The translations under genes were made by a program, and so were the position numbers. From Aureitalea marina (GTDB lineage Bacteria; Bacteroidota; Bacteroidia; Flavobacteriales; Flavobacteriaceae), in NCBI RefSeq assembly GCF_002943755.1, contig NZ_MQUB01000001.1:1848501-1912500 (forward strand): DNA of 64,000 nucleotides. The letters are read 5' to 3'. Of the stretch, positions 1 to 64,000 are shown piece by piece. Position 1 is the first letter of the stretch, and every line of letters begins with the position of its first letter. Under the pieces are notes generated by a model that worked only from the letters and a program-made list of their open reading frames with translations, was not told the DNA's origin and ran no database searches.

Positions 1-144
1 TGTTAGGGTCGATCCTGTACCTTGAGTACTGGTCGCTAGACGCTGCATACGGAAAGTATCTCCGGTTTGGTTCGCATCAACATTGGCATTTTGAGCAACA
101 GTAAGTCCGGTAATTAATAATAGTCCGGCAATTAATGATTTCAT
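1..144 (-). CDS. Secreted protein, N-terminal fragment (cut by window edge)
   Basis: Reading leftward from an ATG at 142-144 gives 48 codons that run off the window. The first 17 or so residues (MKSLIAGLLLITGLTVAQ) form a typical Sec signal peptide with cleavage after Ala-Gln. The mature start is rich in Asn, Thr, Gln and Gly (NVDANQTGDTFRMQRLATS), a composition found in some extracellular repeat proteins, but too little is visible to name a family. It lies beyond the terminator that ends the ribosomal run, so it should have its own promoter. Function unknown. Confidence 0.6.
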   Translation of the reverse strand, partial: MKSLIAGLLLITGLTVAQNANVDANQTGDTFRMQRLATSTQGTGSTLT

Positions 145-182
145 AGAATTTTGTTTTCGGTTCAAATAAAAATACTAAGGGT

Positions 183-215
183 AAAAAAAGGGTAAGACTC
201 TGTCGAATCTTACCC
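183..215 (-). terminator. Intrinsic terminator of the ribosomal protein run
   Basis: On the minus strand an 8-bp perfect stem (GGGTAAGA / TCTTACCC, plus-strand 190-197 and 208-215) is followed by seven T residues (plus-strand A run 183-189). It lies 33 bases past the rplQ stop codon and is a canonical Rho-independent terminator for the rpsL-to-rplQ transcript. Confidence 0.85.
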
Positions 216-248
216 TTTACGTTTTGTTTTAAGATCTAACGTCCAATC

Positions 249-728
249 TTATTCTTCCTCTTTAACCGCAGTAGCTACAGGGGCTGCCGCAACAGCAGCA
301 CCACTCTTACCACCTCTTCGGCTTCTTCGGGTCGATTTCTTCTTAGCTGGTTTTCCAGCATTGTAAAGCTCGTTATAATCTACCAATTCGATCATGGCCA
401 TTTCGGCATTATCTCCAAGACGATTACCCAACTTGATAATGCGGGTATATCCTCCTGGACGATCTCCTACCTTGACAGCAACGTCGCGGAACAGTTCCGT
501 AACAGCATCCTTTTGGCGCAGACGGCTGTAAACAACTCGACGGTTGTGAGTAGTGTCCTCTTTGGACTTGGTCACCAACGGCTCAACGAACTGTTTCAGC
601 GCCTTGGCCTTAGCCAGGGTCGTATTGATTCTTTTGTGTTCTATCAGGGAGCAAGCCATATTGGCCAACATCGATTTACGATGCGCGGTTTTTCTCCCCA
701 GGTGATTAAATTTCTTTCCGTGTCTCAT
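249..728 (-). CDS. rplQ: 50S ribosomal protein L17
   Basis: L17 is a large-subunit protein near the exit-tunnel side of the ribosome. The 159-residue product starts with the family signature [12 protein letters not shown], and the conserved core ends near residue 122 ([10 protein letters not shown]). The remaining 35 residues are an extension: a Lys/Arg-rich stretch, then Ala/Val and a Glu-Glu-Glu end. The E. coli protein is about 127 residues, so this tail is extra; such tails are common in Bacteroidota. It is the last gene of the run, 42 bases after rpoA, with a terminator downstream. Confidence 0.97.
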
Positions 729-770
729 TTTCTTATACTTTCAGGTAGTTCATCCACATCGGAAAACAAC

Positions 771-1763
771 CTAATCTTTATCCAATTTATACTTAGACAG
801 GTCCATCCCGAAGCTCAGCCCTTTTACATTGACCAGCTCTTCCAGCTCGGTCAATGACTTCTTACCAAAGTTTCTGAACTTCATCAGATCGTTCTTGTTG
901 TAAGAAACCAGGTCTCCCAGGGTATCTACTTCGGCCGCTTTCAGACAGTTAAGCGCTCGAACGGACAGATCCAGATCGATCAATTTGGTCTTCAGCAACT
1001 GTCGCATGTGCAAGGACTCCTCATCGTAGGTCTCTGTCTGAGCAATCTCATCAGATTCCAGGGTAATGCGCTCGTCACTGAACAGCATAAAGTGATGAAT
1101 AAGGGTCTTAGCACCTTCTGTCAGGGCTTTCTTAGGATGAATAGAACCATCGGTGATGATCTCAAAAACCAACTTTTCATAATCGGTCTTCTGCTCCACA
1201 CGATAGTTCTCGATGCTGTACTTCACATTCTTGATCGGAGTGTAGATCGAATCCGTGAAGATGGTACCAAGAGGTGCGTTGGCTTTCTTGTTCTCCTCTG
1301 CGGGAACATATCCACGTCCTCTTTCGATAGTGATCTCCATATTCAGATTCACCTTAGAATCCATATTACAGATTACCAGTTCCGGGTTCAATACCTGGAA
1401 TCCAGAAATGTACTTTTGGAAATCTCCGGCGGTCAATTGATCAGCTCCAGAAACAGAGATGGTCACGGTCTCGTTGTCGATCTCGTCGATCTGACGCTTG
1501 AACCGAACCTGCTTCAGGTTAAGAACGATCTCAGTCACATCTTCCACCACACCAGCGATCGTTGAAAACTCATGGTCGACTCCTTCGATACGAACCGAAG
1601 TGATCGCAAATCCCTCTAAAGAGGAAAGTAAAACACGTCTTAATGCGTTACCTATGGTCAGACCGTAACCAGGTTCCAAGGGACGAAACTCGAATTTCCC
1701 CTCGAAATCGGTCGAGCTGATCATGATAACTTTATCAGGCTTTTGAAAACTAAATACTGCCAT
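771..1763 (-). CDS. rpoA: DNA-directed RNA polymerase subunit alpha
   Basis: Alpha dimerises to nucleate RNA polymerase assembly and its C-terminal domain contacts upstream DNA and activators. At 330 residues it matches the usual length. The N-terminal assembly domain covers about 1-235 ([19 protein letters not shown] at 31-49; [12 protein letters not shown] at 148-159). The C-terminal helix-hairpin-helix domain covers about 250-330 and keeps the DNA-contact Arg269 and Asn272 ([13 protein letters not shown]) and NFGKKSLTE. It lies 23 bases after rpsD and 42 before rplQ, the classical alpha-operon order. Intact. Confidence 0.98.
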
Positions 1764-1786
1764 AGTGTGACTCCTGTGTGTTAAGA

Positions 1787-2392
1787 TTACTTAGAATATA
1801 ATTCGACGATGTACTGCTCGTTGATGTTCTCCGGGATCTGCAGACGCTGAGGAACAGAAACGAAAGTTCCTTGTTTGTTCTCAGGATTCCAGCTGATCCA
1901 CTCGTAAACATGACTGGCGTTGGCCAGTGAATTCTCGATCACTTCCATAGACTTGGACTTCTCTCGAACTCCAACTACATCTCCAGCTTTCAGCTGATAG
2001 GATGGAATGTTCACTTTGTTGCCATTCACCGTAATGTGACGGTGAGAAACCAACTGACGTGCAGCACTTCGTGACGGCGCGATCCCCATGCGGTAAACTA
2101 CGTTATCCAGACGGGACTCACACAATTGAAGCAAAACCTCACCTGTAATTCCAGGAGCGGCAGTTGCCTTTTTAAATAGGTTACGGAATTGACGCTCCAG
2201 GATACCATAGGTATACTTGGCTTTTTGCTTTTCAGCCAATTGGATAGCGTATTCTGATTTCTTCCCTCGACGACGGTTATTCCCGTGCTGTCCAGGAGGG
2301 TAATTTCTCTTTTCGAAGGACTTATCGTCTCCGAAAATCGCTTCGCCAAACTTACGGGCGATCTTAGTTTTTGGACCAGTATATCTTGCCAT
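1787..2392 (-). CDS. rpsD: 30S ribosomal protein S4
   Basis: S4 is a primary 16S rRNA binder that starts small-subunit assembly, and in several bacteria it represses its own mRNA. The 201-residue product has the N-terminal rRNA-binding part (residues 1-90) and an S4 RNA-binding fold at about 93-155 ([11 protein letters not shown] to AGDVV). The N-terminus has no CxxC zinc knuckle, so this is the zinc-free form. The gene follows a 78-base gap, unusually wide for this cluster, that holds a nested hairpin ending 13 bases before the start codon; this suggests translational control of rpsD-rpoA-rplQ. Confidence 0.97.
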
Positions 2393-2405
2393 TTACTTTG
2401 AATTT

Positions 2406-2453
2406 GAAGGGTAGTGCCTGATTAAGGTCATCCTCTGGCACCGCTCTCCCTTC
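2406..2453 (-). promoter_or_regulatory. Structured leader before rpsD (candidate S4-responsive RNA)
   Basis: Read on the minus strand, the rpsK-rpsD gap folds into nested stems. The outer stem is GAAGGG (2448-2453) with CCCTTC (2406-2411). The inner stem is GTGCC (2437-2441) with GGCAC (2414-2418), extendable by a G-U pair. A small GAGG / CCTT helix with an ATGA loop fits inside. The structure ends 13 bases before the rpsD ATG. Position and shape suit autogenous control by S4, known for E. coli (before rpsM) and Bacillus (before rpsD). The function here is inferred. Confidence 0.5.
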
Positions 2454-2470
2454 GGTTTATACTTAATTGA

Positions 2471-2863
2471 TTATACTCTTCTTCGTTTCGGAGGACGACA
2501 TCCGTTGTGCGGCATTGGAGTTACGTCAATGATCTCGGTTACCTCTATTCCATTGTTGTGAATGGTTCTGATAGCCGATTCCCGTCCATTACCTGGACCT
2601 TTAACGTATGCCTTTACCTTGCGCAGACCTGCTGCCTGGGCCACACCAAGAGCATCCTCAGCTGCTAATTGAGCAGCATAAGGTGTGTTCTTCTTGGATC
2701 CGCGGAATCCCATTTTACCGGCAGAAGACCATGAGATCACGTCTCCGTTCTTATTGGTAAAAGAAATGATGATGTTATTGAAAGAGGCTGTAATGTGAGC
2801 TTCACCTACAGACTCCACCTGCACCTTTCTTTTCTTCGTAGTTTTTGAGCTAGACTTTGCCAT
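2471..2863 (-). CDS. rpsK: 30S ribosomal protein S11
   Basis: S11 sits on the platform of the small subunit, near the mRNA exit and the E site. The 130-residue product has the normal length, a Lys-rich N-terminus, and the conserved C-terminal block [15 protein letters not shown] followed by [17 protein letters not shown]. It follows rpsM by 11 bases and precedes the structured 78-base gap before rpsD. Confidence 0.97.
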
Positions 2864-2874
2864 ATCTCTAGGTA

Positions 2875-3249
2875 TTATTTAGTTGCTTTCTTCTTGTTAG
2901 CAACTGTTTTACGTTTTCCTTTACGTGTACGAGAGTTGTTCTTGGTTCTCTGTCCTCGTAGTGGTAATCCCACACGGTGACGAATTCCTCGGTAACACCC
3001 GATGTCCATCAAACGCTTGATGTTCAACTGGACCTCACTACGTAATTCACCTTCGATCTTGAAGGACCCTACAGCCTCACGAATTTTCCCGATCTCCTCA
3101 TCGTTCCATTCGCTGACCTTTTTGTCCTCGCTAACTCCGGCTTTGTCTAACACCTGCTGGGCACGGCTTTTACCGACCCCGAAGATGTAAGTTAACGCGA
3201 TTACACCCCTTTTGTGATTCGGGATATCTACACCTGCGATTCTTGCCAT
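2875..3249 (-). CDS. rpsM: 30S ribosomal protein S13
   Basis: S13 is in the head of the small subunit and forms bridges to the large subunit; its basic tail reaches the P-site tRNA. The 124-residue product opens with [15 protein letters not shown], has the helix-two-turn-helix middle ([17 protein letters not shown]), and ends in the conserved [20 protein letters not shown] with a Lys-rich tail. It starts 3 bases after the rpmJ stop. In E. coli the S4 target lies before rpsM; here the gap is too short for that. Confidence 0.97.
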
Positions 3250-3252
3250 AAC

Positions 3253-3369
3253 TTATCCTTGTCTTTGTTTGAACCTTGGGTTCTTTTTGTTAATTACATA
3301 CAAGCGACCTTTTCTGCGTACGATCTTGCAGTCGGCGCTACGTTTCTTAATGGAAGCTCTTACTTTCAT
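3253..3369 (-). CDS. rpmJ: 50S ribosomal protein L36 (zinc-free type)
   Basis: A 38-residue gene lies between infA and rpsM, the place rpmJ holds in most bacteria. It starts [19 protein letters not shown] and ends NPRFKQRQG, which are L36 signatures. The usual L36 zinc ribbon needs three Cys and one His. Here only Cys14 remains, and the later Cys and His positions are Asn and Arg, so it should not bind zinc. The ATG is at 3367-3369 and the TAA at 3253-3255, 3 bases before rpsM. Confidence 0.93.
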
Positions 3370-3401
3370 TGTTCCTTTTGTTTGATCGCGGATCGTGCCG
3401 C

Positions 3402-3617
3402 TTAGTATCTATATGTTATTCGAGCCTTAGTCAGATCGTAAGGACTCATTTCCAATTTTACCTTGTCTCCAGGTAATAGCTTGATATAGTGCATTCGCAT
3501 CTTTCCGGAGATATGTGCGGTCACCACGTGACCATTCTCCAACTCTACTCGGAACATCGCATTGGACAGGGCCTCTACGATGGATCCATCTTGTTCGATT
3601 GCGGGTTGCTTTGCCAT
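3402..3617 (-). CDS. infA: Translation initiation factor IF-1
   Basis: IF-1 is a single OB-fold (S1-like) protein that occupies the ribosomal A site during initiation. The 71-residue product has the standard length, with [40 protein letters not shown] and the end [13 protein letters not shown]. It begins only 2 bases after secY, so neither map nor adk separates them as they do in many other bacteria; adk is instead at 42891-43466. It precedes rpmJ by 32 bases. Confidence 0.97.
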
Positions 3618-3619
3618 AA

Positions 3620-4963
3620 TTAAGCTACTGCCTTTCGGTTTTTACCTGACTTCATCAGACCGTCATAGTGACGATTCAACAAGTAGGCGTTGATTTGTTG
3701 CATAGTATCGATGGCCACACCCACCATGATCAACAGGGAAGTACCTCCGTAGAACAGGGCCCAACCTTGCTGCATACCGATCAACTTAACGACGAAGGCC
3801 GGGAATACGGCGATCAGCGCCAGGAAGATCGATCCTGGTAGTGTGATCTGTGACATGACCCGATCCAGGAACTCTGCTGTATCGGTTCCGGGTTTGATGC
3901 CTGGTATAAATCCTCCACTGCGTTTCAGGTCGTCGGCCATTTTGTTGGTCGGAACCGTGATCGCGGTGTAGAAATATGTAAATATCAGGATCAGTACTGC
4001 GAATACGATATTGTACCACAGCCCGAAAATGTCACTGAAATTAGCTTGTACCGATTGCGCCCAGCTACTGTCAGACAGACTCGCTACGGCAGATGGAACG
4101 AACATGATCGCCTGGGCGAAGATGATCGGCATAACCCCAGAAGCATTTAGCTTGAGTGGGATGAACTGACGAGCACCAAAGATGTTCTTTTCATATCCAC
4201 CACTTGCAGTTCGCCTGGCATATTGCACGGGGATCTTCCTCACCGCCATCACCAACATGATAGAGGCAAGTATGATCACAAACCAGATCACCAATTCGAT
4301 CAGGATCATGATCAATCCACCGTTAGATTGCAGTACTCGGGAAGCAAATTCCTGAGCGAAGGACTGAGGCAAGGTAGCGATGATCCCCACCATAATAAGG
4401 ATGGAGATACCATTCCCGATTCCTTTGTCAGTAATCTTCTCACCCAACCACATCGCGAAGATACAGCCGGTTACAAGGATGATCACAGACGAAATGTAGA
4501 ACATCGGGGTCTGTCCCAGGATGAAAGCTTCAGTTGGGACACCCAAGGCTGGTAATCCAGCCAGGTAACTCGGTGCCTGAACCAAACAGATACCGATGGT
4601 CAACCATCTGGTGATCTGATTGATCTTCTTCCTTCCGCTCTCTCCTTCTTTCTGCAATTTCTGCAGGTATGGTACGGCGATCTGCATCAGCTGTACAACG
4701 ATCGATGCCGAGATGTAAGGCATAATACCCAAGGCAAAGACCGATGCGTTTGCAAATGCACCACCGGTAAAAGCATTCAATAATCCACCAATCCCTCCGG
4801 CATCGAACTTACCGGCAAATTCAGCCAGTTTAGAAGCATCAATCCCAGGCAGGACCACCTGCGCACCGAAACGATAAACCAAGAGAAGACCCAAGGTTAC
4901 CATGATACGGTTTCTCAGCTCTTCGATCTTGTATACGTTCTTGATAGTTTCTATAAACTTCAT
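3620..4963 (-). CDS. secY: Preprotein translocase subunit SecY
   Basis: SecY is the channel of the Sec translocase in the inner membrane, working with SecE, SecG and SecA. The 447-residue product has ten hydrophobic segments. Recognisable blocks are [17 protein letters not shown] (TM2, after the plug region), [10 protein letters not shown] (TM4), [19 protein letters not shown] (TM7) and [10 protein letters not shown] (the cytoplasmic loop that SecA and the ribosome contact). It lies between rplO (10 bases) and infA (2 bases), as in the spc operon. Confidence 0.97.
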
Positions 4964-4973
4964 GCGCGCGCTA

Positions 4974-5426
4974 TTAAATAGTTACTACTTCCCCACCAGC
5001 AGCTTCGATAGCTTTTTGGGCTGAGGCAGTAAATTTATGTGCGGTTACTTTCAATTTGGCAGAAAGTTCTCCACGCCCTAGTATCTTAACCAGGTCGTTC
5101 TTTCCAGCCAATCTAAGCTCAATCATAGTATTCAGGTCAACTGAATCCTTGATCTTCTTGTCATCGACCAATTTCTGTAGGGTATCCAGGTTTACTCCCT
5201 GGTATTCTTTTCGGTTAATGTTCTTGAAACCGAATTTAGGCACACGACGTTGCAATGGCATTTGACCACCTTCGAATCCTAACTTCTTAGAATAACCCGA
5301 ACGTGACTTAGCACCTTTGTGACCTCGGGTAGCCGTACCGCCTTTACCGGACCCCTGTCCGCGACCGACGCGCTTTCCTTTGTTCTTAACCGATCCCTCG
5401 GCTGGTTTTAAGTTACTTAGATCCAT
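4974..5426 (-). CDS. rplO: 50S ribosomal protein L15
   Basis: L15 is a late-assembling large-subunit protein with a long basic extension. The 150-residue product has the Gly/Lys/Arg-rich N-terminal part (GKRVGRGQGSGKGGTATRG, then GYSKKLGFEGGQMPLQRRVP) and a globular C-terminal half ending AIEAAGGEVVTI. It is 9 bases after rpmD and 10 before secY. Confidence 0.97.
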   Translation of the reverse strand: MDLSNLKPAEGSVKNKGKRVGRGQGSGKGGTATRGHKGAKSRSGYSKKLGFEGGQMPLQRRVPKFGFKNINRKEYQGVNLDTLQKLVDDKKIKDSVDLNTMIELRLAGKNDLVKILGRGELSAKLKVTAHKFTASAQKAIEAAGGEVVTI

Positions 5427-5435
5427 TGCTCTATC

Positions 5436-5615
5436 TTAATTGGTCTCTACAGAAACCAGGTGATTTACTTTTTTGATCATACCGAGAATGTTTGGCGTAT
5501 CCTCGTGCTCGACGGTCTGGCCGATCTTACGAAGACCAAGAGCCTCAAGCGTTCTCTTTTGGTTTTGCGGGCGATTGATCGCGCTGCGTACCTTGGTTAC
5601 TTTAATTTTTGCCAT
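5436..5615 (-). CDS. rpmD: 50S ribosomal protein L30
   Basis: L30 is a small two-layer protein of the large subunit. I chose the ATG at 5613-5615, giving 59 residues that start [20 protein letters not shown], the usual family start. The frame stays open 31 codons further upstream, but that segment lies inside rpsE and has no family resemblance. It follows rpsE by 13 bases. Confidence 0.95.
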
Positions 5616-5628
5616 CTTCTTCAGTATT

Positions 5629-6153
5629 TTATCCTTTGTACAATTTCTCCAGGGAGATTCCACGCTGCTTGGCCACCATTTCGGCAGAACGCAATTGCAA
5701 CAAGGCATCGAAAGTTGCCTTTACTACATTGTGTGGGTTGGACGACCCTTGAGACTTAGATAATACATCGTGAACTCCTACTGCTTCCAGTACCGCACGT
5801 ACAGCACCTCCGGCAATAACCCCCGTACCGGGAGCAGCTGGAAGTAATGTTACGCGGGCTCCACCGTACTTACCTTTTTGCTCGTGTGGCAAAGTGGCTT
5901 TGTTCAATGGGATACGCACCAGGTTCTTCTTGGCATCTTCGATGGCCTTGGCAATGGCACTGGCAACATCTTTCGACTTCCCTAGTCCTTGTCCAACAAC
6001 ACCGTTTTCGTCACCAACAACAACAATAGCAGAAAATCCGAAGGCACGACCCCCTTTGGTCACCTTGGTAACCCGTTGTACACCAACCAGGCGATCCTTT
6101 AATTCCAGACCTCCGGGTTTGACTGTTTCTACGTTTTTATAATCCTGATACAT
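5629..6153 (-). CDS. rpsE: 30S ribosomal protein S5
   Basis: S5 contributes to decoding fidelity and to the mRNA-entry helicase site on the small subunit. The 174-residue product has the N-terminal double-stranded-RNA-binding domain (about 18-85; [19 protein letters not shown]) and the C-terminal domain (about 95-160; [20 protein letters not shown] and [16 protein letters not shown]). It starts 5 bases after rplR. Confidence 0.97.
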
Positions 6154-6158
6154 ACTTA

Positions 6159-6515
6159 CTAGAATTTAAGTCCGCCTTCACGCGCACCTTCTGCTAATGA
6201 TTTTACTCTTCCGTGATACAGATAACCTCCACGGTCAAATGCAACACTGTCTACACCGGCTTTGATCGCCTTTTCAGCAATGGACTTACCAACCAATTTG
6301 GCCGCTTCAGTCTTATTTACTTTAGACGCGTCGATGTCCTTATCTCTCGAAGAAGCAGCGGTAATGGTCACACCACGTACGTCGTCGATCAGTTGCGCAT
6401 AGATTTCCTTGTTCGATCGGAACACAGCCAAACGAGGACGTTCGGCAGAACCGGCAACGGTTTTACGGATCCGGTAGTGGATGCGCTGTCTTCTCTGTTC
6501 TTTAGATAATGCCAT
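6159..6515 (-). CDS. rplR: 50S ribosomal protein L18
   Basis: L18 binds 5S rRNA together with L5 and helps bring the 5S particle into the large subunit. The 118-residue product has the usual basic N-terminus ([18 protein letters not shown]), [19 protein letters not shown], and the conserved end [20 protein letters not shown]. It is 11 bases after rplF and 5 before rpsE. Confidence 0.97.
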
Positions 6516-6526
6516 AACTTACTGAC

Positions 6527-7069
6527 TTAAGCAGTTTTACCTGCTTTTCTTCTAATTTGTTCTCCTACAAACTTGATTCCTTTTCCTTTGTAAGGCTCTG
6601 GCTTACGGAAGCTACGGATCTTGGCAGCAACTTGACCTACCAATTGCTTGTCGTGAGAAGTTAGTTTAACAATAGGGTTTTTACCTTTTTCACTGACGGT
6701 CTCTACTTTCACCTCTGGGGCGATATCCAACACAATGTTGTGAGAGAAACCGACGGCCAGATCCAATTTCTGTCCTTGGTTAGAGGCACGATAACCTACC
6801 CCAACCAATTCCAGTTCCTTGGTCCAACCTTTGGACACACCTTCGATCATGTTGCTGATCAATGCACGGTACAATCCGTGCTTGGCGCGGTGGTCCTTGG
6901 CATCAGAAGGACGCTCAACGATTACGTTGCCTTCCTCTACTTTTACGCTAACCGCATCAAACTGCTGCGTTAACTCGCCTTGCTTTCCTTTTACGGTGAT
7001 CACGTTGTCGTTGATCTCAACAGTAACCCCCTCTGGAATCGCTACTGGGCTTTTACCTATTCTGGACAT
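6527..7069 (-). CDS. rplF: 50S ribosomal protein L6
   Basis: L6 sits near the factor-binding site and the sarcin-ricin loop. The 180-residue product has the expected two repeated domains (about 1-82 and 83-180). The start is MSRIGKSPVAIPEGV, and the signature region near the end reads KPEPYKGKGIKFVGEQIRRK. It follows rpsH by 17 bases. Confidence 0.97.
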   Translation of the reverse strand: MSRIGKSPVAIPEGVTVEINDNVITVKGKQGELTQQFDAVSVKVEEGNVIVERPSDAKDHRAKHGLYRALISNMIEGVSKGWTKELELVGVGYRASNQGQKLDLAVGFSHNIVLDIAPEVKVETVSEKGKNPIVKLTSHDKQLVGQVAAKIRSFRKPEPYKGKGIKFVGEQIRRKAGKTA

Positions 7070-7086
7070 TGCTCGTCTTAATTATA

Positions 7087-7488
7087 TTAGTAAACGTAAC
7101 ACAATACTTCTCCACCAACCTTTTGAGCTGTGGCCTGCTTACCGGTCATTACACCGGCCGAAGTGGACACGATGGCAATTCCCAGTCCGTTCAGGACACG
7201 AGGCATCTCGTTGGAGGCAGAGTATTTACGTAAACCAGGTTTACTTACTCTTTGAATTCTACGAATAACCGGTTCTTTGGTCATTCGGTCGTACTTCAAT
7301 GCGATTTTGATAGTCCCTTGAGGTCCATCTTCATCATTGAATTTATAACTCAGGACATACCCTTGATCAAATAGGATCTTGGTAATCTCCTTTTTCAGGT
7401 TTGAGGCAGGGATCTCCACTACACGGTGTCCCGCCTGTGCTGCATTTCGGATTCTGGTTAGAAAATCTGCAATTGGATCAGTAGTCAT
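7087..7488 (-). CDS. rpsH: 30S ribosomal protein S8
   Basis: S8 binds helix 21 of 16S rRNA and in E. coli represses the spc operon by binding the rplE region of the mRNA. The 133-residue product has [16 protein letters not shown] at the N-terminus and the conserved C-terminal [19 protein letters not shown]. The 20-base gap from rpsN shows no obvious regulatory structure. Confidence 0.97.
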
Positions 7489-7508
7489 CTTCTCTTCTCT
7501 TTAATTTA

Positions 7509-7778
7509 TTACCAGCTTGCCTTTCTAACTCCAGGAATTAAGCCTTGGTTGGCCATCTCGCGGAAGGTAACTCGGGAAATTCCGAATTGACGCATATACC
7601 CCTTTGGACGTCCTGTCAGCTTACATCTGTTGTGCATACGCACAGGAGATGCATTCTTAGGAAGTTTTTGCAGGGCTTCATAATCGCCGGCCTCTTTTAG
7701 TGCCTTACGCTTTTCAGCGTATTTGGCGACCATTTTTGCGCGCTTTACCTCGCGGGCTTTCATTGATTCTTTAGCCAT
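7509..7778 (-). CDS. rpsN: 30S ribosomal protein S14 (long, zinc-free form)
   Basis: S14 lies in the head of the small subunit. At 89 residues this is the long form; the short zinc form of about 61 residues carries two CxxC pairs, while here the only Cys is in [18 protein letters not shown]. The end, [20 protein letters not shown], is typical. It begins 1 base after the rplE stop. Confidence 0.97.
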
Positions 7779-7779
7779 C

Positions 7780-8331
7780 TTAATTCTTTTTAAAAGGTAA
7801 TCCTAGTTCTGTTAACAATGATTTCGCCTCCTTGTCCGTGTTGGCTGTGGTGACGAAAGTGATATTCATTCCTTCGATCTTCTTGATCTTGTCAATGTTG
7901 ATCTCTGGGAAAATGATCTGCTCGGTCACTCCCAATGAGTAGTTTCCACGTCCGTCAAAACCAGTGGCCTTGATCCCGTTGAAATCACGTACTCGAGGTA
8001 GTGCGATGGTGATCAATCGATCCAGGAATTCATACATGCGTTCTCCGCGCAGGGTAACTTTAGCTCCGATAGGCATTCCCTTACGTAGCTTAAAGTTGGC
8101 GACATCCTTGGTAGAAACCGTTGGAATGGCTTTTTGCCCGGTGATGTTGGTCAATTCCTCAACAGAATAATCGATCAGTTTCTTATCAGCGACAGCGTTA
8201 CCAACTCCACGTGATACGATGATACGCTCCAATTTAGGAACCTGCATCACGTTGTTGTAGCCGTACTCGTCGGTCAGGGCGTTGATTACCCTATCCTTGT
8301 ATTCGTCCTTAAGTCTTGGTGTATATCCCAT
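7780..8331 (-). CDS. rplE: 50S ribosomal protein L5
   Basis: L5 binds 5S rRNA and contacts the P-site tRNA and the small-subunit head. The 183-residue product has the start [15 protein letters not shown], the signature [13 protein letters not shown], and the loop [20 protein letters not shown]. It is 2 bases after rplX and 1 before rpsN. Confidence 0.97.
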
Positions 8332-8333
8332 AA

Positions 8334-8648
8334 CTACAATACTTGATTCGATTTCTTAGCAAATCGTACTTTCTTCTCTCCTTCCATGCGGTAACCCACA
8401 CGGGTAGCCTCACCGGATTGAGGATCTTTCAAAGCCAGATTCGAAACGTGAATCGGAGCTTCTTTTTCGCTGATCCCTCCCTGAGGATTGGCTGCACTTG
8501 GCTTCTGGTGTTTCTTCACCAGGTTGACACCCTCTACGATGGCTTTGTTCTCCTCGCGGAAAACACGCATCACACGACCTTCGGAACCTTTGTGGTCTCC
8601 TGCAGTCACGATAACGGTATCGCCAGATTTGATTTTAAGCTTTGCCAT
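8334..8648 (-). CDS. rplX: 50S ribosomal protein L24
   Basis: L24 is an early assembly initiator of the large subunit with a KOW fold at the N-terminus. I take the ATG at 8646-8648, giving 104 residues that begin [20 protein letters not shown], which fits the family; an ATG four codons further upstream is also in frame. The block [21 protein letters not shown] in KOW style is seen with Ser in place of the first Glu. It follows rplN by 12 bases. Confidence 0.95.
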
Positions 8649-8660
8649 TTTAATTATCAA

Positions 8661-9029
8661 TTAAAGCACCTCGGGCGCCAGTGAAACAATCTTCATGAAT
8701 TGCTTGTCTCGCAATTCGCGGGCAACCGGTCCGAAAACACGGGTTCCTCGCATCTCACCCTGAGGGTTCAACAGTACACAGGCGTTGTCGTCAAAGCGGA
8801 TATAAGATCCGTCAGGTCGACGTACTTCCTTCACCGTGCGAACAACAACGGCGGTAGAAACAGTACCTTTCTTAACTGTCCCGTTTGGTGTGGCTTCTTT
8901 CACGGTAACAACAATTTTGTCTCCGATTGAAGCATAGCGTTTTTTAGTTCCTCCCAACACACGGATGGTCAATACTTCCTTGGCCCCGGTGTTGTCTGCT
9001 ACTCTCAGTCTAGATTCCTGCTGTACCAT
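8661..9029 (-). CDS. rplN: 50S ribosomal protein L14
   Basis: L14 is at the subunit interface and forms intersubunit bridges; it is also the docking site of the silencing factor RsfS. The 122-residue product has exactly the usual length and shows [20 protein letters not shown] and the signature block [20 protein letters not shown], then [10 protein letters not shown]. It lies 2 bases after rpsQ. Confidence 0.97.
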
Positions 9030-9031
9030 GA

Positions 9032-9289
9032 TTACTTAGCTCTTTCTATGATTTCTACTAATCTCCAACACTTGGTCTTACTCATAGGTCGTGTTTCCAT
9101 GATCTTTACAGTATCCCCTTCGTTGCAGTCGTTCTTTTCGTCGTGCGCTACGTATTTCTTCGTTTTCAAAACGAACTTACCGTACATCGGGTGCTTTACT
9201 TTCTTCACCTCGCTAACAACGATAGATTTCTCCATCTTGTTGCTGGTTACCACCCCGATACGCTCTTTTCTTAGATTTCTTTTTTCCAT
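9032..9289 (-). CDS. rpsQ: 30S ribosomal protein S17
   Basis: S17 is an OB-fold primary binder of the 16S rRNA 5' domain. The 85-residue product has [16 protein letters not shown], then [20 protein letters not shown] and [20 protein letters not shown], all family blocks. It follows rpmC by 17 bases. Confidence 0.97.
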
Positions 9290-9306
9290 CTTTCGGCTAC
9301 GTACAA

Positions 9307-9501
9307 TTATTGCACTTCTCTTTTAGTTAGTTCGGTCGCAATTCTCGCCATGGCTCTGCGTTGAGCCCGCAGCTGAATTGGATTCTCCAATGGAGAAATG
9401 GCGTGCGCTATCTTCAGGTCGGTATACGACTTATTCAATTCGTTCAAACGCTCCTGCAGATCTGCAGTAGTCGCTTCTTTTATTTCGGATTGTTTCATCA
9501 T
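9307..9501 (-). CDS. rpmC: 50S ribosomal protein L29
   Basis: L29 is a small all-helical protein at the polypeptide exit, next to L23. The 64-residue product starts [19 protein letters not shown] and ends with the family block [15 protein letters not shown]. Two ATGs stand in tandem at the start; the second may be the real one. It lies between rplP (15 bases) and rpsQ (17 bases). Confidence 0.96.
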
Positions 9502-9516
9502 CTTATCCTTTGAAAA

Positions 9517-9936
9517 TTAAGCTTGATAATCGTTTGAAACGATGAATTTGGTCTTTACCGGAAGTTTCTGGGCCGCCAGTCGAAGGGCCTCTTTGGCTAC
9601 ATCTTGTGGCACTCCAGAAATCTCAAACAATACCCGACCAGGCTTTACAACAGCTGCCCAGTATTCTACGGCACCTTTACCTTTACCCATACGTACTTCC
9701 AATGGTTTCTTGGTGATGGGTTTGTCCGGGAAGATCATGATCCACAGGGATCCTTCTCTTTTCATATATCGGGTAGCTGCAATACGAGCAGCCTCGATCT
9801 GACGTGAAGTCAGAAAGTTCGAGTCTAATGACTTGATACCAAAGGTTCCGTAGGCCAGTTGGTTACCGCGACCGGCATTACCTTTCATTCGGCCTTTTTG
9901 CTGCTTTCGGAACTTCGTTCTTTTTGGTTGTAACAT
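9517..9936 (-). CDS. rplP: 50S ribosomal protein L16
   Basis: L16 organises the A-site tRNA region of the peptidyl-transferase centre. The 139-residue product has the usual start [16 protein letters not shown], then [39 protein letters not shown] and the end [13 protein letters not shown]. It follows rpsC by 20 bases. Confidence 0.97.
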
Positions 9937-9956
9937 CTTCTGTTTACTTTAAAAGA

Positions 9957-10685
9957 TTACTTTCTGTTACGACGTGGGCCTTTACCAGCACCGCGACCAC
10001 CAGAAGTTCGTTTTCCACCTTTTTTATTAGCCAGACCTACCAAAGGAGAAAGCTCACGCTTACCGTAAACCTCACCTTTCATGATCCACACTTTTACACC
10101 CAGGCGACCATAGGTCGTGTGAGCTTCTACCAAAGCGTAGTCGATGTCCGCCCGGAAAGTAGACAATGGAATTCGTCCATCTTTATAGGCTTCGGTCCGT
10201 GCCATTTCAGCACCATTCAAACGTCCGGAGATCTGAATTTTGATTCCTTCAGCGTTCATACGCATTGCAGCCGCGATAGCCATCTTAATCGCACGACGAT
10301 ACGAGATTCGATTCTCGATCTGACGGGCGATGCTGGCAGCTACCAGGTGCGCATCAAGCTCAGGGCGCTTGATCTCATGGATGTTGATCTGTACTTCCTT
10401 CCCGGTGATCTTCTTCAGCTCTTCTTTCAGCTTGTCTACCTCCTGTCCGGCTTTCCCGATAATGATACCTGGACGCGCAGTGGTGATAGTAACGGTTACA
10501 AGCTTAAGCGTACGCTCAATGATCACACGAGACACACTAGCTTTACTCAGACGAGCGTGAATGTACTTTCGGACTTTATCGTCCTCGGCCAGTTTATCAC
10601 CGTAGTCGTTGCCTCCGTACCAGTTGGATTCCCATCCTCTGATGATCCCAAGGCGATTTCCTATTGGATTTGTCTTCTGTCCCAT
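9957..10685 (-). CDS. rpsC: 30S ribosomal protein S3
   Basis: S3 forms part of the mRNA entry channel and helicase site. The 242-residue product has [18 protein letters not shown], a type-2 KH domain at about 40-110 ([20 protein letters not shown]), and a C-terminal domain with [12 protein letters not shown]. The tail is Gly/Lys/Arg-rich ([19 protein letters not shown]), a little longer than in E. coli. It is 7 bases after rplV. Confidence 0.97.
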
Positions 10686-10692
10686 TTACAAT

Positions 10693-11100
10693 CTAGCTTT
10701 GTGTGTTATCGTTAGCTCCAAGAACCAAGGTTACATGGTTGGAACGTTTTCTAATTCTGTGTGCCCGTCCCTGAGGTGCTGTCTGAAGTCTCTTCAGCAT
10801 AGTTCCACCGTCTACGCGGATCTCTTTTACAAAAAGATCAGCATCTTCGATCGAAGCATCCTCATTCTTGGCTTGCCAGTTGGCGATCGCTGAAAGCAAC
10901 AACTTCTCCAAACGGATAGAAGCTTCTTTGTTGCTGAATCGCAAAATATTCAAGGCCTTGTCTACCTTCTCACCACGTACCAGATCCGCAACCAGGCGCA
11001 TCTTTCTTGGAGAGGTAGGGCAATTGTTCAATTTGGCCATGTACTGTGTCTTCTTGGCCTCCTTGATCTGTTCTGCTCTTTCTCGTTTACGAACTCCCAT
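10693..11100 (-). CDS. rplV: 50S ribosomal protein L22
   Basis: L22 lines the nascent-peptide tunnel with its long beta hairpin, close to the macrolide site. The 135-residue product has an N-terminal extension of about 20 residues ([20 protein letters not shown]) before the usual core, then [20 protein letters not shown] and the hairpin tip region [20 protein letters not shown]. It follows rpsS by 3 bases. Confidence 0.97.
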
Positions 11101-11103
11101 GGC

Positions 11104-11382
11104 TTACTTTTTACCTTTGTTTTTAGCACCTGCGTGACCACGGAATGATCGTGTAGGTGAGAATTCTCCCAGTTTGTGACCTACCATGTTCTCGGTAACG
11201 TATACCGGTACGAACTGGCGACCGTTGTGCACGGCTATGGTCTGCCCGACAAAATCAGGAGTGATCATAGAAGCACGCGACCAGGTCTTGATCACACTCT
11301 TCTTGTTCGAGTCCACATTGGCCTGGACTTTCTTCTCCAGCTTATAGTGAACGTATGGTCCTTTTTTTAATGATCTTGCCAT
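11104..11382 (-). CDS. rpsS: 30S ribosomal protein S19
   Basis: S19 is in the head of the small subunit and bridges to the large one through S13. The 92-residue product has [39 protein letters not shown], and the signature [19 protein letters not shown]. Spacing is 3 bases on both sides (rplB and rplV). Confidence 0.97.
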
Positions 11383-11385
11383 TGC

Positions 11386-12210
11386 TTATTTCTTTCTTCG
11401 TTCTATAATGTACTTGTTACTCGCTTTTGTCTTGGAACGAGTTCGGTAACCTTTAGCAGGCACACCGTTTCTCGATCTTGGATGACCTCCGGAAGCACGT
11501 CCTTCACCACCACCCATTGGGTGATCGACAGGGTTCATTACAACCGGACGAGTACGTGGACGACGACCCAGCCAACGAGAACGACCAGCCTTACCGCTAA
11601 CAAGCAATTGGTGGTCACTGTTGGATACAGCTCCGATAGAAGCCATACAGGTGGTTAGGATCAAACGTGTCTCACCGGAAGGTAACTTCACGGTGGCGTA
11701 TTTTCCATCACGGGCCATCAATTGGGCAAACGCACCAGCACTTCGAGCCATGACAGCTCCCTGTCCTGGTCGAAGTTCTATACAAGAAATGATAGTACCC
11801 AATGGGATGTTGGCCAGTGGCATGGCGTTCCCGATCTCTGGAGCTACTTTCTCCCCGGAAACGATGTTCTGACCTACCTGTAGTCCATTTTGAGCGATGA
11901 TGTATCGCTTATCTCCATCCTGGTAGTTGACCAAAGCAATAAACGCGCTTCGGTTTGGATCGTATTCGATTGTTGCGACGGTAGCAGGGATTCCATGCTT
12001 ATCGCGCTTGAAGTCGATAATTCTGTATCGACGCTTATGACCACCACCTTTGTAGCGCATGGTCATTCTTCCTTGACTGTTCCTTCCCCCTGAACGTTTT
12101 TTCGGAGCGAGCAAGCTCTTCTCCGGCTTATCAGTTGTGATGGTGTCAAATCCATTTACAACTCTAAAACGCTGTCCTGGGGTGATCGGCTTTAATTTTC
12201 TTACTGACAT
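11386..12210 (-). CDS. rplB: 50S ribosomal protein L2
   Basis: L2 is the largest universally conserved large-subunit protein, near the peptidyl-transferase centre, and is needed for subunit association. The 274-residue product has the RNA-binding N-terminal part with [19 protein letters not shown], and the C-terminal signature [19 protein letters not shown], which contains the essential His. It lies 28 bases after rplW and 3 before rpsS. Confidence 0.98.
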
Positions 12211-12238
12211 TTGTCTTCTCTTTTAGGCTGTTAACAGC

Positions 12239-12529
12239 TTAAAGGTTACTGTAAAAATCAATTGTATCACCTTCCGCCACCTGTACAATAGCTTTTTTGT
12301 AAGCTGCTGTTTTACCAGTTTGAATCCCGGTTCGGGTGTACCGAACACGACGATCTGGGCGGACATTCATTGTGCGAACTGCAGTAACAGAAACTCCATA
12401 AGCCTCTTCTACGGCTTTCTTGATTTCTATCTTATTCGCCTTCGGGTTGACCACAAAGCCGTACTTGTTATTCAGCTCGGCATCGCTGGTGGCCTTCTCG
12501 GTAATAATAGGTTTAATTAAGATATTCAT
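12239..12529 (-). CDS. rplW: 50S ribosomal protein L23
   Basis: L23 forms the docking site for trigger factor and SRP at the tunnel exit. The 96-residue product starts MNILIKPIITEKATSDAEL and carries NKYGFVVNPKANKIEIKKAV, both family blocks. It starts 7 bases after rplD. Confidence 0.96.
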   Translation of the reverse strand: MNILIKPIITEKATSDAELNNKYGFVVNPKANKIEIKKAVEEAYGVSVTAVRTMNVRPDRRVRYTRTGIQTGKTAAYKKAIVQVAEGDTIDFYSNL

Positions 12530-12536
12530 CTCGTCT

Positions 12537-13166
12537 CTATTTACTTAAGTTTGCTTCAATTCCTTCCAAAGAACCTTCGAACAACACTAGGCTGTTCGCG
12601 TTCATAATTTTGTAAGTGCTTAATTCTGAGTTCATTACAACTTCAGCACCTTTCAAATTACGCGACGACAAATATACGTTATTATTTGCGTCACCCAACA
12701 CGAACAGAGACTTTTTGTTCTCCAGCCCCAGGGATTTCAATACAGAATTGAACTCGGCGGTTTTTGGAGCTTCCATTTGGAAGTCCTCTAACACGATGAT
12801 TGCCTTATCGTTAGCCTTTTGACTGAGGGCCGAACGACGAGCCAAACGCTTCAGGTTCTTGTTCAGCTTGAAACCGTAATTTCTCGGGCGTGGTCCAAAT
12901 ACACGACCACCTCCTTTGAAGATAGGCGACTTAATACTACCCGCACGAGCTGTACCGGTACCTTTCTGACGCTTGATCTTACGAGTGGATCCTACGATCT
13001 CTCCTCTTTCCTTGGCCTTGTGAGTCCCTTGACGTTGATTGGCCAGGTACTGCTTTACATCCAGGTAAACTGCATGATCGTTAGGCTCGATCCCGTATAC
13101 CGCTTTAGAAAGCTCTGCTTTCCTTCCGGTATCTTTTCCGTTTTTATCTAAAACCGCTACCTTCAT
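12537..13166 (-). CDS. rplD: 50S ribosomal protein L4
   Basis: L4 lines the exit tunnel and, in E. coli, also represses the S10 operon by stimulating termination at a leader hairpin. The 209-residue product has the tunnel loop region [20 protein letters not shown] and [19 protein letters not shown]. It is 13 bases after rplC. An attenuator-like hairpin between rpsJ and rplC (13829-13860) makes L4 the first candidate for feedback control here, by analogy only. Confidence 0.97.
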
Positions 13167-13179
13167 TATTTCTCGATCG

Positions 13180-13776
13180 TTACATAGGCGTTCTTGTGAC
13201 CGGGAACAGCCCTTTCACAACAAGCAGGTTCTTCTCAGGAACCACTTTTAGTACGCGCAAGTTTTGAACTTTCACTTTTTCATTCCCCATTTGACCAGCC
13301 ATGCGCATCCCCTTGAATACTCGAGCTGGATACGATGCGGCTCCAATGGAACCAGGTGCTCTCAATCGGTTGTGCTGACCGTGAGTCGCCTGACCCACAC
13401 CGGCAAAACCGTGACGCTTAACTACCCCTTGGAATCCTTTCCCTTTGCTTGTTCCTGAAACATCCACGAACTCGCCTTCTTCAAAGTGCTCCACAGTGAT
13501 AGTATCACCTAGTTTATACTCCTCTTCAAATCCTTGGAATTCAACAACACGGCGTTTAGCAGTTGTTCCAGCCTTCTTGGCGTGGCCCTCATCCGCTTTA
13601 TTTGCCTTCTTTTTGTCATCGAAACCAAGCTGAAGAGCTTCATACCCGTCAACCTCTTTGGTTCTGACTTGGGTAACGACACAGGGGCCTGCTTCGATAA
13701 CGGTACACGGAATGTTCTTTCCGTTCTCGTCAAAGATGCTGGTCATCCCTATCTTTCTTCCAATTAACCCAGACAT
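13180..13776 (-). CDS. rplC: 50S ribosomal protein L3
   Basis: L3 is an early assembly protein that reaches the peptidyl-transferase centre. The 198-residue product has [20 protein letters not shown], then [20 protein letters not shown] and [20 protein letters not shown], the known family blocks. The gene begins after a 160-base untranslated gap from rpsJ that contains a terminator-like hairpin, so its expression may be uncoupled from rpsJ. Confidence 0.97.
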
Positions 13777-13814
13777 AGTTATTATTTAATTAATAGTTAT
13801 TGTTCTTATTCTTA

Positions 13815-13929
13815 CCGGAGAGCTTCTCAAAAAAACAGGGTCAAAATAACTTCAACCCTGAAAATTATTTTGCTCCGTTTTTCCTTCGCTCGCAGCTCCG
13901 GACATGTCACCACCGGCTTTTCCAGTGGC
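13815..13929 (-). promoter_or_regulatory. rpsJ-rplC leader with alternative pairings
   Basis: Directly after the rpsJ stop a hairpin forms: GCCACTGG (13922-13929) with CCGGTGGT (13909-13916), loop AAAAG. Further down, CCGGAG (13896-13901) and a second copy CGGAG (13873-13877) can each pair with CTCCGG (13815-13820), which lies just past the terminator's T run. An upstream hairpin, then a terminator hairpin, then a competing sequence resembles the E. coli S10 leader in layout. The pairings are read by eye; control by L4 or L3 is inference. Confidence 0.45.
13829..13860 (-). terminator. Terminator/attenuator hairpin between rpsJ and rplC
   Basis: On the minus strand CAGGGT (13855-13860) pairs with ACCCTG (13836-13841). 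G-U and A-U pairs extend the stem to about ten base pairs, and seven T residues follow at once (plus-strand A run 13829-13835). This is a complete intrinsic terminator inside the ribosomal run, about 52 bases before the rplC start codon. Unless it is partial or controlled it would cut off 27 downstream genes, so attenuation is the natural reading. Confidence 0.7.
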
Positions 13930-13936
13930 AGTATAC

Positions 13937-14242
13937 TTATACCTTGATCTCTACTTCAACACCAGATGGCAGCTCCAATTTCATCAGAGCGTCAATGGTC
14001 TTGGAAGAAGAAGAGTAGATATCCAACAAGCGCTTATACGAGCTCAATTGGAATTGCTCACGACTCTTCTTGTTCACGTGTGGCGAACGCAACACGGTAA
14101 AGATCTTCTTGTGAGTTGGTAACGGGATCGGCCCGGTTACAACTGCACCTGTACTCTTTACAGTCTTCACGATTTTCTCGGCAGACTTGTCTACCAGGTT
14201 GTGATCGTACGACTTAAGCTTTATTCTGATTTTTTGACTCAT
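13937..14242 (-). CDS. rpsJ: 30S ribosomal protein S10
   Basis: S10 is in the head of the small subunit and, as NusE, also takes part in transcription antitermination with NusB. The 101-residue product has [20 protein letters not shown], then [20 protein letters not shown] and [17 protein letters not shown]. It is 11 bases after fusA, so the str and S10 operons are joined without tuf. A 160-base structured gap follows. Confidence 0.97.
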
Positions 14243-14253
14243 TCCTTAACAAA

Positions 14254-16386
14254 TTACACGTTAGCAGTTCCTCGGGCAGCAGCTACTACCTCTTCCGAGA
14301 TATTCGATGGAGTCTCAGCGTAGTGCGAGAATTCCATGGTAGAAGTAGCTCGTCCAGATGAAAGGGTACGCAGGGTAGTCACATATCCGAACATTTCGGA
14401 TAGTGGCACCAATGCTTTTACCACTTTGGAACCAGCACGATCACTCATATCATTTACCTGTCCACGTCGACGGTTCAGGTCACCTACAATATCACCCATG
14501 CTCTCTTCTGGAGTAATTACCTCCAGTTTCATGATGGGCTCCATGATAACGGCACCTGCAGCCTTGGCGGCAGCTTTAAATCCTAATTTTGCAGCAAGCT
14601 CAAAAGACAACTGATCAGAATCCACAGGGTGGAAAGATCCATCCTTGAGGGTAACCTTCATGCTATCTACTTCGAAACCAGCCAATGGGCCATTCTTCAT
14701 GGCGGCACTGAATCCTTTCTCAACAGACGGGATGAATTCCTTAGGAATGTTACCTCCTTTGATCTCGTTCACAAACTCTAGACCAACTTTACCTTCGTCA
14801 GCAGGTCCTAGTGTAAACACGATATCGGCAAACTTACCACGACCACCCGTTTGCTTTTTGTACACCTCGCGGTGATCTGCAGTGCGGGTAATGGCTTCTT
14901 TGTACTCCACCTGAGGCTGTCCTTGGTTAACTTCAACCTTGAACTCACGCTTCAGACGATCAACGATGATATCCAGGTGCAGCTCTCCCATACCAGAGAT
15001 AACTGTTTGTCCGGATGCTTCGTCAGTACGAACCTGGAAGGTTGGATCCTCTTCGGCCAATTTGGCCAGGGCCATTCCAAGCTTGTCAACATCTGCTTTT
15101 GTTTTTGGTTCTACGGCAATACCGATCACAGGATCAGGGAAGTCCATAGATTCCAGGATGATCGGAGACTTCTCTGCTGAGAGGGTGTCCCCGGTCTTGA
15201 TATCCTTAAATCCAACCGCTGCTCCAATATCTCCTGCCTCGATAAAGTCGATGGCATTCTGCTTGTTGGAGTGCATTTGATAGATTCTAGAGATACGTTC
15301 TTTCTTACCAGAACGGTTGTTCAATACATAAGATCCGGCATCAAGACGTCCTGAATAAGCACGGAAGAAAGCCAAACGACCAACAAACGGGTCAGTGGCG
15401 ATCTTAAAGGCCAGTGCAGAGAAAGGCTCTTTGGTGTCCGGCTTACGGGCGATCTCGTCTCCGGTATCAGGATCGGTACCTACGATAGCGTCCTTATCTA
15501 CAGGAGAAGGCAGGTAACGACATACGGCATCCAGTAGGAACTGAACCCCTTTGTTCTTAAACGCAGAACCACAGATCATTGGGATGATGGACATGTCCAT
15601 CACAGCAGCACGAAGAGCAGCGTGCACCTCGTCCTCAGTGATGGAGTTCTCATCTTCCATGAATTTCTCCAGTAGGTTCTCGTCATATGCAGCAACCTCC
15701 TCGATCAGCTTCTCGCGGTACTCGGCAGCTTCTGCTTTCAACTCTTCAGGAATCTCTACTACATCGAAAGTAGATCCCATGGTCTCGTCATGCCAGATGA
15801 TGGCACGGTTTTTAACCAGGTCAATGATCCCTTTGAAATCCATTTCCTCACCGATCGGCAATACGATAGGCACGGCATTGGACCCCAACATATCTTTAAC
15901 TTGCTGAGCAACAGCCAGGAAGTTAGACCCCTGACGGTCCATTTTGTTTACAAATCCGATACGTGGCACTTTGTAGTTGTCCGCCAATCGCCAGTTAGTT
16001 TCTGACTGAGGCTCAACTCCGTCCACCGCACTGAACAAGAAAACCAATCCGTCCAAAACACGAAGTGATCGGTTAACCTCCACAGTAAAGTCTACGTGAC
16101 CAGGAGTATCGATAATATTGAAGTGGTAACCTTTAGCATCTGCTGTTGGCTGACCATTTTCCGTTGGGAAATTCCAGGTACAGGTAGTAGCCGCAGAAGT
16201 AATGGTAATACCACGCTCCTGTTCTTGCTCCATCCAGTCCATAGTAGCCGCTCCATCGTGTACTTCCCCGATCTTGTGGCTTACCCCAGTATAATAAAGG
16301 ACACGCTCTGTTGTCGTTGTCTTACCGGCATCAATGTGCGCGGCAATTCCAATGTTTCTGGTATATTTTAAATCTCTTTGCGCCAT
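14254..16386 (-). CDS. fusA: Elongation factor G
   Basis: EF-G drives translocation of tRNA and mRNA on the ribosome at the cost of GTP and also helps recycle ribosomes. The 710-residue product has all GTPase motifs: [19 protein letters not shown] (P-loop), [30 protein letters not shown] and [10 protein letters not shown]. Domains II to V follow, with [20 protein letters not shown] in domain III. It lies between rpsG (6 bases) and rpsJ (11 bases). No tuf follows it, unlike in Proteobacteria. Confidence 0.98.
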
Positions 16387-16392
16387 GGTTGA

Positions 16393-16869
16393 TTAGAATC
16401 TGAAATGTGAGAATGCTTTGTTGGCCTCGGCCATCTTGTGAGTATCCACTCGTTTCTTCACTGCAGCTCCTTCTTCCTTGGCAGCAGCAAGAATCTCTGC
16501 AGCTAGTTTTTGAGCCATGGACTTTTCATTACGCTTGCGCGAGTAACTGATCAACCATTTCATAGCAGTAGAGATCTTGCGATCAGGGCGGATCTGCATT
16601 GGGATTTGGAAGGTTGCCCCTCCAACTCGACGGCTTCGTACCTCTACGTGAGGCATTACATTGGAAAGTGCATCTTTCCAAAGTTCCAGAGCCGACTTTT
16701 CTTCATCTTGTTTCTTCTCCTCTACGATATCCATAGCATCGTAGAATATTTTGAAGGCCACAGATTTCTTTCCGTCCCACATCAGGTTGTTCACAAAACG
16801 TGTAACCAGCTGATCGTTAAACCGTGGGTCCGGTAAAAGCGGCCGTTTTTTTGCTTGTCTTTTTCTCAT
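16393..16869 (-). CDS. rpsG: 30S ribosomal protein S7
   Basis: S7 starts assembly of the small-subunit head and lies at the E site. The 158-residue product has [59 protein letters not shown] and a C-terminal helix ending [10 protein letters not shown]. It is 20 bases after rpsL and 6 before fusA. Confidence 0.97.
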
Positions 16870-16889
16870 CTTAACTTACTTTGACTGAA

Positions 16890-17264
16890 TTACTTTTTAG
16901 GACGTTTTGCACCATACTTGGAACGTCTTTGCAGACGACCCTCAACACCAGCGGTATCCAATGCACCGCGTACGATGTGGTATCTTACTCCTGGCAAGTC
17001 TTTCACTCGTCCACCTCTAACCAATACTATCGAGTGCTCTTGAAGATTGTGTCCTTCGCCTCCGATGTATGCGTTCACTTCCTTCCCGTTGGTTAACCTT
17101 ACACGAGCCACTTTACGCATGGCCGAGTTTGGTTTCTTAGGAGTAGTGGTATATACACGCGTACAAACACCGCGACGTTGCGGGCACGAATCCAAAGCAG
17201 CCGATTTACTCTTCTTGGTTATTTTGGCTCTTCCTTTTCGTACTAATTGTGAAATAGTTGGCAT
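16890..17264 (-). CDS. rpsL: 30S ribosomal protein S12
   Basis: S12 is in the decoding centre. The 124-residue product has [19 protein letters not shown] with the lysine pair at 43-44, and [13 protein letters not shown]; both regions hold the residues whose changes cause streptomycin resistance, and both look wild type. It is the first gene of the 32-gene run and is preceded by a clear Bacteroidota promoter. Confidence 0.97.
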
Positions 17265-17320
17265 ATAAAATACTCGTTATACTTAATTTATAAATACAAT
17301 TTCCCCTATAAAAGGGCGTG

Positions 17321-17352
17321 CAAAGGTAGAAATTAAATTGGAGAAATCAAAC
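17321..17352 (-). promoter_or_regulatory. Promoter of the rpsL-led ribosomal run
   Basis: On the minus strand a -33 element GTTTG (plus CAAAC, 17348-17352) is followed after 19 bases by TACCTTTG (plus CAAAGGTA, 17321-17328), a perfect TANNTTTG -7 box. This is the established Bacteroidota housekeeping promoter. Transcription should start near 17315, so the leader is about 50 bases and opens with a small CCCTTTTATAGGGG hairpin. Confidence 0.8.
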
Positions 17353-17449
17353 GGTCTAATTTCCAAATCAGTGAATCACAAGAGAATTTTATGACTTGAT
17401 ATGAAAAACGACCAACTAACGTTAGATTTACAGCGCCAATTCTGAGGAT

Positions 17450-19147
17450 TTGAAGAGAACTATCAGGTCACTTTTGTACCTTAATATATATATACTTGCA
17501 ATTAGTTGGGTGAATGCACAACAGATCTCCTTGCAAATTGACACGGACTCTCCCCTGGACCCAGTGGTTAAAGAACGGCTTGTCCTTCCTACTAGACTAA
17601 GCGACCTCTCTGAGCTGACCACATTTTCAGACAGCCTGCAAAACCTACTGAGCAAGCAGGGGTATATAGACATCTCCAGGCCAACTAATATTAAGGTAAA
17701 CGATTCTACCTATTCCATCAGTTTCCAACTAGGAGATCGTTACGCCCTTATCCGCATAGACTATGATCCCGAGAACTGGAACAGAAAAGACCTGGCCAGG
17801 TTGATCCCAAAAGTAGAGGATGATAATTTTATCCTGGCCGTGGAACAGTTGGAGCCCACCCTGCAGGCATTGACTGGAATCCAATCGGCTAAGGGGGATC
17901 CATTCGCCAAGGTCCAGTTGAGGAATATACGCAAGACCGAAGACAATTCTCTTCGAGCTTCCCTCTCCCTGGAATCCACCCAAGGCAGAACGATCGACTC
18001 GCTGGTGATAAGAGGCTACGAAAAATTTCCCCCGTCCTTTGTTCGATACTACGCCGGTATAAGAATTGGCGATGTCTTTGATCAAGCCCGGTTACTGGAA
18101 CAGGCAAACAATATCAACAGCCTGGGCTTTGCCAGAAGTAGCAGATCGCCGGAGGTATTCTTTGAACCGGACCAAACCACGGTCTACCTCTATCTGGAAA
18201 AACGCAACAACAATCTCTTTGATGGCATCCTAGGTTTCAATACCAACGAAGACGACGGTAATCTCGAATTTAACGGTTACCTCAATTTAGAGTTGAACAA
18301 CAACCTCAATTACGGTGAGCAACTTTCAATCAACTACAAGGCGGACGGCAGGGAGCAACAAAACTTCCGGGTGGCTTTGGCCATGCCCTATCTACTACGC
18401 TCTCCATTGGGAGTGGAACTCGAACTCAAAATCTTCAAACGGGATTCTACTTTTTCTACCACGGATCAACAGGCACGACTAACCTACCAATTCGATCCCA
18501 AACTGATCGGCTCCGTGGGATACAAGGGATACAACTCCAGCAATCTTAGACAGGATGAATCCTTGGTTCAGGATGTAGCAGACTATGACGCTGCCTTCTT
18601 CACAGCCGGTATTCGTTACATAGATAACCAGGACAACATCTTATTTCCAATTAAAACATTGGCCACTATAGATTCCGAATGGGGAAAACGGGAAACAGAC
18701 ACCTTGAATGACGACCAGTATAAGATAGCGATCTACGCCCATCATATCTTCAACCTCAATTTGCGGAATTCCATTTACCTCAGAAATGAAACCCGCTACA
18801 TACAAAGCGAGGACTACCTAATCAATGAACTGTATCGCTTTGGCGGGATCAACAGCATACGTGGATTCAATGAGAACTCCATCGATGCACAATTCTACTC
18901 TGTCTTAAACACGGAATATCGTTACCAATTCAATTCCGGTCTATACGCCCATAGCATTATCGATTTGGGATATTTTGAGAACAGTCCGCTTAACTTGAAG
19001 GAAAAGTTATACAGCTTCGGATTGGGAATTGGATTTTCTACTCAAGCAGGAGTGTTCAAATTGAACATTGCAAACGGAAATTCGGAGTCCCAAAACTTCA
19101 AATTTTCGAACACAAAAATTCACTTAAGCCTGTCTTCCAGATTCTAG
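17450..19147 (+). CDS. BamA/TamA-like outer membrane protein (Omp85 superfamily)
   Basis: An outer-membrane beta-barrel of the Omp85 type, 565 residues. A signal peptide covers 1-24 (ending AISWVNAQ). A periplasmic part of about 25-280 includes at least one POTRA-like segment near 180-255 (IDSLVIRGYEKFPPSFVRYY). The barrel fills the rest, with the family's IRGF motif at 470-473 (GGINSIRGFNENS) and a terminal Phe typical of barrel sorting signals. The only sensible start is TTG at 17450: an in-frame stop lies at 17423 and no ATG occurs before the signal peptide. It could assist insertion or secretion of other envelope proteins; no partner gene is adjacent. Confidence 0.8.
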   Translation: MKRTIRSLLYLNIYILAISWVNAQQISLQIDTDSPLDPVVKERLVLPTRLSDLSELTTFSDSLQNLLSKQGYIDISRPTNIKVNDSTYSISFQLGDRYALIRIDYDPENWNRKDLARLIPKVEDDNFILAVEQLEPTLQALTGIQSAKGDPFAKVQLRNIRKTEDNSLRASLSLESTQGRTIDSLVIRGYEKFPPSFVRYYAGIRIGDVFDQARLLEQANNINSLGFARSSRSPEVFFEPDQTTVYLYLEKRNNNLFDGILGFNTNEDDGNLEFNGYLNLELNNNLNYGEQLSINYKADGREQQNFRVALAMPYLLRSPLGVELELKIFKRDSTFSTTDQQARLTYQFDPKLIGSVGYKGYNSSNLRQDESLVQDVADYDAAFFTAGIRYIDNQDNILFPIKTLATIDSEWGKRETDTLNDDQYKIAIYAHHIFNLNLRNSIYLRNETRYIQSEDYLINELYRFGGINSIRGFNENSIDAQFYSVLNTEYRYQFNSGLYAHSIIDLGYFENSPLNLKEKLYSFGLGIGFSTQAGVFKLNIANGNSESQNFKFSNTKIHLSLSSRF

Positions 19148-19171
19148 CTGAGCCTAACAATAGCTTAACGT

Positions 19172-19195
19172 TTTGGTAAAAAAAAACCAAATTTT
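19172..19195 (+). terminator. Weak AT-rich terminator candidate
   Basis: TTTGGT (19172-19177) and ACCAAA (19186-19191) form a 6-bp stem around an A-rich loop, followed by TTTT. It lies 25 bases past the end of the Omp85-like gene and before the susC-like promoter. The stem is weak, so this is tentative. Confidence 0.35.
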
Positions 19196-19207
19196 AAGTT
19201 TAAAAAG

Positions 19208-19238
19208 TTGTGTATTTAACTTTTTATTGTGATTTTTG
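19208..19238 (+). promoter_or_regulatory. Probable promoter of the Sus-like triad
   Basis: TTG at 19208-19210 is followed after 20 bases by GATTTTTG (19231-19238), which differs from TANNTTTG at one fixed position. The predicted start is near 19244, giving a leader of about 24 bases before the ATG at 19268. Confidence 0.4.
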
Positions 19239-19267
19239 GCAATGGCTAATTCAAATAATTTATAAAA

Positions 19268-22200
19268 ATGAGAACAAAGTTTAGTGGAATTTTAACGCTA
19301 TTATTGGCGTTTGTCGTGCAACTGACGTTCGCACAAGAAAAAACTATCTCCGGTACGGTGACTGATAATTCAGGCCTGCCCCTTCCCGGAGTTAACATTA
19401 TCGTAAAAGGCACGAGTAATGGAACACAATCTGACTTTGATGGAAATTACTCCATCCAGGCCAGTGTGGGACAGTCGCTTGTATTTTCTTACGTTGGCTT
19501 CACTACCGTGGAGCAGGCTGTAACTGCCGCAGCCAGCAACATTAGCATCCAAATGCAAGAGGATGCTGCCGAGCTGGATGAGGTAGTTGTAACTGCACAG
19601 GGTATTAAGAAAGAGGCTAAGGCCCTTGGTTATGCGGTAAGCACCGTAGAAGCCGAGGACATCGAGCAAAGAACAGAGGGAGATGTTGCCCGGGTACTTT
19701 CGGGTAAAGCTTCAGGGGTACAGATCACTTCACAGGGTGGTACGTCAGGTTCTGCTACCAATGTAGTTATTCGTGGTTATAGCTCCATTACCGGTAGTAA
19801 CCAGGCGTTATTCATTGTGGATGGTGTTCCATTCTCCAGTGATACTAACGCACAAGGTAACTTCCTTGATGGAAACGTGGGGTCTTCCCGTTTCCTGGAT
19901 CTTGATCCAAACAACATTGAAAGTGTTAACGTATTGAAAGGTCTGGCTGCTGCTACACTTTATGGTACTGCCGGACGTAACGGGGTAATCGTTATCACCA
20001 CCAAGTCTGGTGGTGGAGGAGCAACTGCCTCAGTGAAGAAGACCGAAATTACAGTTAGCCAATCATTCTTCTTCAACGAGATCGCATCTCTTCCTGATTA
20101 TCAGGATGACTACGGTAACGGTTTCGACCAGTCTTTCGGATGGTTCTTCTCTAACTGGGGTCCAAACTTCTCTCCTAACGGAGTGGACGGATACCTTAAT
20201 GACCCAGCCGGACTGATTGATGGGAATGGAACTTTGGCTCACCCATATGATACTTCGGCCTTCCTGAACAACTTCAACGGTGGTAACAACGAATTGAAGA
20301 ACAAATACTCCGGAGCACGTTATCCTTACCAACCATACAACAGTGTTGAGAACTTCTTCAGGACTGGTGCGGTTAGCAACACTTCTATCAACATCCGAGG
20401 TAACTCAGAAGATGGTAAAGTGGCCTTTAACGTGAACTACGGTCACCTGGACGAAGAAGGATTTACTCCAGGTAACGGAATTCGACGTAACACATTGGCT
20501 GTTGGTGGACGTGCACAACTGTCCAACAAATTTACAGCTCAGGCTACTTTGAATTTCTCTCGTAACGATGTTAAGTCTCCTCCAGTAGCGGCCTCTCGAG
20601 GTAACGGTACACTTGGTTTCTCAACATTTGCGAACGTATTCTTTACTCCTCGTTCTGTTGACCTGATGGGTCTTGAGTTCGAAATTCCAGAAAACGGTGG
20701 TTCCATCTATTACCGAAACGGTAACGACATCATCAACCCTCGTTGGTCAGTTAAGAATGCTGGAAGCCGTCAGTTGACAAACCGTGTATTCGGTACTGCT
20801 CAGCTACAATATGATATCACTGATAACCTGAACGTTCTTTACCGTGCTGGTATCGACTTCTACAACGAGCGTAACACGCAGTATGTAAACAAGAACGGGG
20901 TTAACTTCAACCAAGCGATCAACGGACAGTATATCACTTATGATAACAATGTAAGGATCTGGGATCACTACCTATCTGTAGGAGGTGACTACGACCTGAC
21001 AAGCGATTTCGGTCTTTCTTTCACAGCTGGTGCTACTAGCCGTTCGAGAGAGTTCGATCAGCAAGGGGTTCAGTCTGACGGACAGATTGTATTTGGCGTA
21101 TTACGTCACTTCAACTTCTTGACTCAGCAACCAATCCAATTCACTACTTACCGTAACATTATCGGGGTATTTGGTGAAGCTTTGATCGACTTTAGAGATT
21201 ACGCTTTCTTGACACTGTCTGGACGTAATGACTGGGTTTCTAACCTACCAACTGAGAACAACAGTAAGTTCTATCCAAGTATCTCTGGATCGTTCATTCC
21301 AACTCAGGCTTTCCCATCCATCCGATCTAACGGGTTCAACTACCTGAAGATTCGTGCCGGTTTAGGACAGTCTGCTAACTTCCCAACTGGATTCCCAGTT
21401 GTAAACACTGTTGCTCAGAACACTAACGTAAATGGTGGTGCCATCGGAGGTGTAACTACTAACGCAGTTTCAAACTTCCAGGCTAACCCTGATCTGAAGC
21501 CAGAACTTATTTCCGAGTTCGAAGTTGGTTTCGATACTCGAGTATGGGATAACAGAATTACACTGAACTTCTCTTACTTCGATCGTCAGACCAAGGACTT
21601 GATCGTTAACAAGCCGCTTTCTCCATCAACCGGATTTACCAATACTCAAGACAATATTGGTAAAGTAGAAGGTGACGGATTCGAAGCTGACTTGAGCGTC
21701 GATTTCTTTAGAGCAGAGAACGAAGGAGACTTCGCGTGGAACTCTCGAGTGAACTTCACTAAGAGTGAGCAGATCGTAACTGAGCAAGATGAGGATCAAA
21801 TCTTATTTGCCGGATCTACTGCCTCTTTCCTAGGTGCGAATGCCGCAATCGAAGGAGAGCAATTAGGGGTTATCGTTGGAGACCGCGTACTACGCGACGA
21901 AAACGGAAACTTCGTGGTAAATAGTGCCGGTAACTATGTTACTGAATCTCAGGTTACTTTGGACGATGGTCGTCAGATCACTCCAATCATCGGTAATCCG
22001 AACCCTGATTACGTGATGAACTTCATCAACTCGTTCTCTTACAAGAACTTCAATCTGAACTTCCAGGTCAGCCACACTTCTGGTGGTGACATCGCCAGTT
22101 CAACGATTGCTGTACTTCTTGGACGTGGTTTGATCGAAGAGACTGCCGATCGTAAGAACACATTCATTCTTCCTGGTGTACGTCAGGACAATGGACAGCC

Positions 22201-22534
22201 TAACGATATTCAGATCAACAACTCTCAGTACTACTTCTCTAACGTTCTGTTTGGACCAAAAGAGCTGCAAGTATATGATGGTTCTGTGATCCGCCTGCAA
22301 GAGATCTCTCTTGGATACACTGTACCTAAACGTTATCTGGACAAGACTCCATTTGGATCAGTATCTATTACTGCTAGTGGATTCAACCTGTGGTACGATG
22401 CTTACAACACACCTGATGGTGCTAACTTCGATCCTAACGTAGCTGGTGTAGGTATTGGTAATGGTAGAGGATTCGACTACATCAACGGACCTAGTTCCAG
22501 AAGATGGGGTATGAGCATCAAGGCGTCGTTCTAA
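19268..22534 (+). CDS. SusC/RagA-family TonB-linked outer membrane receptor
   Basis: SusC-like proteins are TonB-dependent outer-membrane channels that import glycans, peptides or other large nutrients with a SusD-like lid. The 1088-residue product has a signal peptide (1-23, ending LTFAQ), an N-terminal carboxypeptidase-D-like domain at about 24-105 (SGTVTDNSGLPLPGVNIIVK; SYVGFTTVE), the linker ELDEVVVTAQGIKKEAK, a plug domain at about 115-245 with GTAGRNGVIVITTKSG, and a 22-strand barrel ending in RRWGMSIKASF. Codons are strongly biased to AAC, TTC, GAC and GGT, unlike the neighbouring Omp85 gene, suggesting high expression. It is 18 bases before the susD-like gene. The substrate is unknown, since no degradative enzyme is linked. 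Confidence 0.95.
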   Translation: MRTKFSGILTLLLAFVVQLTFAQEKTISGTVTDNSGLPLPGVNIIVKGTSNGTQSDFDGNYSIQASVGQSLVFSYVGFTTVEQAVTAAASNISIQMQEDAAELDEVVVTAQGIKKEAKALGYAVSTVEAEDIEQRTEGDVARVLSGKASGVQITSQGGTSGSATNVVIRGYSSITGSNQALFIVDGVPFSSDTNAQGNFLDGNVGSSRFLDLDPNNIESVNVLKGLAAATLYGTAGRNGVIVITTKSGGGGATASVKKTEITVSQSFFFNEIASLPDYQDDYGNGFDQSFGWFFSNWGPNFSPNGVDGYLNDPAGLIDGNGTLAHPYDTSAFLNNFNGGNNELKNKYSGARYPYQPYNSVENFFRTGAVSNTSINIRGNSEDGKVAFNVNYGHLDEEGFTPGNGIRRNTLAVGGRAQLSNKFTAQATLNFSRNDVKSPPVAASRGNGTLGFSTFANVFFTPRSVDLMGLEFEIPENGGSIYYRNGNDIINPRWSVKNAGSRQLTNRVFGTAQLQYDITDNLNVLYRAGIDFYNERNTQYVNKNGVNFNQAINGQYITYDNNVRIWDHYLSVGGDYDLTSDFGLSFTAGATSRSREFDQQGVQSDGQIVFGVLRHFNFLTQQPIQFTTYRNIIGVFGEALIDFRDYAFLTLSGRNDWVSNLPTENNSKFYPSISGSFIPTQAFPSIRSNGFNYLKIRAGLGQSANFPTGFPVVNTVAQNTNVNGGAIGGVTTNAVSNFQANPDLKPELISEFEVGFDTRVWDNRITLNFSYFDRQTKDLIVNKPLSPSTGFTNTQDNIGKVEGDGFEADLSVDFFRAENEGDFAWNSRVNFTKSEQIVTEQDEDQILFAGSTASFLGANAAIEGEQLGVIVGDRVLRDENGNFVVNSAGNYVTESQVTLDDGRQITPIIGNPNPDYVMNFINSFSYKNFNLNFQVSHTSGGDIASSTIAVLLGRGLIEETADRKNTFILPGVRQDNGQPNDIQINNSQYYFSNVLFGPKELQVYDGSVIRLQEISLGYTVPKRYLDKTPFGSVSITASGFNLWYDAYNTPDGANFDPNVAGVGIGNGRGFDYINGPSSRRWGMSIKASF

Positions 22535-22552
22535 TTACAAACAAAAATTCTT

Positions 22553-24229
22553 ATGAAAACTATATATAAATTTTTAGTTCTGGCATTGATCTCGAGCGGT
22601 GCGGTCTTTTATTCATGTGAGACTACCGAGCTGGAGTTGTTGGACAACCCCAATGCCCTGTCTGATGATCAGGCAGATCCAAACTTGTTGCTGAATTCTA
22701 TTCAGCGTGCCTATGTCACTAGCTTAGGTACATTGAACGATCGTAGTTCTGAGTTAGCTCGGATCGACTATGTAGGTGGACGTGATTATTTCGCCATGTA
22801 CAACTCTTCTGCCCTGGACGGAACCTGGAACCGGTTCTACTCAGGTATGAGTGCTGACATCAATGTGATCGCAGCTCTTAACGAAGGAGAGGATCAGGAC
22901 CTGCGTTTCCATCTTGGAGTTTCCAAGACCCTGCAGGCTCACCATCTGATGTTGCTTGTAGACTTCCTGGGAGATATCCCATGGTCTGAGGCACTGAACC
23001 CACTTGAGTTCCCGAACCCAAGTGTAGATGATGATGCGTCTGTTTACGCTGTAGCTCTGGCTTTGCTGTTCGAGGCTGATTCTTACTTCGCTGATTTCGG
23101 ATCTGATGCTCCTGACTCTGTGATCGACTTCTTCTACGATGGAGATAACAACAAGTGGAGAAGACTGGTTCAGACTCTGAAAATGCGTCATGCACTTACT
23201 ACAGGAGACTTCAGCCGCTTTACCGGTCTGGTCTCTGAAGGTGGATTCATCAATAACTCTGCTGACGACTTCCAGTTCAACTACGGTACTCAGCTGTTGA
23301 ACCCGAATACACGTCACCCAGATTATAACGCTGATTACACCACTTCTGGTGCCAACATCTATCAGTCTAACTGGCTGATGGAAACCATGCAAGGTGCAGA
23401 TAAAACGGACGGTAGCGATGACGATCCACGGATGCGTTACTACTATTTCCGTCAGGCTGACTGTACTCCAGGTGCCTCTTGTGACCCTGATGGTGACGGA
23501 CAGTTCCTGTCTTGTTCCCTGGAAACTCCTCCTCCTCACTATATCGCTGGTGGCGTAAGCTACTGTTGGTTAGAGGATGGATACTGGGGTCGTGACCACG
23601 GTGATGACGACGGTACTCCTCCGGATAACTTCCTGAGAACTGCCGTAGGTGTATATCCTGCTGCCGGATTGTTTGACGATGATCGTTTCGCCGGTCTGAA
23701 TCAAGACGTAGGTGGTGTCGGAGAAGGTATCGAGCCAATCATCCTGGCTTCTTACGTAGACTTCTGGAGAGCTGAAGTAGCTCTTTCTGCCGGTAACGTT
23801 GGTGGTGCTCGCGACTTTGTAGACGCAGGTATGAACAAGTCCATGGACAAGGTTACCTCTTTTGGTGCCCTGGATGGATCTCGTGATACCTCATTTGAGC
23901 CTTCTCAAGGTGACATCAATGACTACATTGACAGCATAACGTCTCAGATTACTAATACCTCAGACGATAGCTGGAACGTACTAGCAGAGCAGTACTTCAT
24001 CACCATGTACGGTGGTGGTAGTGATGCCTATAACTTCTACAGAAGAACTGGTTATCCAACAACGGTTAAGCCGAACTTAGAGCCTAACCCGGGTGTGTTC
24101 CCAAGAACATTCCTTTACCCTTCTGTTGAAGTAGTTGCTAACCCGAATATTACTCAGCGTCAGGACAACGCTACTCAAGTCTTCTGGGACACAAAACCAG
24201 CAGGACCTGCGTTCCCGCCAGCTAACTAA
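22553..24229 (+). CDS. SusD/RagB-family nutrient-binding lipoprotein
   Basis: A surface lipoprotein that caps the SusC-like channel and binds its cargo. The 558-residue product has a lipoprotein signal with Cys22 (SGAVFYSCETT), then LDNPNALSDDQADPNLLLNS, a start that fits the SusD-like_2 branch better than classical starch SusD. Helical TPR-like segments follow (KTLQAHHLMLLVDFLGDIPW at about 125-144). The C-terminal third includes YFITMYGGGSDAYNFYRRTG, a typical SusD end block. It lies between the SusC-like gene (18 bases) and the third lipoprotein (10 bases). The cargo cannot be told from sequence. Confidence 0.93.
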   Translation: MKTIYKFLVLALISSGAVFYSCETTELELLDNPNALSDDQADPNLLLNSIQRAYVTSLGTLNDRSSELARIDYVGGRDYFAMYNSSALDGTWNRFYSGMSADINVIAALNEGEDQDLRFHLGVSKTLQAHHLMLLVDFLGDIPWSEALNPLEFPNPSVDDDASVYAVALALLFEADSYFADFGSDAPDSVIDFFYDGDNNKWRRLVQTLKMRHALTTGDFSRFTGLVSEGGFINNSADDFQFNYGTQLLNPNTRHPDYNADYTTSGANIYQSNWLMETMQGADKTDGSDDDPRMRYYYFRQADCTPGASCDPDGDGQFLSCSLETPPPHYIAGGVSYCWLEDGYWGRDHGDDDGTPPDNFLRTAVGVYPAAGLFDDDRFAGLNQDVGGVGEGIEPIILASYVDFWRAEVALSAGNVGGARDFVDAGMNKSMDKVTSFGALDGSRDTSFEPSQGDINDYIDSITSQITNTSDDSWNVLAEQYFITMYGGGSDAYNFYRRTGYPTTVKPNLEPNPGVFPRTFLYPSVEVVANPNITQRQDNATQVFWDTKPAGPAFPPAN

Positions 24230-24239
24230 AAAAAATAAT

Positions 24240-25202
24240 ATGAAAACGAGATATAAAGTTTTTGGTCTGATTGCGGCAGCCTTGTTTGCCACATCCTGTA
24301 CCGAAGAAGATAACACAATCGACCAAGTGTTTGATGGAGTAAGCAGCGGTGCCGTACTTCGCGGTATCCAAACCATCTCCAACGAATTGCCGATCGGTAA
24401 TGACGATGCTTCCTTCTCTATCGAACTGGAATACCAGGACAATCAAGATGGAGCCCTGTTGGAAAGCATGGACATTTACATCAAGTACGCTGACAACTCT
24501 CCAGATGAAGGAGATTCCGGCGGAACTCAGGAAGAGAAATTCTATGGTAACGTTGCTGCTGGTCAGTTTACCGAAGGACCTTTTGGACTCCCTCGATTTA
24601 CCCTGACTATCACAGCTGCCGATTTCCTGGCAACTACAGGACTTACTTCTGAGCAGATCTTTGGTGGGGATACCTTCACCACTCGTCTGGAAGTATTCCT
24701 GACCGACGGTCGTCGTTTCTCTGTAGATAACGCTGGTGGTATTATTACCGGTGGATTCTTTAACTCTCCTTTCCAGTACACTACTCCAGTAGTATGTCCA
24801 GTATTGGCCGAGGAATTTGTTGGAGACTACACAGTGGTGAACAACAGTGCCGGTGTACTTGGATTCAATGTATTCGAAGAAGGAGGAACAGTAACTCTGG
24901 TATTGGGTGAGACTTCTGTAGAACGTCAATTCGACTTCATCTTCTTGCCAGATGCAGGAGTTGGACAACCCGCAGACACCTTCATATTGAACTTCGTTTG
25001 TAATGCTACTGTAGTGCCAGCTGGTCAATCGACCAACCTGACTTGCGGAACCGGTCTGACCATCGGACCAGCCCCAAGTGGAGACCAAGGTAGTTATACA
25101 ACAGGTGATGACTCTGTATTCTCTATCATCTTTACCGACAACACTCAAAGTGATTGTGGGGAAGGACCAAAAGATGTTACAGCAACTTTCACTAAGCAAT
25201 AA
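24240..25202 (+). CDS. Sus-operon lipoprotein of unknown function (SusE-like position)
   Basis: A 320-residue lipoprotein with Cys20 after LFATS (MKTRYKVFGLIAAALFATSC), so probably on the outer membrane. I chose the ATG at 24240 because it gives this lipobox and sits 10 bases after the SusD-like gene; the same frame is open further upstream. The N-terminal half (about 30-175) looks like a beta-sandwich (FSIELEYQDNQDGALLESMD); the C-terminal half (about 180-320), starting at CPVLAEEFVGDYTV, contains five Cys. Third genes of this kind often follow susCD pairs in flavobacteria and may bind the same cargo. No family assigned. Confidence 0.8.
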   Translation: MKTRYKVFGLIAAALFATSCTEEDNTIDQVFDGVSSGAVLRGIQTISNELPIGNDDASFSIELEYQDNQDGALLESMDIYIKYADNSPDEGDSGGTQEEKFYGNVAAGQFTEGPFGLPRFTLTITAADFLATTGLTSEQIFGGDTFTTRLEVFLTDGRRFSVDNAGGIITGGFFNSPFQYTTPVVCPVLAEEFVGDYTVVNNSAGVLGFNVFEEGGTVTLVLGETSVERQFDFIFLPDAGVGQPADTFILNFVCNATVVPAGQSTNLTCGTGLTIGPAPSGDQGSYTTGDDSVFSIIFTDNTQSDCGEGPKDVTATFTKQ

Positions 25203-25222
25203 TAATCTTGCACAGATTAAGA

Positions 25223-25250
25223 AAGCCGTCCTTCGGGACGGCTTTTTTAT
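25223..25250 (+). terminator. Intrinsic terminator with UUCG tetraloop
   Basis: AAGCCGTCC (25223-25231), the loop TTCG, and GGACGGCTT (25236-25244) form a 9-bp perfect stem closed by a very stable C(UUCG)G loop and followed by a T run to 25249. It ends the Sus-like triad, 20 bases past its last stop codon. Confidence 0.92.
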
Positions 25251-25254
25251 TTTG

Positions 25255-25262
25255 TAGTTTTG
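25255..25262 (+). promoter_or_regulatory. TANNTTTG -7 box before the 25278 lipoprotein
   Basis: TAGTTTTG matches the Bacteroidota -7 box exactly and lies 15 bases before the ATG. No TTG occurs at the right distance upstream, where the Sus terminator hairpin sits, so the promoter would be weak or helped by an activator. Confidence 0.35.
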
Positions 25263-25277
25263 CCCCAATCATCAATT

Positions 25278-26018
25278 ATGCGCTTGAAGAACTTACTCTT
25301 TATTTTAATTTCTAGTTTACTTATCGCGTGCGGACAAGAACACAAAAATGAGATCAGTGCACAACAGATCATCGAACGTTCCATCGAATCGTATGGGGGT
25401 GAAGCATTTTTTAACTCTGTTGTATCGTTTGAAGTAGATGATCTCAAATACAATTTGATCAGAAAGGATCACATTACCGATTTCACTGTAAGCCGACTTA
25501 AGGACTCCATGGATTTGGTAGGAAGGTATCAGAACGGGCTTTTGGAATATTATGTTGATGGCGAGCTGCAGGAATTAGGCACCTACAATCTTAGAATATT
25601 GAGGGGAAAATTAGACGGATTCACCTATATGAATTCAATTCCTCACATTTTGATTCAAAATGCTATCACACTAACAAGGATGGCAGATGTGACAATCAGG
25701 AACAAACCTCAACTGGTTGTAGAGGCCAAATGGTTGAAAATCGAGGATCAGGATCAGGATATCCTTTATCTCTACCTCGACCCAGAGACCTATAGGATCA
25801 ACTATACCGCAGAGCAACTTGAAGTTACCGGAGGTTATCCCCAATTTAAACGATATTTCAACTTTCAGGAAGTCAACGGACTGCTATTCGCTGATTACTA
25901 TTCCTTTGCCAGAAAGGACAGTGTTGAACTGGATAAGATGTACCAACGATTTGAGCTGGCGGATCTCCGAGAACTGGACCAGATCAACCTAAAAGACATA
26001 GAAGTGATCTATCCCTAA
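25278..26018 (+). CDS. Outer-membrane-type lipoprotein, DUF6503-like
   Basis: A 246-residue lipoprotein: the signal MRLKNLLFILISSLLIACGQ has a clear lipobox with Cys18. The rest is mostly beta-strand with blocks IIERSIESYGGEAFFNSVVS, KYNLIRKDHITDFTVSR and YRINYTAEQLEVTGGYPQFK. This layout resembles LolA/LolB-fold lipoproteins, and I place it near the DUF6503 group of flavobacteria, from memory only. I chose the ATG at 25278; a TTG 18 bases earlier would spoil the signal peptide. It precedes rlmB by 4 bases and may be co-transcribed with it. Confidence 0.7.
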   Translation: MRLKNLLFILISSLLIACGQEHKNEISAQQIIERSIESYGGEAFFNSVVSFEVDDLKYNLIRKDHITDFTVSRLKDSMDLVGRYQNGLLEYYVDGELQELGTYNLRILRGKLDGFTYMNSIPHILIQNAITLTRMADVTIRNKPQLVVEAKWLKIEDQDQDILYLYLDPETYRINYTAEQLEVTGGYPQFKRYFNFQEVNGLLFADYYSFARKDSVELDKMYQRFELADLRELDQINLKDIEVIYP

Positions 26019-26022
26019 GCCT

Positions 26023-26757
26023 ATGAAAAGAGAATTCACTGTTTTTGGAATATACCCGGTAATAGAGGCAATCAAGTCCGGTAAGTCCTTGGACAAGCTG
26101 TATGTGATCAAGGACAGTCAAAACCCGAAGATCGATCAGATACTGCAGTTGGTCCAGGAAAGTGATACTACCGTAGTGGAAGTTCCAGTGGAAAAATTGG
26201 ACAGATTAACTCGCTCCAATCACCAAGGTGTGGTAGCGACCCTCTCTCCTATTTCTTTTATCTCCCTGGACGACCTGGTAGAAAACAGCTTGGAAAAACC
26301 CACTCCGGGGCTGATCCTGGTGTTGGATCAAATAACGGATGTTAGAAATTTTGGTGCGATTATCAGAACAGCTGAATCTACTGGGGTGGACGGGATCATC
26401 ATCCAAAAGAAAAGTGGTGCTCCGGTAAGTGGGGACACCGTTAAAACCTCTGCAGGAGCAGTTTTCAACGTCCCTATCTGCAAGGTAGACCACATCAAAG
26501 ACGCCATCTACTACTTACAAGGATCTGGGTTTACAACCCTTGCTGCAACGGAAAAAGCGCAGCAAGATATCTACACAGAAGACCTTAGCGGGTCCGTGGC
26601 CTTGATCATGGGTTCTGAGGGCAGAGGTATTGCCCCTTCTGTTCTGAAGATAGTAGATACGCAAGTAAAACTACCGATGCTGGGCAAGATCAATTCCTTA
26701 AATGTATCCGTTGCCTGTGGAGTGTGTTTGTACGAGATCGTACGCCAAAGACTATAG
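26023..26757 (+). CDS. rlmB: 23S rRNA (guanosine-2'-O-)-methyltransferase, SpoU/TrmH family
   Basis: SPOUT-class methyltransferase that by family methylates the 2'-OH of a guanosine of 23S rRNA (G2251 in E. coli). The 244-residue product has the N-terminal substrate-binding domain (1-85; FGIYPVIEAIKSGKSLDKLY) and the knotted domain with motif 1 RNFGAIIRTAESTGVDGI (108-125), motif 2 IMGSEGRGI (about 195-203) and motif 3 LNVSVACGVCLYEIVR. The tRNA enzyme TrmH is the main alternative, but the N-terminal domain favours RlmB. The end overlaps the convergent rhomboid gene by 6 bases. Confidence 0.9.
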   Translation: MKREFTVFGIYPVIEAIKSGKSLDKLYVIKDSQNPKIDQILQLVQESDTTVVEVPVEKLDRLTRSNHQGVVATLSPISFISLDDLVENSLEKPTPGLILVLDQITDVRNFGAIIRTAESTGVDGIIIQKKSGAPVSGDTVKTSAGAVFNVPICKVDHIKDAIYYLQGSGFTTLAATEKAQQDIYTEDLSGSVALIMGSEGRGIAPSVLKIVDTQVKLPMLGKINSLNVSVACGVCLYEIVRQRL

Positions 26758-27489
26758 ATCGTCCTTTCGGGAGCGAAAGCGATAAATGATCTTAATCGGT
26801 TCTTCCTCTGCTTGCTCTTCTTTTGGTAAATCTCCAATAAAATTACCATCATCGTCAAATTGCTGCATGAATTCGTCATCATCAGGATTGTAATTAGGCG
26901 ATTCCCACGCATATCGAGCCACAGGAGGCTTCTTTGGTCGCAATAGCAATGCGAGTACCAAACCAACAGCAAAACCCGAAATATGGCCTTCCCAGGAGAT
27001 CTTAGGATCTATAGGAAAGAGATACCAGATAAAACCGCCATAGAGAAACACTACGATCAGGGCAATAGCCATGAGCCTGTAGTGCCTGGAAAATGCTCCC
27101 TTGAAGAATAGAAATGAAGTGAGCATATACACTACCCCACTAGCGCCTATGTGCATGGCAGGGCGCCCGATAAGCCAAGTCATCAATCCTGTTAATAGCA
27201 CGCCCAAAATTACAACCCGCCAACGAATAGACCGGTAGAAATAGAACAAGCCCATGCTCAACACCAATAGGGGTACTGAATTATTAAACAGGTGTTCCAA
27301 GCCACTGTGTATAAATGGACCTGTTAAGATACCGATCAGACCTTCAGCGTGCAGCGGATAGATCCCGTAACGGTTAAAATTGACACCAAACCGAACCTCT
27401 ACCCAGAAAACCAACCACAGGGAGAGCACGAATAAGAGAGGATATACCAATACATCCAGGCTAAAGACAAGTTTCACAGTCTTGGTCAT
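26752..27489 (-). CDS. Rhomboid-family intramembrane serine protease
   Basis: Rhomboids cut membrane proteins inside the bilayer with a Ser-His dyad. The 245-residue product has about six membrane segments. The HxxxN-type motif is in HSGLEHLFNN (61-70), the catalytic Ser is Ser117 in GASG (115-118), and the catalytic His is His169 in EGHISGFAVG. The last 60 residues form an acidic, cytoplasmic tail (NPDDDEFMQQFDDDGNF), absent from GlpG. Substrates are unknown. It is convergent with rlmB (6-base overlap) and divergent from rarA. Confidence 0.88.
   Translation of the reverse strand: MTKTVKLVFSLDVLVYPLLFVLSLWLVFWVEVRFGVNFNRYGIYPLHAEGLIGILTGPFIHSGLEHLFNNSVPLLVLSMGLFYFYRSIRWRVVILGVLLTGLMTWLIGRPAMHIGASGVVYMLTSFLFFKGAFSRHYRLMAIALIVVFLYGGFIWYLFPIDPKISWEGHISGFAVGLVLALLLRPKKPPVARYAWESPNYNPDDDEFMQQFDDDGNFIGDLPKEEQAEEEPIKIIYRFRSRKDDL
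26758..26783. repeat. Inverted repeat at the rlmB / rhomboid convergent junction
   Basis: CTTTCG (26764-26769), loop GGAG, CGAAAG (26774-26779), with outer ATCG (26758-26761) and CGAT (26780-26783). It lies within the last codons of the rhomboid gene, just past the rlmB stop. No T run follows on either strand, so it may be a bidirectional 3'-end structure rather than a standard terminator. Confidence 0.45.
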
Positions 27490-27543
27490 AACTCAAACCT
27501 CTCAAAAATTACTCCCTTTTACAAATTTGTGCAGATTTGTCAG

Positions 27544-27571
27544 TTGATGAATAACCGAAATCGTACTTTTA
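27544..27571 (+). promoter_or_regulatory. Promoter of rarA
   Basis: TTG (27544-27546), 17 bases, then TACTTTTA (27564-27571), one mismatch from TANNTTTG. The start codon follows only 7 bases later, so the transcript would be leaderless or nearly so. Confidence 0.5.
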
Positions 27572-27578
27572 GTCACCT

Positions 27579-28862
27579 ATGAGTGCACCACTGGCAGAAC
27601 GGATGAGACCTACCTCCCTGGCCGATTATATCAGCCAGAGACATCTGGTTGGACCTGAGGGCTCGCTCAAGGCACAACTTCAAAGTGGCATGATCTCATC
27701 CATGATCTTTTGGGGACCTCCCGGTACGGGAAAGACCACCCTTGCCCAGATCGTTGCTAATGAATCCGGCAGACCATTCTACACCCTAAGTGCAATAGAC
27801 AGCGGTGTTGCTGCTGTTAGGGAAGTTATTGCAAAGGCAAGGAAAAGCAACGACCTCTTTACCGCTAAGAATCCCATCCTCTTCATTGATGAGATCCATC
27901 GCTTCAGTAAATCGCAACAGGATTCCCTGCTAGGAGCGGTTGAAAAAGGTTGGATCACCCTGATAGGAGCAACAACAGAGAACCCAAGTTTCGAAGTAAT
28001 CCCTGCCCTGCTGTCACGTTGCCAAGTTTATGTTTTGAACCCATTTGGGAAGGAGGACCTCGAGGTATTGCTAAAAAGGGCACTGGAGGAGGACGATCAA
28101 CTCAGAGCTAAAAAAGTGACCCTTAAGGAGACCGAGGCCCTGATCCGTCTTTCAGGAGGTGATGGCAGGAAACTACTCAATATGCTAGAACTGATTGTCC
28201 TGTCAGAGCCAGGCGAGCAAGTGGAGATCACAGACCAAATGGTATTGCAAAAGGTTCAGCAGAACACGGTGCTATACGATAAGACGGGAGAACAGCATTA
28301 TGATATCATATCGGCCTTTATTAAATCGATCAGGGGAAGTGACCCTCATGCAGCTGTCTATTGGTTGGCTCGGATGGTAGAAGGCGGGGAAGATGTCAAA
28401 TTCATCGCCCGACGATTGGTCATTTTGGCCTCTGAGGATATCGGTCTGGCCAACCCAACTGCACTGGTGATGGCTAACAACACCTTCCAGGCTGTAAACC
28501 TAATCGGTTATCCGGAAGCCCGGATAATACTCAGCCAATGCACCATCTACCTGGCAACTTCTCCTAAGAGCAATTCTGCCTATGCCGCAATTAAGAAAGC
28601 CCAGCAGTTGGTCAAACAGACCGGGGATCTATCGGTGCCTTTATCTATTCGGAACGCACCTACTAAATTGATGAAGGAGTTGGGTTATGGTCAAGACTAC
28701 GCTTATGCCCACGATTATGAAGGTAATTTTACACCTCATGAATTTCTGCCAGAAGAGATTTCAGGTACCTCTCTCTACGCTCCAGGAAATAATAAAAGAG
28801 AACTTAGTCTGCAGACCTATTTAAAGGGCTTGTGGCGAGATAAATACGATCAGGGAAGTTGA
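27579..28862 (+). CDS. rarA: Replication-associated recombination protein A (AAA+ ATPase)
   Basis: RarA (MgsA) is a clamp-loader-like AAA+ ATPase acting at stalled replication forks with SSB. The 427-residue product has Walker [14 protein letters not shown] (45-57), Walker [13 protein letters not shown] (98-109), sensor 1 [13 protein letters not shown], and the C-terminal tetramerisation domain with [19 protein letters not shown] and [20 protein letters not shown]. Length and motifs are full. The 3' end overlaps the convergent VCBS lipoprotein by 13 bases. Confidence 0.95.
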
Positions 28863-31800
28863 CGTAGTTGGAGAGATCCGTTGTTGGTTCCTGCAATTAA
28901 AAGTTGTAGCTCAGGAATAAATTCCAGGGACTTTACATTTCCATCCAAATACAGACCAGCATCCTCCCATTTCATAGATCGATATCCGGTTTCTCCTCCA
29001 AGTAGAACTAAGCCTAAACCCATGTCCATTCTAGGGGTTTCTACTTCAGTATTAAAGATGTTGCCTGCTAATACAATATCCTGGTATCCGTCTTTATTTA
29101 TATCAGTAGAGATTGAAGCAAATACAGGGAACAATTGGGCCTCTGGGGGAAGTTCCCGTATTTCGAAACCACTTCCGGTATTGATCAAAACAACAGACTT
29201 AAGGGTGTTCATCTCTGCTTGGTATGCAGAGTTCAATTCCTCTCCATAAATATCCTGCAGCGAGGCATTAGCAAATTCGTTATAGGTTGAGAACTTCTCT
29301 GTAATAAAAGGCATCTGCTGGGAAGAACACTCTCGCCCTCTGACCGGCACATCCTTGCCGTTGTATTTCTTGCTCAATACCAGGTCGAAAGTACCGTTTC
29401 CGTCAAAATCATTGCCATATACCCGGAAAGGCTTGTCTGCCGAGGCTTTGAACTTGATATTGGAACCCATATTACCGAGAACATAGTCTGGAAGGCCATC
29501 ATTATTCACATCAGTCTCACCCACGTGAAACCACCATCCCAACTTATCCGCCAAATCGTATTGAGCAGCGATATTCTCAAAAACTCCTCCTTGATTCTTA
29601 AAGAATCCTACACCACCCCATTCTGCTACTGCCATGAAGTCCATTTGACCATCCTGATCAAAATCTGTAGCAATGGTTTTGTTTACAATTCCGAAGGTGG
29701 AGAATTCTGGAGCCATCTCGGCCGTCGCCAAACTAAACTGGCCAGCATCATTTCTAAGGATAAATGAGGTGGCCGCCATGGGATACTGACCGGGAGTGAT
29801 CCTATTACCGACAACAAGGTCCTTATCGCCGTCGCCATCCATATCGAAAGCAGTGACTGTTTTACCACTTTCTGCAAGTCCGGCAGGCAACAAAGATACA
29901 GCTGCCTTTGTGAGCCCTCCAGACCCATCATTGATATACAACCGGTCTTTGTAAAGCGGATCCGATGCAGGAAACTCATTTCCACCACTTACAACGTAAA
30001 GATCCATATCAGAATCACCATCGGCATCAAACCAGACAGCTTCCATGTCCTCATGACCGGAATCCTCTTGAAGCACGGTACTCCTCAGCTTTCTGAAACC
30101 GGAATCACTTTGTACAAAAACAGCACCAGCTTGTCCTGTTGCCCCTCCGATCCAGAGATCTTCTTTCCCATCCCCATTGATGTCCGCCTTGGCCATGTAG
30201 GGTCCAAAAGTAGATTGCTTGTACGGAAGTAAGATCTCGTCTACAAAATCGTCAAAATCATTCTCCAGGTGATCAAAGGACATACCTCTGACGGCAACTT
30301 GTTTGAAGGCCGTATTTGATCCTGAATTTATGTTGCTATCCGCGAATGCCTCCTCTTCCTTGAAGGTCAATGAAGAATTCACATCTACAGCATAGCGTTC
30401 CTCCATCTTTCCATTGGGCCAGGTTACCCGCACCGTATCCACTACTTGTACATCGCCTAATCCAAAATGGGCGTCAGGAGTTGTAGCAGATAAATAACCT
30501 TTAACCCGCTTGGTCTCTATTAGCTGTGTTCTCCCGTCGTAGAACAGTTCGACACGCGCAAAAGGTTCAGAAGTCTTACCCTTGGTGACCACCTTTAAAT
30601 AGTTTCCAACTTCTCTGTCTACAGATAGATTCTGATAGATAAAGGCCGGTTCGTCAATATTGTTGATCACCAGATCAAGGTCACCGTCATTGTCCAAATC
30701 GGCATAAGAAGCCCCATTAGAGAAAGACGGTTCTAAGAACCCCCATTTAGCGGTCTTATTCTTGAATTCCAGACCCTCGGTATTCTGATAAAGGATATTG
30801 GATAGTTTTTCGCTGGGAAGCGCATCGTACAAGCGCTGCTTGACCTCGACCGGCACATTTCCCTGATAGGCTTGCTTGGCCTGGGTCACCATGATCCTGG
30901 AATCATTATCCAGTGCATAACGGCGGTAACCATTGGTCACATAGATATCCTTTAGGCCATCCAGATCAAAATCTGTCATTAAACCTGCCCAACTCCAATC
31001 TGTCTTGGCGACTTTCGCATGTTGCGCAATATTGACAAACTGGTCATTCCCTACATTGAGCTGCAGCGAGTTGAACATATACTGATATGGCATCTCAAAT
31101 CGGTCCACCAACAAGGAAAATCGCTTGGTGTCCATTGAGGCCATTAATGTCTTGGATCGAACGTGATCACTGGATGCCATATCCAGCACATAAATATCCT
31201 GGTTCCCATCATTATTGATGTCGGCCATATCGACACCCATTCCAAAAAAGGTGATCTGTCTGATGTGATCCTTAATGCGATTAGCGAATGTTCCTTTCCC
31301 TTGATTAATAAAAAGAGCATCGGGCACATAGTAGTCGTTGGCCACGTAAACATCGATCCAACCATCTTGGTTGACATCGCCCGCCGTTACACCGAGTCCA
31401 AAGGACGGGGTAAGCATCCCTGCCTCCTTTGTTATACGGGTGAAGCTGTTACCGTCGTTGCGGTACATCTGTACGGAACTTTTCTCCAGATCTGCAGGCC
31501 TAACTTCCATCTGATTAAAGAATCTCAATGGATCCAGGCCATAAAACTCATTTTCGTTGGAAACGAAGCAATCCAGATCCCCATCTTTGTCCATATCAAA
31601 GAATACAGATTGGGTACTGATGCCTTGATCGTTCAGTCCGTACTGCTCTGCGCTCTCCGTAAAGGTCAGATCTCCATTATTGATGTATAACAAATTGGAC
31701 CGATCATAATCGCGTTTTGGCCCCCTTGAGAAACATAAACATCCATCCAGCCGTCGGCATTGATGTCTACAAAGGTCACTCCATTGGACCAAACTTTATT

Positions 31801-32199
31801 CTCATTGATACCGGCTTGGTCTGATATGTCCTCAAACTGGAAGTCTCCTTTGTTCAGGTAGAGCTTATTGGGTACTTGATTTCCGGCAAAAAATAGATCC
31901 GGAAGCCCATCGTTATTGATGTCTTCTATACCTACGCCGGCTCCATTATAGAAATAATCAAAATCGAAGAGATTCTCAATGGTACTAACATCTTCCTGCA
32001 GGCTGTTGGCGAACAGAACACCAGACTGGGATGCAGGTACTTTTCTGAACAGGCCCTGGTGATCGTCCTTGGCAATCCCTGTATCGGTAGGTTTAGGGGA
32101 CTCCGATTCATTTTCTTCCTTACAACTGATCAGTAAAGTAGAAAGAAGAAGAAATAATAGGGTGTAGTAAAGAGGGTGTTTAGAATAATATTTATTCAT
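28850..32199 (-). CDS. FG-GAP/VCBS-repeat lipoprotein with ASPIC/UnbV domain (frameshifted)
   Basis: Two overlapping frames encode one protein. The first (32199 down to 31666) gives a lipoprotein signal (LLLSTLLISCKEEN) and FG-GAP repeats with calcium-binding DINNDGLPD-type loops up to DVYVSQGG. The second continues from about 31720 to the TGA at 28850 with more repeats (DMDKDGDLDCFVSNENEFYG), an ASPIC/UnbV domain near 30420-30600 (ETKRVKGYLSATTPDAHFG) and a second repeat block. Adding one G to the G5 run at 31721-31725 joins them into about 1116 residues. Such proteins are surface beta-propellers of uncertain role. It overlaps the preceding gene by 8 bases. A sequencing error is more likely than a true break. 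Confidence 0.8.
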
Positions 32200-32977
32200 C
32201 TTTTACAAATTTCATCACCATAAGGTCAGATTGACCTTCCACTTGCCGTTCGATCTCAAAACCGTTCTTGGTCTTTCTGGCAATTCCACTAAAACCATTT
32301 GTATTAACTAGATAGGTGTTTTTTTGGGAGGTTGGAACCATGGTTCCGATCTTTTCTCCTGCCCTTCTGATCTCAAATTGATCTCCACGGGCGATCAACT
32401 GAAAATCCTGATAACTGTAGGTCTCCTGGTCCGACATGACCACCTCTTTCGCAGAAACCTCTTCTGCAGCCGCATTGGCTGCTTCTTCTGTTGCTACAAC
32501 AGCAGCTGTTGTCTTACGGCTTCTTTCTGTTCCTTCTGACGGAGTAGCTGCCTCCGCGGCTGCCAGAGCGGTCAATTCGAAGCTTTCCAAGGCTCTTCGC
32601 ATGGATTCCTGGTAGGCCACCTTGTACTCCTTCTCTTTGCTCTTGCCTTCTTTGGTAGAATAGACTGTGAAGCCATTACAGTCCTTTAGATGGACCGTAG
32701 TCTTGGTGTACGGAAAGCCGGTTTTAGATTCGGCCTCTAACCAAAGAACATCACATCGTTTCAGATCTTCCGGCAATTCCTCTTGAAACACTGCTTCATA
32801 GCCGTAATTTCTTAATTCGTAACGAGTTAAGGTATTTAACCTGTGTGTATCCTTCCCTTTTAAAAAGGTGTACTGATAGGGTACTACAATATAAGTGTAG
32901 TCGCCAATTTTTCGTTGTGCAAAGCTGTCTGTTACTAAAGAAAAAAGGAAAAAAAGTGCGATAAGCGTTCTTATCAT
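32192..32977 (-). CDS. Secreted two-domain protein of unknown function
   Basis: A 261-residue protein with a signal peptide (MIRTLIALFFLFSLVTDSFAQ). Domain one (about 22-145) has KIGDYTYIVVPYQYTFLKGK, RYELRNYGYEAVFQEELPED and two Cys. An Ala/Glu-rich, probably disordered linker follows (about 146-190). Domain two (about 195-261) is small and beta-rich (FQLIARGDQFEIRRAGEKIG; FEIERQVEGQSDLMVMKF). I do not recognise a family. It overlaps the upstream DUF5723 gene by 4 bases and the VCBS lipoprotein by 8, so the three are translationally coupled. Confidence 0.75.
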   Translation of the reverse strand: MIRTLIALFFLFSLVTDSFAQRKIGDYTYIVVPYQYTFLKGKDTHRLNTLTRYELRNYGYEAVFQEELPEDLKRCDVLWLEAESKTGFPYTKTTVHLKDCNGFTVYSTKEGKSKEKEYKVAYQESMRRALESFELTALAAAEAATPSEGTERSRKTTAAVVATEEAANAAAEEVSAKEVVMSDQETYSYQDFQLIARGDQFEIRRAGEKIGTMVPTSQKNTYLVNTNGFSGIARKTKNGFEIERQVEGQSDLMVMKFVKDE

Positions 32978-34374
32978 TGCTGGTCTAATTTTAGGTTGAG
33001 TCCCAGTTGTAAAGATACACTTTTTGCCTTAGCGATATTGCCGTAACGCAGCATATTGTCGGCCATGACGTAAAAATTGAACCGACCGAAAAGAGCTGAA
33101 ACCCCCAGCCCCAAATTATCATAAGAATAAGAGTCTATTGTGTATGTCAATTTCGCCGAAAGGAATTCCCACATCCGGCGGTAGTAATAAACAGTAGCTG
33201 CTCCTTGGAATCTATTTGGTCTCTTTATCGTGAACAATTGCAAGCCAACTTCCTGTTTCCATTTAGTACCGGCATCCATGTTACGACAATCGCATTCCTG
33301 CCCACTGGCCAAACGTCCAAAACCATAGCTTACGGCAGCATTCACTTTTAACGGTCTCCAAACCGTGTAAGCACTGCTGACTGTATCTATGGGTATTGCA
33401 GCCTCCAATTCGTCTTCCAGGTCATCCCAGTAAGGTGGTGCGGGCTCACCTTCTGATAAAGGAGGAAAGAGTAATTCTATGCCGTCCAGTGTATAACTGC
33501 CTCTGGCCTCGTAGGATTCATTATTTCTGCTGTAAACAATGGCCCCAATATCGAGTAAACTGGCACTAGCCGTTACCTGGTCGTTAATATTGTAGGAAGC
33601 CCCTAGATCCAATCCCAGACCAAGGTTACCACTAAAAATGGCCCGCCCAATGATCTTAGAAGCACCTCCTTCATCCAGATCCATGACCCCAGAAGTATTT
33701 ACCGTGACCTCAGCATTTTCTATGGTATGTTCATAAATGTTTTCAGAATCCCCTGATGCTACTCGAGTAGTAAATGTCCCCCGATTCCCAGTACTTTTTA
33801 TGTTTAGAATTCCCGAATACAGCTTAACCCTTGCACCCAATGTCCATTTCTTACTGACCCTTTTGTTGATTCCAAAGTGGTAAACATTGACCAGATCGGC
33901 CACAGCACTTACCTCTTCGAGATCAAATGGATAGTCCAGGTAGTTTTGATTGCCTTCCCAAGCCAGTATGGCCAGATCTCTAGGAAAATAGGCAATGAAA
34001 TCAAGTTCTTGATAGATCCCGGCACTGAAATACATTTCCTTCCGATTCCTCCAACCAAAAGAGATAATCTCCAATTGCTGGGTGGCTGTAAAGAAATCAT
34101 TTTCCGACAGCTCGAATATCTTTTGCCCGATCCGCTGATTGATATCTCCACCATCATTCCGAAAAATGTCGTAAACCGTTACCCCAGACGAACCTCCATT
34201 GATGTGAAACTGAGAAAATAAAGGAATTCCAAAATGTCGCTCTAGGTTGGTTTCTTCCCCGGGATTGACCAGCAAGGACTGTGGGATCTCACTGAATCCG
34301 TAAAGCAATTGCTTATTCTGAGCGGAGGCCCAATTGATCAACAGTGCCACAAGAAGGACGGTTAAAATACGCAT
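32974..34374 (-). CDS. Outer membrane beta-barrel protein, DUF5723-like
   Basis: A 466-residue outer-membrane protein. I chose the ATG at 34372-34374, which gives the signal peptide MRILTVLLVALLINWASAQ; an ATG nine codons earlier overlaps the previous gene. The mature part starts NKQLLYGFSEIPQSLLVNPG, has FHFGI-type barrel strands (YHFGINKRVSKKWTLGARVK at about 200) and ends in SVSLQLGLNLKL. I place it in DUF5723 from its start and layout. Function unknown; barrels of this type are often porin-like. It is 4 bases after the lipoprotein gene 34379-34936. Confidence 0.75.
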   Translation of the reverse strand: MRILTVLLVALLINWASAQNKQLLYGFSEIPQSLLVNPGEETNLERHFGIPLFSQFHINGGSSGVTVYDIFRNDGGDINQRIGQKIFELSENDFFTATQQLEIISFGWRNRKEMYFSAGIYQELDFIAYFPRDLAILAWEGNQNYLDYPFDLEEVSAVADLVNVYHFGINKRVSKKWTLGARVKLYSGILNIKSTGNRGTFTTRVASGDSENIYEHTIENAEVTVNTSGVMDLDEGGASKIIGRAIFSGNLGLGLDLGASYNINDQVTASASLLDIGAIVYSRNNESYEARGSYTLDGIELLFPPLSEGEPAPPYWDDLEDELEAAIPIDTVSSAYTVWRPLKVNAAVSYGFGRLASGQECDCRNMDAGTKWKQEVGLQLFTIKRPNRFQGAATVYYYRRMWEFLSAKLTYTIDSYSYDNLGLGVSALFGRFNFYVMADNMLRYGNIAKAKSVSLQLGLNLKLDQQ

Positions 34375-34378
34375 ATGA

Positions 34379-34936
34379 TTATTCCCTCTCCTTGATCTCA
34401 AAAAAATAGGTGGTCTTGGATTGCAAGTTCAGATTACCTTCCAACCCGGGATCAGCCGACGCGATCTCAGTCTCGACCACCAACCGATTGGCCATGGTCA
34501 GATTCATAATTTGATCTCCTTCTACAACCTCGAATATCTCCGTTAGCACAGGGGCAGACACACTGCCATTGATCACTTGTGCCGGAATGGTATAAACCGT
34601 ATCATTTTGCTGGGAGATGAATCTAAAATCAACCTGGAAAGTTCGGTCTATGGAATTGGTAAACCGGAAAAGAAAATCTACACGCTGCAGGCTCTCCTGT
34701 GTTCCGGAATCGTCCAGAAAACGGATCTCGGTAGTATCCCGAACGATCTGATTGATCTGCCCGGTTTCCTGATCGAAGAAGCGATCGAATTGCAGATCGA
34801 AAAAGATGAGGTTCAATTCCACCACCGGTCGCAAGGCTACCTCATTAGCCTGATCAAAATCGACATCCTTCGCACAAGATCCAAGCAGCATCAGTCCGAA
34901 ACAGACTAAGAAAGAAGGAAATAGGTTTGTTCTCAT
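34379..34936 (-). CDS. Lipoprotein of unknown function
   Basis: A 185-residue lipoprotein: MRTNLFPSFLVCFGLMLLGSC has a lipobox (LLGS) with Cys21. The mature part is predicted beta-rich (VVELNLIFFDLQFDRFFDQE; VDFLFRFTNSIDRTFQVDFR) and may be one immunoglobulin-like sandwich. I do not recognise a family. It starts a four-gene envelope set (lipoprotein, barrel, secreted protein, VCBS lipoprotein) with gaps or overlaps of 8 bases or less, 44 bases after the HAD gene. Confidence 0.75.
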   Translation of the reverse strand: MRTNLFPSFLVCFGLMLLGSCAKDVDFDQANEVALRPVVELNLIFFDLQFDRFFDQETGQINQIVRDTTEIRFLDDSGTQESLQRVDFLFRFTNSIDRTFQVDFRFISQQNDTVYTIPAQVINGSVSAPVLTEIFEVVEGDQIMNLTMANRLVVETEIASADPGLEGNLNLQSKTTYFFEIKERE

Positions 34937-34980
34937 CTGGGGGGTTGTTATTTAAAACAACGTCTTGTGAGCCCTAAATA

Positions 34981-35670
34981 TTATAAGAAAGCGTCCAGTT
35001 CCCATAACTGGTCTACACAGGTATAGTTGATGGGAATATTCTCCTTGTGATAGTTGATGAAAATTGTCTGCATACCAACCTCTTCTGCCCCTAGGATATC
35101 GGCTTCGAAGGTATCACCTATCATCAAAGATTCTTCCGGCAAGGCACCTGCCTTCTCCATGGCCAACCGAAAAATATAAGGATGTGGTTTTTTCACCCTG
35201 GCCTCTTCGGAAGTAGTTACTGTACTAAACAGGTGGGCAATCCCACTGTTGGCTAGTTTTTGGTGCTGAACCTGGTGAAAGCCATTCGTAATGATGTGCA
35301 ATTTGTAAATATCCGCCAGGCGCTCCAGCAATTGTTCCGCCCCTTCGAATAAATGGTTGTCACCGGGTAATTCCTGGATATAGGACTCTGCCAAAAGATC
35401 GATGGTCGTGATATCGAAGTGCATCCCCAATGCCCCAAAAGCATCTTGAAATCGACCTCTTCTGAGCTCTTGTTTAGAAATTCGCTCCTCTCTGAACAAT
35501 TTCCAATAATTGAAATTAATGGGTTCATAGATCTTGACAAACCGAGCGACTTCCAGCTGGATCCTATGTGTAGAAAATACCCGTCCAAATGCCAAGGCCG
35601 AGTTTCGGTCGAAATCCCAAATGGTATGGTCCAGGTCAAAAAAAATATGTGCTACCGCTTGTTTATTCAT
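34981..35670 (-). CDS. HAD-superfamily hydrolase, YjjG-like 5'-nucleotidase
   Basis: Haloacid-dehalogenase phosphatase, 229 residues. Motif I is FFDLDHTIWDFDRN with Asp12 and Asp14; motif II Thr is in HIITNGFH; motif III Lys is in RVKKPHPYIF; motif IV is MIGDTFEADILGAEEVG. The four-helix cap between motifs I and II fits subclass I and the YjjG house-cleaning nucleotidase group. I chose the ATG at 35668-35670, which puts motif I close to the N-terminus; it overlaps the upstream gene by 8 bases. The exact substrate is not evident. Confidence 0.85.
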   Translation of the reverse strand: MNKQAVAHIFFDLDHTIWDFDRNSALAFGRVFSTHRIQLEVARFVKIYEPINFNYWKLFREERISKQELRRGRFQDAFGALGMHFDITTIDLLAESYIQELPGDNHLFEGAEQLLERLADIYKLHIITNGFHQVQHQKLANSGIAHLFSTVTTSEEARVKKPHPYIFRLAMEKAGALPEESLMIGDTFEADILGAEEVGMQTIFINYHKENIPINYTCVDQLWELDAFL

Positions 35671-36955
35671 CCCGCTTGCGAATTTGATCGTAAAGTCCAT
35701 GCCAGGTCCTGTTTTGAAAGGTCTTGGCGAAGTCCTCATTCCGAAGAATCACAGAAAACTCCCCATTAAGTCTTCTCACTTCTTCCATTAATTTCAATAG
35801 TTTGTCGTGCACCTGCTGTCTTTTTTGTCCTTGCAATCCGCTTATGGCCGCAGCAACGGGTTGGATCAATAGCGGTGTCTTTATTTCGTAATCCAGATCG
35901 TAAAAAAGAAATGGCGTACAGGTGCCGGCACGGAAACCGATCTGATCTTCATACACCATGGAGAAATCACGGGGAATTTCAACTTCGACCAGGAGTCTGT
36001 AAATATCTGGAAGGCTGATCAGATAATTGGTATTCATTGAAGCAGTGACCTCACGATGGGTCAATTCTTCCAAGGCCTTTTTTTCCTGCTGCAATTCATT
36101 CAGATCGGACAAGGCATTCTGTGAGATCACCAGTCCAACTGTTGTATAGTCGGCCACATATTTGACAAGCGATTGAAATTTCTTTCGGCGGCTGTTAATA
36201 TTGCGAGAGAATTGACTGGCCTCGCCTAAAAGAAAGAACAAGGTTTGTGGATAAGATTCCTTGCCTGAATTGTTCATTAAGAACTCAAAGGTGTCATAAG
36301 GATCTTTCTTCCACCCCATCACAACCTGTAATACCTGGAAGAACGAAACAAACCGCAAGCGAATCAAATTGCCCAGCAGATTCATGCTGGTGGCTATAGC
36401 TCCCCGCTGTAAATATCGGTACGGCAATTCAGCATTAATGATGGTGTGAGTCTTGAAGCCTTCGTTTCTTAATGTTATTGCCGGGAATTGTTGCTTCAAC
36501 GCTTGTCCAAAATATTGTGCCCATATATCGACCACCGGCTGCATGAGAAAACCCTCCTTAAAACCTAAGGAGGCTTCGGCAGGAAAACGCCCTCTTGTAT
36601 CCTTAACATGAGGCAGATACTCCTCGTAGCGCGACATGAGGTAAAAGGCTGCGGAAAATATATCAAAGGCTAAATGGCTGTTGCCATCCACTGCAAAGAA
36701 GCAGACCGTTTCCTTAAAGGGTCTTACCTGTATGGGTTGATCCTCAAAGCCTTGCTCAAATAAAAGACCTTGACTTTTAATAAAGAATTCGTTTCCCAAG
36801 GCTTGTTTGCCATAAGACATTTTTGGCCCCTGGTGAGAGACAAATTGCTCTACCGCAGAAGTGAAACTGATCTCCAGCCCTAGGATGCGCGTACAAATGT
36901 GCTTGAAGATATAATCAACTCGGGAGGTCGTTTGCCGGGTGTAGATCAGGAGCAT
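35663..36955 (-). CDS. Polysaccharide-deacetylase-like protein with degraded catalytic motifs
   Basis: A 430-residue protein resembling flavobacterial polysaccharide deacetylases with the N-terminal DUF7033 part (start MLLIYTRQTTSRVDYIFKHI; FDIFSAAFYLMSRYEEYLPH). The C-terminal part keeps the family block FRAGTCTPFLFYDLDYE. However, no Asp-Asp metal motif is visible where expected (around HTIINAELPYRYLQRG), nor an HxxxH motif, so it is probably inactive or changed in function. I chose the ATG at 36953-36955; this gives the usual family start and avoids overlap with radC (7-base gap). The 3' end overlaps the HAD gene by 8 bases. Confidence 0.75.
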   Translation of the reverse strand: MLLIYTRQTTSRVDYIFKHICTRILGLEISFTSAVEQFVSHQGPKMSYGKQALGNEFFIKSQGLLFEQGFEDQPIQVRPFKETVCFFAVDGNSHLAFDIFSAAFYLMSRYEEYLPHVKDTRGRFPAEASLGFKEGFLMQPVVDIWAQYFGQALKQQFPAITLRNEGFKTHTIINAELPYRYLQRGAIATSMNLLGNLIRLRFVSFFQVLQVVMGWKKDPYDTFEFLMNNSGKESYPQTLFFLLGEASQFSRNINSRRKKFQSLVKYVADYTTVGLVISQNALSDLNELQQEKKALEELTHREVTASMNTNYLISLPDIYRLLVEVEIPRDFSMVYEDQIGFRAGTCTPFLFYDLDYEIKTPLLIQPVAAAISGLQGQKRQQVHDKLLKLMEEVRRLNGEFSVILRNEDFAKTFQNRTWHGLYDQIRKRDE

Positions 36956-36962
36956 GAATGGA

Positions 36963-37655
36963 TCAAAGGAGTTGTTCGTCAGCAAAGCTAAAATACGCTT
37001 TTTCAGTGATTATTAGATGGTCCAAAACCTGTACATCCAGATGTTTGCCGGCCTCTACCAGTTTCCGGGTAAGTCGAATATCAGACTCACTTGGCTTCAG
37101 GGTACCGGAAGGGTGATTATGGGCCAGAATGATGGCTACAGCACTGATCCGAATGGCTTGGCGATAGACCAATCTGATATCGACCATGGTTCCGGTGATC
37201 CCACCCTTGCTCAATTGATCATAGCACATCACCCGATTGGCATTGTTCAGGTAAATGCACCAAAATTCTTCATGTGGCAGATCACCAAGAACGGCATGCA
37301 GAAGCTCGAAGACATGTTTGCTGGATTGAATACTTGTTCGTTGTCTGGCCGGTTCCTGCTGCCTTCTTCTGCCTAACTCCAAGGCCGCGGCTATCTTTAC
37401 TGCTTTCACCTGTCCGATGCCTTTAAAATTGCAGAGATCTTCCAGGCTGAAGCGTGCCAATGAATTCAATTGATTCTCCGCCTTGTTTAATAATTGGCGT
37501 CCAATGGTCACCGCAGATCGATCCCTGGTCCCGGACCCGATCAACACCGCCAACAACTCCGCATCGCTCAATGCTGCTGCACCTTTAAGCAGAAACTTCT
37601 CCCTGGGCCGGTCTTCGTCCTTCCATCCTCTTAGGGGTATACTAAATCGATACAT
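36963..37655 (-). CDS. radC: RadC-family JAB/MPN-domain protein
   Basis: RadC proteins carry a JAMM metalloprotease-like domain; the historical link to DNA repair is weak. The 230-residue product has UPF0758-type N-terminal blocks (DRPREKFLLKGAAALSDAEL), a helix-hairpin-helix at about 70-95 (LCNFKGIGQVKAVKIAAALE), and the JAMM motif with Glu130 region, HNHPSG (179-184) and Asp192. I chose the ATG at 37653-37655 (MYRFSIPLRGW); an ATG seven codons earlier is possible. It heads the minus-strand run toward the deacetylase-like gene. Confidence 0.92.
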   Translation of the reverse strand: MYRFSIPLRGWKDEDRPREKFLLKGAAALSDAELLAVLIGSGTRDRSAVTIGRQLLNKAENQLNSLARFSLEDLCNFKGIGQVKAVKIAAALELGRRRQQEPARQRTSIQSSKHVFELLHAVLGDLPHEEFWCIYLNNANRVMCYDQLSKGGITGTMVDIRLVYRQAIRISAVAIILAHNHPSGTLKPSESDIRLTRKLVEAGKHLDVQVLDHLIITEKAYFSFADEQLL

Positions 37656-37782
37656 CTTTTTTTCCGAAACTAGCATGAAAAATTAGTACCACTATCATCC
37701 CGAACAGCAGTTTTCAGCGTATTCAAGAATTAAGAGTCGGCTATCATTAATTCGTATCTTTAATTTCCAAAATAATCACGCT

Positions 37783-38232
37783 ATGGAGTCTTTATTCGAG
37801 CAGCAAGGATACCAAATTATCCAGGACCGATTGGACAAATTGAGTCCGGACCAGCCCGCCAAATGGGGAAAGATGGACGTCGCCCAAATGCTACATCATT
37901 GTCAGAAAGCTTTCGAAATACCGCTCGGAATATCCACCATCAAACCGCCGGGGGGCTTGATGAAATTGGCTTTTAAAGTATTCAAAAAGACCTTGTACAA
38001 TGACAAGCCCTGGGGTAAAGGGATGAGAACTGCTCCGGAGTTCCTGGTAAAGGATGCCAAAGTCTATGAAACGGAAAAATCCAGGTTGCTGGAACTAGCG
38101 GCTCAGTTCCACGAAAAAGGCAAAGATCATAATTGGCCCATACACCCAGCGTTCGGAAAATTGACCTCGGAACAATGGGGTAAAATGCAATATAAACACC
38201 TGGACCATCACCTGAGACAATTTGGAGTTTAA
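37783..38232 (+). CDS. DUF1569 protein (DinB-like fold)
   Basis: A 149-residue protein of the DUF1569 type, related to the DinB four-helix bundle of putative metal-dependent enzymes. The metal-type His residues are in AQMLHHCQKAF (about 34-44) and YKHLDHHLRQFGV at the C-terminus, and WGKMDVAQML plus HPAFGKLTSEQWGKMQYKH are typical. The biochemical role is unknown. It is 14 bases upstream of the PaiB-like gene and probably in one operon with it. A TATCTTTA -7-like box stands about 20 bases before the ATG. Confidence 0.85.
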   Translation: MESLFEQQGYQIIQDRLDKLSPDQPAKWGKMDVAQMLHHCQKAFEIPLGISTIKPPGGLMKLAFKVFKKTLYNDKPWGKGMRTAPEFLVKDAKVYETEKSRLLELAAQFHEKGKDHNWPIHPAFGKLTSEQWGKMQYKHLDHHLRQFGV

Positions 38233-38246
38233 CTCGAGCCTATTCC

Positions 38247-38858
38247 ATGGAACAGCACCCAAAATATCCACCTCCACATCATCAGATTCAAGACCGGGAG
38301 AAAATGATCGACCTTATCCGAAATTATCCCCTGGCGGAGTTGGTGACGGCAGACGGGGATGAAGCTTTTGTTACCCATATTCCCATTATATACAATGAAG
38401 CTTTAGGTCAGTTGGTAGCGCATATAGATAAGTACAACCCGCAGGTCAGGACACTGCAGGATGGAAAACAAGCTACAGTGGTCTTTAAAGGGCCGGATAC
38501 CTACATTTCACCGGGCGTTTATAGAAGCGACCAGTTACCCACCTGGAATTACCTCATCGTTCATATCAAAGGGAGAATCACCCTGATCAATGAGCCCGAG
38601 CGAGCTAAACAGACCATGATAGACATGACCGCATTCCTGGAAGGAAGTAAACCACGATTTGTACTGGAAATGGACAATCCAAGAATGGCCAGGGCCGTCA
38701 ACTATATCCAGGCCTTTACCATAGACATGGAGCATTGGGATGGTAAATTCAAATTATCCCAAGACAAACATCCCGCAGATGGACGTGCCGCCAAACAAGA
38801 GATGATGGACAATAGTCGGGCGTCCGAGGAGGAATTCATCGAACGAATGTACAAGTAA
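38247..38858 (+). CDS. FMN-binding PaiB-family protein
   Basis: PaiB-type split-barrel protein, called an FMN-binding negative transcriptional regulator in Bacillus. The 203-residue product has YPLAELVTADGDEAFVTHIP (about 28-47), GQLVAHIDKYNPQVRTLQDG, FKGPDTYISPGVYRSDQLPT and WNYLIVHIKGRI, all family blocks. A regulatory role is not shown; a flavin-dependent oxidoreductase role is equally possible. It ends exactly where the convergent mpl gene ends, with no base between them. Confidence 0.9.
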   Translation: MEQHPKYPPPHHQIQDREKMIDLIRNYPLAELVTADGDEAFVTHIPIIYNEALGQLVAHIDKYNPQVRTLQDGKQATVVFKGPDTYISPGVYRSDQLPTWNYLIVHIKGRITLINEPERAKQTMIDMTAFLEGSKPRFVLEMDNPRMARAVNYIQAFTIDMEHWDGKFKLSQDKHPADGRAAKQEMMDNSRASEEEFIERMYK

Positions 38859-40214
38859 TCACTGAAGCCGTTGCTTCAATTCTTCAAGATCTAAACCACC
38901 ATAATTACCGGAACTCATCAATAAAACAGCTTTGGGCTGATCCAGTTGGCTGTAGAGGTGTTCTTTAAATTTTTCAGGTTGTGTAAAAACGACCAGATCC
39001 TCTCGTTGAAAAGCCTCTCGGATCTGTTCTTCTGTCAGGGGTTGTAGTTTTTTGATAGCCACCGCATGAGGAGAATAAAACACAACGGCCTGATCTGCCA
39101 CGTTCAGTGCACCGCGATACTCCTTCAAAAAAACAGGATTTAAACTACTGTAAGTATGCAGTTCCAAACAGGCCAATAGATCCCTGTCCTGATATTGTTC
39201 TTTCACGGCCTTGGTGGTCGCCTCTACCTTGGAGGGCGAATGTGCAAAGTCCTTGTAGACCACCACAGAAGGAGTTTCGACCAACTTTTCCAAACGCTTG
39301 CTGGCACCTTTGAAACTGGCTATGGCTTCATAGAAATCCTGCTGGTCTACCCCCATTAACTGGCAGATCCATCGGGCTCCTTCCAGATTATTCAGATTGT
39401 GCTTCCCAAACACCTCAATAGGCATAGGGCCTTCTGGTGTTTCCAACAAGGTCTGATCACCCACTACTCTATACTCCGGGGTTTTGTACGGGTATTTCTT
39501 TATCGTATGAGTCGTTTCCTCGACCAAAGTCTTAAGACGCTCGTCTTCCTCGTTGTAGATCAAGGCTCCCCCTGGGGTGATCTTCTCGATAAAGATTCGA
39601 AATTGATCCAGGTAATTCTCAAAGCTTGGGAATACATTGATATGATCCCAGGCAATTCCGCTAAGCAAGGCAATATTGGGTTGATACAGATGAAACTTCG
39701 GGCGTCTGTCCAATGGTGAAGAGAGATATTCATCGCCCTCCAGGACCATGAAATCATTTCCGTCTGTAAGCTGTACCATGGTCTCAAAGCCATCCAGCTG
39801 AGCACCCACCATATAATCCACTTCTTTCTCCCAATAATTAAGCACATGTAGTATCATGGAAGTGATGGTGGTCTTACCGTGAGATCCCCCAATGACGACC
39901 CTGGTCTTTTCCTTGGATTGTTGATAAAGAAACTCGGGATAAGAGAAAATCGGCAAGCCTAATTCCTGAGCACGTTTTAATTCTGGATTATCTGCTTTCG
40001 CATGCATACCAAGGATGACGGCATCTAGTTGAGCGTGAATGCGATCCGGGAACCATCCCATAGCCTCAGGAAGCAATCCGGATCGATCCAAACGTGACCG
40101 TGAAGGTTCGAAAATATCGTCATCGCTACCGCTTACCTGATATCCCTTCTGATGTAACGCCAGGGCCAGGTTGTGCATAGCACTTCCCCCAATAGCAATA
40201 AAATGAATTTGCAT
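38859..40214 (-). CDS. mpl: UDP-MurNAc:L-Ala-gamma-D-Glu-meso-DAP ligase (Mpl)
   Basis: Mpl reattaches recycled cell-wall tripeptide to UDP-MurNAc in the cytoplasm. The 451-residue product has the Mur-ligase N-terminal fold (HFIAIGGSAMHNLALALHQK), the ATP loop IGGSHGKTTITSM (108-120), a central domain with EGDEYLSSPLDRRPKF, and the C-terminal domain with VVYKDFAHSPSKVEATTKAV. SAMHNLA and the SSPLDRRPKF block favour Mpl over MurC. It is 7 bases after the TPR gene. Confidence 0.9.
   Translation of the reverse strand: MQIHFIAIGGSAMHNLALALHQKGYQVSGSDDDIFEPSRSRLDRSGLLPEAMGWFPDRIHAQLDAVILGMHAKADNPELKRAQELGLPIFSYPEFLYQQSKEKTRVVIGGSHGKTTITSMILHVLNYWEKEVDYMVGAQLDGFETMVQLTDGNDFMVLEGDEYLSSPLDRRPKFHLYQPNIALLSGIAWDHINVFPSFENYLDQFRIFIEKITPGGALIYNEEDERLKTLVEETTHTIKKYPYKTPEYRVVGDQTLLETPEGPMPIEVFGKHNLNNLEGARWICQLMGVDQQDFYEAIASFKGASKRLEKLVETPSVVVYKDFAHSPSKVEATTKAVKEQYQDRDLLACLELHTYSSLNPVFLKEYRGALNVADQAVVFYSPHAVAIKKLQPLTEEQIREAFQREDLVVFTQPEKFKEHLYSQLDQPKAVLLMSSGNYGGLDLEELKQRLQ
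38863..38878. repeat. Inverted repeat at the paiB-like / mpl convergent junction
   Basis: TGAAGC (38863-38868), loop CGTT, GCTTCA (38873-38878): a perfect 6-bp hairpin within the last codons of mpl and 4 bases past the stop of the PaiB-like gene. As the two stop codons abut, this may serve as a shared 3'-end structure. No strong T run follows. Confidence 0.4.
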
Positions 40215-40221
40215 AGACTGA

Positions 40222-41178
40222 TTAAAGCGCTAAGATAATGGCTTTTTCTTGCCGTGCTTCCTTAAAATCCGGTCGATCTTCCAGAGCCTTATCGATCCAT
40301 TCTAGCGCCTGGTTCTTTTGACCTTTGTTCTTATGGATCTGTGCCAGACGAAAATAAGCCCAATCCTTCGGCACTCCATCCTTAGCCGAATGATTTTCTA
40401 TATATGCGTGTAGACATTGAATTCCCAAATCACTCTTCAGGTTGTATTGAGCGGCGATCTTCCCGATCTGATAATTCAGCTGATTTCGCTGGTGTATCTC
40501 TAGTGATCTGGTAGCATTATTGATGGCCTCGTTGGGACGGTCATTGTTCTCGTAAAAACTAGTCAGTTTCTCATAGGTCAACATGGACCCACCAATATCG
40601 ATGGCTTTCTTATAGTGATACTCCGCATCTTTTGGCCGATCACTATACTCGGCAATATAACCATGGGATAGGTGTCCGTCTACCGGAGAGATCTTCATCA
40701 GCTGGTCTGCGTAGGACTTGGACTTGCGCTCACTTCCCCCGATAATTCCAGGTAATTGCATGTAGAATTCGACCAAGGCCCATCTGACGTCAATATGAGA
40801 GCTATCCAGTTCTGCAGCCTTGCCAAAGTGATATTTGATATCCGAAATATATCCCAGGGCCTTGAATTTATTTACCTCCAGCGCCTTCATAGCTAAAGAA
40901 CCACCGTATTTGTAATGGTAATTGGCGCTTTGATCATTTTCCTCCACCAGAGGACCATACCACTCCAAAGCTCCATCCCAATCCTTTTGGTAAGCGGCGA
41001 TATCGCCAAGATATTCTCGGGTCTTTGCGTCCTTTGGGTAATTTTTCAAGTGGGATTGAAACAAGGATCCTGCCTCTTCATACTGCGCATCCTCAAAGAG
41101 GATCACAGCCCGATCAAAGGGGTTTTGGGCATGCAAAGCAGATGCCATGATCAACATAAAGCAGGTCAAATACCGCAT
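40222..41178 (-). CDS. Secreted TPR-repeat protein
   Basis: A tetratricopeptide-repeat protein of 318 residues from the ATG at 41176-41178, with signal peptide MRYLTCFMLIMASALHAQ; an ATG three codons earlier is equally usable, and the frame is open further upstream. TPR-type helical pairs run through the whole mature chain (YEEAGSLFQSHLKNYPKDAK; AEYHYKKAIDIGGSMLTYEK; ALEWIDKALEDRPDFKEARQ). Such proteins are periplasmic scaffolds; the partner is unknown. It is 7 bases before mpl and 126 bases after the DUF4136 gene. Confidence 0.85.
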   Translation of the reverse strand: MRYLTCFMLIMASALHAQNPFDRAVILFEDAQYEEAGSLFQSHLKNYPKDAKTREYLGDIAAYQKDWDGALEWYGPLVEENDQSANYHYKYGGSLAMKALEVNKFKALGYISDIKYHFGKAAELDSSHIDVRWALVEFYMQLPGIIGGSERKSKSYADQLMKISPVDGHLSHGYIAEYSDRPKDAEYHYKKAIDIGGSMLTYEKLTSFYENNDRPNEAINNATRSLEIHQRNQLNYQIGKIAAQYNLKSDLGIQCLHAYIENHSAKDGVPKDWAYFRLAQIHKNKGQKNQALEWIDKALEDRPDFKEARQEKAIILAL

Positions 41179-41228
41179 TTGAGTCATACTAATGGGTCTA
41201 AAGATAGGGAATATGGCTTTTTCACTCG

Positions 41229-41251
41229 TTGAGTGCAGAACGTTCACTCAA
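41229..41251. repeat. 7-bp inverted repeat between DUF4136 and TPR genes
   Basis: TTGAGTG (41229-41235), 9 bases, CACTCAA (41245-41251). A second CACTC at 41223-41227 can pair with the same GAGTG. It lies upstream of the TPR gene. No T run follows on the minus strand, so an operator is as likely as a terminator. Confidence 0.35.
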
Positions 41252-41303
41252 TTGCTTTAGTCTGATGTTGTCGGCTTTTATCATCAATTTAACACCCTCA
41301 GGC

Positions 41304-41825
41304 TTAATCTTCCTTTGGCGGAAAGTCAGCTAACAACTTGGTAATGGTCTCACGATAATAGACTTCCTTCTTCTCCGGAGAAGAATTCGTCTTGAGGTCT
41401 GCCGCGATAACCCCTTGCCAGATTAGGGCGTCCTTGCGCACATCGATAATATCCACTGTGAGTAACTGCCTGATTTGGTTTCCACCGACTGGAATGCCTC
41501 CGCTTACGCCGTATCCAACATTTCCGCTCCCTCCACCTATTCCAACACCTATGGTGGTATTGGATTCGGTCACATAATCCTCGGTGTAAAAATTGATCAG
41601 GAATTCCGGTCGGATGCTTTGGCTCATCCCCCTAGTCTCCAACACGCTGTCTATTGCACGGATCAGGCGACGGTTGTCAAATTCTGTCAGGCCACTGTCT
41701 ATCTGTGGGTAATAATCATAGCTGTCCAGTTGGCCAAAATCGGCCGCCCTGTCGTAATCTACAACAGCGGCAGAGCCACAAGAGAGCAGGCAAAACGCCC
41801 AAAAGATCAGAGATAATAAACGCAT
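41304..41825 (-). CDS. DUF4136 lipoprotein
   Basis: A 173-residue lipoprotein: MRLLSLIFWAFCLLSCGSA has a lipobox with Cys16. The mature part shows DUF4136 features: DYDRAADFGQLDSYDYYPQ, the helix RRLIRAIDSVLETRGM, DFLINFY-type strand (EFLINFYTEDYV), a Gly-rich loop (GVGIGGGSGNVGYGVSGG), and DIIDVRKDALIWQGVIAADL. Function unknown; members are envelope proteins of Gram-negatives. It is 45 bases after obg. Confidence 0.88.
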   Translation of the reverse strand: MRLLSLIFWAFCLLSCGSAAVVDYDRAADFGQLDSYDYYPQIDSGLTEFDNRRLIRAIDSVLETRGMSQSIRPEFLINFYTEDYVTESNTTIGVGIGGGSGNVGYGVSGGIPVGGNQIRQLLTVDIIDVRKDALIWQGVIAADLKTNSSPEKKEVYYRETITKLLADFPPKED

Positions 41826-41870
41826 AGCTTTTTAAATAAAGATACGAAATGAGGCTATGACCAAGGGAGT

Positions 41871-42878
41871 CTATTCTTCCCGGTTCAGTAAGACCCAGAG
41901 CGAATCTTTGAGTTCAGTCAAACCCTTTTGGGCTACAGACGAAATGAACAGGTAGGGAAGTCCACCGAATGCTCCTTTCAGTTCGGCATCCATTTCTGTT
42001 TTCAGTTCCTCATCCAGCATATCGCTCTTAGAAATGGCAATAAGCCGGTCTTTATCCAGCAATTCCGGGTTAAAACGTCGTAATTCGTCAAGCAGTATAT
42101 CATACTGTTTTTCAATATCCGGAGCGTCCGCCGGAATTAAGAACAGTAATACCGAATTTCTCTCGATATGCCGCAAAAATCGATGTCCGATTCCCTTACC
42201 TTCTGCCGCACCTTCTATGATACCCGGTATATCCGCCATAACGAAGGTCTGATAGTCCCGGTGCTTCACTATCCCCAAGTTGGGTTTGAGAGTGGTGAAC
42301 TCATAATCTGCGATCTTGGGTTTCGCAGCGGTGATCACGGATAGTAAAGTAGACTTTCCGGCATTGGGAAAGCCAACCAATCCGACATCGGCCAGTACTT
42401 TCAGCTCGATGGTCACATTGCGTTCCTCTCCGGGCAGGCCCGGTTGGGCATAGCGCGGTGTCTGACGGGTAGCCGATTTGAAATGGTCATTTCCTCGGCC
42501 TCCCTTGCCACCCTTCGCCACGATCACTTCCTGGCCATCTTCAGTGAGTTCGGCAATCTTTTCCTGGCTGTCGGAATCCTTAAGAAGGGTGCCAAGCGGT
42601 ACCTCAATGATAATATCTTCTCCATTAGCACCTGTACTGGTTTGTTTACCGCCTGCACCGCCGTGCCCGGCCTTAAAGTGTCGCTTGAATTTCAAGTGAT
42701 ACAAGGTCCATAGATTCTTGTTGGCCCGAAGAATGATATGCCCTCCCCGGCCACCATCTCCTCCATCCGGCCCACCTTTGGCCACAAATTTCTCTCTACG
42801 GAGGTGTGCGCTACCCTGGCCTCCTTTTCCCGAGGTCACATGCACCTTGACATAATCCACAAAATTTCCCTCGGTCAT
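41871..42878 (-). CDS. obg: GTPase Obg/CgtA
   Basis: Obg is an essential GTPase of large-subunit assembly and stress signalling. The 335-residue product has the Gly-rich Obg fold (1-158; [36 protein letters not shown]), then the G domain with [10 protein letters not shown] (169-178), DIPGIIEGA (216-224), SKSDMLD and SSVAQKGL. It ends right after the G domain, without the acidic C-terminal extension of the E. coli protein (about 390 residues). It is 12 bases after adk. Confidence 0.96.
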
Positions 42879-42890
42879 GGGATCTGGTTT

Positions 42891-43466
42891 CTATTGAAGT
42901 GAATCGATCACCCCACTTAGGCGATCTGTAATTTCGGCTATACTACCTACACCGTCTACACCGAAGTACTTGTCCTGTGCCAGGTAGAAGTTCTTTAAAA
43001 TGGCGGTCTCGTCGTAATAGACCTTGATCCGGTTTCGGATCACAGCCTCATCGGCATCATCTGCTCGGCCAGAGGTCTTTCCTCGCTCTAAGAGTCTTTC
43101 AACCAAGACCTGGTCCTCTACCTCTAAAGCGATCATTGCCGTAATCTCGCTCTTCTTGGAGTTCATAAGGTTATCCAAGGATTGTGCCTGGGCCTCGGTA
43201 CGAGGGAAACCGTCGAAAATAAAACCATTGGCATCCGGGTTCTTGTCTACCTCGGCATTGAGCATGTCTATGGTCACTTGATCGGGTACTAACTGACCCT
43301 TTTCTATATACTTCTTGGCCAATCTTCCCAGCTCAGTATTGTTTTTCATGTTAAAACGGAATACTTCCCCAGTGGAGATATGAACCAATTGATACTTTTC
43401 TTTTATGACATCTGCCTGAGTACCTTTTCCAGCACCCGGAGGCCCAAATAAAACGAGATTGATCAT
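42891..43466 (-). CDS. adk: Adenylate kinase (short-LID form)
   Basis: Adk interconverts ATP + AMP and two ADP. The 191-residue product has the P-loop LVLFGPPGAGKGTQ (4-17), the AMP-site block GFIFDGFPRTEAQAQ, and the short LID LLERGKTSGRADDADEAVIR without the zinc-binding insertion, hence shorter than the 214-residue E. coli enzyme. It is paired with obg rather than lying between secY and infA. Confidence 0.96.
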   Translation of the reverse strand: MINLVLFGPPGAGKGTQADVIKEKYQLVHISTGEVFRFNMKNNTELGRLAKKYIEKGQLVPDQVTIDMLNAEVDKNPDANGFIFDGFPRTEAQAQSLDNLMNSKKSEITAMIALEVEDQVLVERLLERGKTSGRADDADEAVIRNRIKVYYDETAILKNFYLAQDKYFGVDGVGSIAEITDRLSGVIDSLQ

Positions 43467-43518
43467 GAACTTGTTTAAAGATTATCGCCTTTATGCAGGC
43501 GGTTATTTCACGCGGTTG

Positions 43519-43526
43519 CAAAGATA
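43519..43526 (-). promoter_or_regulatory. TANNTTTG -7 box for adk-obg
   Basis: Plus-strand CAAAGATA reads TATCTTTG on the minus strand, an exact -7 box, giving a leader of about 45 bases before the adk ATG with a CGCCT / AGGCG hairpin inside. No TTG stands at the standard distance upstream. It lies 19 bases from the divergent purK -7 box. Confidence 0.35.
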
Positions 43527-43545
43527 AGAATTGCCCAGAAGATTG

Positions 43546-43553
43546 TACCTTTG
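43546..43553 (+). promoter_or_regulatory. TANNTTTG -7 box abutting the purK start
   Basis: TACCTTTG is a perfect match and is identical to the -7 box of the rpsL promoter. It ends 4 bases before the purK ATG, so transcription would begin at or next to the start codon (a leaderless mRNA). The nearest TTG upstream is 27 bases away, longer than usual. Confidence 0.4.
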
Positions 43554-43557
43554 CTAC

Positions 43558-44729
43558 ATGGCAAATTATTTTTCTTCCTCCTTCACATTAGGAATACTGG
43601 GAGGCGGACAATTGGGAAAAATGCTCCTCTACGAAACCCGGAAATACGACATTGCCACCCGGGTTCTGGATCCAAGTGATCAGGCTCCATGCCGCATTGC
43701 GTGTAATGACTTTCAACAAGGTGATCTGATGGATTACCAAACTGTCCTCGATTTCGGTCGAAAGGTGGACTTGTTGACCTTCGAGATCGAGGGTGTCAAT
43801 GTAGATGCATTGGAGACCTTAGAGCGCGAAGGCAAAAAAGTCTATCCCTCGTCCCATACTTTACGACATATACAGAATAAAGGCATCCAAAAGGAGTTCT
43901 ACAGGGATAACCATATCCCTACTGCATCTTTCCATCGTTTTGAATCCCTTCAAGCTTTGCGAACGGCCATTAAAGAGGACCGGGTAAGATTACCCTTTGT
44001 TTGGAAAAGCTGCGTTGGTGGATACGATGGTATGGGTGTCAGCATAGTGAAGGACCTGTCCAGGCTAGATCAATTGGCGGATGTGCCATGTATTGCAGAG
44101 GATCTGATCCCATTTAAGAATGAATTGGCCGTTATTGTGGCCCGTTCTCCTCAAGGGGAATTGACTACCTATCCGGTGGTGGAAATGGAATTTCATCCAG
44201 AGGCCAACCAGGTGGAGTACGTCCTGTGTCCGGCTCGCATTGACGATGAGGTTGCCGAAAAGGCCAGGAATGTAGCCAAACAAGTCTCGCAGGCATTAAG
44301 TCATGTTGGGTTATTGGCGGTCGAGCTGTTCCAAACCGAGGATGACCAAATTTTGGTTAACGAGGTAGCTCCTCGTCCCCATAACAGCGGCCACTATAGC
44401 ATTGAGGCCAGTTACACCAATCAATTTGAACAACATCTCAGGGCCATTCTGGACCTTCCCTTGGGCAAGACAGATAGTAAAGTTGGGGTGTTATGGTCAA
44501 CTTGGTGGGAGCCGAAGGTCATACCGGCCCGGTGGTCTACGAAAATATTGAGAAGATCATGGCCATGGAAGGGGTTACTCCGCATATCTACGGTAAAAGT
44601 GAAACCCGACCTTTTCGAAAAATGGGACACGTGACCATAGTGGATAAGGAATTGAATAATGCTCGGCAACTGGCCGAGTCCGTCAAAAATAGTATTCGTG
44701 TAATCAGTAATAGCAGCAATCATGAGTAA
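43558..44729 (+). CDS. purK: N5-carboxyaminoimidazole ribonucleotide synthase (frameshifted)
   Basis: PurK makes N5-CAIR from AIR, bicarbonate and ATP in purine synthesis. The first frame (43558-44634) has LGILGGGQLGKMLLYETRKY, the ATP-grasp domain with PFVWKSCVGGYDGMGVSIVK and VNEVAPRPHNSGHYSIEA, then turns to nonsense after LGKTDSKVG. The second frame (from about 44490 to 44729) continues the family sequence: MVNLVGAEGHTGPVVYEN, then KMGHVTIVD. One extra G in the G4 run at 44485-44488 restores a 390-residue enzyme. It overlaps purE by 8 bases. Since purE is intact and the pathway needs both, a base-calling error is likely. Confidence 0.88.
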
Positions 44730-45213
44730 AGTGGGTATAATTATGGGTAGCACCAGCGACATGCCGGTTATGAAAGATGCAGTCGAGATCCTCAAAGGAT
44801 TTGACATTGAGGTAGAAGTAGACATTGTATCGGCACATCGTACCCCGGATAAATTGTTTGATTATGGTAAAAATGCACATGAAAGAGGTATTTCAGTGAT
44901 AATTGCCGGAGCTGGAGGTGCGGCTCACCTACCTGGGATGATTGCTTCATTGTCGCCGCTGCCAGTGATCGGTGTCCCTGTCAAGTCCAGCAATTCCATA
45001 GATGGTTGGGACTCCGTACTTTCTATCCTACAAATGCCGGGCGGAGTGCCCGTAGCCACAGTTGCTCTTAACGGTGCCAAGAATGCAGGTATACTTGCTG
45101 CTCAGATCATCGGAAGTGCAGATAAATGTGTTCTGGACAAAGTCCTTGTCTACAAAGAAGGACTGAAGAAGAAAGTGGAAGAAGGCGCCAAGGATATCAA
45201 AACCCAGCACTAG
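44722..45213 (+). CDS. purE: N5-carboxyaminoimidazole ribonucleotide mutase
   Basis: PurE converts N5-CAIR, the PurK product, to CAIR. The 163-residue product has class I features: VGIIMGSTSDMPVMKDAVE (4-22), VSAHRTPDKLFDYGK (about 39-53), and AGAGGAAHLPGMIASLSPLP with the conserved Ser/His pattern. It starts within the last codons of purK (8-base overlap), consistent with coupled synthesis, and is 3 bases before the M3 peptidase gene. Confidence 0.96.
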   Translation: MSKVGIIMGSTSDMPVMKDAVEILKGFDIEVEVDIVSAHRTPDKLFDYGKNAHERGISVIIAGAGGAAHLPGMIASLSPLPVIGVPVKSSNSIDGWDSVLSILQMPGGVPVATVALNGAKNAGILAAQIIGSADKCVLDKVLVYKEGLKKKVEEGAKDIKTQH

Positions 45214-45216
45214 ATC

Positions 45217-47250
45217 ATGACCAACACCAATCCCCTGCTGCAGGATTTCGACACCCTGCCATTTGACCGTATAAAAAATGAACATTTCCTGCCAGCGATC
45301 AAAACCCTGATCAAGGAGACCAACAAGGAAATTGATCGGATTACGGACAATCCCGAAACACCGGATTTTTCGAACACCATAGAAGCCCTGGAACGCACCG
45401 GCGAAAAACTGAATATCGTATCCGGTACCTTCTTCAACTTGAACAGTGCTGAGACCAACGAAGAGCTACAGGCCCTGGCACAGGAGATATCTCCAATATT
45501 AACGGAATTTCGGAATGATTTCATGCTCAATCAACCCCTCTTCCAAAGGGTTAAGAATGTCTATCAGAAACGTGAGGAACTAGACTTGAACCCGGAAGAG
45601 CAAATGTTGTTGGATACCCAATACCAGGCATTTGCCCGCAATGGTGCAAATCTTCAGGATGAGAAGAAGACACGTCTACGGGAGATCGATACACGGCTAG
45701 CCAAACTTTCCCTGAGCTTTGGGGAAAATGTATTAGCGGAGACCAACAAGTACGAGTTGCATTTAACCGACGAAAAACAGCTGGAAGGATTGCCGGAAAG
45801 CGCGCGTGAAGCTGCAGCGTTGACCGCTACCGAGAAAGAAAAAGATGGCTGGATCTTTACCTTGGATTACCCCAGTTACCTGCCGTTTATGACCTATGCG
45901 GATTCTCGGGAACTCAGACAAGAACTGGCCATAGCAAACGCTACTAAAGGGTGCCATGGTGACGAATTGGACAATCAGGAGATCGTTAAGGAGATTGCTG
46001 GTTTGCGGCTAGAGCGAGCTCAACTTTTAGGATTCCAGACCCATGCTGATTATGTCTTGGAGCGTCGAATGGCTAAATCGGCAGATACGGTGAACTCCTT
46101 CCTGGATGAGTTATGCCAGAAAGCCCGGCCTGCAGCAGAAAAAGAATTTGCCCAATTGGGCCAATTTTCCAGAGAATTGAATGGTCCTGAACAACTGGAG
46201 ATCTGGGACGGTGCCTATTACTCCGAAAAGCTGAAACAGAAGTTATTCGACCTGGACGACGAAATGCTGAAACCCTACTTCCCTTTGGAGCAAGTTATAA
46301 ACGGGGTATTCGAGATCGCAGGAAGACTATACGATCTCAGCTTTGAAGAAGTTGATGACATTGCTGTTTATCATCCCGACGTAAAGACCTACCGGGTATC
46401 GACCTCCGATGGGAGATTGAATTCCATCTTTTATGCAGATTTCTTCCCAAGAGCCGGGAAGCGCGGTGGTGCTTGGATGACCAGCTACAGCCCTCAACAG
46501 ATAGTGAATGGGATCAACAGCAGGCCTCATATATCCATCGTCTGTAACTTCACCAAACCTACCCCAGACAAACCGTCATTATTGACCTTTAACGAGGTCA
46601 CTACACTTTTCCATGAATTTGGTCATGCCCTCCACGGTATGCTGGCCAATACTAAATATTCAGGACTGAGCGGCACCAATGTATATTGGGACTTTGTAGA
46701 ATTACCCAGCCAGATCCTGGAAAACTGGTGTTACGAAAAAGAAGCATTACTGCTGTTCGGGCGCCACTACCAGACCGGAGAACCTATCCCCATGGAATAT
46801 ATTGAGAAGATCAAGGCGTCCGCTAACTTTATGGAAGGGATGCAGACCTTAAGACAGTTGAGCTTTGGGATGTTGGACATGGCCTGGCACCATGCCTTTG
46901 CCGGTGAGATCGATTCTGTTAAGGCGTTTGAATCTGAAGCCATGAACAGCACCAGATTGTATCCGGATGTGGCAGAAAGTTGTCGGAGCACGGCCTTCTC
47001 ACATATTTTCCAGGGAGGCTATTCTGCCGGTTACTACAGCTACAAATGGGCAGAAGTCCTGGATGCAGATGCTTTCGAGTATTTTAAGGAAGAAGGTATC
47101 TTCAATAAGAAAGTTGCGCAACGTTTTAACGACCATATCCTTTCAAAGGGAGGTACAGAGGACCCAATGGAACTCTATATTCGTTTTAGAGGTCACAAAC
47201 CGGATCCGGAAGCCTTGTTACGAAGAGCAGGCTTGATAGCAGCTTCCTGA
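45217..47250 (+). CDS. M3-family zinc metallopeptidase (peptidyl-dipeptidase Dcp type)
   Basis: Thimet-oligopeptidase-like enzyme that trims short peptides. The 677-residue product has no signal peptide, so it is probably cytoplasmic. The active site is TLFHEFGHALHGML with HEFGH at 466-470, and the third zinc ligand is in DFVELPSQILENW. Further family blocks are GGAWMTSYSPQQ and the C-terminal FRGHKPDPEALLRRAG. Length matches Dcp (about 680). It is co-directional with purE at a 3-base gap. Confidence 0.93.
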   Translation: MTNTNPLLQDFDTLPFDRIKNEHFLPAIKTLIKETNKEIDRITDNPETPDFSNTIEALERTGEKLNIVSGTFFNLNSAETNEELQALAQEISPILTEFRNDFMLNQPLFQRVKNVYQKREELDLNPEEQMLLDTQYQAFARNGANLQDEKKTRLREIDTRLAKLSLSFGENVLAETNKYELHLTDEKQLEGLPESAREAAALTATEKEKDGWIFTLDYPSYLPFMTYADSRELRQELAIANATKGCHGDELDNQEIVKEIAGLRLERAQLLGFQTHADYVLERRMAKSADTVNSFLDELCQKARPAAEKEFAQLGQFSRELNGPEQLEIWDGAYYSEKLKQKLFDLDDEMLKPYFPLEQVINGVFEIAGRLYDLSFEEVDDIAVYHPDVKTYRVSTSDGRLNSIFYADFFPRAGKRGGAWMTSYSPQQIVNGINSRPHISIVCNFTKPTPDKPSLLTFNEVTTLFHEFGHALHGMLANTKYSGLSGTNVYWDFVELPSQILENWCYEKEALLLFGRHYQTGEPIPMEYIEKIKASANFMEGMQTLRQLSFGMLDMAWHHAFAGEIDSVKAFESEAMNSTRLYPDVAESCRSTAFSHIFQGGYSAGYYSYKWAEVLDADAFEYFKEEGIFNKKVAQRFNDHILSKGGTEDPMELYIRFRGHKPDPEALLRRAGLIAAS

Positions 47251-47266
47251 GCTTTGTCAAAATGAT

Positions 47267-47274
47267 TATTTTTG
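47267..47274 (+). promoter_or_regulatory. TANNTTTG -7 box before the sigma-factor gene
   Basis: TATTTTTG is an exact -7 box, 17 bases before the ATG at 47292. No TTG lies at the normal distance, so the box alone supports a promoter only weakly. The gap from the M3 peptidase gene is 41 bases. Confidence 0.3.
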
Positions 47275-47291
47275 AAGGGTAACTCCAGTAA

Positions 47292-47843
47292 ATGTCAGCT
47301 AATCAACCTGAGCCACAACATTGGGTAGACCGCTACTCAGACTACCTTTACAATTACACCATTGTAAGGGTAAACGATCATGTTGTAGCCCAGGATCTCA
47401 TTTCTGAGACTTTCCTGGCAGGGCTTAAATCCATGGCCAACTACAAGGGTGACGCCTCGGAAAGAACTTGGCTCATATCCATACTCAAGCGAAAGATAAT
47501 CGATCATTATCGTAAGAGCAATTCCAAAAAAGGGAAGGCTGAGGTCCGTATGTCTTACAGGCAAGACGAAGATGAGGGCGATTGGCTATCCGAACGGGTA
47601 AGTGACCCTTACGATAAGAATGCTGAAGACCTGATGCAGAACGAAGAACTGGGTACCGCCATTTTTGGTTGTCTGGACCAATTGAGCGATAAACAAGCAA
47701 CCATATTCAGAATGAAAACCATAGATGGAATTGACACTGAGACCATCTGTAATGAATTTGACATCACTGCGTCTAACCTATGGGTGATTATACACCGGGC
47801 ACGTAAGGCTATGGCCGACTGTCTGGAAAAAAACTGGTTCTAA
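47292..47843 (+). CDS. ECF-type RNA polymerase sigma factor
   Basis: An extracytoplasmic-function sigma factor of 183 residues. Region 2 covers about 12-80 (VAQDLISETFLAGLKSMANY, then the -10-binding WLISILKRKIIDHYRK). A charged linker follows (RQDEDEGDWLSERVSDPYDK). Region 4 covers about 125-178 (QLSDKQATIFRMKTIDGIDT; ITASNLWVIIHRARKAMADC), with Trp in the recognition helix. The 81-residue gene 4 bases downstream has an HxxxCxxC motif, so this looks like a sigma / anti-sigma pair. Target promoters are unknown. Confidence 0.9.
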   Translation: MSANQPEPQHWVDRYSDYLYNYTIVRVNDHVVAQDLISETFLAGLKSMANYKGDASERTWLISILKRKIIDHYRKSNSKKGKAEVRMSYRQDEDEGDWLSERVSDPYDKNAEDLMQNEELGTAIFGCLDQLSDKQATIFRMKTIDGIDTETICNEFDITASNLWVIIHRARKAMADCLEKNWF

Positions 47844-47847
47844 ACCG

Positions 47848-48093
47848 ATGAAAGTAAAAGTAACATGCCAGGAGGCCAATCACATTTGTGATAAGAATCA
47901 ATACCGGGAAGCATCTTTCTGGGAGAAGGTTCGTCTGAACATACACCTGATCTATTGCCGGGCTTGTCGGAAATACACGGCCCGAAATATGAAATTAACC
48001 AAGGCCATGAAGAATCCAGAGGTCAAGACTATGGAGGACGGAGCCAAACAAGATCTCAAGGCCAGGCTGGAAAAGGAAATGCTCAACCACTAA
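47848..48093 (+). CDS. Small zinc-motif protein, putative anti-sigma factor
   Basis: An 81-residue protein with no membrane segment. It contains HLIYCRAC, which fits the HxxxCxxC core of zinc-binding anti-sigma (ZAS) domains; a further His and Cys lie in CQEANHICDKNQY near the N-terminus. The C-terminal 35 residues are charged and helical. It begins 4 bases after the sigma gene. I infer a soluble one-domain anti-sigma factor. Little genes like this next to gcvP may be mislabelled glycine dehydrogenase; there is no such similarity. Its end overlaps the convergent membrane-protein gene by 11 bases. Confidence 0.7.
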   Translation: MKVKVTCQEANHICDKNQYREASFWEKVRLNIHLIYCRACRKYTARNMKLTKAMKNPEVKTMEDGAKQDLKARLEKEMLNH

Positions 48094-48898
48094 GGGATAA
48101 GGCCAGCAAATAACCGGCAATCGGAATCCCTTCTACCCAAAACGAAGCAAAAAAAGGTCGTTGTTCGCTTCGTGACAATAGCAAACTCAAGTAGGAAATC
48201 ACCACCAGGTAAATCAGAACAACCATATGCACATGGATCTGTGTTGATTTGGCAAATTCCATCCCAACGATGATCAGAGCCAGGATGAACCCAAACTTCT
48301 TGGTTCCCTCAATTCCTAGTATCTGGGGCAAAGTACCCAGGCTAGAATCATCTTCCTTCAGATCCCTGATCTCAAAAGGCAGGGTCAGGAGCACGATAAA
48401 AAGAAATCGCTGGGTAATACTGAACAATAGGTCGCCCTTTAACTCCAACCCAGCCGAATAGATCGCGGGACATATGGTAACCCCGGTCCAAACCAAGGCT
48501 ACTAACAAAATTTTTAATCCGGAACGGTTTCTGAGATTTCGGCTCTTGTTTAAAGGAAAATCGTAAAATAGAGTGACCAACCCCATTGCGCCCATTACCA
48601 ATAGCAACTCAGTATCGAGGGAGATGGACGAATAGACTATACCGATACCCGCCAGCATATTTACAAACCAGAATAACCAAACCGGGATTGGAAGCTCCGA
48701 ATGGCCCTCCTTGATGCTTCGATAATACTTAATGAAATTATAGCCGATCAACGTCCCACAAAAAATGAGCAGGTAGACTCGAAAATCCAGAGAAGTGTTG
48801 AATTCCAAGGCAGAGATGCCCAATAGAGAAATAACCGCTAAGCCCACGTGCATACTGCTTTCCACATAAAATGACAACCAGGGCCGTAATCGCATCAT
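48083..48898 (-). CDS. UbiA-like polytopic membrane protein
   Basis: A 271-residue protein with about eight membrane helices. The layout and the block LPFEIRDLKEDDSSLGTLPQ (second aspartate motif) resemble UbiA prenyltransferases. The first NDxxDxxxD motif is missing: the matching helix end reads GYNFIKYYRSIKEGHSE. It may therefore be a relative without normal prenyl-diphosphate chemistry. Start is ATG-ATG in tandem. A TAATTTTG -7 box ends 4 bases upstream. It is divergent from gcvP and overlaps the mini-anti-sigma gene at the 3' end. Confidence 0.7.
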   Translation of the reverse strand: MMRLRPWLSFYVESSMHVGLAVISLLGISALEFNTSLDFRVYLLIFCGTLIGYNFIKYYRSIKEGHSELPIPVWLFWFVNMLAGIGIVYSSISLDTELLLVMGAMGLVTLFYDFPLNKSRNLRNRSGLKILLVALVWTGVTICPAIYSAGLELKGDLLFSITQRFLFIVLLTLPFEIRDLKEDDSSLGTLPQILGIEGTKKFGFILALIIVGMEFAKSTQIHVHMVVLIYLVVISYLSLLLSRSEQRPFFASFWVEGIPIAGYLLALSLSG

Positions 48899-48902
48899 TG
48901 AA

Positions 48903-48910
48903 CAAAATTA
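48903..48910 (-). promoter_or_regulatory. TANNTTTG -7 box abutting the UbiA-like gene
   Basis: Plus-strand CAAAATTA reads TAATTTTG on the minus strand, an exact -7 box, ending 4 bases before the ATG. The transcript would be leaderless. A TTG stands only 12 bases further upstream, too near for the consensus spacing. Confidence 0.35.
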
Positions 48911-48995
48911 GCCAAATGTTAGCAAGTGCCCTTTTTAGTTAAAAAAAACAGTGTTAGGGGCTCGTTAAAACAACCTTTTTTAGCTGTTTTCGTCG

Positions 48996-49003
48996 TAATT
49001 TTG
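48996..49003 (+). promoter_or_regulatory. TANNTTTG -7 box of gcvP
   Basis: TAATTTTG is an exact match, 25 bases before the gcvP ATG. The -33 region is T-rich (CTTTTTTAG) without a clear TTG. The intergenic gap is 130 bases, too short for a tandem glycine riboswitch, and no such fold is seen. Confidence 0.4.
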
Positions 49004-49028
49004 CGAAAATTCCGAAACTGAAGAATAT

Positions 49029-51878
49029 ATGAATTTCGACTCTTTCGCTTTAAGACATATTGGACCTCGCCGCAGTGACCTGCAATCCATGTTGGAAACC
49101 ATCGGGGCTGAGAGTATGGAACAGTTGATTTATGAGACCATCCCTCCAGACATTCGTTTAAAGGAGGATATCCAACTGGATCCGGCTATGACGGAACAAG
49201 AATTCCTGGAACACGTGAATCACTTGGCGGAGAAGAACAAATTGTTCAAAACCTATATAGGTCTGGGATATCACCAAACCCACACTCCTCCGGTTATTCA
49301 GCGTAACGTATTGGAAAACCCGGGTTGGTATACAGCCTACACACCATACCAGGCAGAGATCGCCCAGGGTAGATTGGAAGCATTGCTCAACTACCAGACC
49401 ATGATCACAGACCTGACCGGTATGGAGTTAGCTAACGCTTCTCTCCTGGATGAAGCAACAGCCGCTGCAGAAGCGATGTCGCTGTTGTTCTCGGTCAGGG
49501 AACGCCACCAGAAAAAAGAGAACATCTGTAAGTTCTTTGTTTCTGAAGAGGTACTTCCTCAGACCAAATCGGTTCTTCAGACTAGAGCCATTCCAATTGG
49601 AGTGGAGCTGGTTTTCGGTAATCACGAAGAGTTTGATTTTTCAACCGAATATTTCGGCGCCCTTTTACAATACCCGGGCACGAGTGGAAGGATTTACGAC
49701 TATGGTCAGTTTATAAGCCAATGTAGAGAATCGGGAATCAAAGTAGCTGTTGCTGCGGACCTTCTCAGCCTGGTCCTGCTTGAATCTCCCGGACAAATGG
49801 GAGCTGATGTAGTTGTAGGTACCAGTCAACGATTTGGTATTCCACTTGGATACGGAGGGCCACATGCTGCCTACTTCGCAACGAAAGAGGCCTACAAGCG
49901 AAACATACCTGGTCGAATCATCGGGGTAACACGGGATGTGGATGGAGGCCGCGCTTTGCGCATGGCCCTGCAAACCCGTGAACAACACATTAAACGTGAC
50001 AAGGCCACCTCGAACATCTGTACAGCACAAGTTTTACTGGCAGTTATGGCTGGTTTTTACGGAGTCTATCACGGAAGTGAAGGGCTGAAGTTCGTAGCCC
50101 GGAAGGTTCACAATTCTGCCGCTACCCTTGCAGATGCCTTGGAACGACTTGGTCTTTATCAGATCAATGAGCATTATTTTGACACAATTGCGGTAAAAGC
50201 CGATGCCGAAAAGACCAGATTGATCGCCGAAGCTCATGAGATCAATTTCTACTACCCTGATTCGGATACTGTCTCCATCGCCGTAAATGAGACCACTACC
50301 ATCAAAGACATCAATGCCATCATTGAGGTGTTTGCTTTGGTATTGGGCAAGGAGATTAGCAGCGTCGAAGATCGCCTGGAGGGAACAGCTATTCCGGAGT
50401 CTGTTCAAAGAAATACAGATTTTATGACCAATGAGGTCTTTAATCGGTACCATAGCGAAACGGAACTGATGCGTTACATAAAGAAGCTTGAACGAAAGGA
50501 TCTTGCTCTAAACCATTCTATGATCTCCCTGGGGTCTTGCACCATGAAGCTGAATGCCGCAGCCGAGATGTTGCCACTCAGTGATGCGAGATGGGGAAGT
50601 ATTCATCCCTTCGTACCGGTAAAACAAGCCAAAGGTTACCAGCAAATGCTTCAAAAGCTTACAGATCAACTTACCGAGATCACAGGCTTTGCCGGTACTT
50701 CTCTTCAGCCCAATTCCGGGGCTCAGGGAGAATATGCTGGCTTAATGGTGATCCGTGCTTACCACGAATCCAGGGGTGATAGCCACAGGAACATTTGCTT
50801 GATTCCATCTTCTGCACACGGAACCAACCCTGCCAGTGCGGTTATGGCCGGAATGAAGGTGGTAGTTACCAAAGCAACTGAAGAAGGAAACATTGATGTG
50901 GACGACCTTCGGGCCAAAGCCATAGAACACAAGGATAACCTGGCGGCCTTGATGGTCACCTATCCATCTACCCATGGGGTATACGAATCTGCTATTCGTG
51001 AGATCACAGGTATTATTCATCAATACGGTGGTCAGGTCTACATGGATGGAGCCAATATGAATGCTCAGGTCGCTTTGACCCACCCTGGAGCTATCGGTGC
51101 CGATGTATGTCACCTTAACTTGCACAAGACATTTGCCATTCCGCATGGCGGTGGAGGACCAGGAGTTGGGCCTATCTGTGTAGCAGAGCAATTAGTTCCC
51201 TTCCTCCCGAGTAATCCGTTGATAGAAACAGGAGGAGATCAAGCTATAACAGCTATTTCTGCAGCTCCTTTTGGAAGCTCCCTGGTCTGTATGATCTCTT
51301 ATGGTTATATCTCTATGCTTGGAGTTAGCGGGCTTAAGCGATCTACAGAATATGCCATCTTGAATGCGAATTACATCAAGGAGCGTCTGAAGGATCAGTT
51401 CCCGGTCCTCTATACGGGGGAGAGAGGCAGAGCTGCTCACGAGATGATCATTGACTGTCGTCCCTTTAAGGAAAAAGGCATCGAAGTAACAGATATCGCC
51501 AAGCGATTGATGGACTATGGTTTCCATGCACCTACTGTATCCTTTCCTGTGGCCGGTACTATGATGATAGAACCGACCGAAAGTGAAAGCAAGGAAGAGT
51601 TAGATCGATTCTGCGAAGCTATGATCGCGATACGCGAAGAGATCGATGCAGTTGATGCTGGGGATACAAACAATGTTCTGAAAAACGCACCACATACCCA
51701 GGCCATGGTAACAGCTGACGTTTGGGAACTACCTTACAACAGACAGAAAGCAGCCTTCCCACTGGATTATGTTGCCGACAATAAGTTCTGGCCAAGTGTT
51801 AGACGTGTGGATGATGCCTATGGGGACAGAAACCTGATTTGCAGCTGCGAACCTATAGAAGCTTATATGGAAGCCTAA
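49029..51878 (+). CDS. gcvP: Glycine dehydrogenase (decarboxylating), P-protein
   Basis: The P-protein of the glycine cleavage system decarboxylates glycine with PLP and passes the aminomethyl group to the lipoyl H-protein. At 949 residues it is the fused form containing both the alpha and beta halves. Recognisable blocks are FALRHIGPRRSD at the start, GYHQTHTPPVIQRNVLENPG, SLGSCTMKLNAAAEMLPL, and HLNLHKTFAIPHGGGGPG with the PLP lysine Lys700. The genes for the T- and H-proteins are not nearby. Intact and full length. Confidence 0.97.
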   Translation: MNFDSFALRHIGPRRSDLQSMLETIGAESMEQLIYETIPPDIRLKEDIQLDPAMTEQEFLEHVNHLAEKNKLFKTYIGLGYHQTHTPPVIQRNVLENPGWYTAYTPYQAEIAQGRLEALLNYQTMITDLTGMELANASLLDEATAAAEAMSLLFSVRERHQKKENICKFFVSEEVLPQTKSVLQTRAIPIGVELVFGNHEEFDFSTEYFGALLQYPGTSGRIYDYGQFISQCRESGIKVAVAADLLSLVLLESPGQMGADVVVGTSQRFGIPLGYGGPHAAYFATKEAYKRNIPGRIIGVTRDVDGGRALRMALQTREQHIKRDKATSNICTAQVLLAVMAGFYGVYHGSEGLKFVARKVHNSAATLADALERLGLYQINEHYFDTIAVKADAEKTRLIAEAHEINFYYPDSDTVSIAVNETTTIKDINAIIEVFALVLGKEISSVEDRLEGTAIPESVQRNTDFMTNEVFNRYHSETELMRYIKKLERKDLALNHSMISLGSCTMKLNAAAEMLPLSDARWGSIHPFVPVKQAKGYQQMLQKLTDQLTEITGFAGTSLQPNSGAQGEYAGLMVIRAYHESRGDSHRNICLIPSSAHGTNPASAVMAGMKVVVTKATEEGNIDVDDLRAKAIEHKDNLAALMVTYPSTHGVYESAIREITGIIHQYGGQVYMDGANMNAQVALTHPGAIGADVCHLNLHKTFAIPHGGGGPGVGPICVAEQLVPFLPSNPLIETGGDQAITAISAAPFGSSLVCMISYGYISMLGVSGLKRSTEYAILNANYIKERLKDQFPVLYTGERGRAAHEMIIDCRPFKEKGIEVTDIAKRLMDYGFHAPTVSFPVAGTMMIEPTESESKEELDRFCEAMIAIREEIDAVDAGDTNNVLKNAPHTQAMVTADVWELPYNRQKAAFPLDYVADNKFWPSVRRVDDAYGDRNLICSCEPIEAYMEA

Positions 51879-51941
51879 ATTAGGCCTAAACATAACAGGG
51901 TAGTGCTGGAATTTGGGTATTTTTACGAAAATTGCTAGCTC

Positions 51942-53003
51942 ATGGGTATTATCATTTCAGGTACCGGTTCCTACCTTCCTCAGAAGGTTACTACTAACGA
52001 AGGCTTCGAAGATCATAACTTCTATCAGCAGGATGGATCTCCATTTGGATCGGAGAACACCAGAATCATTGAAAAGTTTGAAGCAATAACGGGTATCTCG
52101 GAACGGAGATATCTGGCCGATAATATGGTCACATCCGAGATCGCCTACAGGGCAGCTGATAGGGCTATTGCAGACGCAGAAATCGATGCGGAAACCCTGG
52201 ACTACATCATCGTTGCCCACAACTACGGAGATGTCAAACACGGCACCCAGCAAAGTGATACGGTTCCCAGCCTAGGTTCGCGGGTAAAGCATTTGCTACG
52301 GATCAAGAATCCGAGCTGTGTGGCCTATGATATTCTCTTTGGGTGCCCGGGCTGGGTTGAGGGTATTATACAGGCACAAGCATTTATTCGATCAGGTATG
52401 GCGAAACGCTGTCTGGTCATCGGGGCCGAATCCCTTTCCCGGGTGATCGACAAGCACGACAGAGATTCTATGATCTACAGTGATGGTGCCGGAGCTTGTA
52501 TTGTTGAAGAATCCACAAGCGGAGATAATGGAATCCTCAGTTTTGAAAGTGCCACCTTTACATATGATGAGGCTCATTTCATATACTTTGGTGAATCCAA
52601 TAACCAAGATGTCAGTGACGCACGACGCTACATTAAGATGTACGGCAGAAGGATCTATGAATTTGCCATTACTCATGTTCCGACCGCAATGAAGAGCTGC
52701 CTGGATAAAAGTGGATTACCAATTGACCAATTGCACAAGGTATTTATACACCAGGCTAACGAGAAAATGGACGAAGCCATCATTAAACGCTTTTATCAAC
52801 TCTACGGCAAGGACACACCTACTGATGTCATGCCCATGACCATCGAAAAATTGGGCAATTCCAGTGTAGCCACTGTACCCACGCTTTATGACATGGTGCG
52901 CAGAGGTGAATTGGAGGGACATTCCGTGAAGCCAGGCGATGTCATACTGTTTGCCAGTGTGGGAGCCGGAATGAACATCAATGCCATAGTCTACCGCGTC
53001 TGA
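51942..53003 (+). CDS. 3-oxoacyl-ACP synthase III family protein
   Basis: A KAS III-type condensing enzyme of 353 residues, related to FabH. The catalytic triad is visible: Cys135 in ILFGCPGWVE, His in VFIHQANEKMDE, Asn in IEKLGNSSVAT. It differs from FabH in length and by ending in GAGMNINAIVYRV. It lies 1 base before a methyltransferase gene, which overlaps a glycosyltransferase gene, so a lipid-modifying or specialised pathway is as likely as primary fatty-acid initiation. Substrate not known. Confidence 0.88.
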   Translation: MGIIISGTGSYLPQKVTTNEGFEDHNFYQQDGSPFGSENTRIIEKFEAITGISERRYLADNMVTSEIAYRAADRAIADAEIDAETLDYIIVAHNYGDVKHGTQQSDTVPSLGSRVKHLLRIKNPSCVAYDILFGCPGWVEGIIQAQAFIRSGMAKRCLVIGAESLSRVIDKHDRDSMIYSDGAGACIVEESTSGDNGILSFESATFTYDEAHFIYFGESNNQDVSDARRYIKMYGRRIYEFAITHVPTAMKSCLDKSGLPIDQLHKVFIHQANEKMDEAIIKRFYQLYGKDTPTDVMPMTIEKLGNSSVATVPTLYDMVRRGELEGHSVKPGDVILFASVGAGMNINAIVYRV

Positions 53004-53004
53004 T

Positions 53005-53529
53005 ATGTACGACAGCACCTACCCGAAAAAGAGATATCAGCATACCCTTAAGTTTCTCAAAGAACATATCAATAAGGAGGAACGCATACTCGATCTGGGG
53101 GTGAGTAATCCATTTTCGGAAATTCTGAGAGAGAAAGGTTATCAGATCACCAACACCAATGGTGAAGATCTCGACCTGGATTTCAGCGCTGTACAAAAGA
53201 ACCAGTATGAGGCCATTACGGCGCTGGAGATCTTTGAACATCTTGTTTCCCCATTCAATGTGCTATCCCGGATAGAAAAAGGTAAGTTAATCGCCTCTGT
53301 ACCTCTAAAACTTTGGTTTGCCTCCGCCTATCGATCAAAAACAGACGCACGGGATCGCCATTATCACGAATTTGAAGATTGGCAGTTTGACTGGCTCTTG
53401 GAAAAGGCGGGATGGCGTATTAAAAAGCGTGAAAAGTTCACCAATCCGGTCAGGAAGATCGGTATTCGGCCAATCCTTCGCCGCTTTACTCCACGATATT
53501 ACCTGGTCTATGCGGAAAAAGGGTTATGA
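53005..53529 (+). CDS. Class I SAM-dependent methyltransferase-like protein
   Basis: A 174-residue Rossmann-type methyltransferase. Motif I is ERILDLGVSNPFSEIL (26-41), the acidic post-II end is NTNGEDLDLDF, and the post-I strand is YEAITALEIFEHLVSPFNVL. It is short, and the region after FEHL is reduced. The C-terminal part is basic (RKIGIRPILRRFTPRYYLVY). The substrate is unknown. It starts 1 base after the KAS III gene and its stop overlaps the next start (ATGA). Confidence 0.85.
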   Translation: MYDSTYPKKRYQHTLKFLKEHINKEERILDLGVSNPFSEILREKGYQITNTNGEDLDLDFSAVQKNQYEAITALEIFEHLVSPFNVLSRIEKGKLIASVPLKLWFASAYRSKTDARDRHYHEFEDWQFDWLLEKAGWRIKKREKFTNPVRKIGIRPILRRFTPRYYLVYAEKGL

Positions 53530-54365
53530 GGTTTGCCATAATCATCCCGGCGTATAACGAAGAGTCTAATCTTCCCAAGACCTTACAATCGTTGGTTGAG
53601 CAAAGTCTGTTGCCTACCCAACTCATTGTCGTTAACGATAACTCTACAGACGATACCTTTAAGATCGCCTCTGACTTTTCCCAAACCCATCACTTTATCA
53701 AGGTTATAGACCGAATGTCCGAAGCCGTTAGCCTTCCCGGGGCCAAGGTTATTGAGACTTTTTATGCAGGACTTGAGCACATAGACCATGAGTTCGATGT
53801 AATCTGCAAGTTTGATGCAGATTTAAGCTTTCCCTCTAATTACCTGGAATCCTTGGCCAATGAGTTTAAAACTGAACCAAGTTTAGGTATGGTCGGAGGG
53901 TTTTGTGAGGTAGAAAAAGACGGCAAATGGGTCTTGGAAGACCTGACAGGAAAGGATCATATTCGAGGTGCATTAAAAGCCTATCGCAAAGCCTGTTTCG
54001 ACGATATAGGCGGCTTGAAGAAGGCCATGGGATGGGACACCATAGATGAGCAGTTGGCCCGATACTATGGCTGGAAGGTAAAAACCCTGGATCATTTAAG
54101 AGTGAAACACTGGAAGCCTACTGGCTCCACTTACAAATCTAAAAATGGTCGTTTGCAAGGAGAGGCTTTTAAACGCATGCGGTTCGGATTTACCCTCAGT
54201 TTGATCGGTCTTACCAAACTGGCACTGAAGAAAAAGAGTCTAAAATATTGGTTTGAAGGTCTTAGCGGCTATTTAAACTGCAAAGAAGAAGCATTGGTGA
54301 CCCCAGATCAAGGAACTTTCATTCGTAAATGGAGGTGGCAGAAGATTAAGAAAAAGTTATTCTGA
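53526..54365 (+). CDS. Family 2 glycosyltransferase
   Basis: A GT-A-fold glycosyltransferase of 279 residues. It has the GT2 start FAIIIPAYNEESNLPKTLQS, VVNDNSTDDTFKIA and the nucleotide-metal motif CKFDADLSFPSNYLE (Asp-x-Asp). GWDTIDEQLARYYGWKVKTL is the acceptor-side region. No membrane helices are evident, so it probably acts on the cytoplasmic face. The acceptor is unknown; linkage to KAS III and methyltransferase genes hints at a lipid or a lipid-linked glycan. Confidence 0.9.
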   Translation: MRFAIIIPAYNEESNLPKTLQSLVEQSLLPTQLIVVNDNSTDDTFKIASDFSQTHHFIKVIDRMSEAVSLPGAKVIETFYAGLEHIDHEFDVICKFDADLSFPSNYLESLANEFKTEPSLGMVGGFCEVEKDGKWVLEDLTGKDHIRGALKAYRKACFDDIGGLKKAMGWDTIDEQLARYYGWKVKTLDHLRVKHWKPTGSTYKSKNGRLQGEAFKRMRFGFTLSLIGLTKLALKKKSLKYWFEGLSGYLNCKEEALVTPDQGTFIRKWRWQKIKKKLF

Positions 54366-54422
54366 ATTCCTAAAAAGAGAGACTTAAATTAGTCCTACTT
54401 TTACATTAAAATAGACCTGATC

Positions 54423-55532
54423 ATGAAGAAATTTCTGCTCGTTTTATTCGGGATCACCCTGATTGGATGTCAGGAGCAGTCCCAGGATACCATAGATGAG
54501 ACCTCCGGGACAAATACGGATGTGAACAAGGAAAGACCAAAGAATATCATTCTATTGATAGGCGATGGTATGGGCTTAAGCCAGGTGAGCGCTGCCCAAT
54601 TCTATAAGGAAGGAACTCCGTCCTTTGAACGATTCCCGGTAGTTGGCCTGAGCAAGACCTCATCCTCTGACCAGCTGATCACGGACTCTGCCGCCGGAGC
54701 CACTGCCTTCGCGTCGGGAGTTAAGACCTATAACGGTGCTGTCGGAATGAATAGAGACTCCATCTCCGTTCCTACCATATTGGAGCAAATGTCAGAACAG
54801 GGATATCATTCTGGTGTGATCGCTACTTCTTCCATCACGCATGCCACACCTGCTGCATTCTACGCCCATGTGAAAAGAAGAGGGCAAGCAGAGGACATAG
54901 CCTCACAAATGCCGGCCTCCGGTGTAGACTTTTTTGCGGGAGGAGGATTACAATATTTCAACCACCGCAGTGACGGTGCAGACCTGATACAGGAGTTGGT
55001 CGATAGTGGCTTTGCCGTGGACACGACCAGCATAGAGACACAGCTTACAGCGGAAAAGCAAGCTTATCTTTTAGCGGCCGATGGCATGCCACGAATGTTG
55101 GACGGAAGGGGAGATTTCCTTCCCAAGGCAACGGCCAAAGCAATTGAGCAATTGAATTCTGGAGACAAAGGATTCTTCTTAATGGTAGAGGGATCCCAGA
55201 TCGATTGGGGTGGTCATGCCAATGAGACGGATTATCTGGTGTCTGAGCTATTGGATTTTGACCAGGTTATCGACCAGGTGCTGGATTTTGCAGAAAAGGA
55301 CGGACAGACCCTGGTCATTGTAACTGCCGATCACGAGACGGGTGGATTCACCTTATCAGACCTGGATGGAGATTACAACCAAGTAAACGGAACCTACAGT
55401 ACCGGGGGGCACTCTGCGACCATGGTTCCTGTTTTCGCATATGGACCGGGCAGCGAGTCGTTTGGAGGAACTTATCCTAACAATGAAATCTATTTTAAAA
55501 TGGTCCGCGCAATAGGTTTGGTTGTAGACTAA
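54423..55532 (+). CDS. Alkaline phosphatase lipoprotein
   Basis: A PhoA-superfamily phosphomonoesterase of 369 residues, exported as a lipoprotein (GITLIGCQEQ, Cys16). Active-site parts are all present: Asp in LIGDGMGLSQ, the nucleophile Ser89 in ITDSAAGATAFASG, the His pair region SSITHATPAAFYAH, EGSQIDWGGHANETDY, VTADHETGGFTL and STGGHSATMVPVFAYG. It lacks the larger insertions of E. coli PhoA (471 residues). It probably supplies phosphate from organic esters. No Pho-box-like element was recognised upstream. Confidence 0.93.
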   Translation: MKKFLLVLFGITLIGCQEQSQDTIDETSGTNTDVNKERPKNIILLIGDGMGLSQVSAAQFYKEGTPSFERFPVVGLSKTSSSDQLITDSAAGATAFASGVKTYNGAVGMNRDSISVPTILEQMSEQGYHSGVIATSSITHATPAAFYAHVKRRGQAEDIASQMPASGVDFFAGGGLQYFNHRSDGADLIQELVDSGFAVDTTSIETQLTAEKQAYLLAADGMPRMLDGRGDFLPKATAKAIEQLNSGDKGFFLMVEGSQIDWGGHANETDYLVSELLDFDQVIDQVLDFAEKDGQTLVIVTADHETGGFTLSDLDGDYNQVNGTYSTGGHSATMVPVFAYGPGSESFGGTYPNNEIYFKMVRAIGLVVD

Positions 55533-55580
55533 AGGGTAGAATTCTCCAGCTTTAATTCCGTATTTTAGCACTTTTCCAAT

Positions 55581-56318
55581 ATGAAGTACCTGGCGGATAT
55601 AGGTTCGTATTTTATGATGTGGAGGGCCATCTTCAACCGCCCGACCAAGCGTTCCGTTATGCGGGAACTGATCTTTAAGGAGATCGACGAACTGATCATT
55701 AATTCCCTGGGTATAGTAGCTTTTATTTCTTTCTTTGTTGGCGGTGTTGTGGCTATACAAACAGCGCTGAACATCGATAACCCGCTTATTCCTGTTTACC
55801 TCATCGGGTTCGCAACAAGACAGTCCATCATCCTGGAATTTGCCCCCACCTTTATCTCGATCATCATGGCCGGAAAGATGGGTTCTTTCATCACCTCCAG
55901 CATTGGCTCCATGCGGGTGACCGAGCAGATCGATGCCTTAGAAGTGATGGGGATCAATTCATTGAATTACCTGGTCTTTCCAAAGATAGTCGCCTTATTA
56001 TTCTATCCTTTTGTAATTGCGATCGCTATGTTCTTAGGGATTCTTGGCGGATGGGTCGCAGGTGTATACGGAGATTTTTCGTCCTCGGAGGCATTCATCC
56101 AGGGATTACAGGAAGACTTTAAGCCATTTCATATTTTTTATGCCTTTGTGAAAACCCTGGTTTTCGCCATGATTTTGGCCACCGTCCCCAGTTGGCAAGG
56201 TTATTTCATGAAAGGAGGAGCTTTGGAGGTCGGCAAGGCCAGTACAAACTCCTTTGTTTGGACCAGTGTATTGATCATTCTGGCTAATTATATCATTACA
56301 TCTTTATTGCTGAGCTGA
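55581..56318 (+). CDS. mlaE: MlaE-type phospholipid ABC transporter permease
   Basis: Permease of the Mla system that moves phospholipids between the membranes to keep outer-membrane asymmetry. The 245-residue product has five to six membrane helices and the MlaE blocks GVVAIQTALNIDNPLIPVYL and GSFITSSIGSMRVTEQIDAL with EVMGINSLNYLVFPKIVALL. Its stop overlaps the mlaF start by 1 base (TGATG). The substrate-binding MlaD is not in the window. Confidence 0.92.
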   Translation: MKYLADIGSYFMMWRAIFNRPTKRSVMRELIFKEIDELIINSLGIVAFISFFVGGVVAIQTALNIDNPLIPVYLIGFATRQSIILEFAPTFISIIMAGKMGSFITSSIGSMRVTEQIDALEVMGINSLNYLVFPKIVALLFYPFVIAIAMFLGILGGWVAGVYGDFSSSEAFIQGLQEDFKPFHIFYAFVKTLVFAMILATVPSWQGYFMKGGALEVGKASTNSFVWTSVLIILANYIITSLLLS

Positions 56319-57082
56319 TGATACGGGTAGAGAGTCTATACAAAAGTTTTGGCGAGGAGCCCGTGCTTAAGGGGATCACAACCACCTTCGAGCAAGGTAA
56401 GACCAATCTGATAATCGGGCAAAGCGGGAGTGGTAAAACCGTTTTCTTAAAATGCTTATTAGGTCTTTTTACCCCAGAGGAAGGCAGGATCTTCTTTAAG
56501 GAACAGGCCATAGACGAGATGAATATCGATCAGCAGCGCAAGTTGCGTGAAGATATGGGAATGGTCTTCCAAGGAAGTGCCTTGTTCGATTCCATGAATA
56601 TCGAGGAAAATGTGATGTTCCCCCTACGCATGTTTAGTGAAAAACCACGTGAGGAAATGCTGGAACGGGTAAATGAGGTTTTGGCCCGGGTCAACCTGGA
56701 AGGGGTAAACAGCAAATATCCTTCTGAGATATCTGGTGGGATGCAGAAACGGGTAGCTATTGCCAGAGCAATTGTTAACAATCCGAGCTTTTTATTCTGT
56801 GATGAACCCAATTCGGGTCTCGATCCACGGACAGCCATCTTGATAGACAATCTGATACAGGAGATCACTAAGGAATACAATATAACTACTGTTATCAACA
56901 CCCACGATATGAACTCGGTAATGGAGATAGGAGAAAATATCGTCTTCCTGGAAAAAGGAGTATTAGCCTGGCAAGGTAACAACCGGGAGATCTTCATGAC
57001 GGACAACAAGAATGTGACCAATTTTGTGTACTCCTCGGACCTTTTCAAGAAGATTAGGGAGATTCAGATCAAGGAAAAGTAA
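56318..57082 (+). CDS. mlaF: MlaF-type ABC transporter ATP-binding protein
   Basis: ATPase partner of MlaE. The 254-residue product has Walker A IIGQSGSGKTVFLKCLLG (32-49), Q-loop GMVFQGSALFDSM, signature ISGGMQKRVAIARAIV (about 136-151), Walker B FLFCDEPNSGLDP and switch His in VINTHDMNSV. The C-terminal extension DNKNVTNFVYSSDLFKKIR is typical of MlaF. It overlaps mlaE by 1 base and ends 2 bases from the convergent DUF389 gene. Confidence 0.93.
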   Translation: MIRVESLYKSFGEEPVLKGITTTFEQGKTNLIIGQSGSGKTVFLKCLLGLFTPEEGRIFFKEQAIDEMNIDQQRKLREDMGMVFQGSALFDSMNIEENVMFPLRMFSEKPREEMLERVNEVLARVNLEGVNSKYPSEISGGMQKRVAIARAIVNNPSFLFCDEPNSGLDPRTAILIDNLIQEITKEYNITTVINTHDMNSVMEIGENIVFLEKGVLAWQGNNREIFMTDNKNVTNFVYSSDLFKKIREIQIKEK

Positions 57083-57084
57083 AT

Positions 57085-58533
57085 TTAACGCAGGACCAGG
57101 GTATCGATCTTCAGCCTGGCTTTTAAGAACTCGTACAACCTGGCTTTGTCACTCTCCACATCTCGCCTGCGCGCATTGTCCTTCCAATAGGTATTGAAAT
57201 AATTGACAGTATCCACCTTCCCCCCTCGTTCTACCAGGGTAACCGAATAGGAGAACTCCTCGAGGTTGGGATAATTGATCTTCACCTCTTTATTGATCTC
57301 TTCGAATGGGATCAGGTCATCCTCAATTTTACTCAAAGCATTCACCTTTCTTTGCAGTGAGTCGATCAGGGAATTCTTATCACTGATTACCAATGAGTCT
57401 CGTGATCGAATGGCCTCCAGGTACTTGACTTCATTGTCTCTATCGTCAAAACGACCGGACTGATTGATAACCAATTCACAGTCACGCAAAGCACTATAGG
57501 TCTGCATCCTGTTTTCAAGCACTAAAACCGTGGATTCAGGAATTTGCTCTACTCCAAAGGACATTAGCTCTATGGTCGATACATCATCATATCGATACTG
57601 AAACGTGGCGTACTTCTTCATATATGAAGAGTTGGGAAGTGCGTCCAGCTCGGTTTCGATAAATCGTTTGGCGGCTGTCTCGAAGCTACTTTCTTTCAAT
57701 ACCCGATAAAAGGTCACGCCAGCAGGAACCATGACCAGCACGGCAAAGAATGACGCTATCCTAGAGGTATTTCTCCGTTTGCGTGAATTAGCATATTTGA
57801 TCAATGGGAAACGCAGGATTCGAAGGATCAACCAGGTTGCCAGTGCTATGAAAATACTGTTGATCAGGAATAGATACATGGCACCGGCGGCATACCTCCA
57901 ACCATCAGGATTACCCAATATTCCTTCTGCGAGGCCATAACCAACCGTACAAAGTGGTGGCATCAGGGCTGTGGCAATTGCCACTCCGAAGATCACCGAG
58001 GCGATGGTCCCTTTCTTGGTCCTTGCAATGATCAGGGCCGCACCACCAAAAAATGCGATCAATACATCACGTATGTCCGGTCGTGTACGGGCTAATAATT
58101 CCGAGGACTCTTCCCTCAGTGGGAACAACCAAAAGAACAACAAGGCTGTGATCACACTAAGCGCAACCATTACCCCGAAATTCTTAAGGGCCTTACGCAG
58201 GGTGTCAATATCGTTTGTGGCCACTGAAAGTCCTAAGCCCAAAATCGGACCCATCAGTGGAGAAATAAGCATGGCCCCTATAACTACTGCCGTAGAGTTG
58301 GCATTCAATCCTATGGAGGCGATGAAGATAGAACAAACAAGGATCCAGGCGGTGGCACCTCGGTAAGGAATATCGGCCTTTATGGCCTCGATAGTTGCAG
58401 GACGATCTACTTCCTGACGTATATCGAGCAACTTGGACAAAAAGCCAGAGATGCTCCTATACAAGCCCTTGGCATCTTGTTCTACTGCTTTACGCTGGTC
58501 CTCTATGTGCTTATTGACATCTTCGTTTTCCAT
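57085..58533 (-). CDS. DUF389 (TIGR00341-type) membrane protein
   Basis: A 482-residue inner-membrane protein. The DUF389 core covers about 55-260 with SIFIASIGLNANSTAVVIGA, MLISPLMGPILGLGLSVATN and ALMPPLCTVGYGLA, in about six helices. After a further helix near 270-290 comes a C-terminal soluble part of about 190 residues with a coiled-coil-like stretch (SLVISDKNSLIDSLQRKVNA). Function unknown; it is a widespread, conserved family. It is the last gene of the SDR-SprT-manC run, 3 bases after manC. Confidence 0.88.
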   Translation of the reverse strand: MENEDVNKHIEDQRKAVEQDAKGLYRSISGFLSKLLDIRQEVDRPATIEAIKADIPYRGATAWILVCSIFIASIGLNANSTAVVIGAMLISPLMGPILGLGLSVATNDIDTLRKALKNFGVMVALSVITALLFFWLFPLREESSELLARTRPDIRDVLIAFFGGAALIIARTKKGTIASVIFGVAIATALMPPLCTVGYGLAEGILGNPDGWRYAAGAMYLFLINSIFIALATWLILRILRFPLIKYANSRKRRNTSRIASFFAVLVMVPAGVTFYRVLKESSFETAAKRFIETELDALPNSSYMKKYATFQYRYDDVSTIELMSFGVEQIPESTVLVLENRMQTYSALRDCELVINQSGRFDDRDNEVKYLEAIRSRDSLVISDKNSLIDSLQRKVNALSKIEDDLIPFEEINKEVKINYPNLEEFSYSVTLVERGGKVDTVNYFNTYWKDNARRRDVESDKARLYEFLKARLKIDTLVLR

Positions 58534-58536
58534 ACA

Positions 58537-59616
58537 TCAGGTATACTGATCTCCAAAATTTGAATTGACTTTTTGGAGCAATTCCTTGATCTCTTGTTGC
58601 TTCTGTTTAGGAAAGATAAGTAAAACATCGTCCTTATCCACTATGATATAGTCATCCAGGCCATCTACCACAACCAATTTCTCTTTGGATGTGTAGATCA
58701 TATTGGAGTTGGCATTGTCCAAAAGTGGTTTAGCCCGAACTACTGCATTCTCGGATGGATCATCAACCATTTTCTCAAAGAGCGCACCCCATGTTCCCAG
58801 ATCATTCCAATCAAAGCTGGCATTTTTGACCCGCACATTGGCGGCTTTCTCCATGATTCCGTAGTCTATTGAGATGTTCTCCGCCTTTGGATAAGTGGAA
58901 TTGATGAACTCCATTTCACCATCCGTGTGATATGAATCATCTCCCTCCGAAAATAATGCGTACATCTTCGGGAGAAACTCCTTAAAAGCTTTCAGTATGC
59001 TCCGGGCACTCCAGATGAAGATACCTGCATTCCACAAGAAATTTCCTGATTCCAAAAACTGTTTGGCGGTGTCGTAGTCAGGTTTTTCACAAAACCGCAA
59101 GACGGAAGGAATATCCTTTGTGTCAGTTTTGTCTTTTTCAATATATCCATAACCCGTGTTGGGGAAGTCAGGAACAATTCCCAAGGTAACCAACACATCT
59201 TCTTGGGCACAAAGATCAAAGCAGGCCAAAACATCATCTTTAAAGGCCAACTCATCCTCTATCCAGTGATCGCTTGGGGCAACCAGCATCAAGGCATCCG
59301 GATTCTCCTTGTAAATACGCATAGCAGACCACAGTATACAGGGTGCTGTATTCCGCATAGCCGGTTCCGGAACCACCTGGTTCTTATCAATTTCAGGTAA
59401 TTGCTCACAAACTAACTCTGTATAGCTAGCATTGGTCAGCACGTTGATCTGAGAGGCAGGAACAAATTGGTTTAGCCTACTAAAGGTTTTTTGCAGCAGG
59501 GATTGCCCCGTTCCCAGCATGTCGTGGAACTGCTTAGGAAATGAAGAAGTGCTGACCGGCCAAAAACGCGAGCCAATACCTCCCGCCATGATGACGGCAT
59601 AATAATTATTGTTCAT
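58537..59616 (-). CDS. manC: Mannose-1-phosphate guanylyltransferase
   Basis: Makes GDP-mannose from GTP and mannose-1-phosphate for surface glycans. The 359-residue product has the nucleotidyltransferase signature IMAGGIGSRFWPVSTSSFPK (9-28), LMLVAPSDHWI, FCEKPDYDTAKQFLESGNFL, WNAGIFIWSA and FDWNDLGTWGALFE. It lacks the C-terminal phosphomannose-isomerase domain of bifunctional enzymes. It is 4 bases after the SprT-like gene and 3 before the DUF389 gene. Confidence 0.94.
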   Translation of the reverse strand: MNNNYYAVIMAGGIGSRFWPVSTSSFPKQFHDMLGTGQSLLQKTFSRLNQFVPASQINVLTNASYTELVCEQLPEIDKNQVVPEPAMRNTAPCILWSAMRIYKENPDALMLVAPSDHWIEDELAFKDDVLACFDLCAQEDVLVTLGIVPDFPNTGYGYIEKDKTDTKDIPSVLRFCEKPDYDTAKQFLESGNFLWNAGIFIWSARSILKAFKEFLPKMYALFSEGDDSYHTDGEMEFINSTYPKAENISIDYGIMEKAANVRVKNASFDWNDLGTWGALFEKMVDDPSENAVVRAKPLLDNANSNMIYTSKEKLVVVDGLDDYIIVDKDDVLLIFPKQKQQEIKELLQKVNSNFGDQYT

Positions 59617-59620
59617 GAAA

Positions 59621-60217
59621 CTATTGGATTAAATTGACTTCGGCCATGGGATTGAACAGGTAAAGCCTTCCCGTTTTCACTTCAACGCATTCGAAGCGCT
59701 TAACCCGTTTTGCTCCCCGTCGAAATACCCGTCCGTTGTACAACTTGAAGTAACCACCCATGGGCACCTCAAAGATATAGTATTTGTCGTTGGGCGGATC
59801 GTACTGTTTAAGTGATAAGGCGAGTGCAGGATCAGAATCGCTGCTGGCCCGGGGATTCTTAAAATGTCGAGCTAATTGTGGCAATACTTCAGAAGGAAAA
59901 ACTTGTGGCCTGATAAAAGGCAGCATCATTTGCTGAAAGGTATGCTTCCATTCCCTGCCGTGTGGTTTAATTTGCCGCCCGTATTTCTTGTACGCCACTA
60001 AATGCGCCAATTCGTGGATCAAGGTCATCAAAAAACGATAGGGATTCAGGTTAGCATTGACCGTTATCTGGTGAGTTCCGTCTGGTCGCAGTCGATAATC
60101 CCCATGACGCGTTACCCGCTCATTGACGATCTTTAAATGCACCTCATGAATTTTGATCAGTTCCAGGCAGGCCGAAACCGATTCAGAGGGCAGGTATTTT
60201 TCCAGAGTGTTGTCCAT
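59621..60217 (-). CDS. SprT-like zinc metalloprotease-domain protein
   Basis: A 198-residue protein with the SprT-like domain. The zinc site is TLIHELAHLVAYKKYG (His68, Glu69, His72) and the third ligand is probably His86 in IKPHGREWKHTFQQM. The C-terminal part (VFRRGAKRVKRFECVEVKTG) has only one Cys, so the zinc ribbon of E. coli SprT-type proteins is incomplete. Spartan relatives act on DNA-protein crosslinks; whether this one does is unknown. It is 2 bases after the SDR gene. Confidence 0.88.
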   Translation of the reverse strand: MDNTLEKYLPSESVSACLELIKIHEVHLKIVNERVTRHGDYRLRPDGTHQITVNANLNPYRFLMTLIHELAHLVAYKKYGRQIKPHGREWKHTFQQMMLPFIRPQVFPSEVLPQLARHFKNPRASSDSDPALALSLKQYDPPNDKYYIFEVPMGGYFKLYNGRVFRRGAKRVKRFECVEVKTGRLYLFNPMAEVNLIQ

Positions 60218-60219
60218 CC

Positions 60220-60903
60220 TTAGGGTGTGGTACTGGATACCGGTAATATCTTCCCATTGTAGTATCGATTGCCATTGAGGGCAAAATCCAGAACAAAGCT
60301 CGCCATTTCCTTAGCCGAGATTGGTGCTTTGTAACCTGGAAAGGCCTCTTCCAACATTTCGGTCTGTACAGCACCTAAAGCTAGGCCATTGAATGAAGGG
60401 CCGGAATCTTTGTATTCCTCTGCAAGTACCTCGATCAATGTATTAAGAGCTCCCTTACTGCTGGAATAAGCTGTAAGACCCGGGAACTTGGCACTTCCCT
60501 GAACTCCTCCCATACTACTGATCCCAACTACGTGCCCTTTCTTACCCATAAAAGGAAGGAGTTGTTGAGTAAGATGCATCACGCCGAAAACATTGACCTG
60601 ATAACACTGCAGAATCTCTTCTGCCTTTAGTTGAGAGAATGGTTTGTTTACCAGATTTCCTGAATTATGGATCAGTATATCTACCCTACCCCAATGTTCA
60701 CCTATATAGTCCGCAACTTTGATAAGGTCGCCTTTTTGAGTGATATCGCAAGGTAGACAGTGACAGTTGGTAAGCCCCAATCCTGAAACCGGAACGGCAT
60801 CCCTGGACAGCGCAATTACCTGGTGTTCCGTATCGGCTAACAGACCGACCATCTGGTAGCCAATACCCCTGCTGGTCCCTGTGATTATAATATTCTTTCC
60901 CAT
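60220..60903 (-). CDS. Short-chain dehydrogenase/reductase
   Basis: A classical NAD(P)-dependent SDR of 227 residues. The dinucleotide motif is ITGTSRGIGYQMVGLL (TGxxxGxG at 8-15), the NNAG-like block is LIHNSGNLVNKPFS, and the catalytic Ser-Tyr-Lys is Ser129/130, Tyr146 and Lys150 (LTAYSSSKGALN). The substrate cannot be told. It is the first gene of a tight four-gene run (SDR, SprT-like, manC, DUF389; gaps 2-4 bases). A TATCTTTA -7-like box ends 4 bases before its ATG. Confidence 0.9.
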   Translation of the reverse strand: MGKNIIITGTSRGIGYQMVGLLADTEHQVIALSRDAVPVSGLGLTNCHCLPCDITQKGDLIKVADYIGEHWGRVDILIHNSGNLVNKPFSQLKAEEILQCYQVNVFGVMHLTQQLLPFMGKKGHVVGISSMGGVQGSAKFPGLTAYSSSKGALNTLIEVLAEEYKDSGPSFNGLALGAVQTEMLEEAFPGYKAPISAKEMASFVLDFALNGNRYYNGKILPVSSTTP

Positions 60904-60918
60904 AATCTAAAGATAAAG

Positions 60919-60949
60919 AAAACCCGTTATCGACTTCTGGGATAACGGG
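60919..60949 (-). terminator. Intrinsic terminator after pdhC
   Basis: Minus strand: CCCGTTATC (60941-60949) pairs with GATAACGGG (60923-60931), a 9-bp perfect stem with a 9-base loop, then TTTTCTTT. It lies 28 bases past the pdhC stop and separates the pdh genes from the SDR-led run. Confidence 0.85.
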
Positions 60950-60977
60950 CTTCTATTATTTTGCACATTGTGTCAGA

Positions 60978-62582
60978 TCAGGCGAACATAGTCACCGGAT
61001 TCTCCACATAATTTCTCAATGTCTGAAGGAAGGCAGCACCCGTCGCGCCATCAACCGTTCGGTGATCACAGGCCAAAGTAACTGTCATGGTGTTTCCAAC
61101 GGCGATCTGACCATTCTTAACCACCGGTTTTTGAACGATGGCACCTACCGACAGTATTGCCGAATTCGGTTGATTGATGATGGAGGTAAACTCCCTGATC
61201 CCAAACATGCCCAGATTGGACACCGTAAAGGTGCTTCCCTGCATTTCGTCCGGGGTCAATTTCTTGTTCCTCGCTTTACCCGCCATTTCCTTGACCTGGG
61301 CACCAATTTGAGAGAAGGTCATTTGATCTGCAAATTTCAATACAGGAACTAATAAACCATCTTCGACCGCAACTGCCACTCCGATATGGATGTGTTTGGC
61401 AATACGGGTTACTCCATCTGCCCAGCTAGAATTGACCTGAGGATGTTTTCTCAGTGCCATGGCACAGGCCTTTACCACCATATCATTAAACGAGATCTTG
61501 ACATCAGGATCCGAATTAATGGCCGTTCTTGAGGCTATGGCGTGATCCATATCAAACTCCACGGTCAGATAATAGTGTGGTGCCGTGAATTTGGACTCTC
61601 CAAGACGACGCGCTATGGTCTTTCTCATCTGAGAATTGGTAACCTCCTCAAACTGCTCTTCGCCTACAGGCATGTAAGCAGCAGGACCAGCAGCAGCTGG
61701 TTGGTAATTTTCAATATCCCGCTTGATGATCCTTCCATTCTCTCCAGATCCCTGGACTCGGCTTAGATCTATTCCTTTCTCGGCTGCCAGTTTCCGGGCT
61801 AGTGGCGAAACAAATAGTCTACCGCTTGTGGCTGCAACTGGAACTGCTGCAGGTGGTGCTGGCGTTGGTTTAGGTGCCGGAGCTGGAGCCGATGGTGCCG
61901 GAGCTGGAGCAGCAGCTTTTTCAACTACAGGTGCAGTCTCTTTCTTCGCTGCAACCGGAGCCGCACTAATTCCGGAAACATCTGTTCCGGCAGGTCCAAC
62001 GATGGCAAGCAGCGCATCTACTTTGGCCGTTTGGCCCTCAGGAATCCCAATTTTCAAAAGGGTCCCGGAATAAAATGATTCAAACTCCATGGTGGCCTTG
62101 TCGGTCTCGATCTCGGCCAGGATATCTCCTTCCTCAATGGAATCTCCTTCTTTTTTTAACCAGCTGGCTACCGTGCCCTCTTCCATAGTGTCACTAAGTC
62201 TGGGCATAGTGATGATCTCTACTCCTTCAGGTAATTCAGTAGTAGTTGTTGCCTCCTCTGCAACCGGAGCCACTTTTTCCTCAGTCTCTTCCTCAGCAGC
62301 AGCAACTGGTGCATCTCCACTTAACAAGGCACTGATATCTTCTCCTTCCTCACCAATAATGGCCAGTAAGGCATCTACGTTGGCGGTTTCTCCCTCGGCT
62401 ATACCGATATGCAGGAGAGTGCCTTCGTAAAAGGACTCAAACTCCATGGTGGCTTTGTCGGTCTCGATCTCGGCCAGGATATCCCCTTCAGCTACCTGAT
62501 CTCCGACCTTTTTCAGCCAGGAGGCTACAGTTCCTTCTTCCATGGTGTCGCTTAAGCGCGGCATGGTGATAATTTCCGCCAT
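60978..62582 (-). CDS. pdhC: Pyruvate dehydrogenase E2 (dihydrolipoamide acetyltransferase)
   Basis: E2 core of the pyruvate dehydrogenase complex. The 534-residue product has two lipoyl domains (about 1-80 with Lys43, and 121-198 with Lys162, both in EIETDKATMEFESF), an Ala/Pro linker (APAPAPSAPAPAPKPTPAPP), the E1/E3-binding domain (257-292; FVSPLARKLAAEKGIDLSRV) and the catalytic domain with DHRTVDG at 506-512. The two lipoyl domains share nearly identical DNA. It is 2 bases after pdhA. No E1-beta gene lies in the window. Confidence 0.96.
   Translation of the reverse strand: MAEIITMPRLSDTMEEGTVASWLKKVGDQVAEGDILAEIETDKATMEFESFYEGTLLHIGIAEGETANVDALLAIIGEEGEDISALLSGDAPVAAAEEETEEKVAPVAEEATTTTELPEGVEIITMPRLSDTMEEGTVASWLKKEGDSIEEGDILAEIETDKATMEFESFYSGTLLKIGIPEGQTAKVDALLAIVGPAGTDVSGISAAPVAAKKETAPVVEKAAAPAPAPSAPAPAPKPTPAPPAAVPVAATSGRLFVSPLARKLAAEKGIDLSRVQGSGENGRIIKRDIENYQPAAAGPAAYMPVGEEQFEEVTNSQMRKTIARRLGESKFTAPHYYLTVEFDMDHAIASRTAINSDPDVKISFNDMVVKACAMALRKHPQVNSSWADGVTRIAKHIHIGVAVAVEDGLLVPVLKFADQMTFSQIGAQVKEMAGKARNKKLTPDEMQGSTFTVSNLGMFGIREFTSIINQPNSAILSVGAIVQKPVVKNGQIAVGNTMTVTLACDHRTVDGATGAAFLQTLRNYVENPVTMFA
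62081..62132. repeat. Lipoyl-domain direct repeat, copy 1
   Basis: A 52-base segment inside the second lipoyl domain of pdhC, equal to 62438-62489 except for two synonymous-type changes. It covers the lipoylated lysine region. Such identity suggests recent duplication or gene conversion between the two domains. Confidence 0.8.
62438..62489. repeat. Lipoyl-domain direct repeat, copy 2
   Basis: The matching 52-base segment inside the first lipoyl domain of pdhC, 50 of 52 bases identical to 62081-62132 by eye, in the same orientation and 357 bases (119 codons) apart. Confidence 0.8.
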
Positions 62583-62584
62583 AG

Positions 62585-63583
62585 CTATAGTTTATGTGGT
62601 AAGAATGGATAGTCTTCTTGTTCGTAGACAGCTTCGTACATGACGTTGAGTTCCGGGTATGGAGAATCTTCCGCAAACTGCTCGCACTCTTTAACCAACT
62701 CCTTTACCCGATCGTTGATCGCCCCGATCTCGTCCTCGGTGGCGTATTTCTTTTTGTAGATGATATCCAATACGTAATCGATGGGGTCTTCATCCTTCAT
62801 TCTCTCAACCTCTTCCTTTGTTCGGTAATGCTGGGCATCACTCATGGAGTGACCCCTATACCTGTAGGTTCTGATCTCCAGGAAGGTTGGACCACCGCCT
62901 TTACGGGCGCGGCTGATCGCCTCGTCCAATTCCTTGGCAACTACTTCCGGTTTCATTCCGTCTACCGGACGACAAGGCATATCGTAACCCAATCCAAGTT
63001 TCCAGATCTCACTATGGTTGGCTGTTCGCTCTACAGATGTCCCCATGGCATATCCGTTGTTCTCTACACAGAATACTACCGGAAGATTCCAAAGCATCGC
63101 CAAGTTAAAGGTCTCATGCAATGATCCTTGCCTGGTCGCCCCATCCCCCATAAAGGTCAAGGTCACCGCATCCCTGCCGAAGTACTTATCGGCGAATGCC
63201 AAACCAGCACCCAAAGGAATTTGTCCTCCAACTATACCGTGACCACCATAAAATCCGTGTTCCTTGGAGAAGATGTGCATAGAGCCTCCAAGTCCCTGAG
63301 ATGTTCCTGTTCCCTTTCCGTACAGTTCCGCCATCACTTTTCTTGGGTCAACCCCCATTCCGATTGGTTGAGGGTGATTTCGGTAGGCAGTGATCATCTT
63401 GTCCTTGGAAAGATCCATGGCGTGCAAGGCTCCCGCCAAAACAGCTTCTTGTCCGTTATAGAGGTGCAGAAATCCCCGTACTTTTTGCTTGATATAAACC
63501 TGGGCCAGCTTGTCCTCAAACTTCCTCCAGAACAACATATCCTCGTACCACTTGAGATAGGTCTGCTTGGTTATTTTCTTCAT
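62585..63583 (-). CDS. pdhA: Pyruvate dehydrogenase E1 component, alpha subunit
   Basis: TPP-dependent alpha subunit that decarboxylates pyruvate with the beta subunit. The 332-residue product has the TPP motif GDGATRQGSLHETFN running to CVENN (146-176), the substrate-side block FYGGHGIVGGQIPLGAGLAF, and the loop TYRYRGHSMSDAQHYR where phosphorylation occurs in mitochondrial homologues. It is 2 bases before pdhC and 96 bases after cdd. Confidence 0.96.
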   Translation of the reverse strand: MKKITKQTYLKWYEDMLFWRKFEDKLAQVYIKQKVRGFLHLYNGQEAVLAGALHAMDLSKDKMITAYRNHPQPIGMGVDPRKVMAELYGKGTGTSQGLGGSMHIFSKEHGFYGGHGIVGGQIPLGAGLAFADKYFGRDAVTLTFMGDGATRQGSLHETFNLAMLWNLPVVFCVENNGYAMGTSVERTANHSEIWKLGLGYDMPCRPVDGMKPEVVAKELDEAISRARKGGGPTFLEIRTYRYRGHSMSDAQHYRTKEEVERMKDEDPIDYVLDIIYKKKYATEDEIGAINDRVKELVKECEQFAEDSPYPELNVMYEAVYEQEDYPFLPHKL

Positions 63584-63621
63584 CTAGTTGACTATATCCC
63601 CGTTGGGGTTTTTCAGAAAAA

Positions 63622-63629
63622 CAAAAATA
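63622..63629 (-). promoter_or_regulatory. TANNTTTG -7 box before pdhA
   Basis: Plus-strand CAAAAATA reads TATTTTTG on the minus strand, an exact -7 box about 38 bases before the pdhA ATG. A TTTG lies 28 bases further upstream, more than the usual spacing. The short leader contains a CCCC / GGGG hairpin at 63597-63608. Confidence 0.35.
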
Positions 63630-63679
63630 CTATTTTCTCACCTTCTAAAAAACCACTCAAATTAAAATGTGCGAAAACG

Positions 63680-64000
63680 TTAGAGGTAAGAATCATCGAA
63701 GGTAAATGGCAAGAGATCAGCGACTGAGGAGGCCTTGTAGATCGGCCCCTCCCCTCCCTTAAAGTAGATGGGTATTGCGCAATTCTGTCTCAGTTCATAC
63801 TGAGCGATTGCCTGCCTGCAAACACCGCAGGGTGCTACTGGTTCCGGATTGTCCTTGGACCTGGCTCCACCCACTACCACCAGCGTCTTTATGAGTGGAT
63901 CGGAATAACGGGAAGCGGCTTGATGAATAGTGGTTCTCTCTGCGCACAATCCCACTGGAAAGGAAGCATTCTCCTGATTGTTCCCACTCACGATCTGTCC
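63680..64000 (-). CDS. cdd: Cytidine deaminase (partial, N-terminus beyond the window)
   Basis: Zinc-dependent deaminase of cytidine and deoxycytidine in pyrimidine salvage. The visible 106 codons begin inside the family block GQIVSGNNQENASFPVGLCA at the window edge. The catalytic CAERT and the zinc site PCGVCRQAIAQY are present, and the chain ends FDDSYL. About 50 N-terminal residues should lie outside. In flavobacteria cdd often stands between porV and pdhA, so type IX secretion genes may follow beyond the window. Confidence 0.95.
   Translation of the reverse strand, partial: GQIVSGNNQENASFPVGLCAERTTIHQAASRYSDPLIKTLVVVGGARSKDNPEPVAPCGVCRQAIAQYELRQNCAIPIYFKGGEGPIYKASSVADLLPFTFDDSYL

Follow-up and report, generated by a model that had tools for sequence, protein, structure and literature searches.

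A compact RNA module of 79 nt stands between rpsJ and rplC in Aureitalea marina and in most of the Flavobacteriaceae whose corresponding gap could be read. On the grounds of its place, its conservation and its two interleaved stems we propose that it probably attenuates transcription, as a so far undescribed leader of ribosomal protein genes in this family that would gate the genes from rplC to rplQ, with a protein of the operon as the likely effector and L4 as the first candidate. Coordinates refer to the window, the whole stretch of 64,000 nucleotides analysed, in which the module occupies positions 13907-13829 on the minus strand.

The genes around it run on the minus strand in the order rpsL, rpsG, fusA (16386-14254 in the ORF list), rpsJ (13937..14242, 101 aa), a gap of 160 nt (13936-13777), rplC (13180..13776, 198 aa, encoding L3, with homologues in 58 of 60 relatives), rplD (12537..13166, 209 aa, encoding L4) and so on to rplQ; these names are assigned mostly from the sequences together with the gene order. 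The product of rpsJ, the gene upstream of the module, is S10, also known as NusE. By ORF positions rplC to rplQ amount to 28 genes, most of their names individually unchecked, where a preliminary description of this DNA had put 27 downstream of the terminator. Its statement that this is the only large gap in the first half of the ribosomal run agrees with the ORF list. The gap folds better than 200 of 200 dinucleotide shuffles (z -3.55).

From 5' to 3' the module consists of a conserved ACAUGUCC box (13900..13907), the P1 hairpin (13883..13901), a nearly invariant GGAAAAACGG box (13875..13884), an AU-rich antiterminator (13842..13872), a terminator hairpin (13836..13860) and a U7 tract (T7 in DNA, 13829..13835), all on the minus strand. 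P1 is built of a CC/GG step, a purine-rich internal loop in which G-A pairs may form, a GC/GC step and a loop of 3-5 nt, and about 0-5 nt separate the 3' end of GGAAAAACGG from the antiterminator. In the antiterminator, 13872-13865 (CAAAAUAA) pairs with 13849-13842 (UUAUUUUG), at -7.6 kcal/mol in the window; in the terminator, 13860-13850 pairs with 13846-13836, giving 11 pairs around a 3-nt loop at -11.7 kcal/mol. The 3' arm of the antiterminator sits inside the terminator, so the two stems are mutually exclusive. The conserved parts (ACAUGUCC, P1, GGAAAAACGG and the AU-rich antiterminator) are not visible from one sequence. Among 158 distinct modules the first box reads ACATGTCC in 139 and AAATGTCC in 16, and GGAAAAACGG is found in 156, counts that are affected by the roughly 100 modules that came from a pattern scan requiring ATGTCC. 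In the 29 modules found without such a demand, ATGTCC is exact in 26, the rest having ATGTCT or TTGTCC, and GGAAAAACGG is present in 27.

The distribution of the module was read from 60 relatives that had been searched by L3 rather than by the RNA, the gap between rpsJ and rplC then being inspected. It was present in 29 of the 36 Flavobacteriaceae genomes with a gap read, the window's own included, and missing from seven (L006, L023, L026, L031, L035, L038 and L048); all 13 gaps read in other families of the order lacked it, the gap of L049 being unreadable. Bare hairpins, some with a T-rich tail, were observed in the gaps of two Flavobacteriaceae (L006, L023) and two genomes of other families (L043, L044). 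A covariance model, R1, was built from these 29 modules, the window copy among them, and scores the window module at 86.8 bits, the next best place in its own genome reaching 21 bits. R1 matches 315 of 397 family genomes and, under stricter filters, 286 of 330 good-quality ones; three weak family matches (G250, G273, G393) are false, lying elsewhere than at rplC, and the other weak ones were partly checked. In 24 family genomes there is more than one match, the second place scoring at most 37.5 bits, and the seven such places that were read (L260-L266) are ordinary terminators by their letters. Across the order 22 of 148 genomes match, 14 of them Flavobacteriaceae, and across the phylum 24 of 395, with 19 from the family. 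Matches outside the family stay at or below 40.9 bits, and none of those fetched has both rpsJ and rplC in its stretch.

The exact-pattern matches listed belong to genera of Flavobacteriaceae, among them Winogradskyella, Polaribacter, Gramella/Christiangramia, Zobellia, Maribacter, Aquimarina, Salegentibacter, Cellulophaga and Dokdonia, except for three metagenome bins labelled otherwise (L154, L172, L184). In 107 of the 118 pattern-scan loci listed, rpsJ and rplC flank the pattern; at the other 11 it lies within 200 bases of one end of the fetched stretch, which makes the gap unreadable. Two copies at L194:1609-1819 might be taken for a tandem switch; they flank a run of N at a scaffold join, and this candidate was dropped. 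One genus, g147, presumably Flavobacterium, is without the module in 10 of 10 readable gaps. Its gaps carry a promoter-like motif before rplC (L278, L284, L285, L286, L289; L279, L282, L283), and its leader sequences fall into two groups of similar members, which may represent another kind of rplC leader.

A terminator-like site as such is no evidence, because shuffles of the 14 kb examined yield 13.4 sites of any kind; the hairpin at 13860-13836 has the most pairs among the 21 sites found there. The intrinsic terminator with its T7 run, reported in the preliminary description, is present in the letters as an 11-pair stem, and the covariation in relatives that the same description had proposed as a check was found in this stem, with the interleaved antiterminator kept. 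In an alignment of 66 modules (A2, 65 distinct rows), which was fitted to the P1 and terminator structure and not to the antiterminator, the pairs of P1 and the terminator are standard in 94.6% of cells, against at most 54.6% for slid partners. Changes on both sides occur in 12 of the 17 pairs, a number reached by none of 500 shuffles. Four P1 pairs (8-25, 9-24, 13-21 and 14-20) are among those that change on both sides, in few rows each, and 7-26 is invariant; in isolation P1 folds no better than shuffles. We also followed the terminator on a tree of rpsJ and rplC, which omits 13 of 165 loci with too little rplC; one further, cut-off locus (L172) was omitted from the tree tests of both stems and from the pairing, swap and stability tests of the antiterminator. 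Among independent row pairs, a change on one side of the terminator is matched on the other in all 6 cases at one base pair and in about 12 of 13 at a second, and the opposite pattern never occurs. The terminator pairs therefore covary strongly, also on the tree.

The arms of the antiterminator form at least 6 pairs in all 158 distinct modules. As A-U richness alone could give that many, a partner-swap test was run: with a uniform cut and 125 distinct arm pairs, own partners reach -5.01 kcal/mol and swapped partners -2.92 ± 0.13, the lowest of 5000 permutations being -3.38, and another version of the test gave a similar result. In A2, 73.7% of cells pair in the antiterminator, and its covariation is 0.156 compared with 0.079 ± 0.011 in shuffles and at most 0.036 for slid partners; the number of double-change pairs was matched by 28 of 500 shuffles and the number of pair types by 244 of 500. 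The tree-controlled tests depend on the choice of segment. With the uniform cut, 53 independent pairs divide into 23 better, 11 worse and 19 equal (sign test p 0.058, Wilcoxon p 0.004), whereas unevenly cut segments lend no support (18 better, 23 worse, 14 equal) and fixed columns give no significant result. Overall the support for the antiterminator is moderate, and its tree-controlled part modest. The terminator is the more stable stem in 158 of 158 modules (mean -13.6 versus -6.7 kcal/mol), so readthrough requires kinetics or help. That a terminator at this position must be read through, in part or under regulation, had already been argued in the preliminary description, and an attenuator before the rplC operon is still the best reading, since the covarying terminator needs readthrough and a competing stem is kept.

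Two other elements of that description are not conserved. A CTCCGG just past the T run, which had been suggested to pair with either of two upstream CGGAG copies, can do so in the letters of the window; TCCGG occurs within 40 nt after the module in only 1 of 151 gaps, the window's own. Its role as a switch did not hold up, the stretch behind the module pairing with the 5' part of the module at -5.24 kcal/mol and with swapped partners at -5.21 (151 gaps). Similarly, the hairpin directly after the rpsJ stop exists in the window and is not conserved between relatives, where the segment from the rpsJ stop to the module varies in sequence and in length (12-495 nt). In the window (13812-13820) and in L003 the stretch behind the U tract can pair with P1, at -13.4 and -20.4 kcal/mol respectively; pairing of this strength is seen in few of the 151 gaps, so it may be a local add-on.

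At every fetched locus scoring at least 46.8 bits the module lies before rplC (64 of 64), and in 63 of these it has rpsJ on its other side. At the remaining one (L245:1480-1610, genome G385) an unrelated gene, a 461-aa frame other than rpsJ, ends upstream, and then come, in order, TTTGTACATCTAAAAAAAGTCAGTACATTTGC, the module, rplC and rplD; TTTGTACATCTAAAAAAAGTCAGTACATTTGC is promoter-like, fitting the Bacteroidota promoter. Unless L245 reflects an assembly fault, the module therefore goes with rplC and not with rpsJ. We then located TAnnTTTG, which we take to be the Bacteroidota -7 element. It occurs before the module in 22 of 151 distinct gaps, where letter shuffles predict 6.4, and together with a TTG element in 9 (0.6 expected). 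Between the terminator and rplC it is found in a single gap of the 151 (3.8 expected), and with the TTG element in none (0.1 expected). A strong rplC promoter behind 13829, which the preliminary description had named as the mark of two separate operons, is thus not indicated, the motif being rarer there than expected. Promoter-like motifs before the module and hardly any behind it argue that the module gates rplC: judged by motifs alone, an intrinsic terminator stands between the promoter-like motif and the gene. Three Polaribacter loci (L124, L190, L192) have, behind rpsJ, first a hairpin ending in a T run, next the motif and last the module, which is there a 5' leader in the strict sense. 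At six further loci (L133, L142, L152, L157, L193, L205) TAnnTTTG overlaps the rpsJ stop codon. Within the last 250 nt of rpsJ the motif appears in 3 of 151 cases, compared with 17.2 after codon shuffling, and no promoter-like motif was seen in the window from 13830 to 14600. In A. marina, therefore, readthrough from upstream or another kind of promoter must feed the module; in both cases the terminator precedes rplC.

Two simpler accounts of the terminator have to be weighed against these data. It could be a plain terminator that ends a fusA-rpsJ operon, in which case rplC would have a transcription start of its own further down. In a single genome it does look like a 3' end after rpsJ, plain terminators follow rpsJ in several relatives (L028, L093, L112), and the g147 motif lies in the corresponding gap. 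However, the motif counts on either side of the module run contrary to such an arrangement, the motif precedes the module in L028, L093 and others, L245 has no rpsJ to terminate, and a plain terminator would have no use for the conserved boxes; we consider it very unlikely. The boundary of two operons, tried as the whole explanation, was rejected on the distribution of promoter motifs and on L245. A partial, unregulated terminator that sets a fixed ratio of fusA-rpsJ to rplC is also quite unlikely, because both the boxes and the interleaved stem would be superfluous and a module behind its own promoter-like motif has no such ratio to set, even though the terminator is the best supported stem and bare hairpins occupy the gap in some family genomes without the module (L006 and L023 above).

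The remaining alternatives concern what the attenuator would read. Attenuation by a translated leader peptide can be given next to no weight. The box contains an AUG in all but one of the 151 gaps, and 76 of the 151 have an ATG-started frame of at least 10 codons running through GGAAAAACGG; yet of the 150 frames that begin at the box AUG, 79 stop after 2 codons and the rest after 4 to 49, and a conserved leader peptide was ruled out, no conserved short reading frame being found among these 150. The same attenuator might instead answer to another signal, such as a small molecule, a growth signal or a polymerase factor (NusA, NusG, or NusE with NusB), which we regard as possible though doubtful. 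Nearly invariant boxes around a variable hairpin are what a receptor with a fixed partner would show, the usual neighbour rpsJ encodes NusE, and no clear rRNA mimicry was found. The 23S of G014 does have a two-box match, AUGUCC-GAGAGG-GAAAGAAC from position 989, and shuffled 23S equalled it in 119 of 500 cases; a likeness to the rRNA site, a trait of some ribosomal-protein leaders only, was thus not seen in a form that would point to a particular protein, and the window's own assembly gave no 23S match. Against another signal stand the lack of any Rfam match, the failure of R1 to match the stretch of G014 with its rRNA operon (best 9.7 bits), and precedent: such leaders are bound by one of the operon's own products, exceptions being possible (PMC7247131). 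A bolder version, in which a receptor RNA of a new kind gates S10-spc-alpha (about 28 genes) and is read by a polymerase factor, for example NusE with NusB, or by a growth signal and not by L4, we rate as unlikely.

For the attenuator that we favour, with a protein of the operon as its effector, the arrangement of the parts suggests the following course. As the RNA emerges, P1 and the ACAUGUCC and GGAAAAACGG boxes would form a receptor. The AU-rich antiterminator would form next and trap the terminator's 5' arm within its loop, so that polymerase would run on into rplC. A partner bound to P1 and the boxes may compete with the antiterminator or stack on it; the 3' edge of an occupied receptor, adjoining the antiterminator, would favour its loss, so that the stabler terminator forms and rplC is not reached. 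Surplus protein of the operon would most likely be the occupant, closing a feedback loop. L4 is our first guess, because it is the known regulator of this operon in E. coli, where it acts with NusA to cause premature termination (PMC10931766), and because known ligands are the best guide (PMC7247131); the rRNA comparison lends L4 no support.

The module stands consistently before ribosomal protein genes and has a structure with covariation, as ribosomal-protein leaders do; as in an attenuator, an antiterminator excludes the terminator, with modest tree-controlled support. If the attenuator reading is right, it would work like the L4-responsive S10 leader of E. coli, which serves the same gene block and whose intrinsic terminator lowers transcription of the operon (PMC10931766, in part). 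That leader precedes rpsJ, whereas the Flavobacteriaceae module follows rpsJ and precedes rplC, the comparison being one of arrangement and not of leader sequences. An L4 leader predicted in Archaeoglobi likewise stands before rplC, rplD, rplW and rplB (PMC7247131, Table 1); it is archaeal, and the comparison is one of gene position. In the same phylum, leaders predicted for S4, S15, S16 and L13 in Flavobacteria and Bacteroidia are also conserved RNAs before ribosomal protein genes, and differ in preceding other genes, namely rpsD, rpsO, rpsP and rplM (PMC7247131, in part). Table 1 of that paper, its supplements aside, gives S4, S15 and S16 for Flavobacteria and no Bacteroidota leader before rplC. 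The window itself has a 78-nt gap (2393-2470, minus strand) before an ORF at 2392-1787, rpsD by order, without an Rfam match; at the rpsD site an S4 leader is predicted in Flavobacteria (PMC7247131, same part). T-boxes and riboswitch attenuators similarly combine two exclusive stems with an upstream receptor and a U tract; the module differs from them in matching no Rfam 15 family, there being no match at the gathering score anywhere in the 64 kb window. With relaxed settings, the 501 bases centred on this region returned CrcZ alone, at 12.1 bits against a threshold of 95, chance-like and outside the module.

The portions of PMC2965389 covered hold nothing on Flavobacteria, rplC or rpsJ, and those of PMC9723704, on 5' regulatory RNAs, name other leaders and none for rplC. 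Titles and the openings of abstracts in the literature searched, supplements aside, do not mention the element, and the same partial literature gave no account of the control of the largest ribosomal protein operon in Bacteroidota. With a compact RNA of clear parts in named genera, control before rplC becomes testable. If L4 is the effector, feedback on the S10 genes would have arisen here independently of E. coli and at a site displaced downstream by one gene. An effector other than L4 would mean a new kind of control of ribosome synthesis, and if the receptor is read by a polymerase factor or a growth signal, most ribosomal protein synthesis in these bacteria would hang on one antitermination decision.
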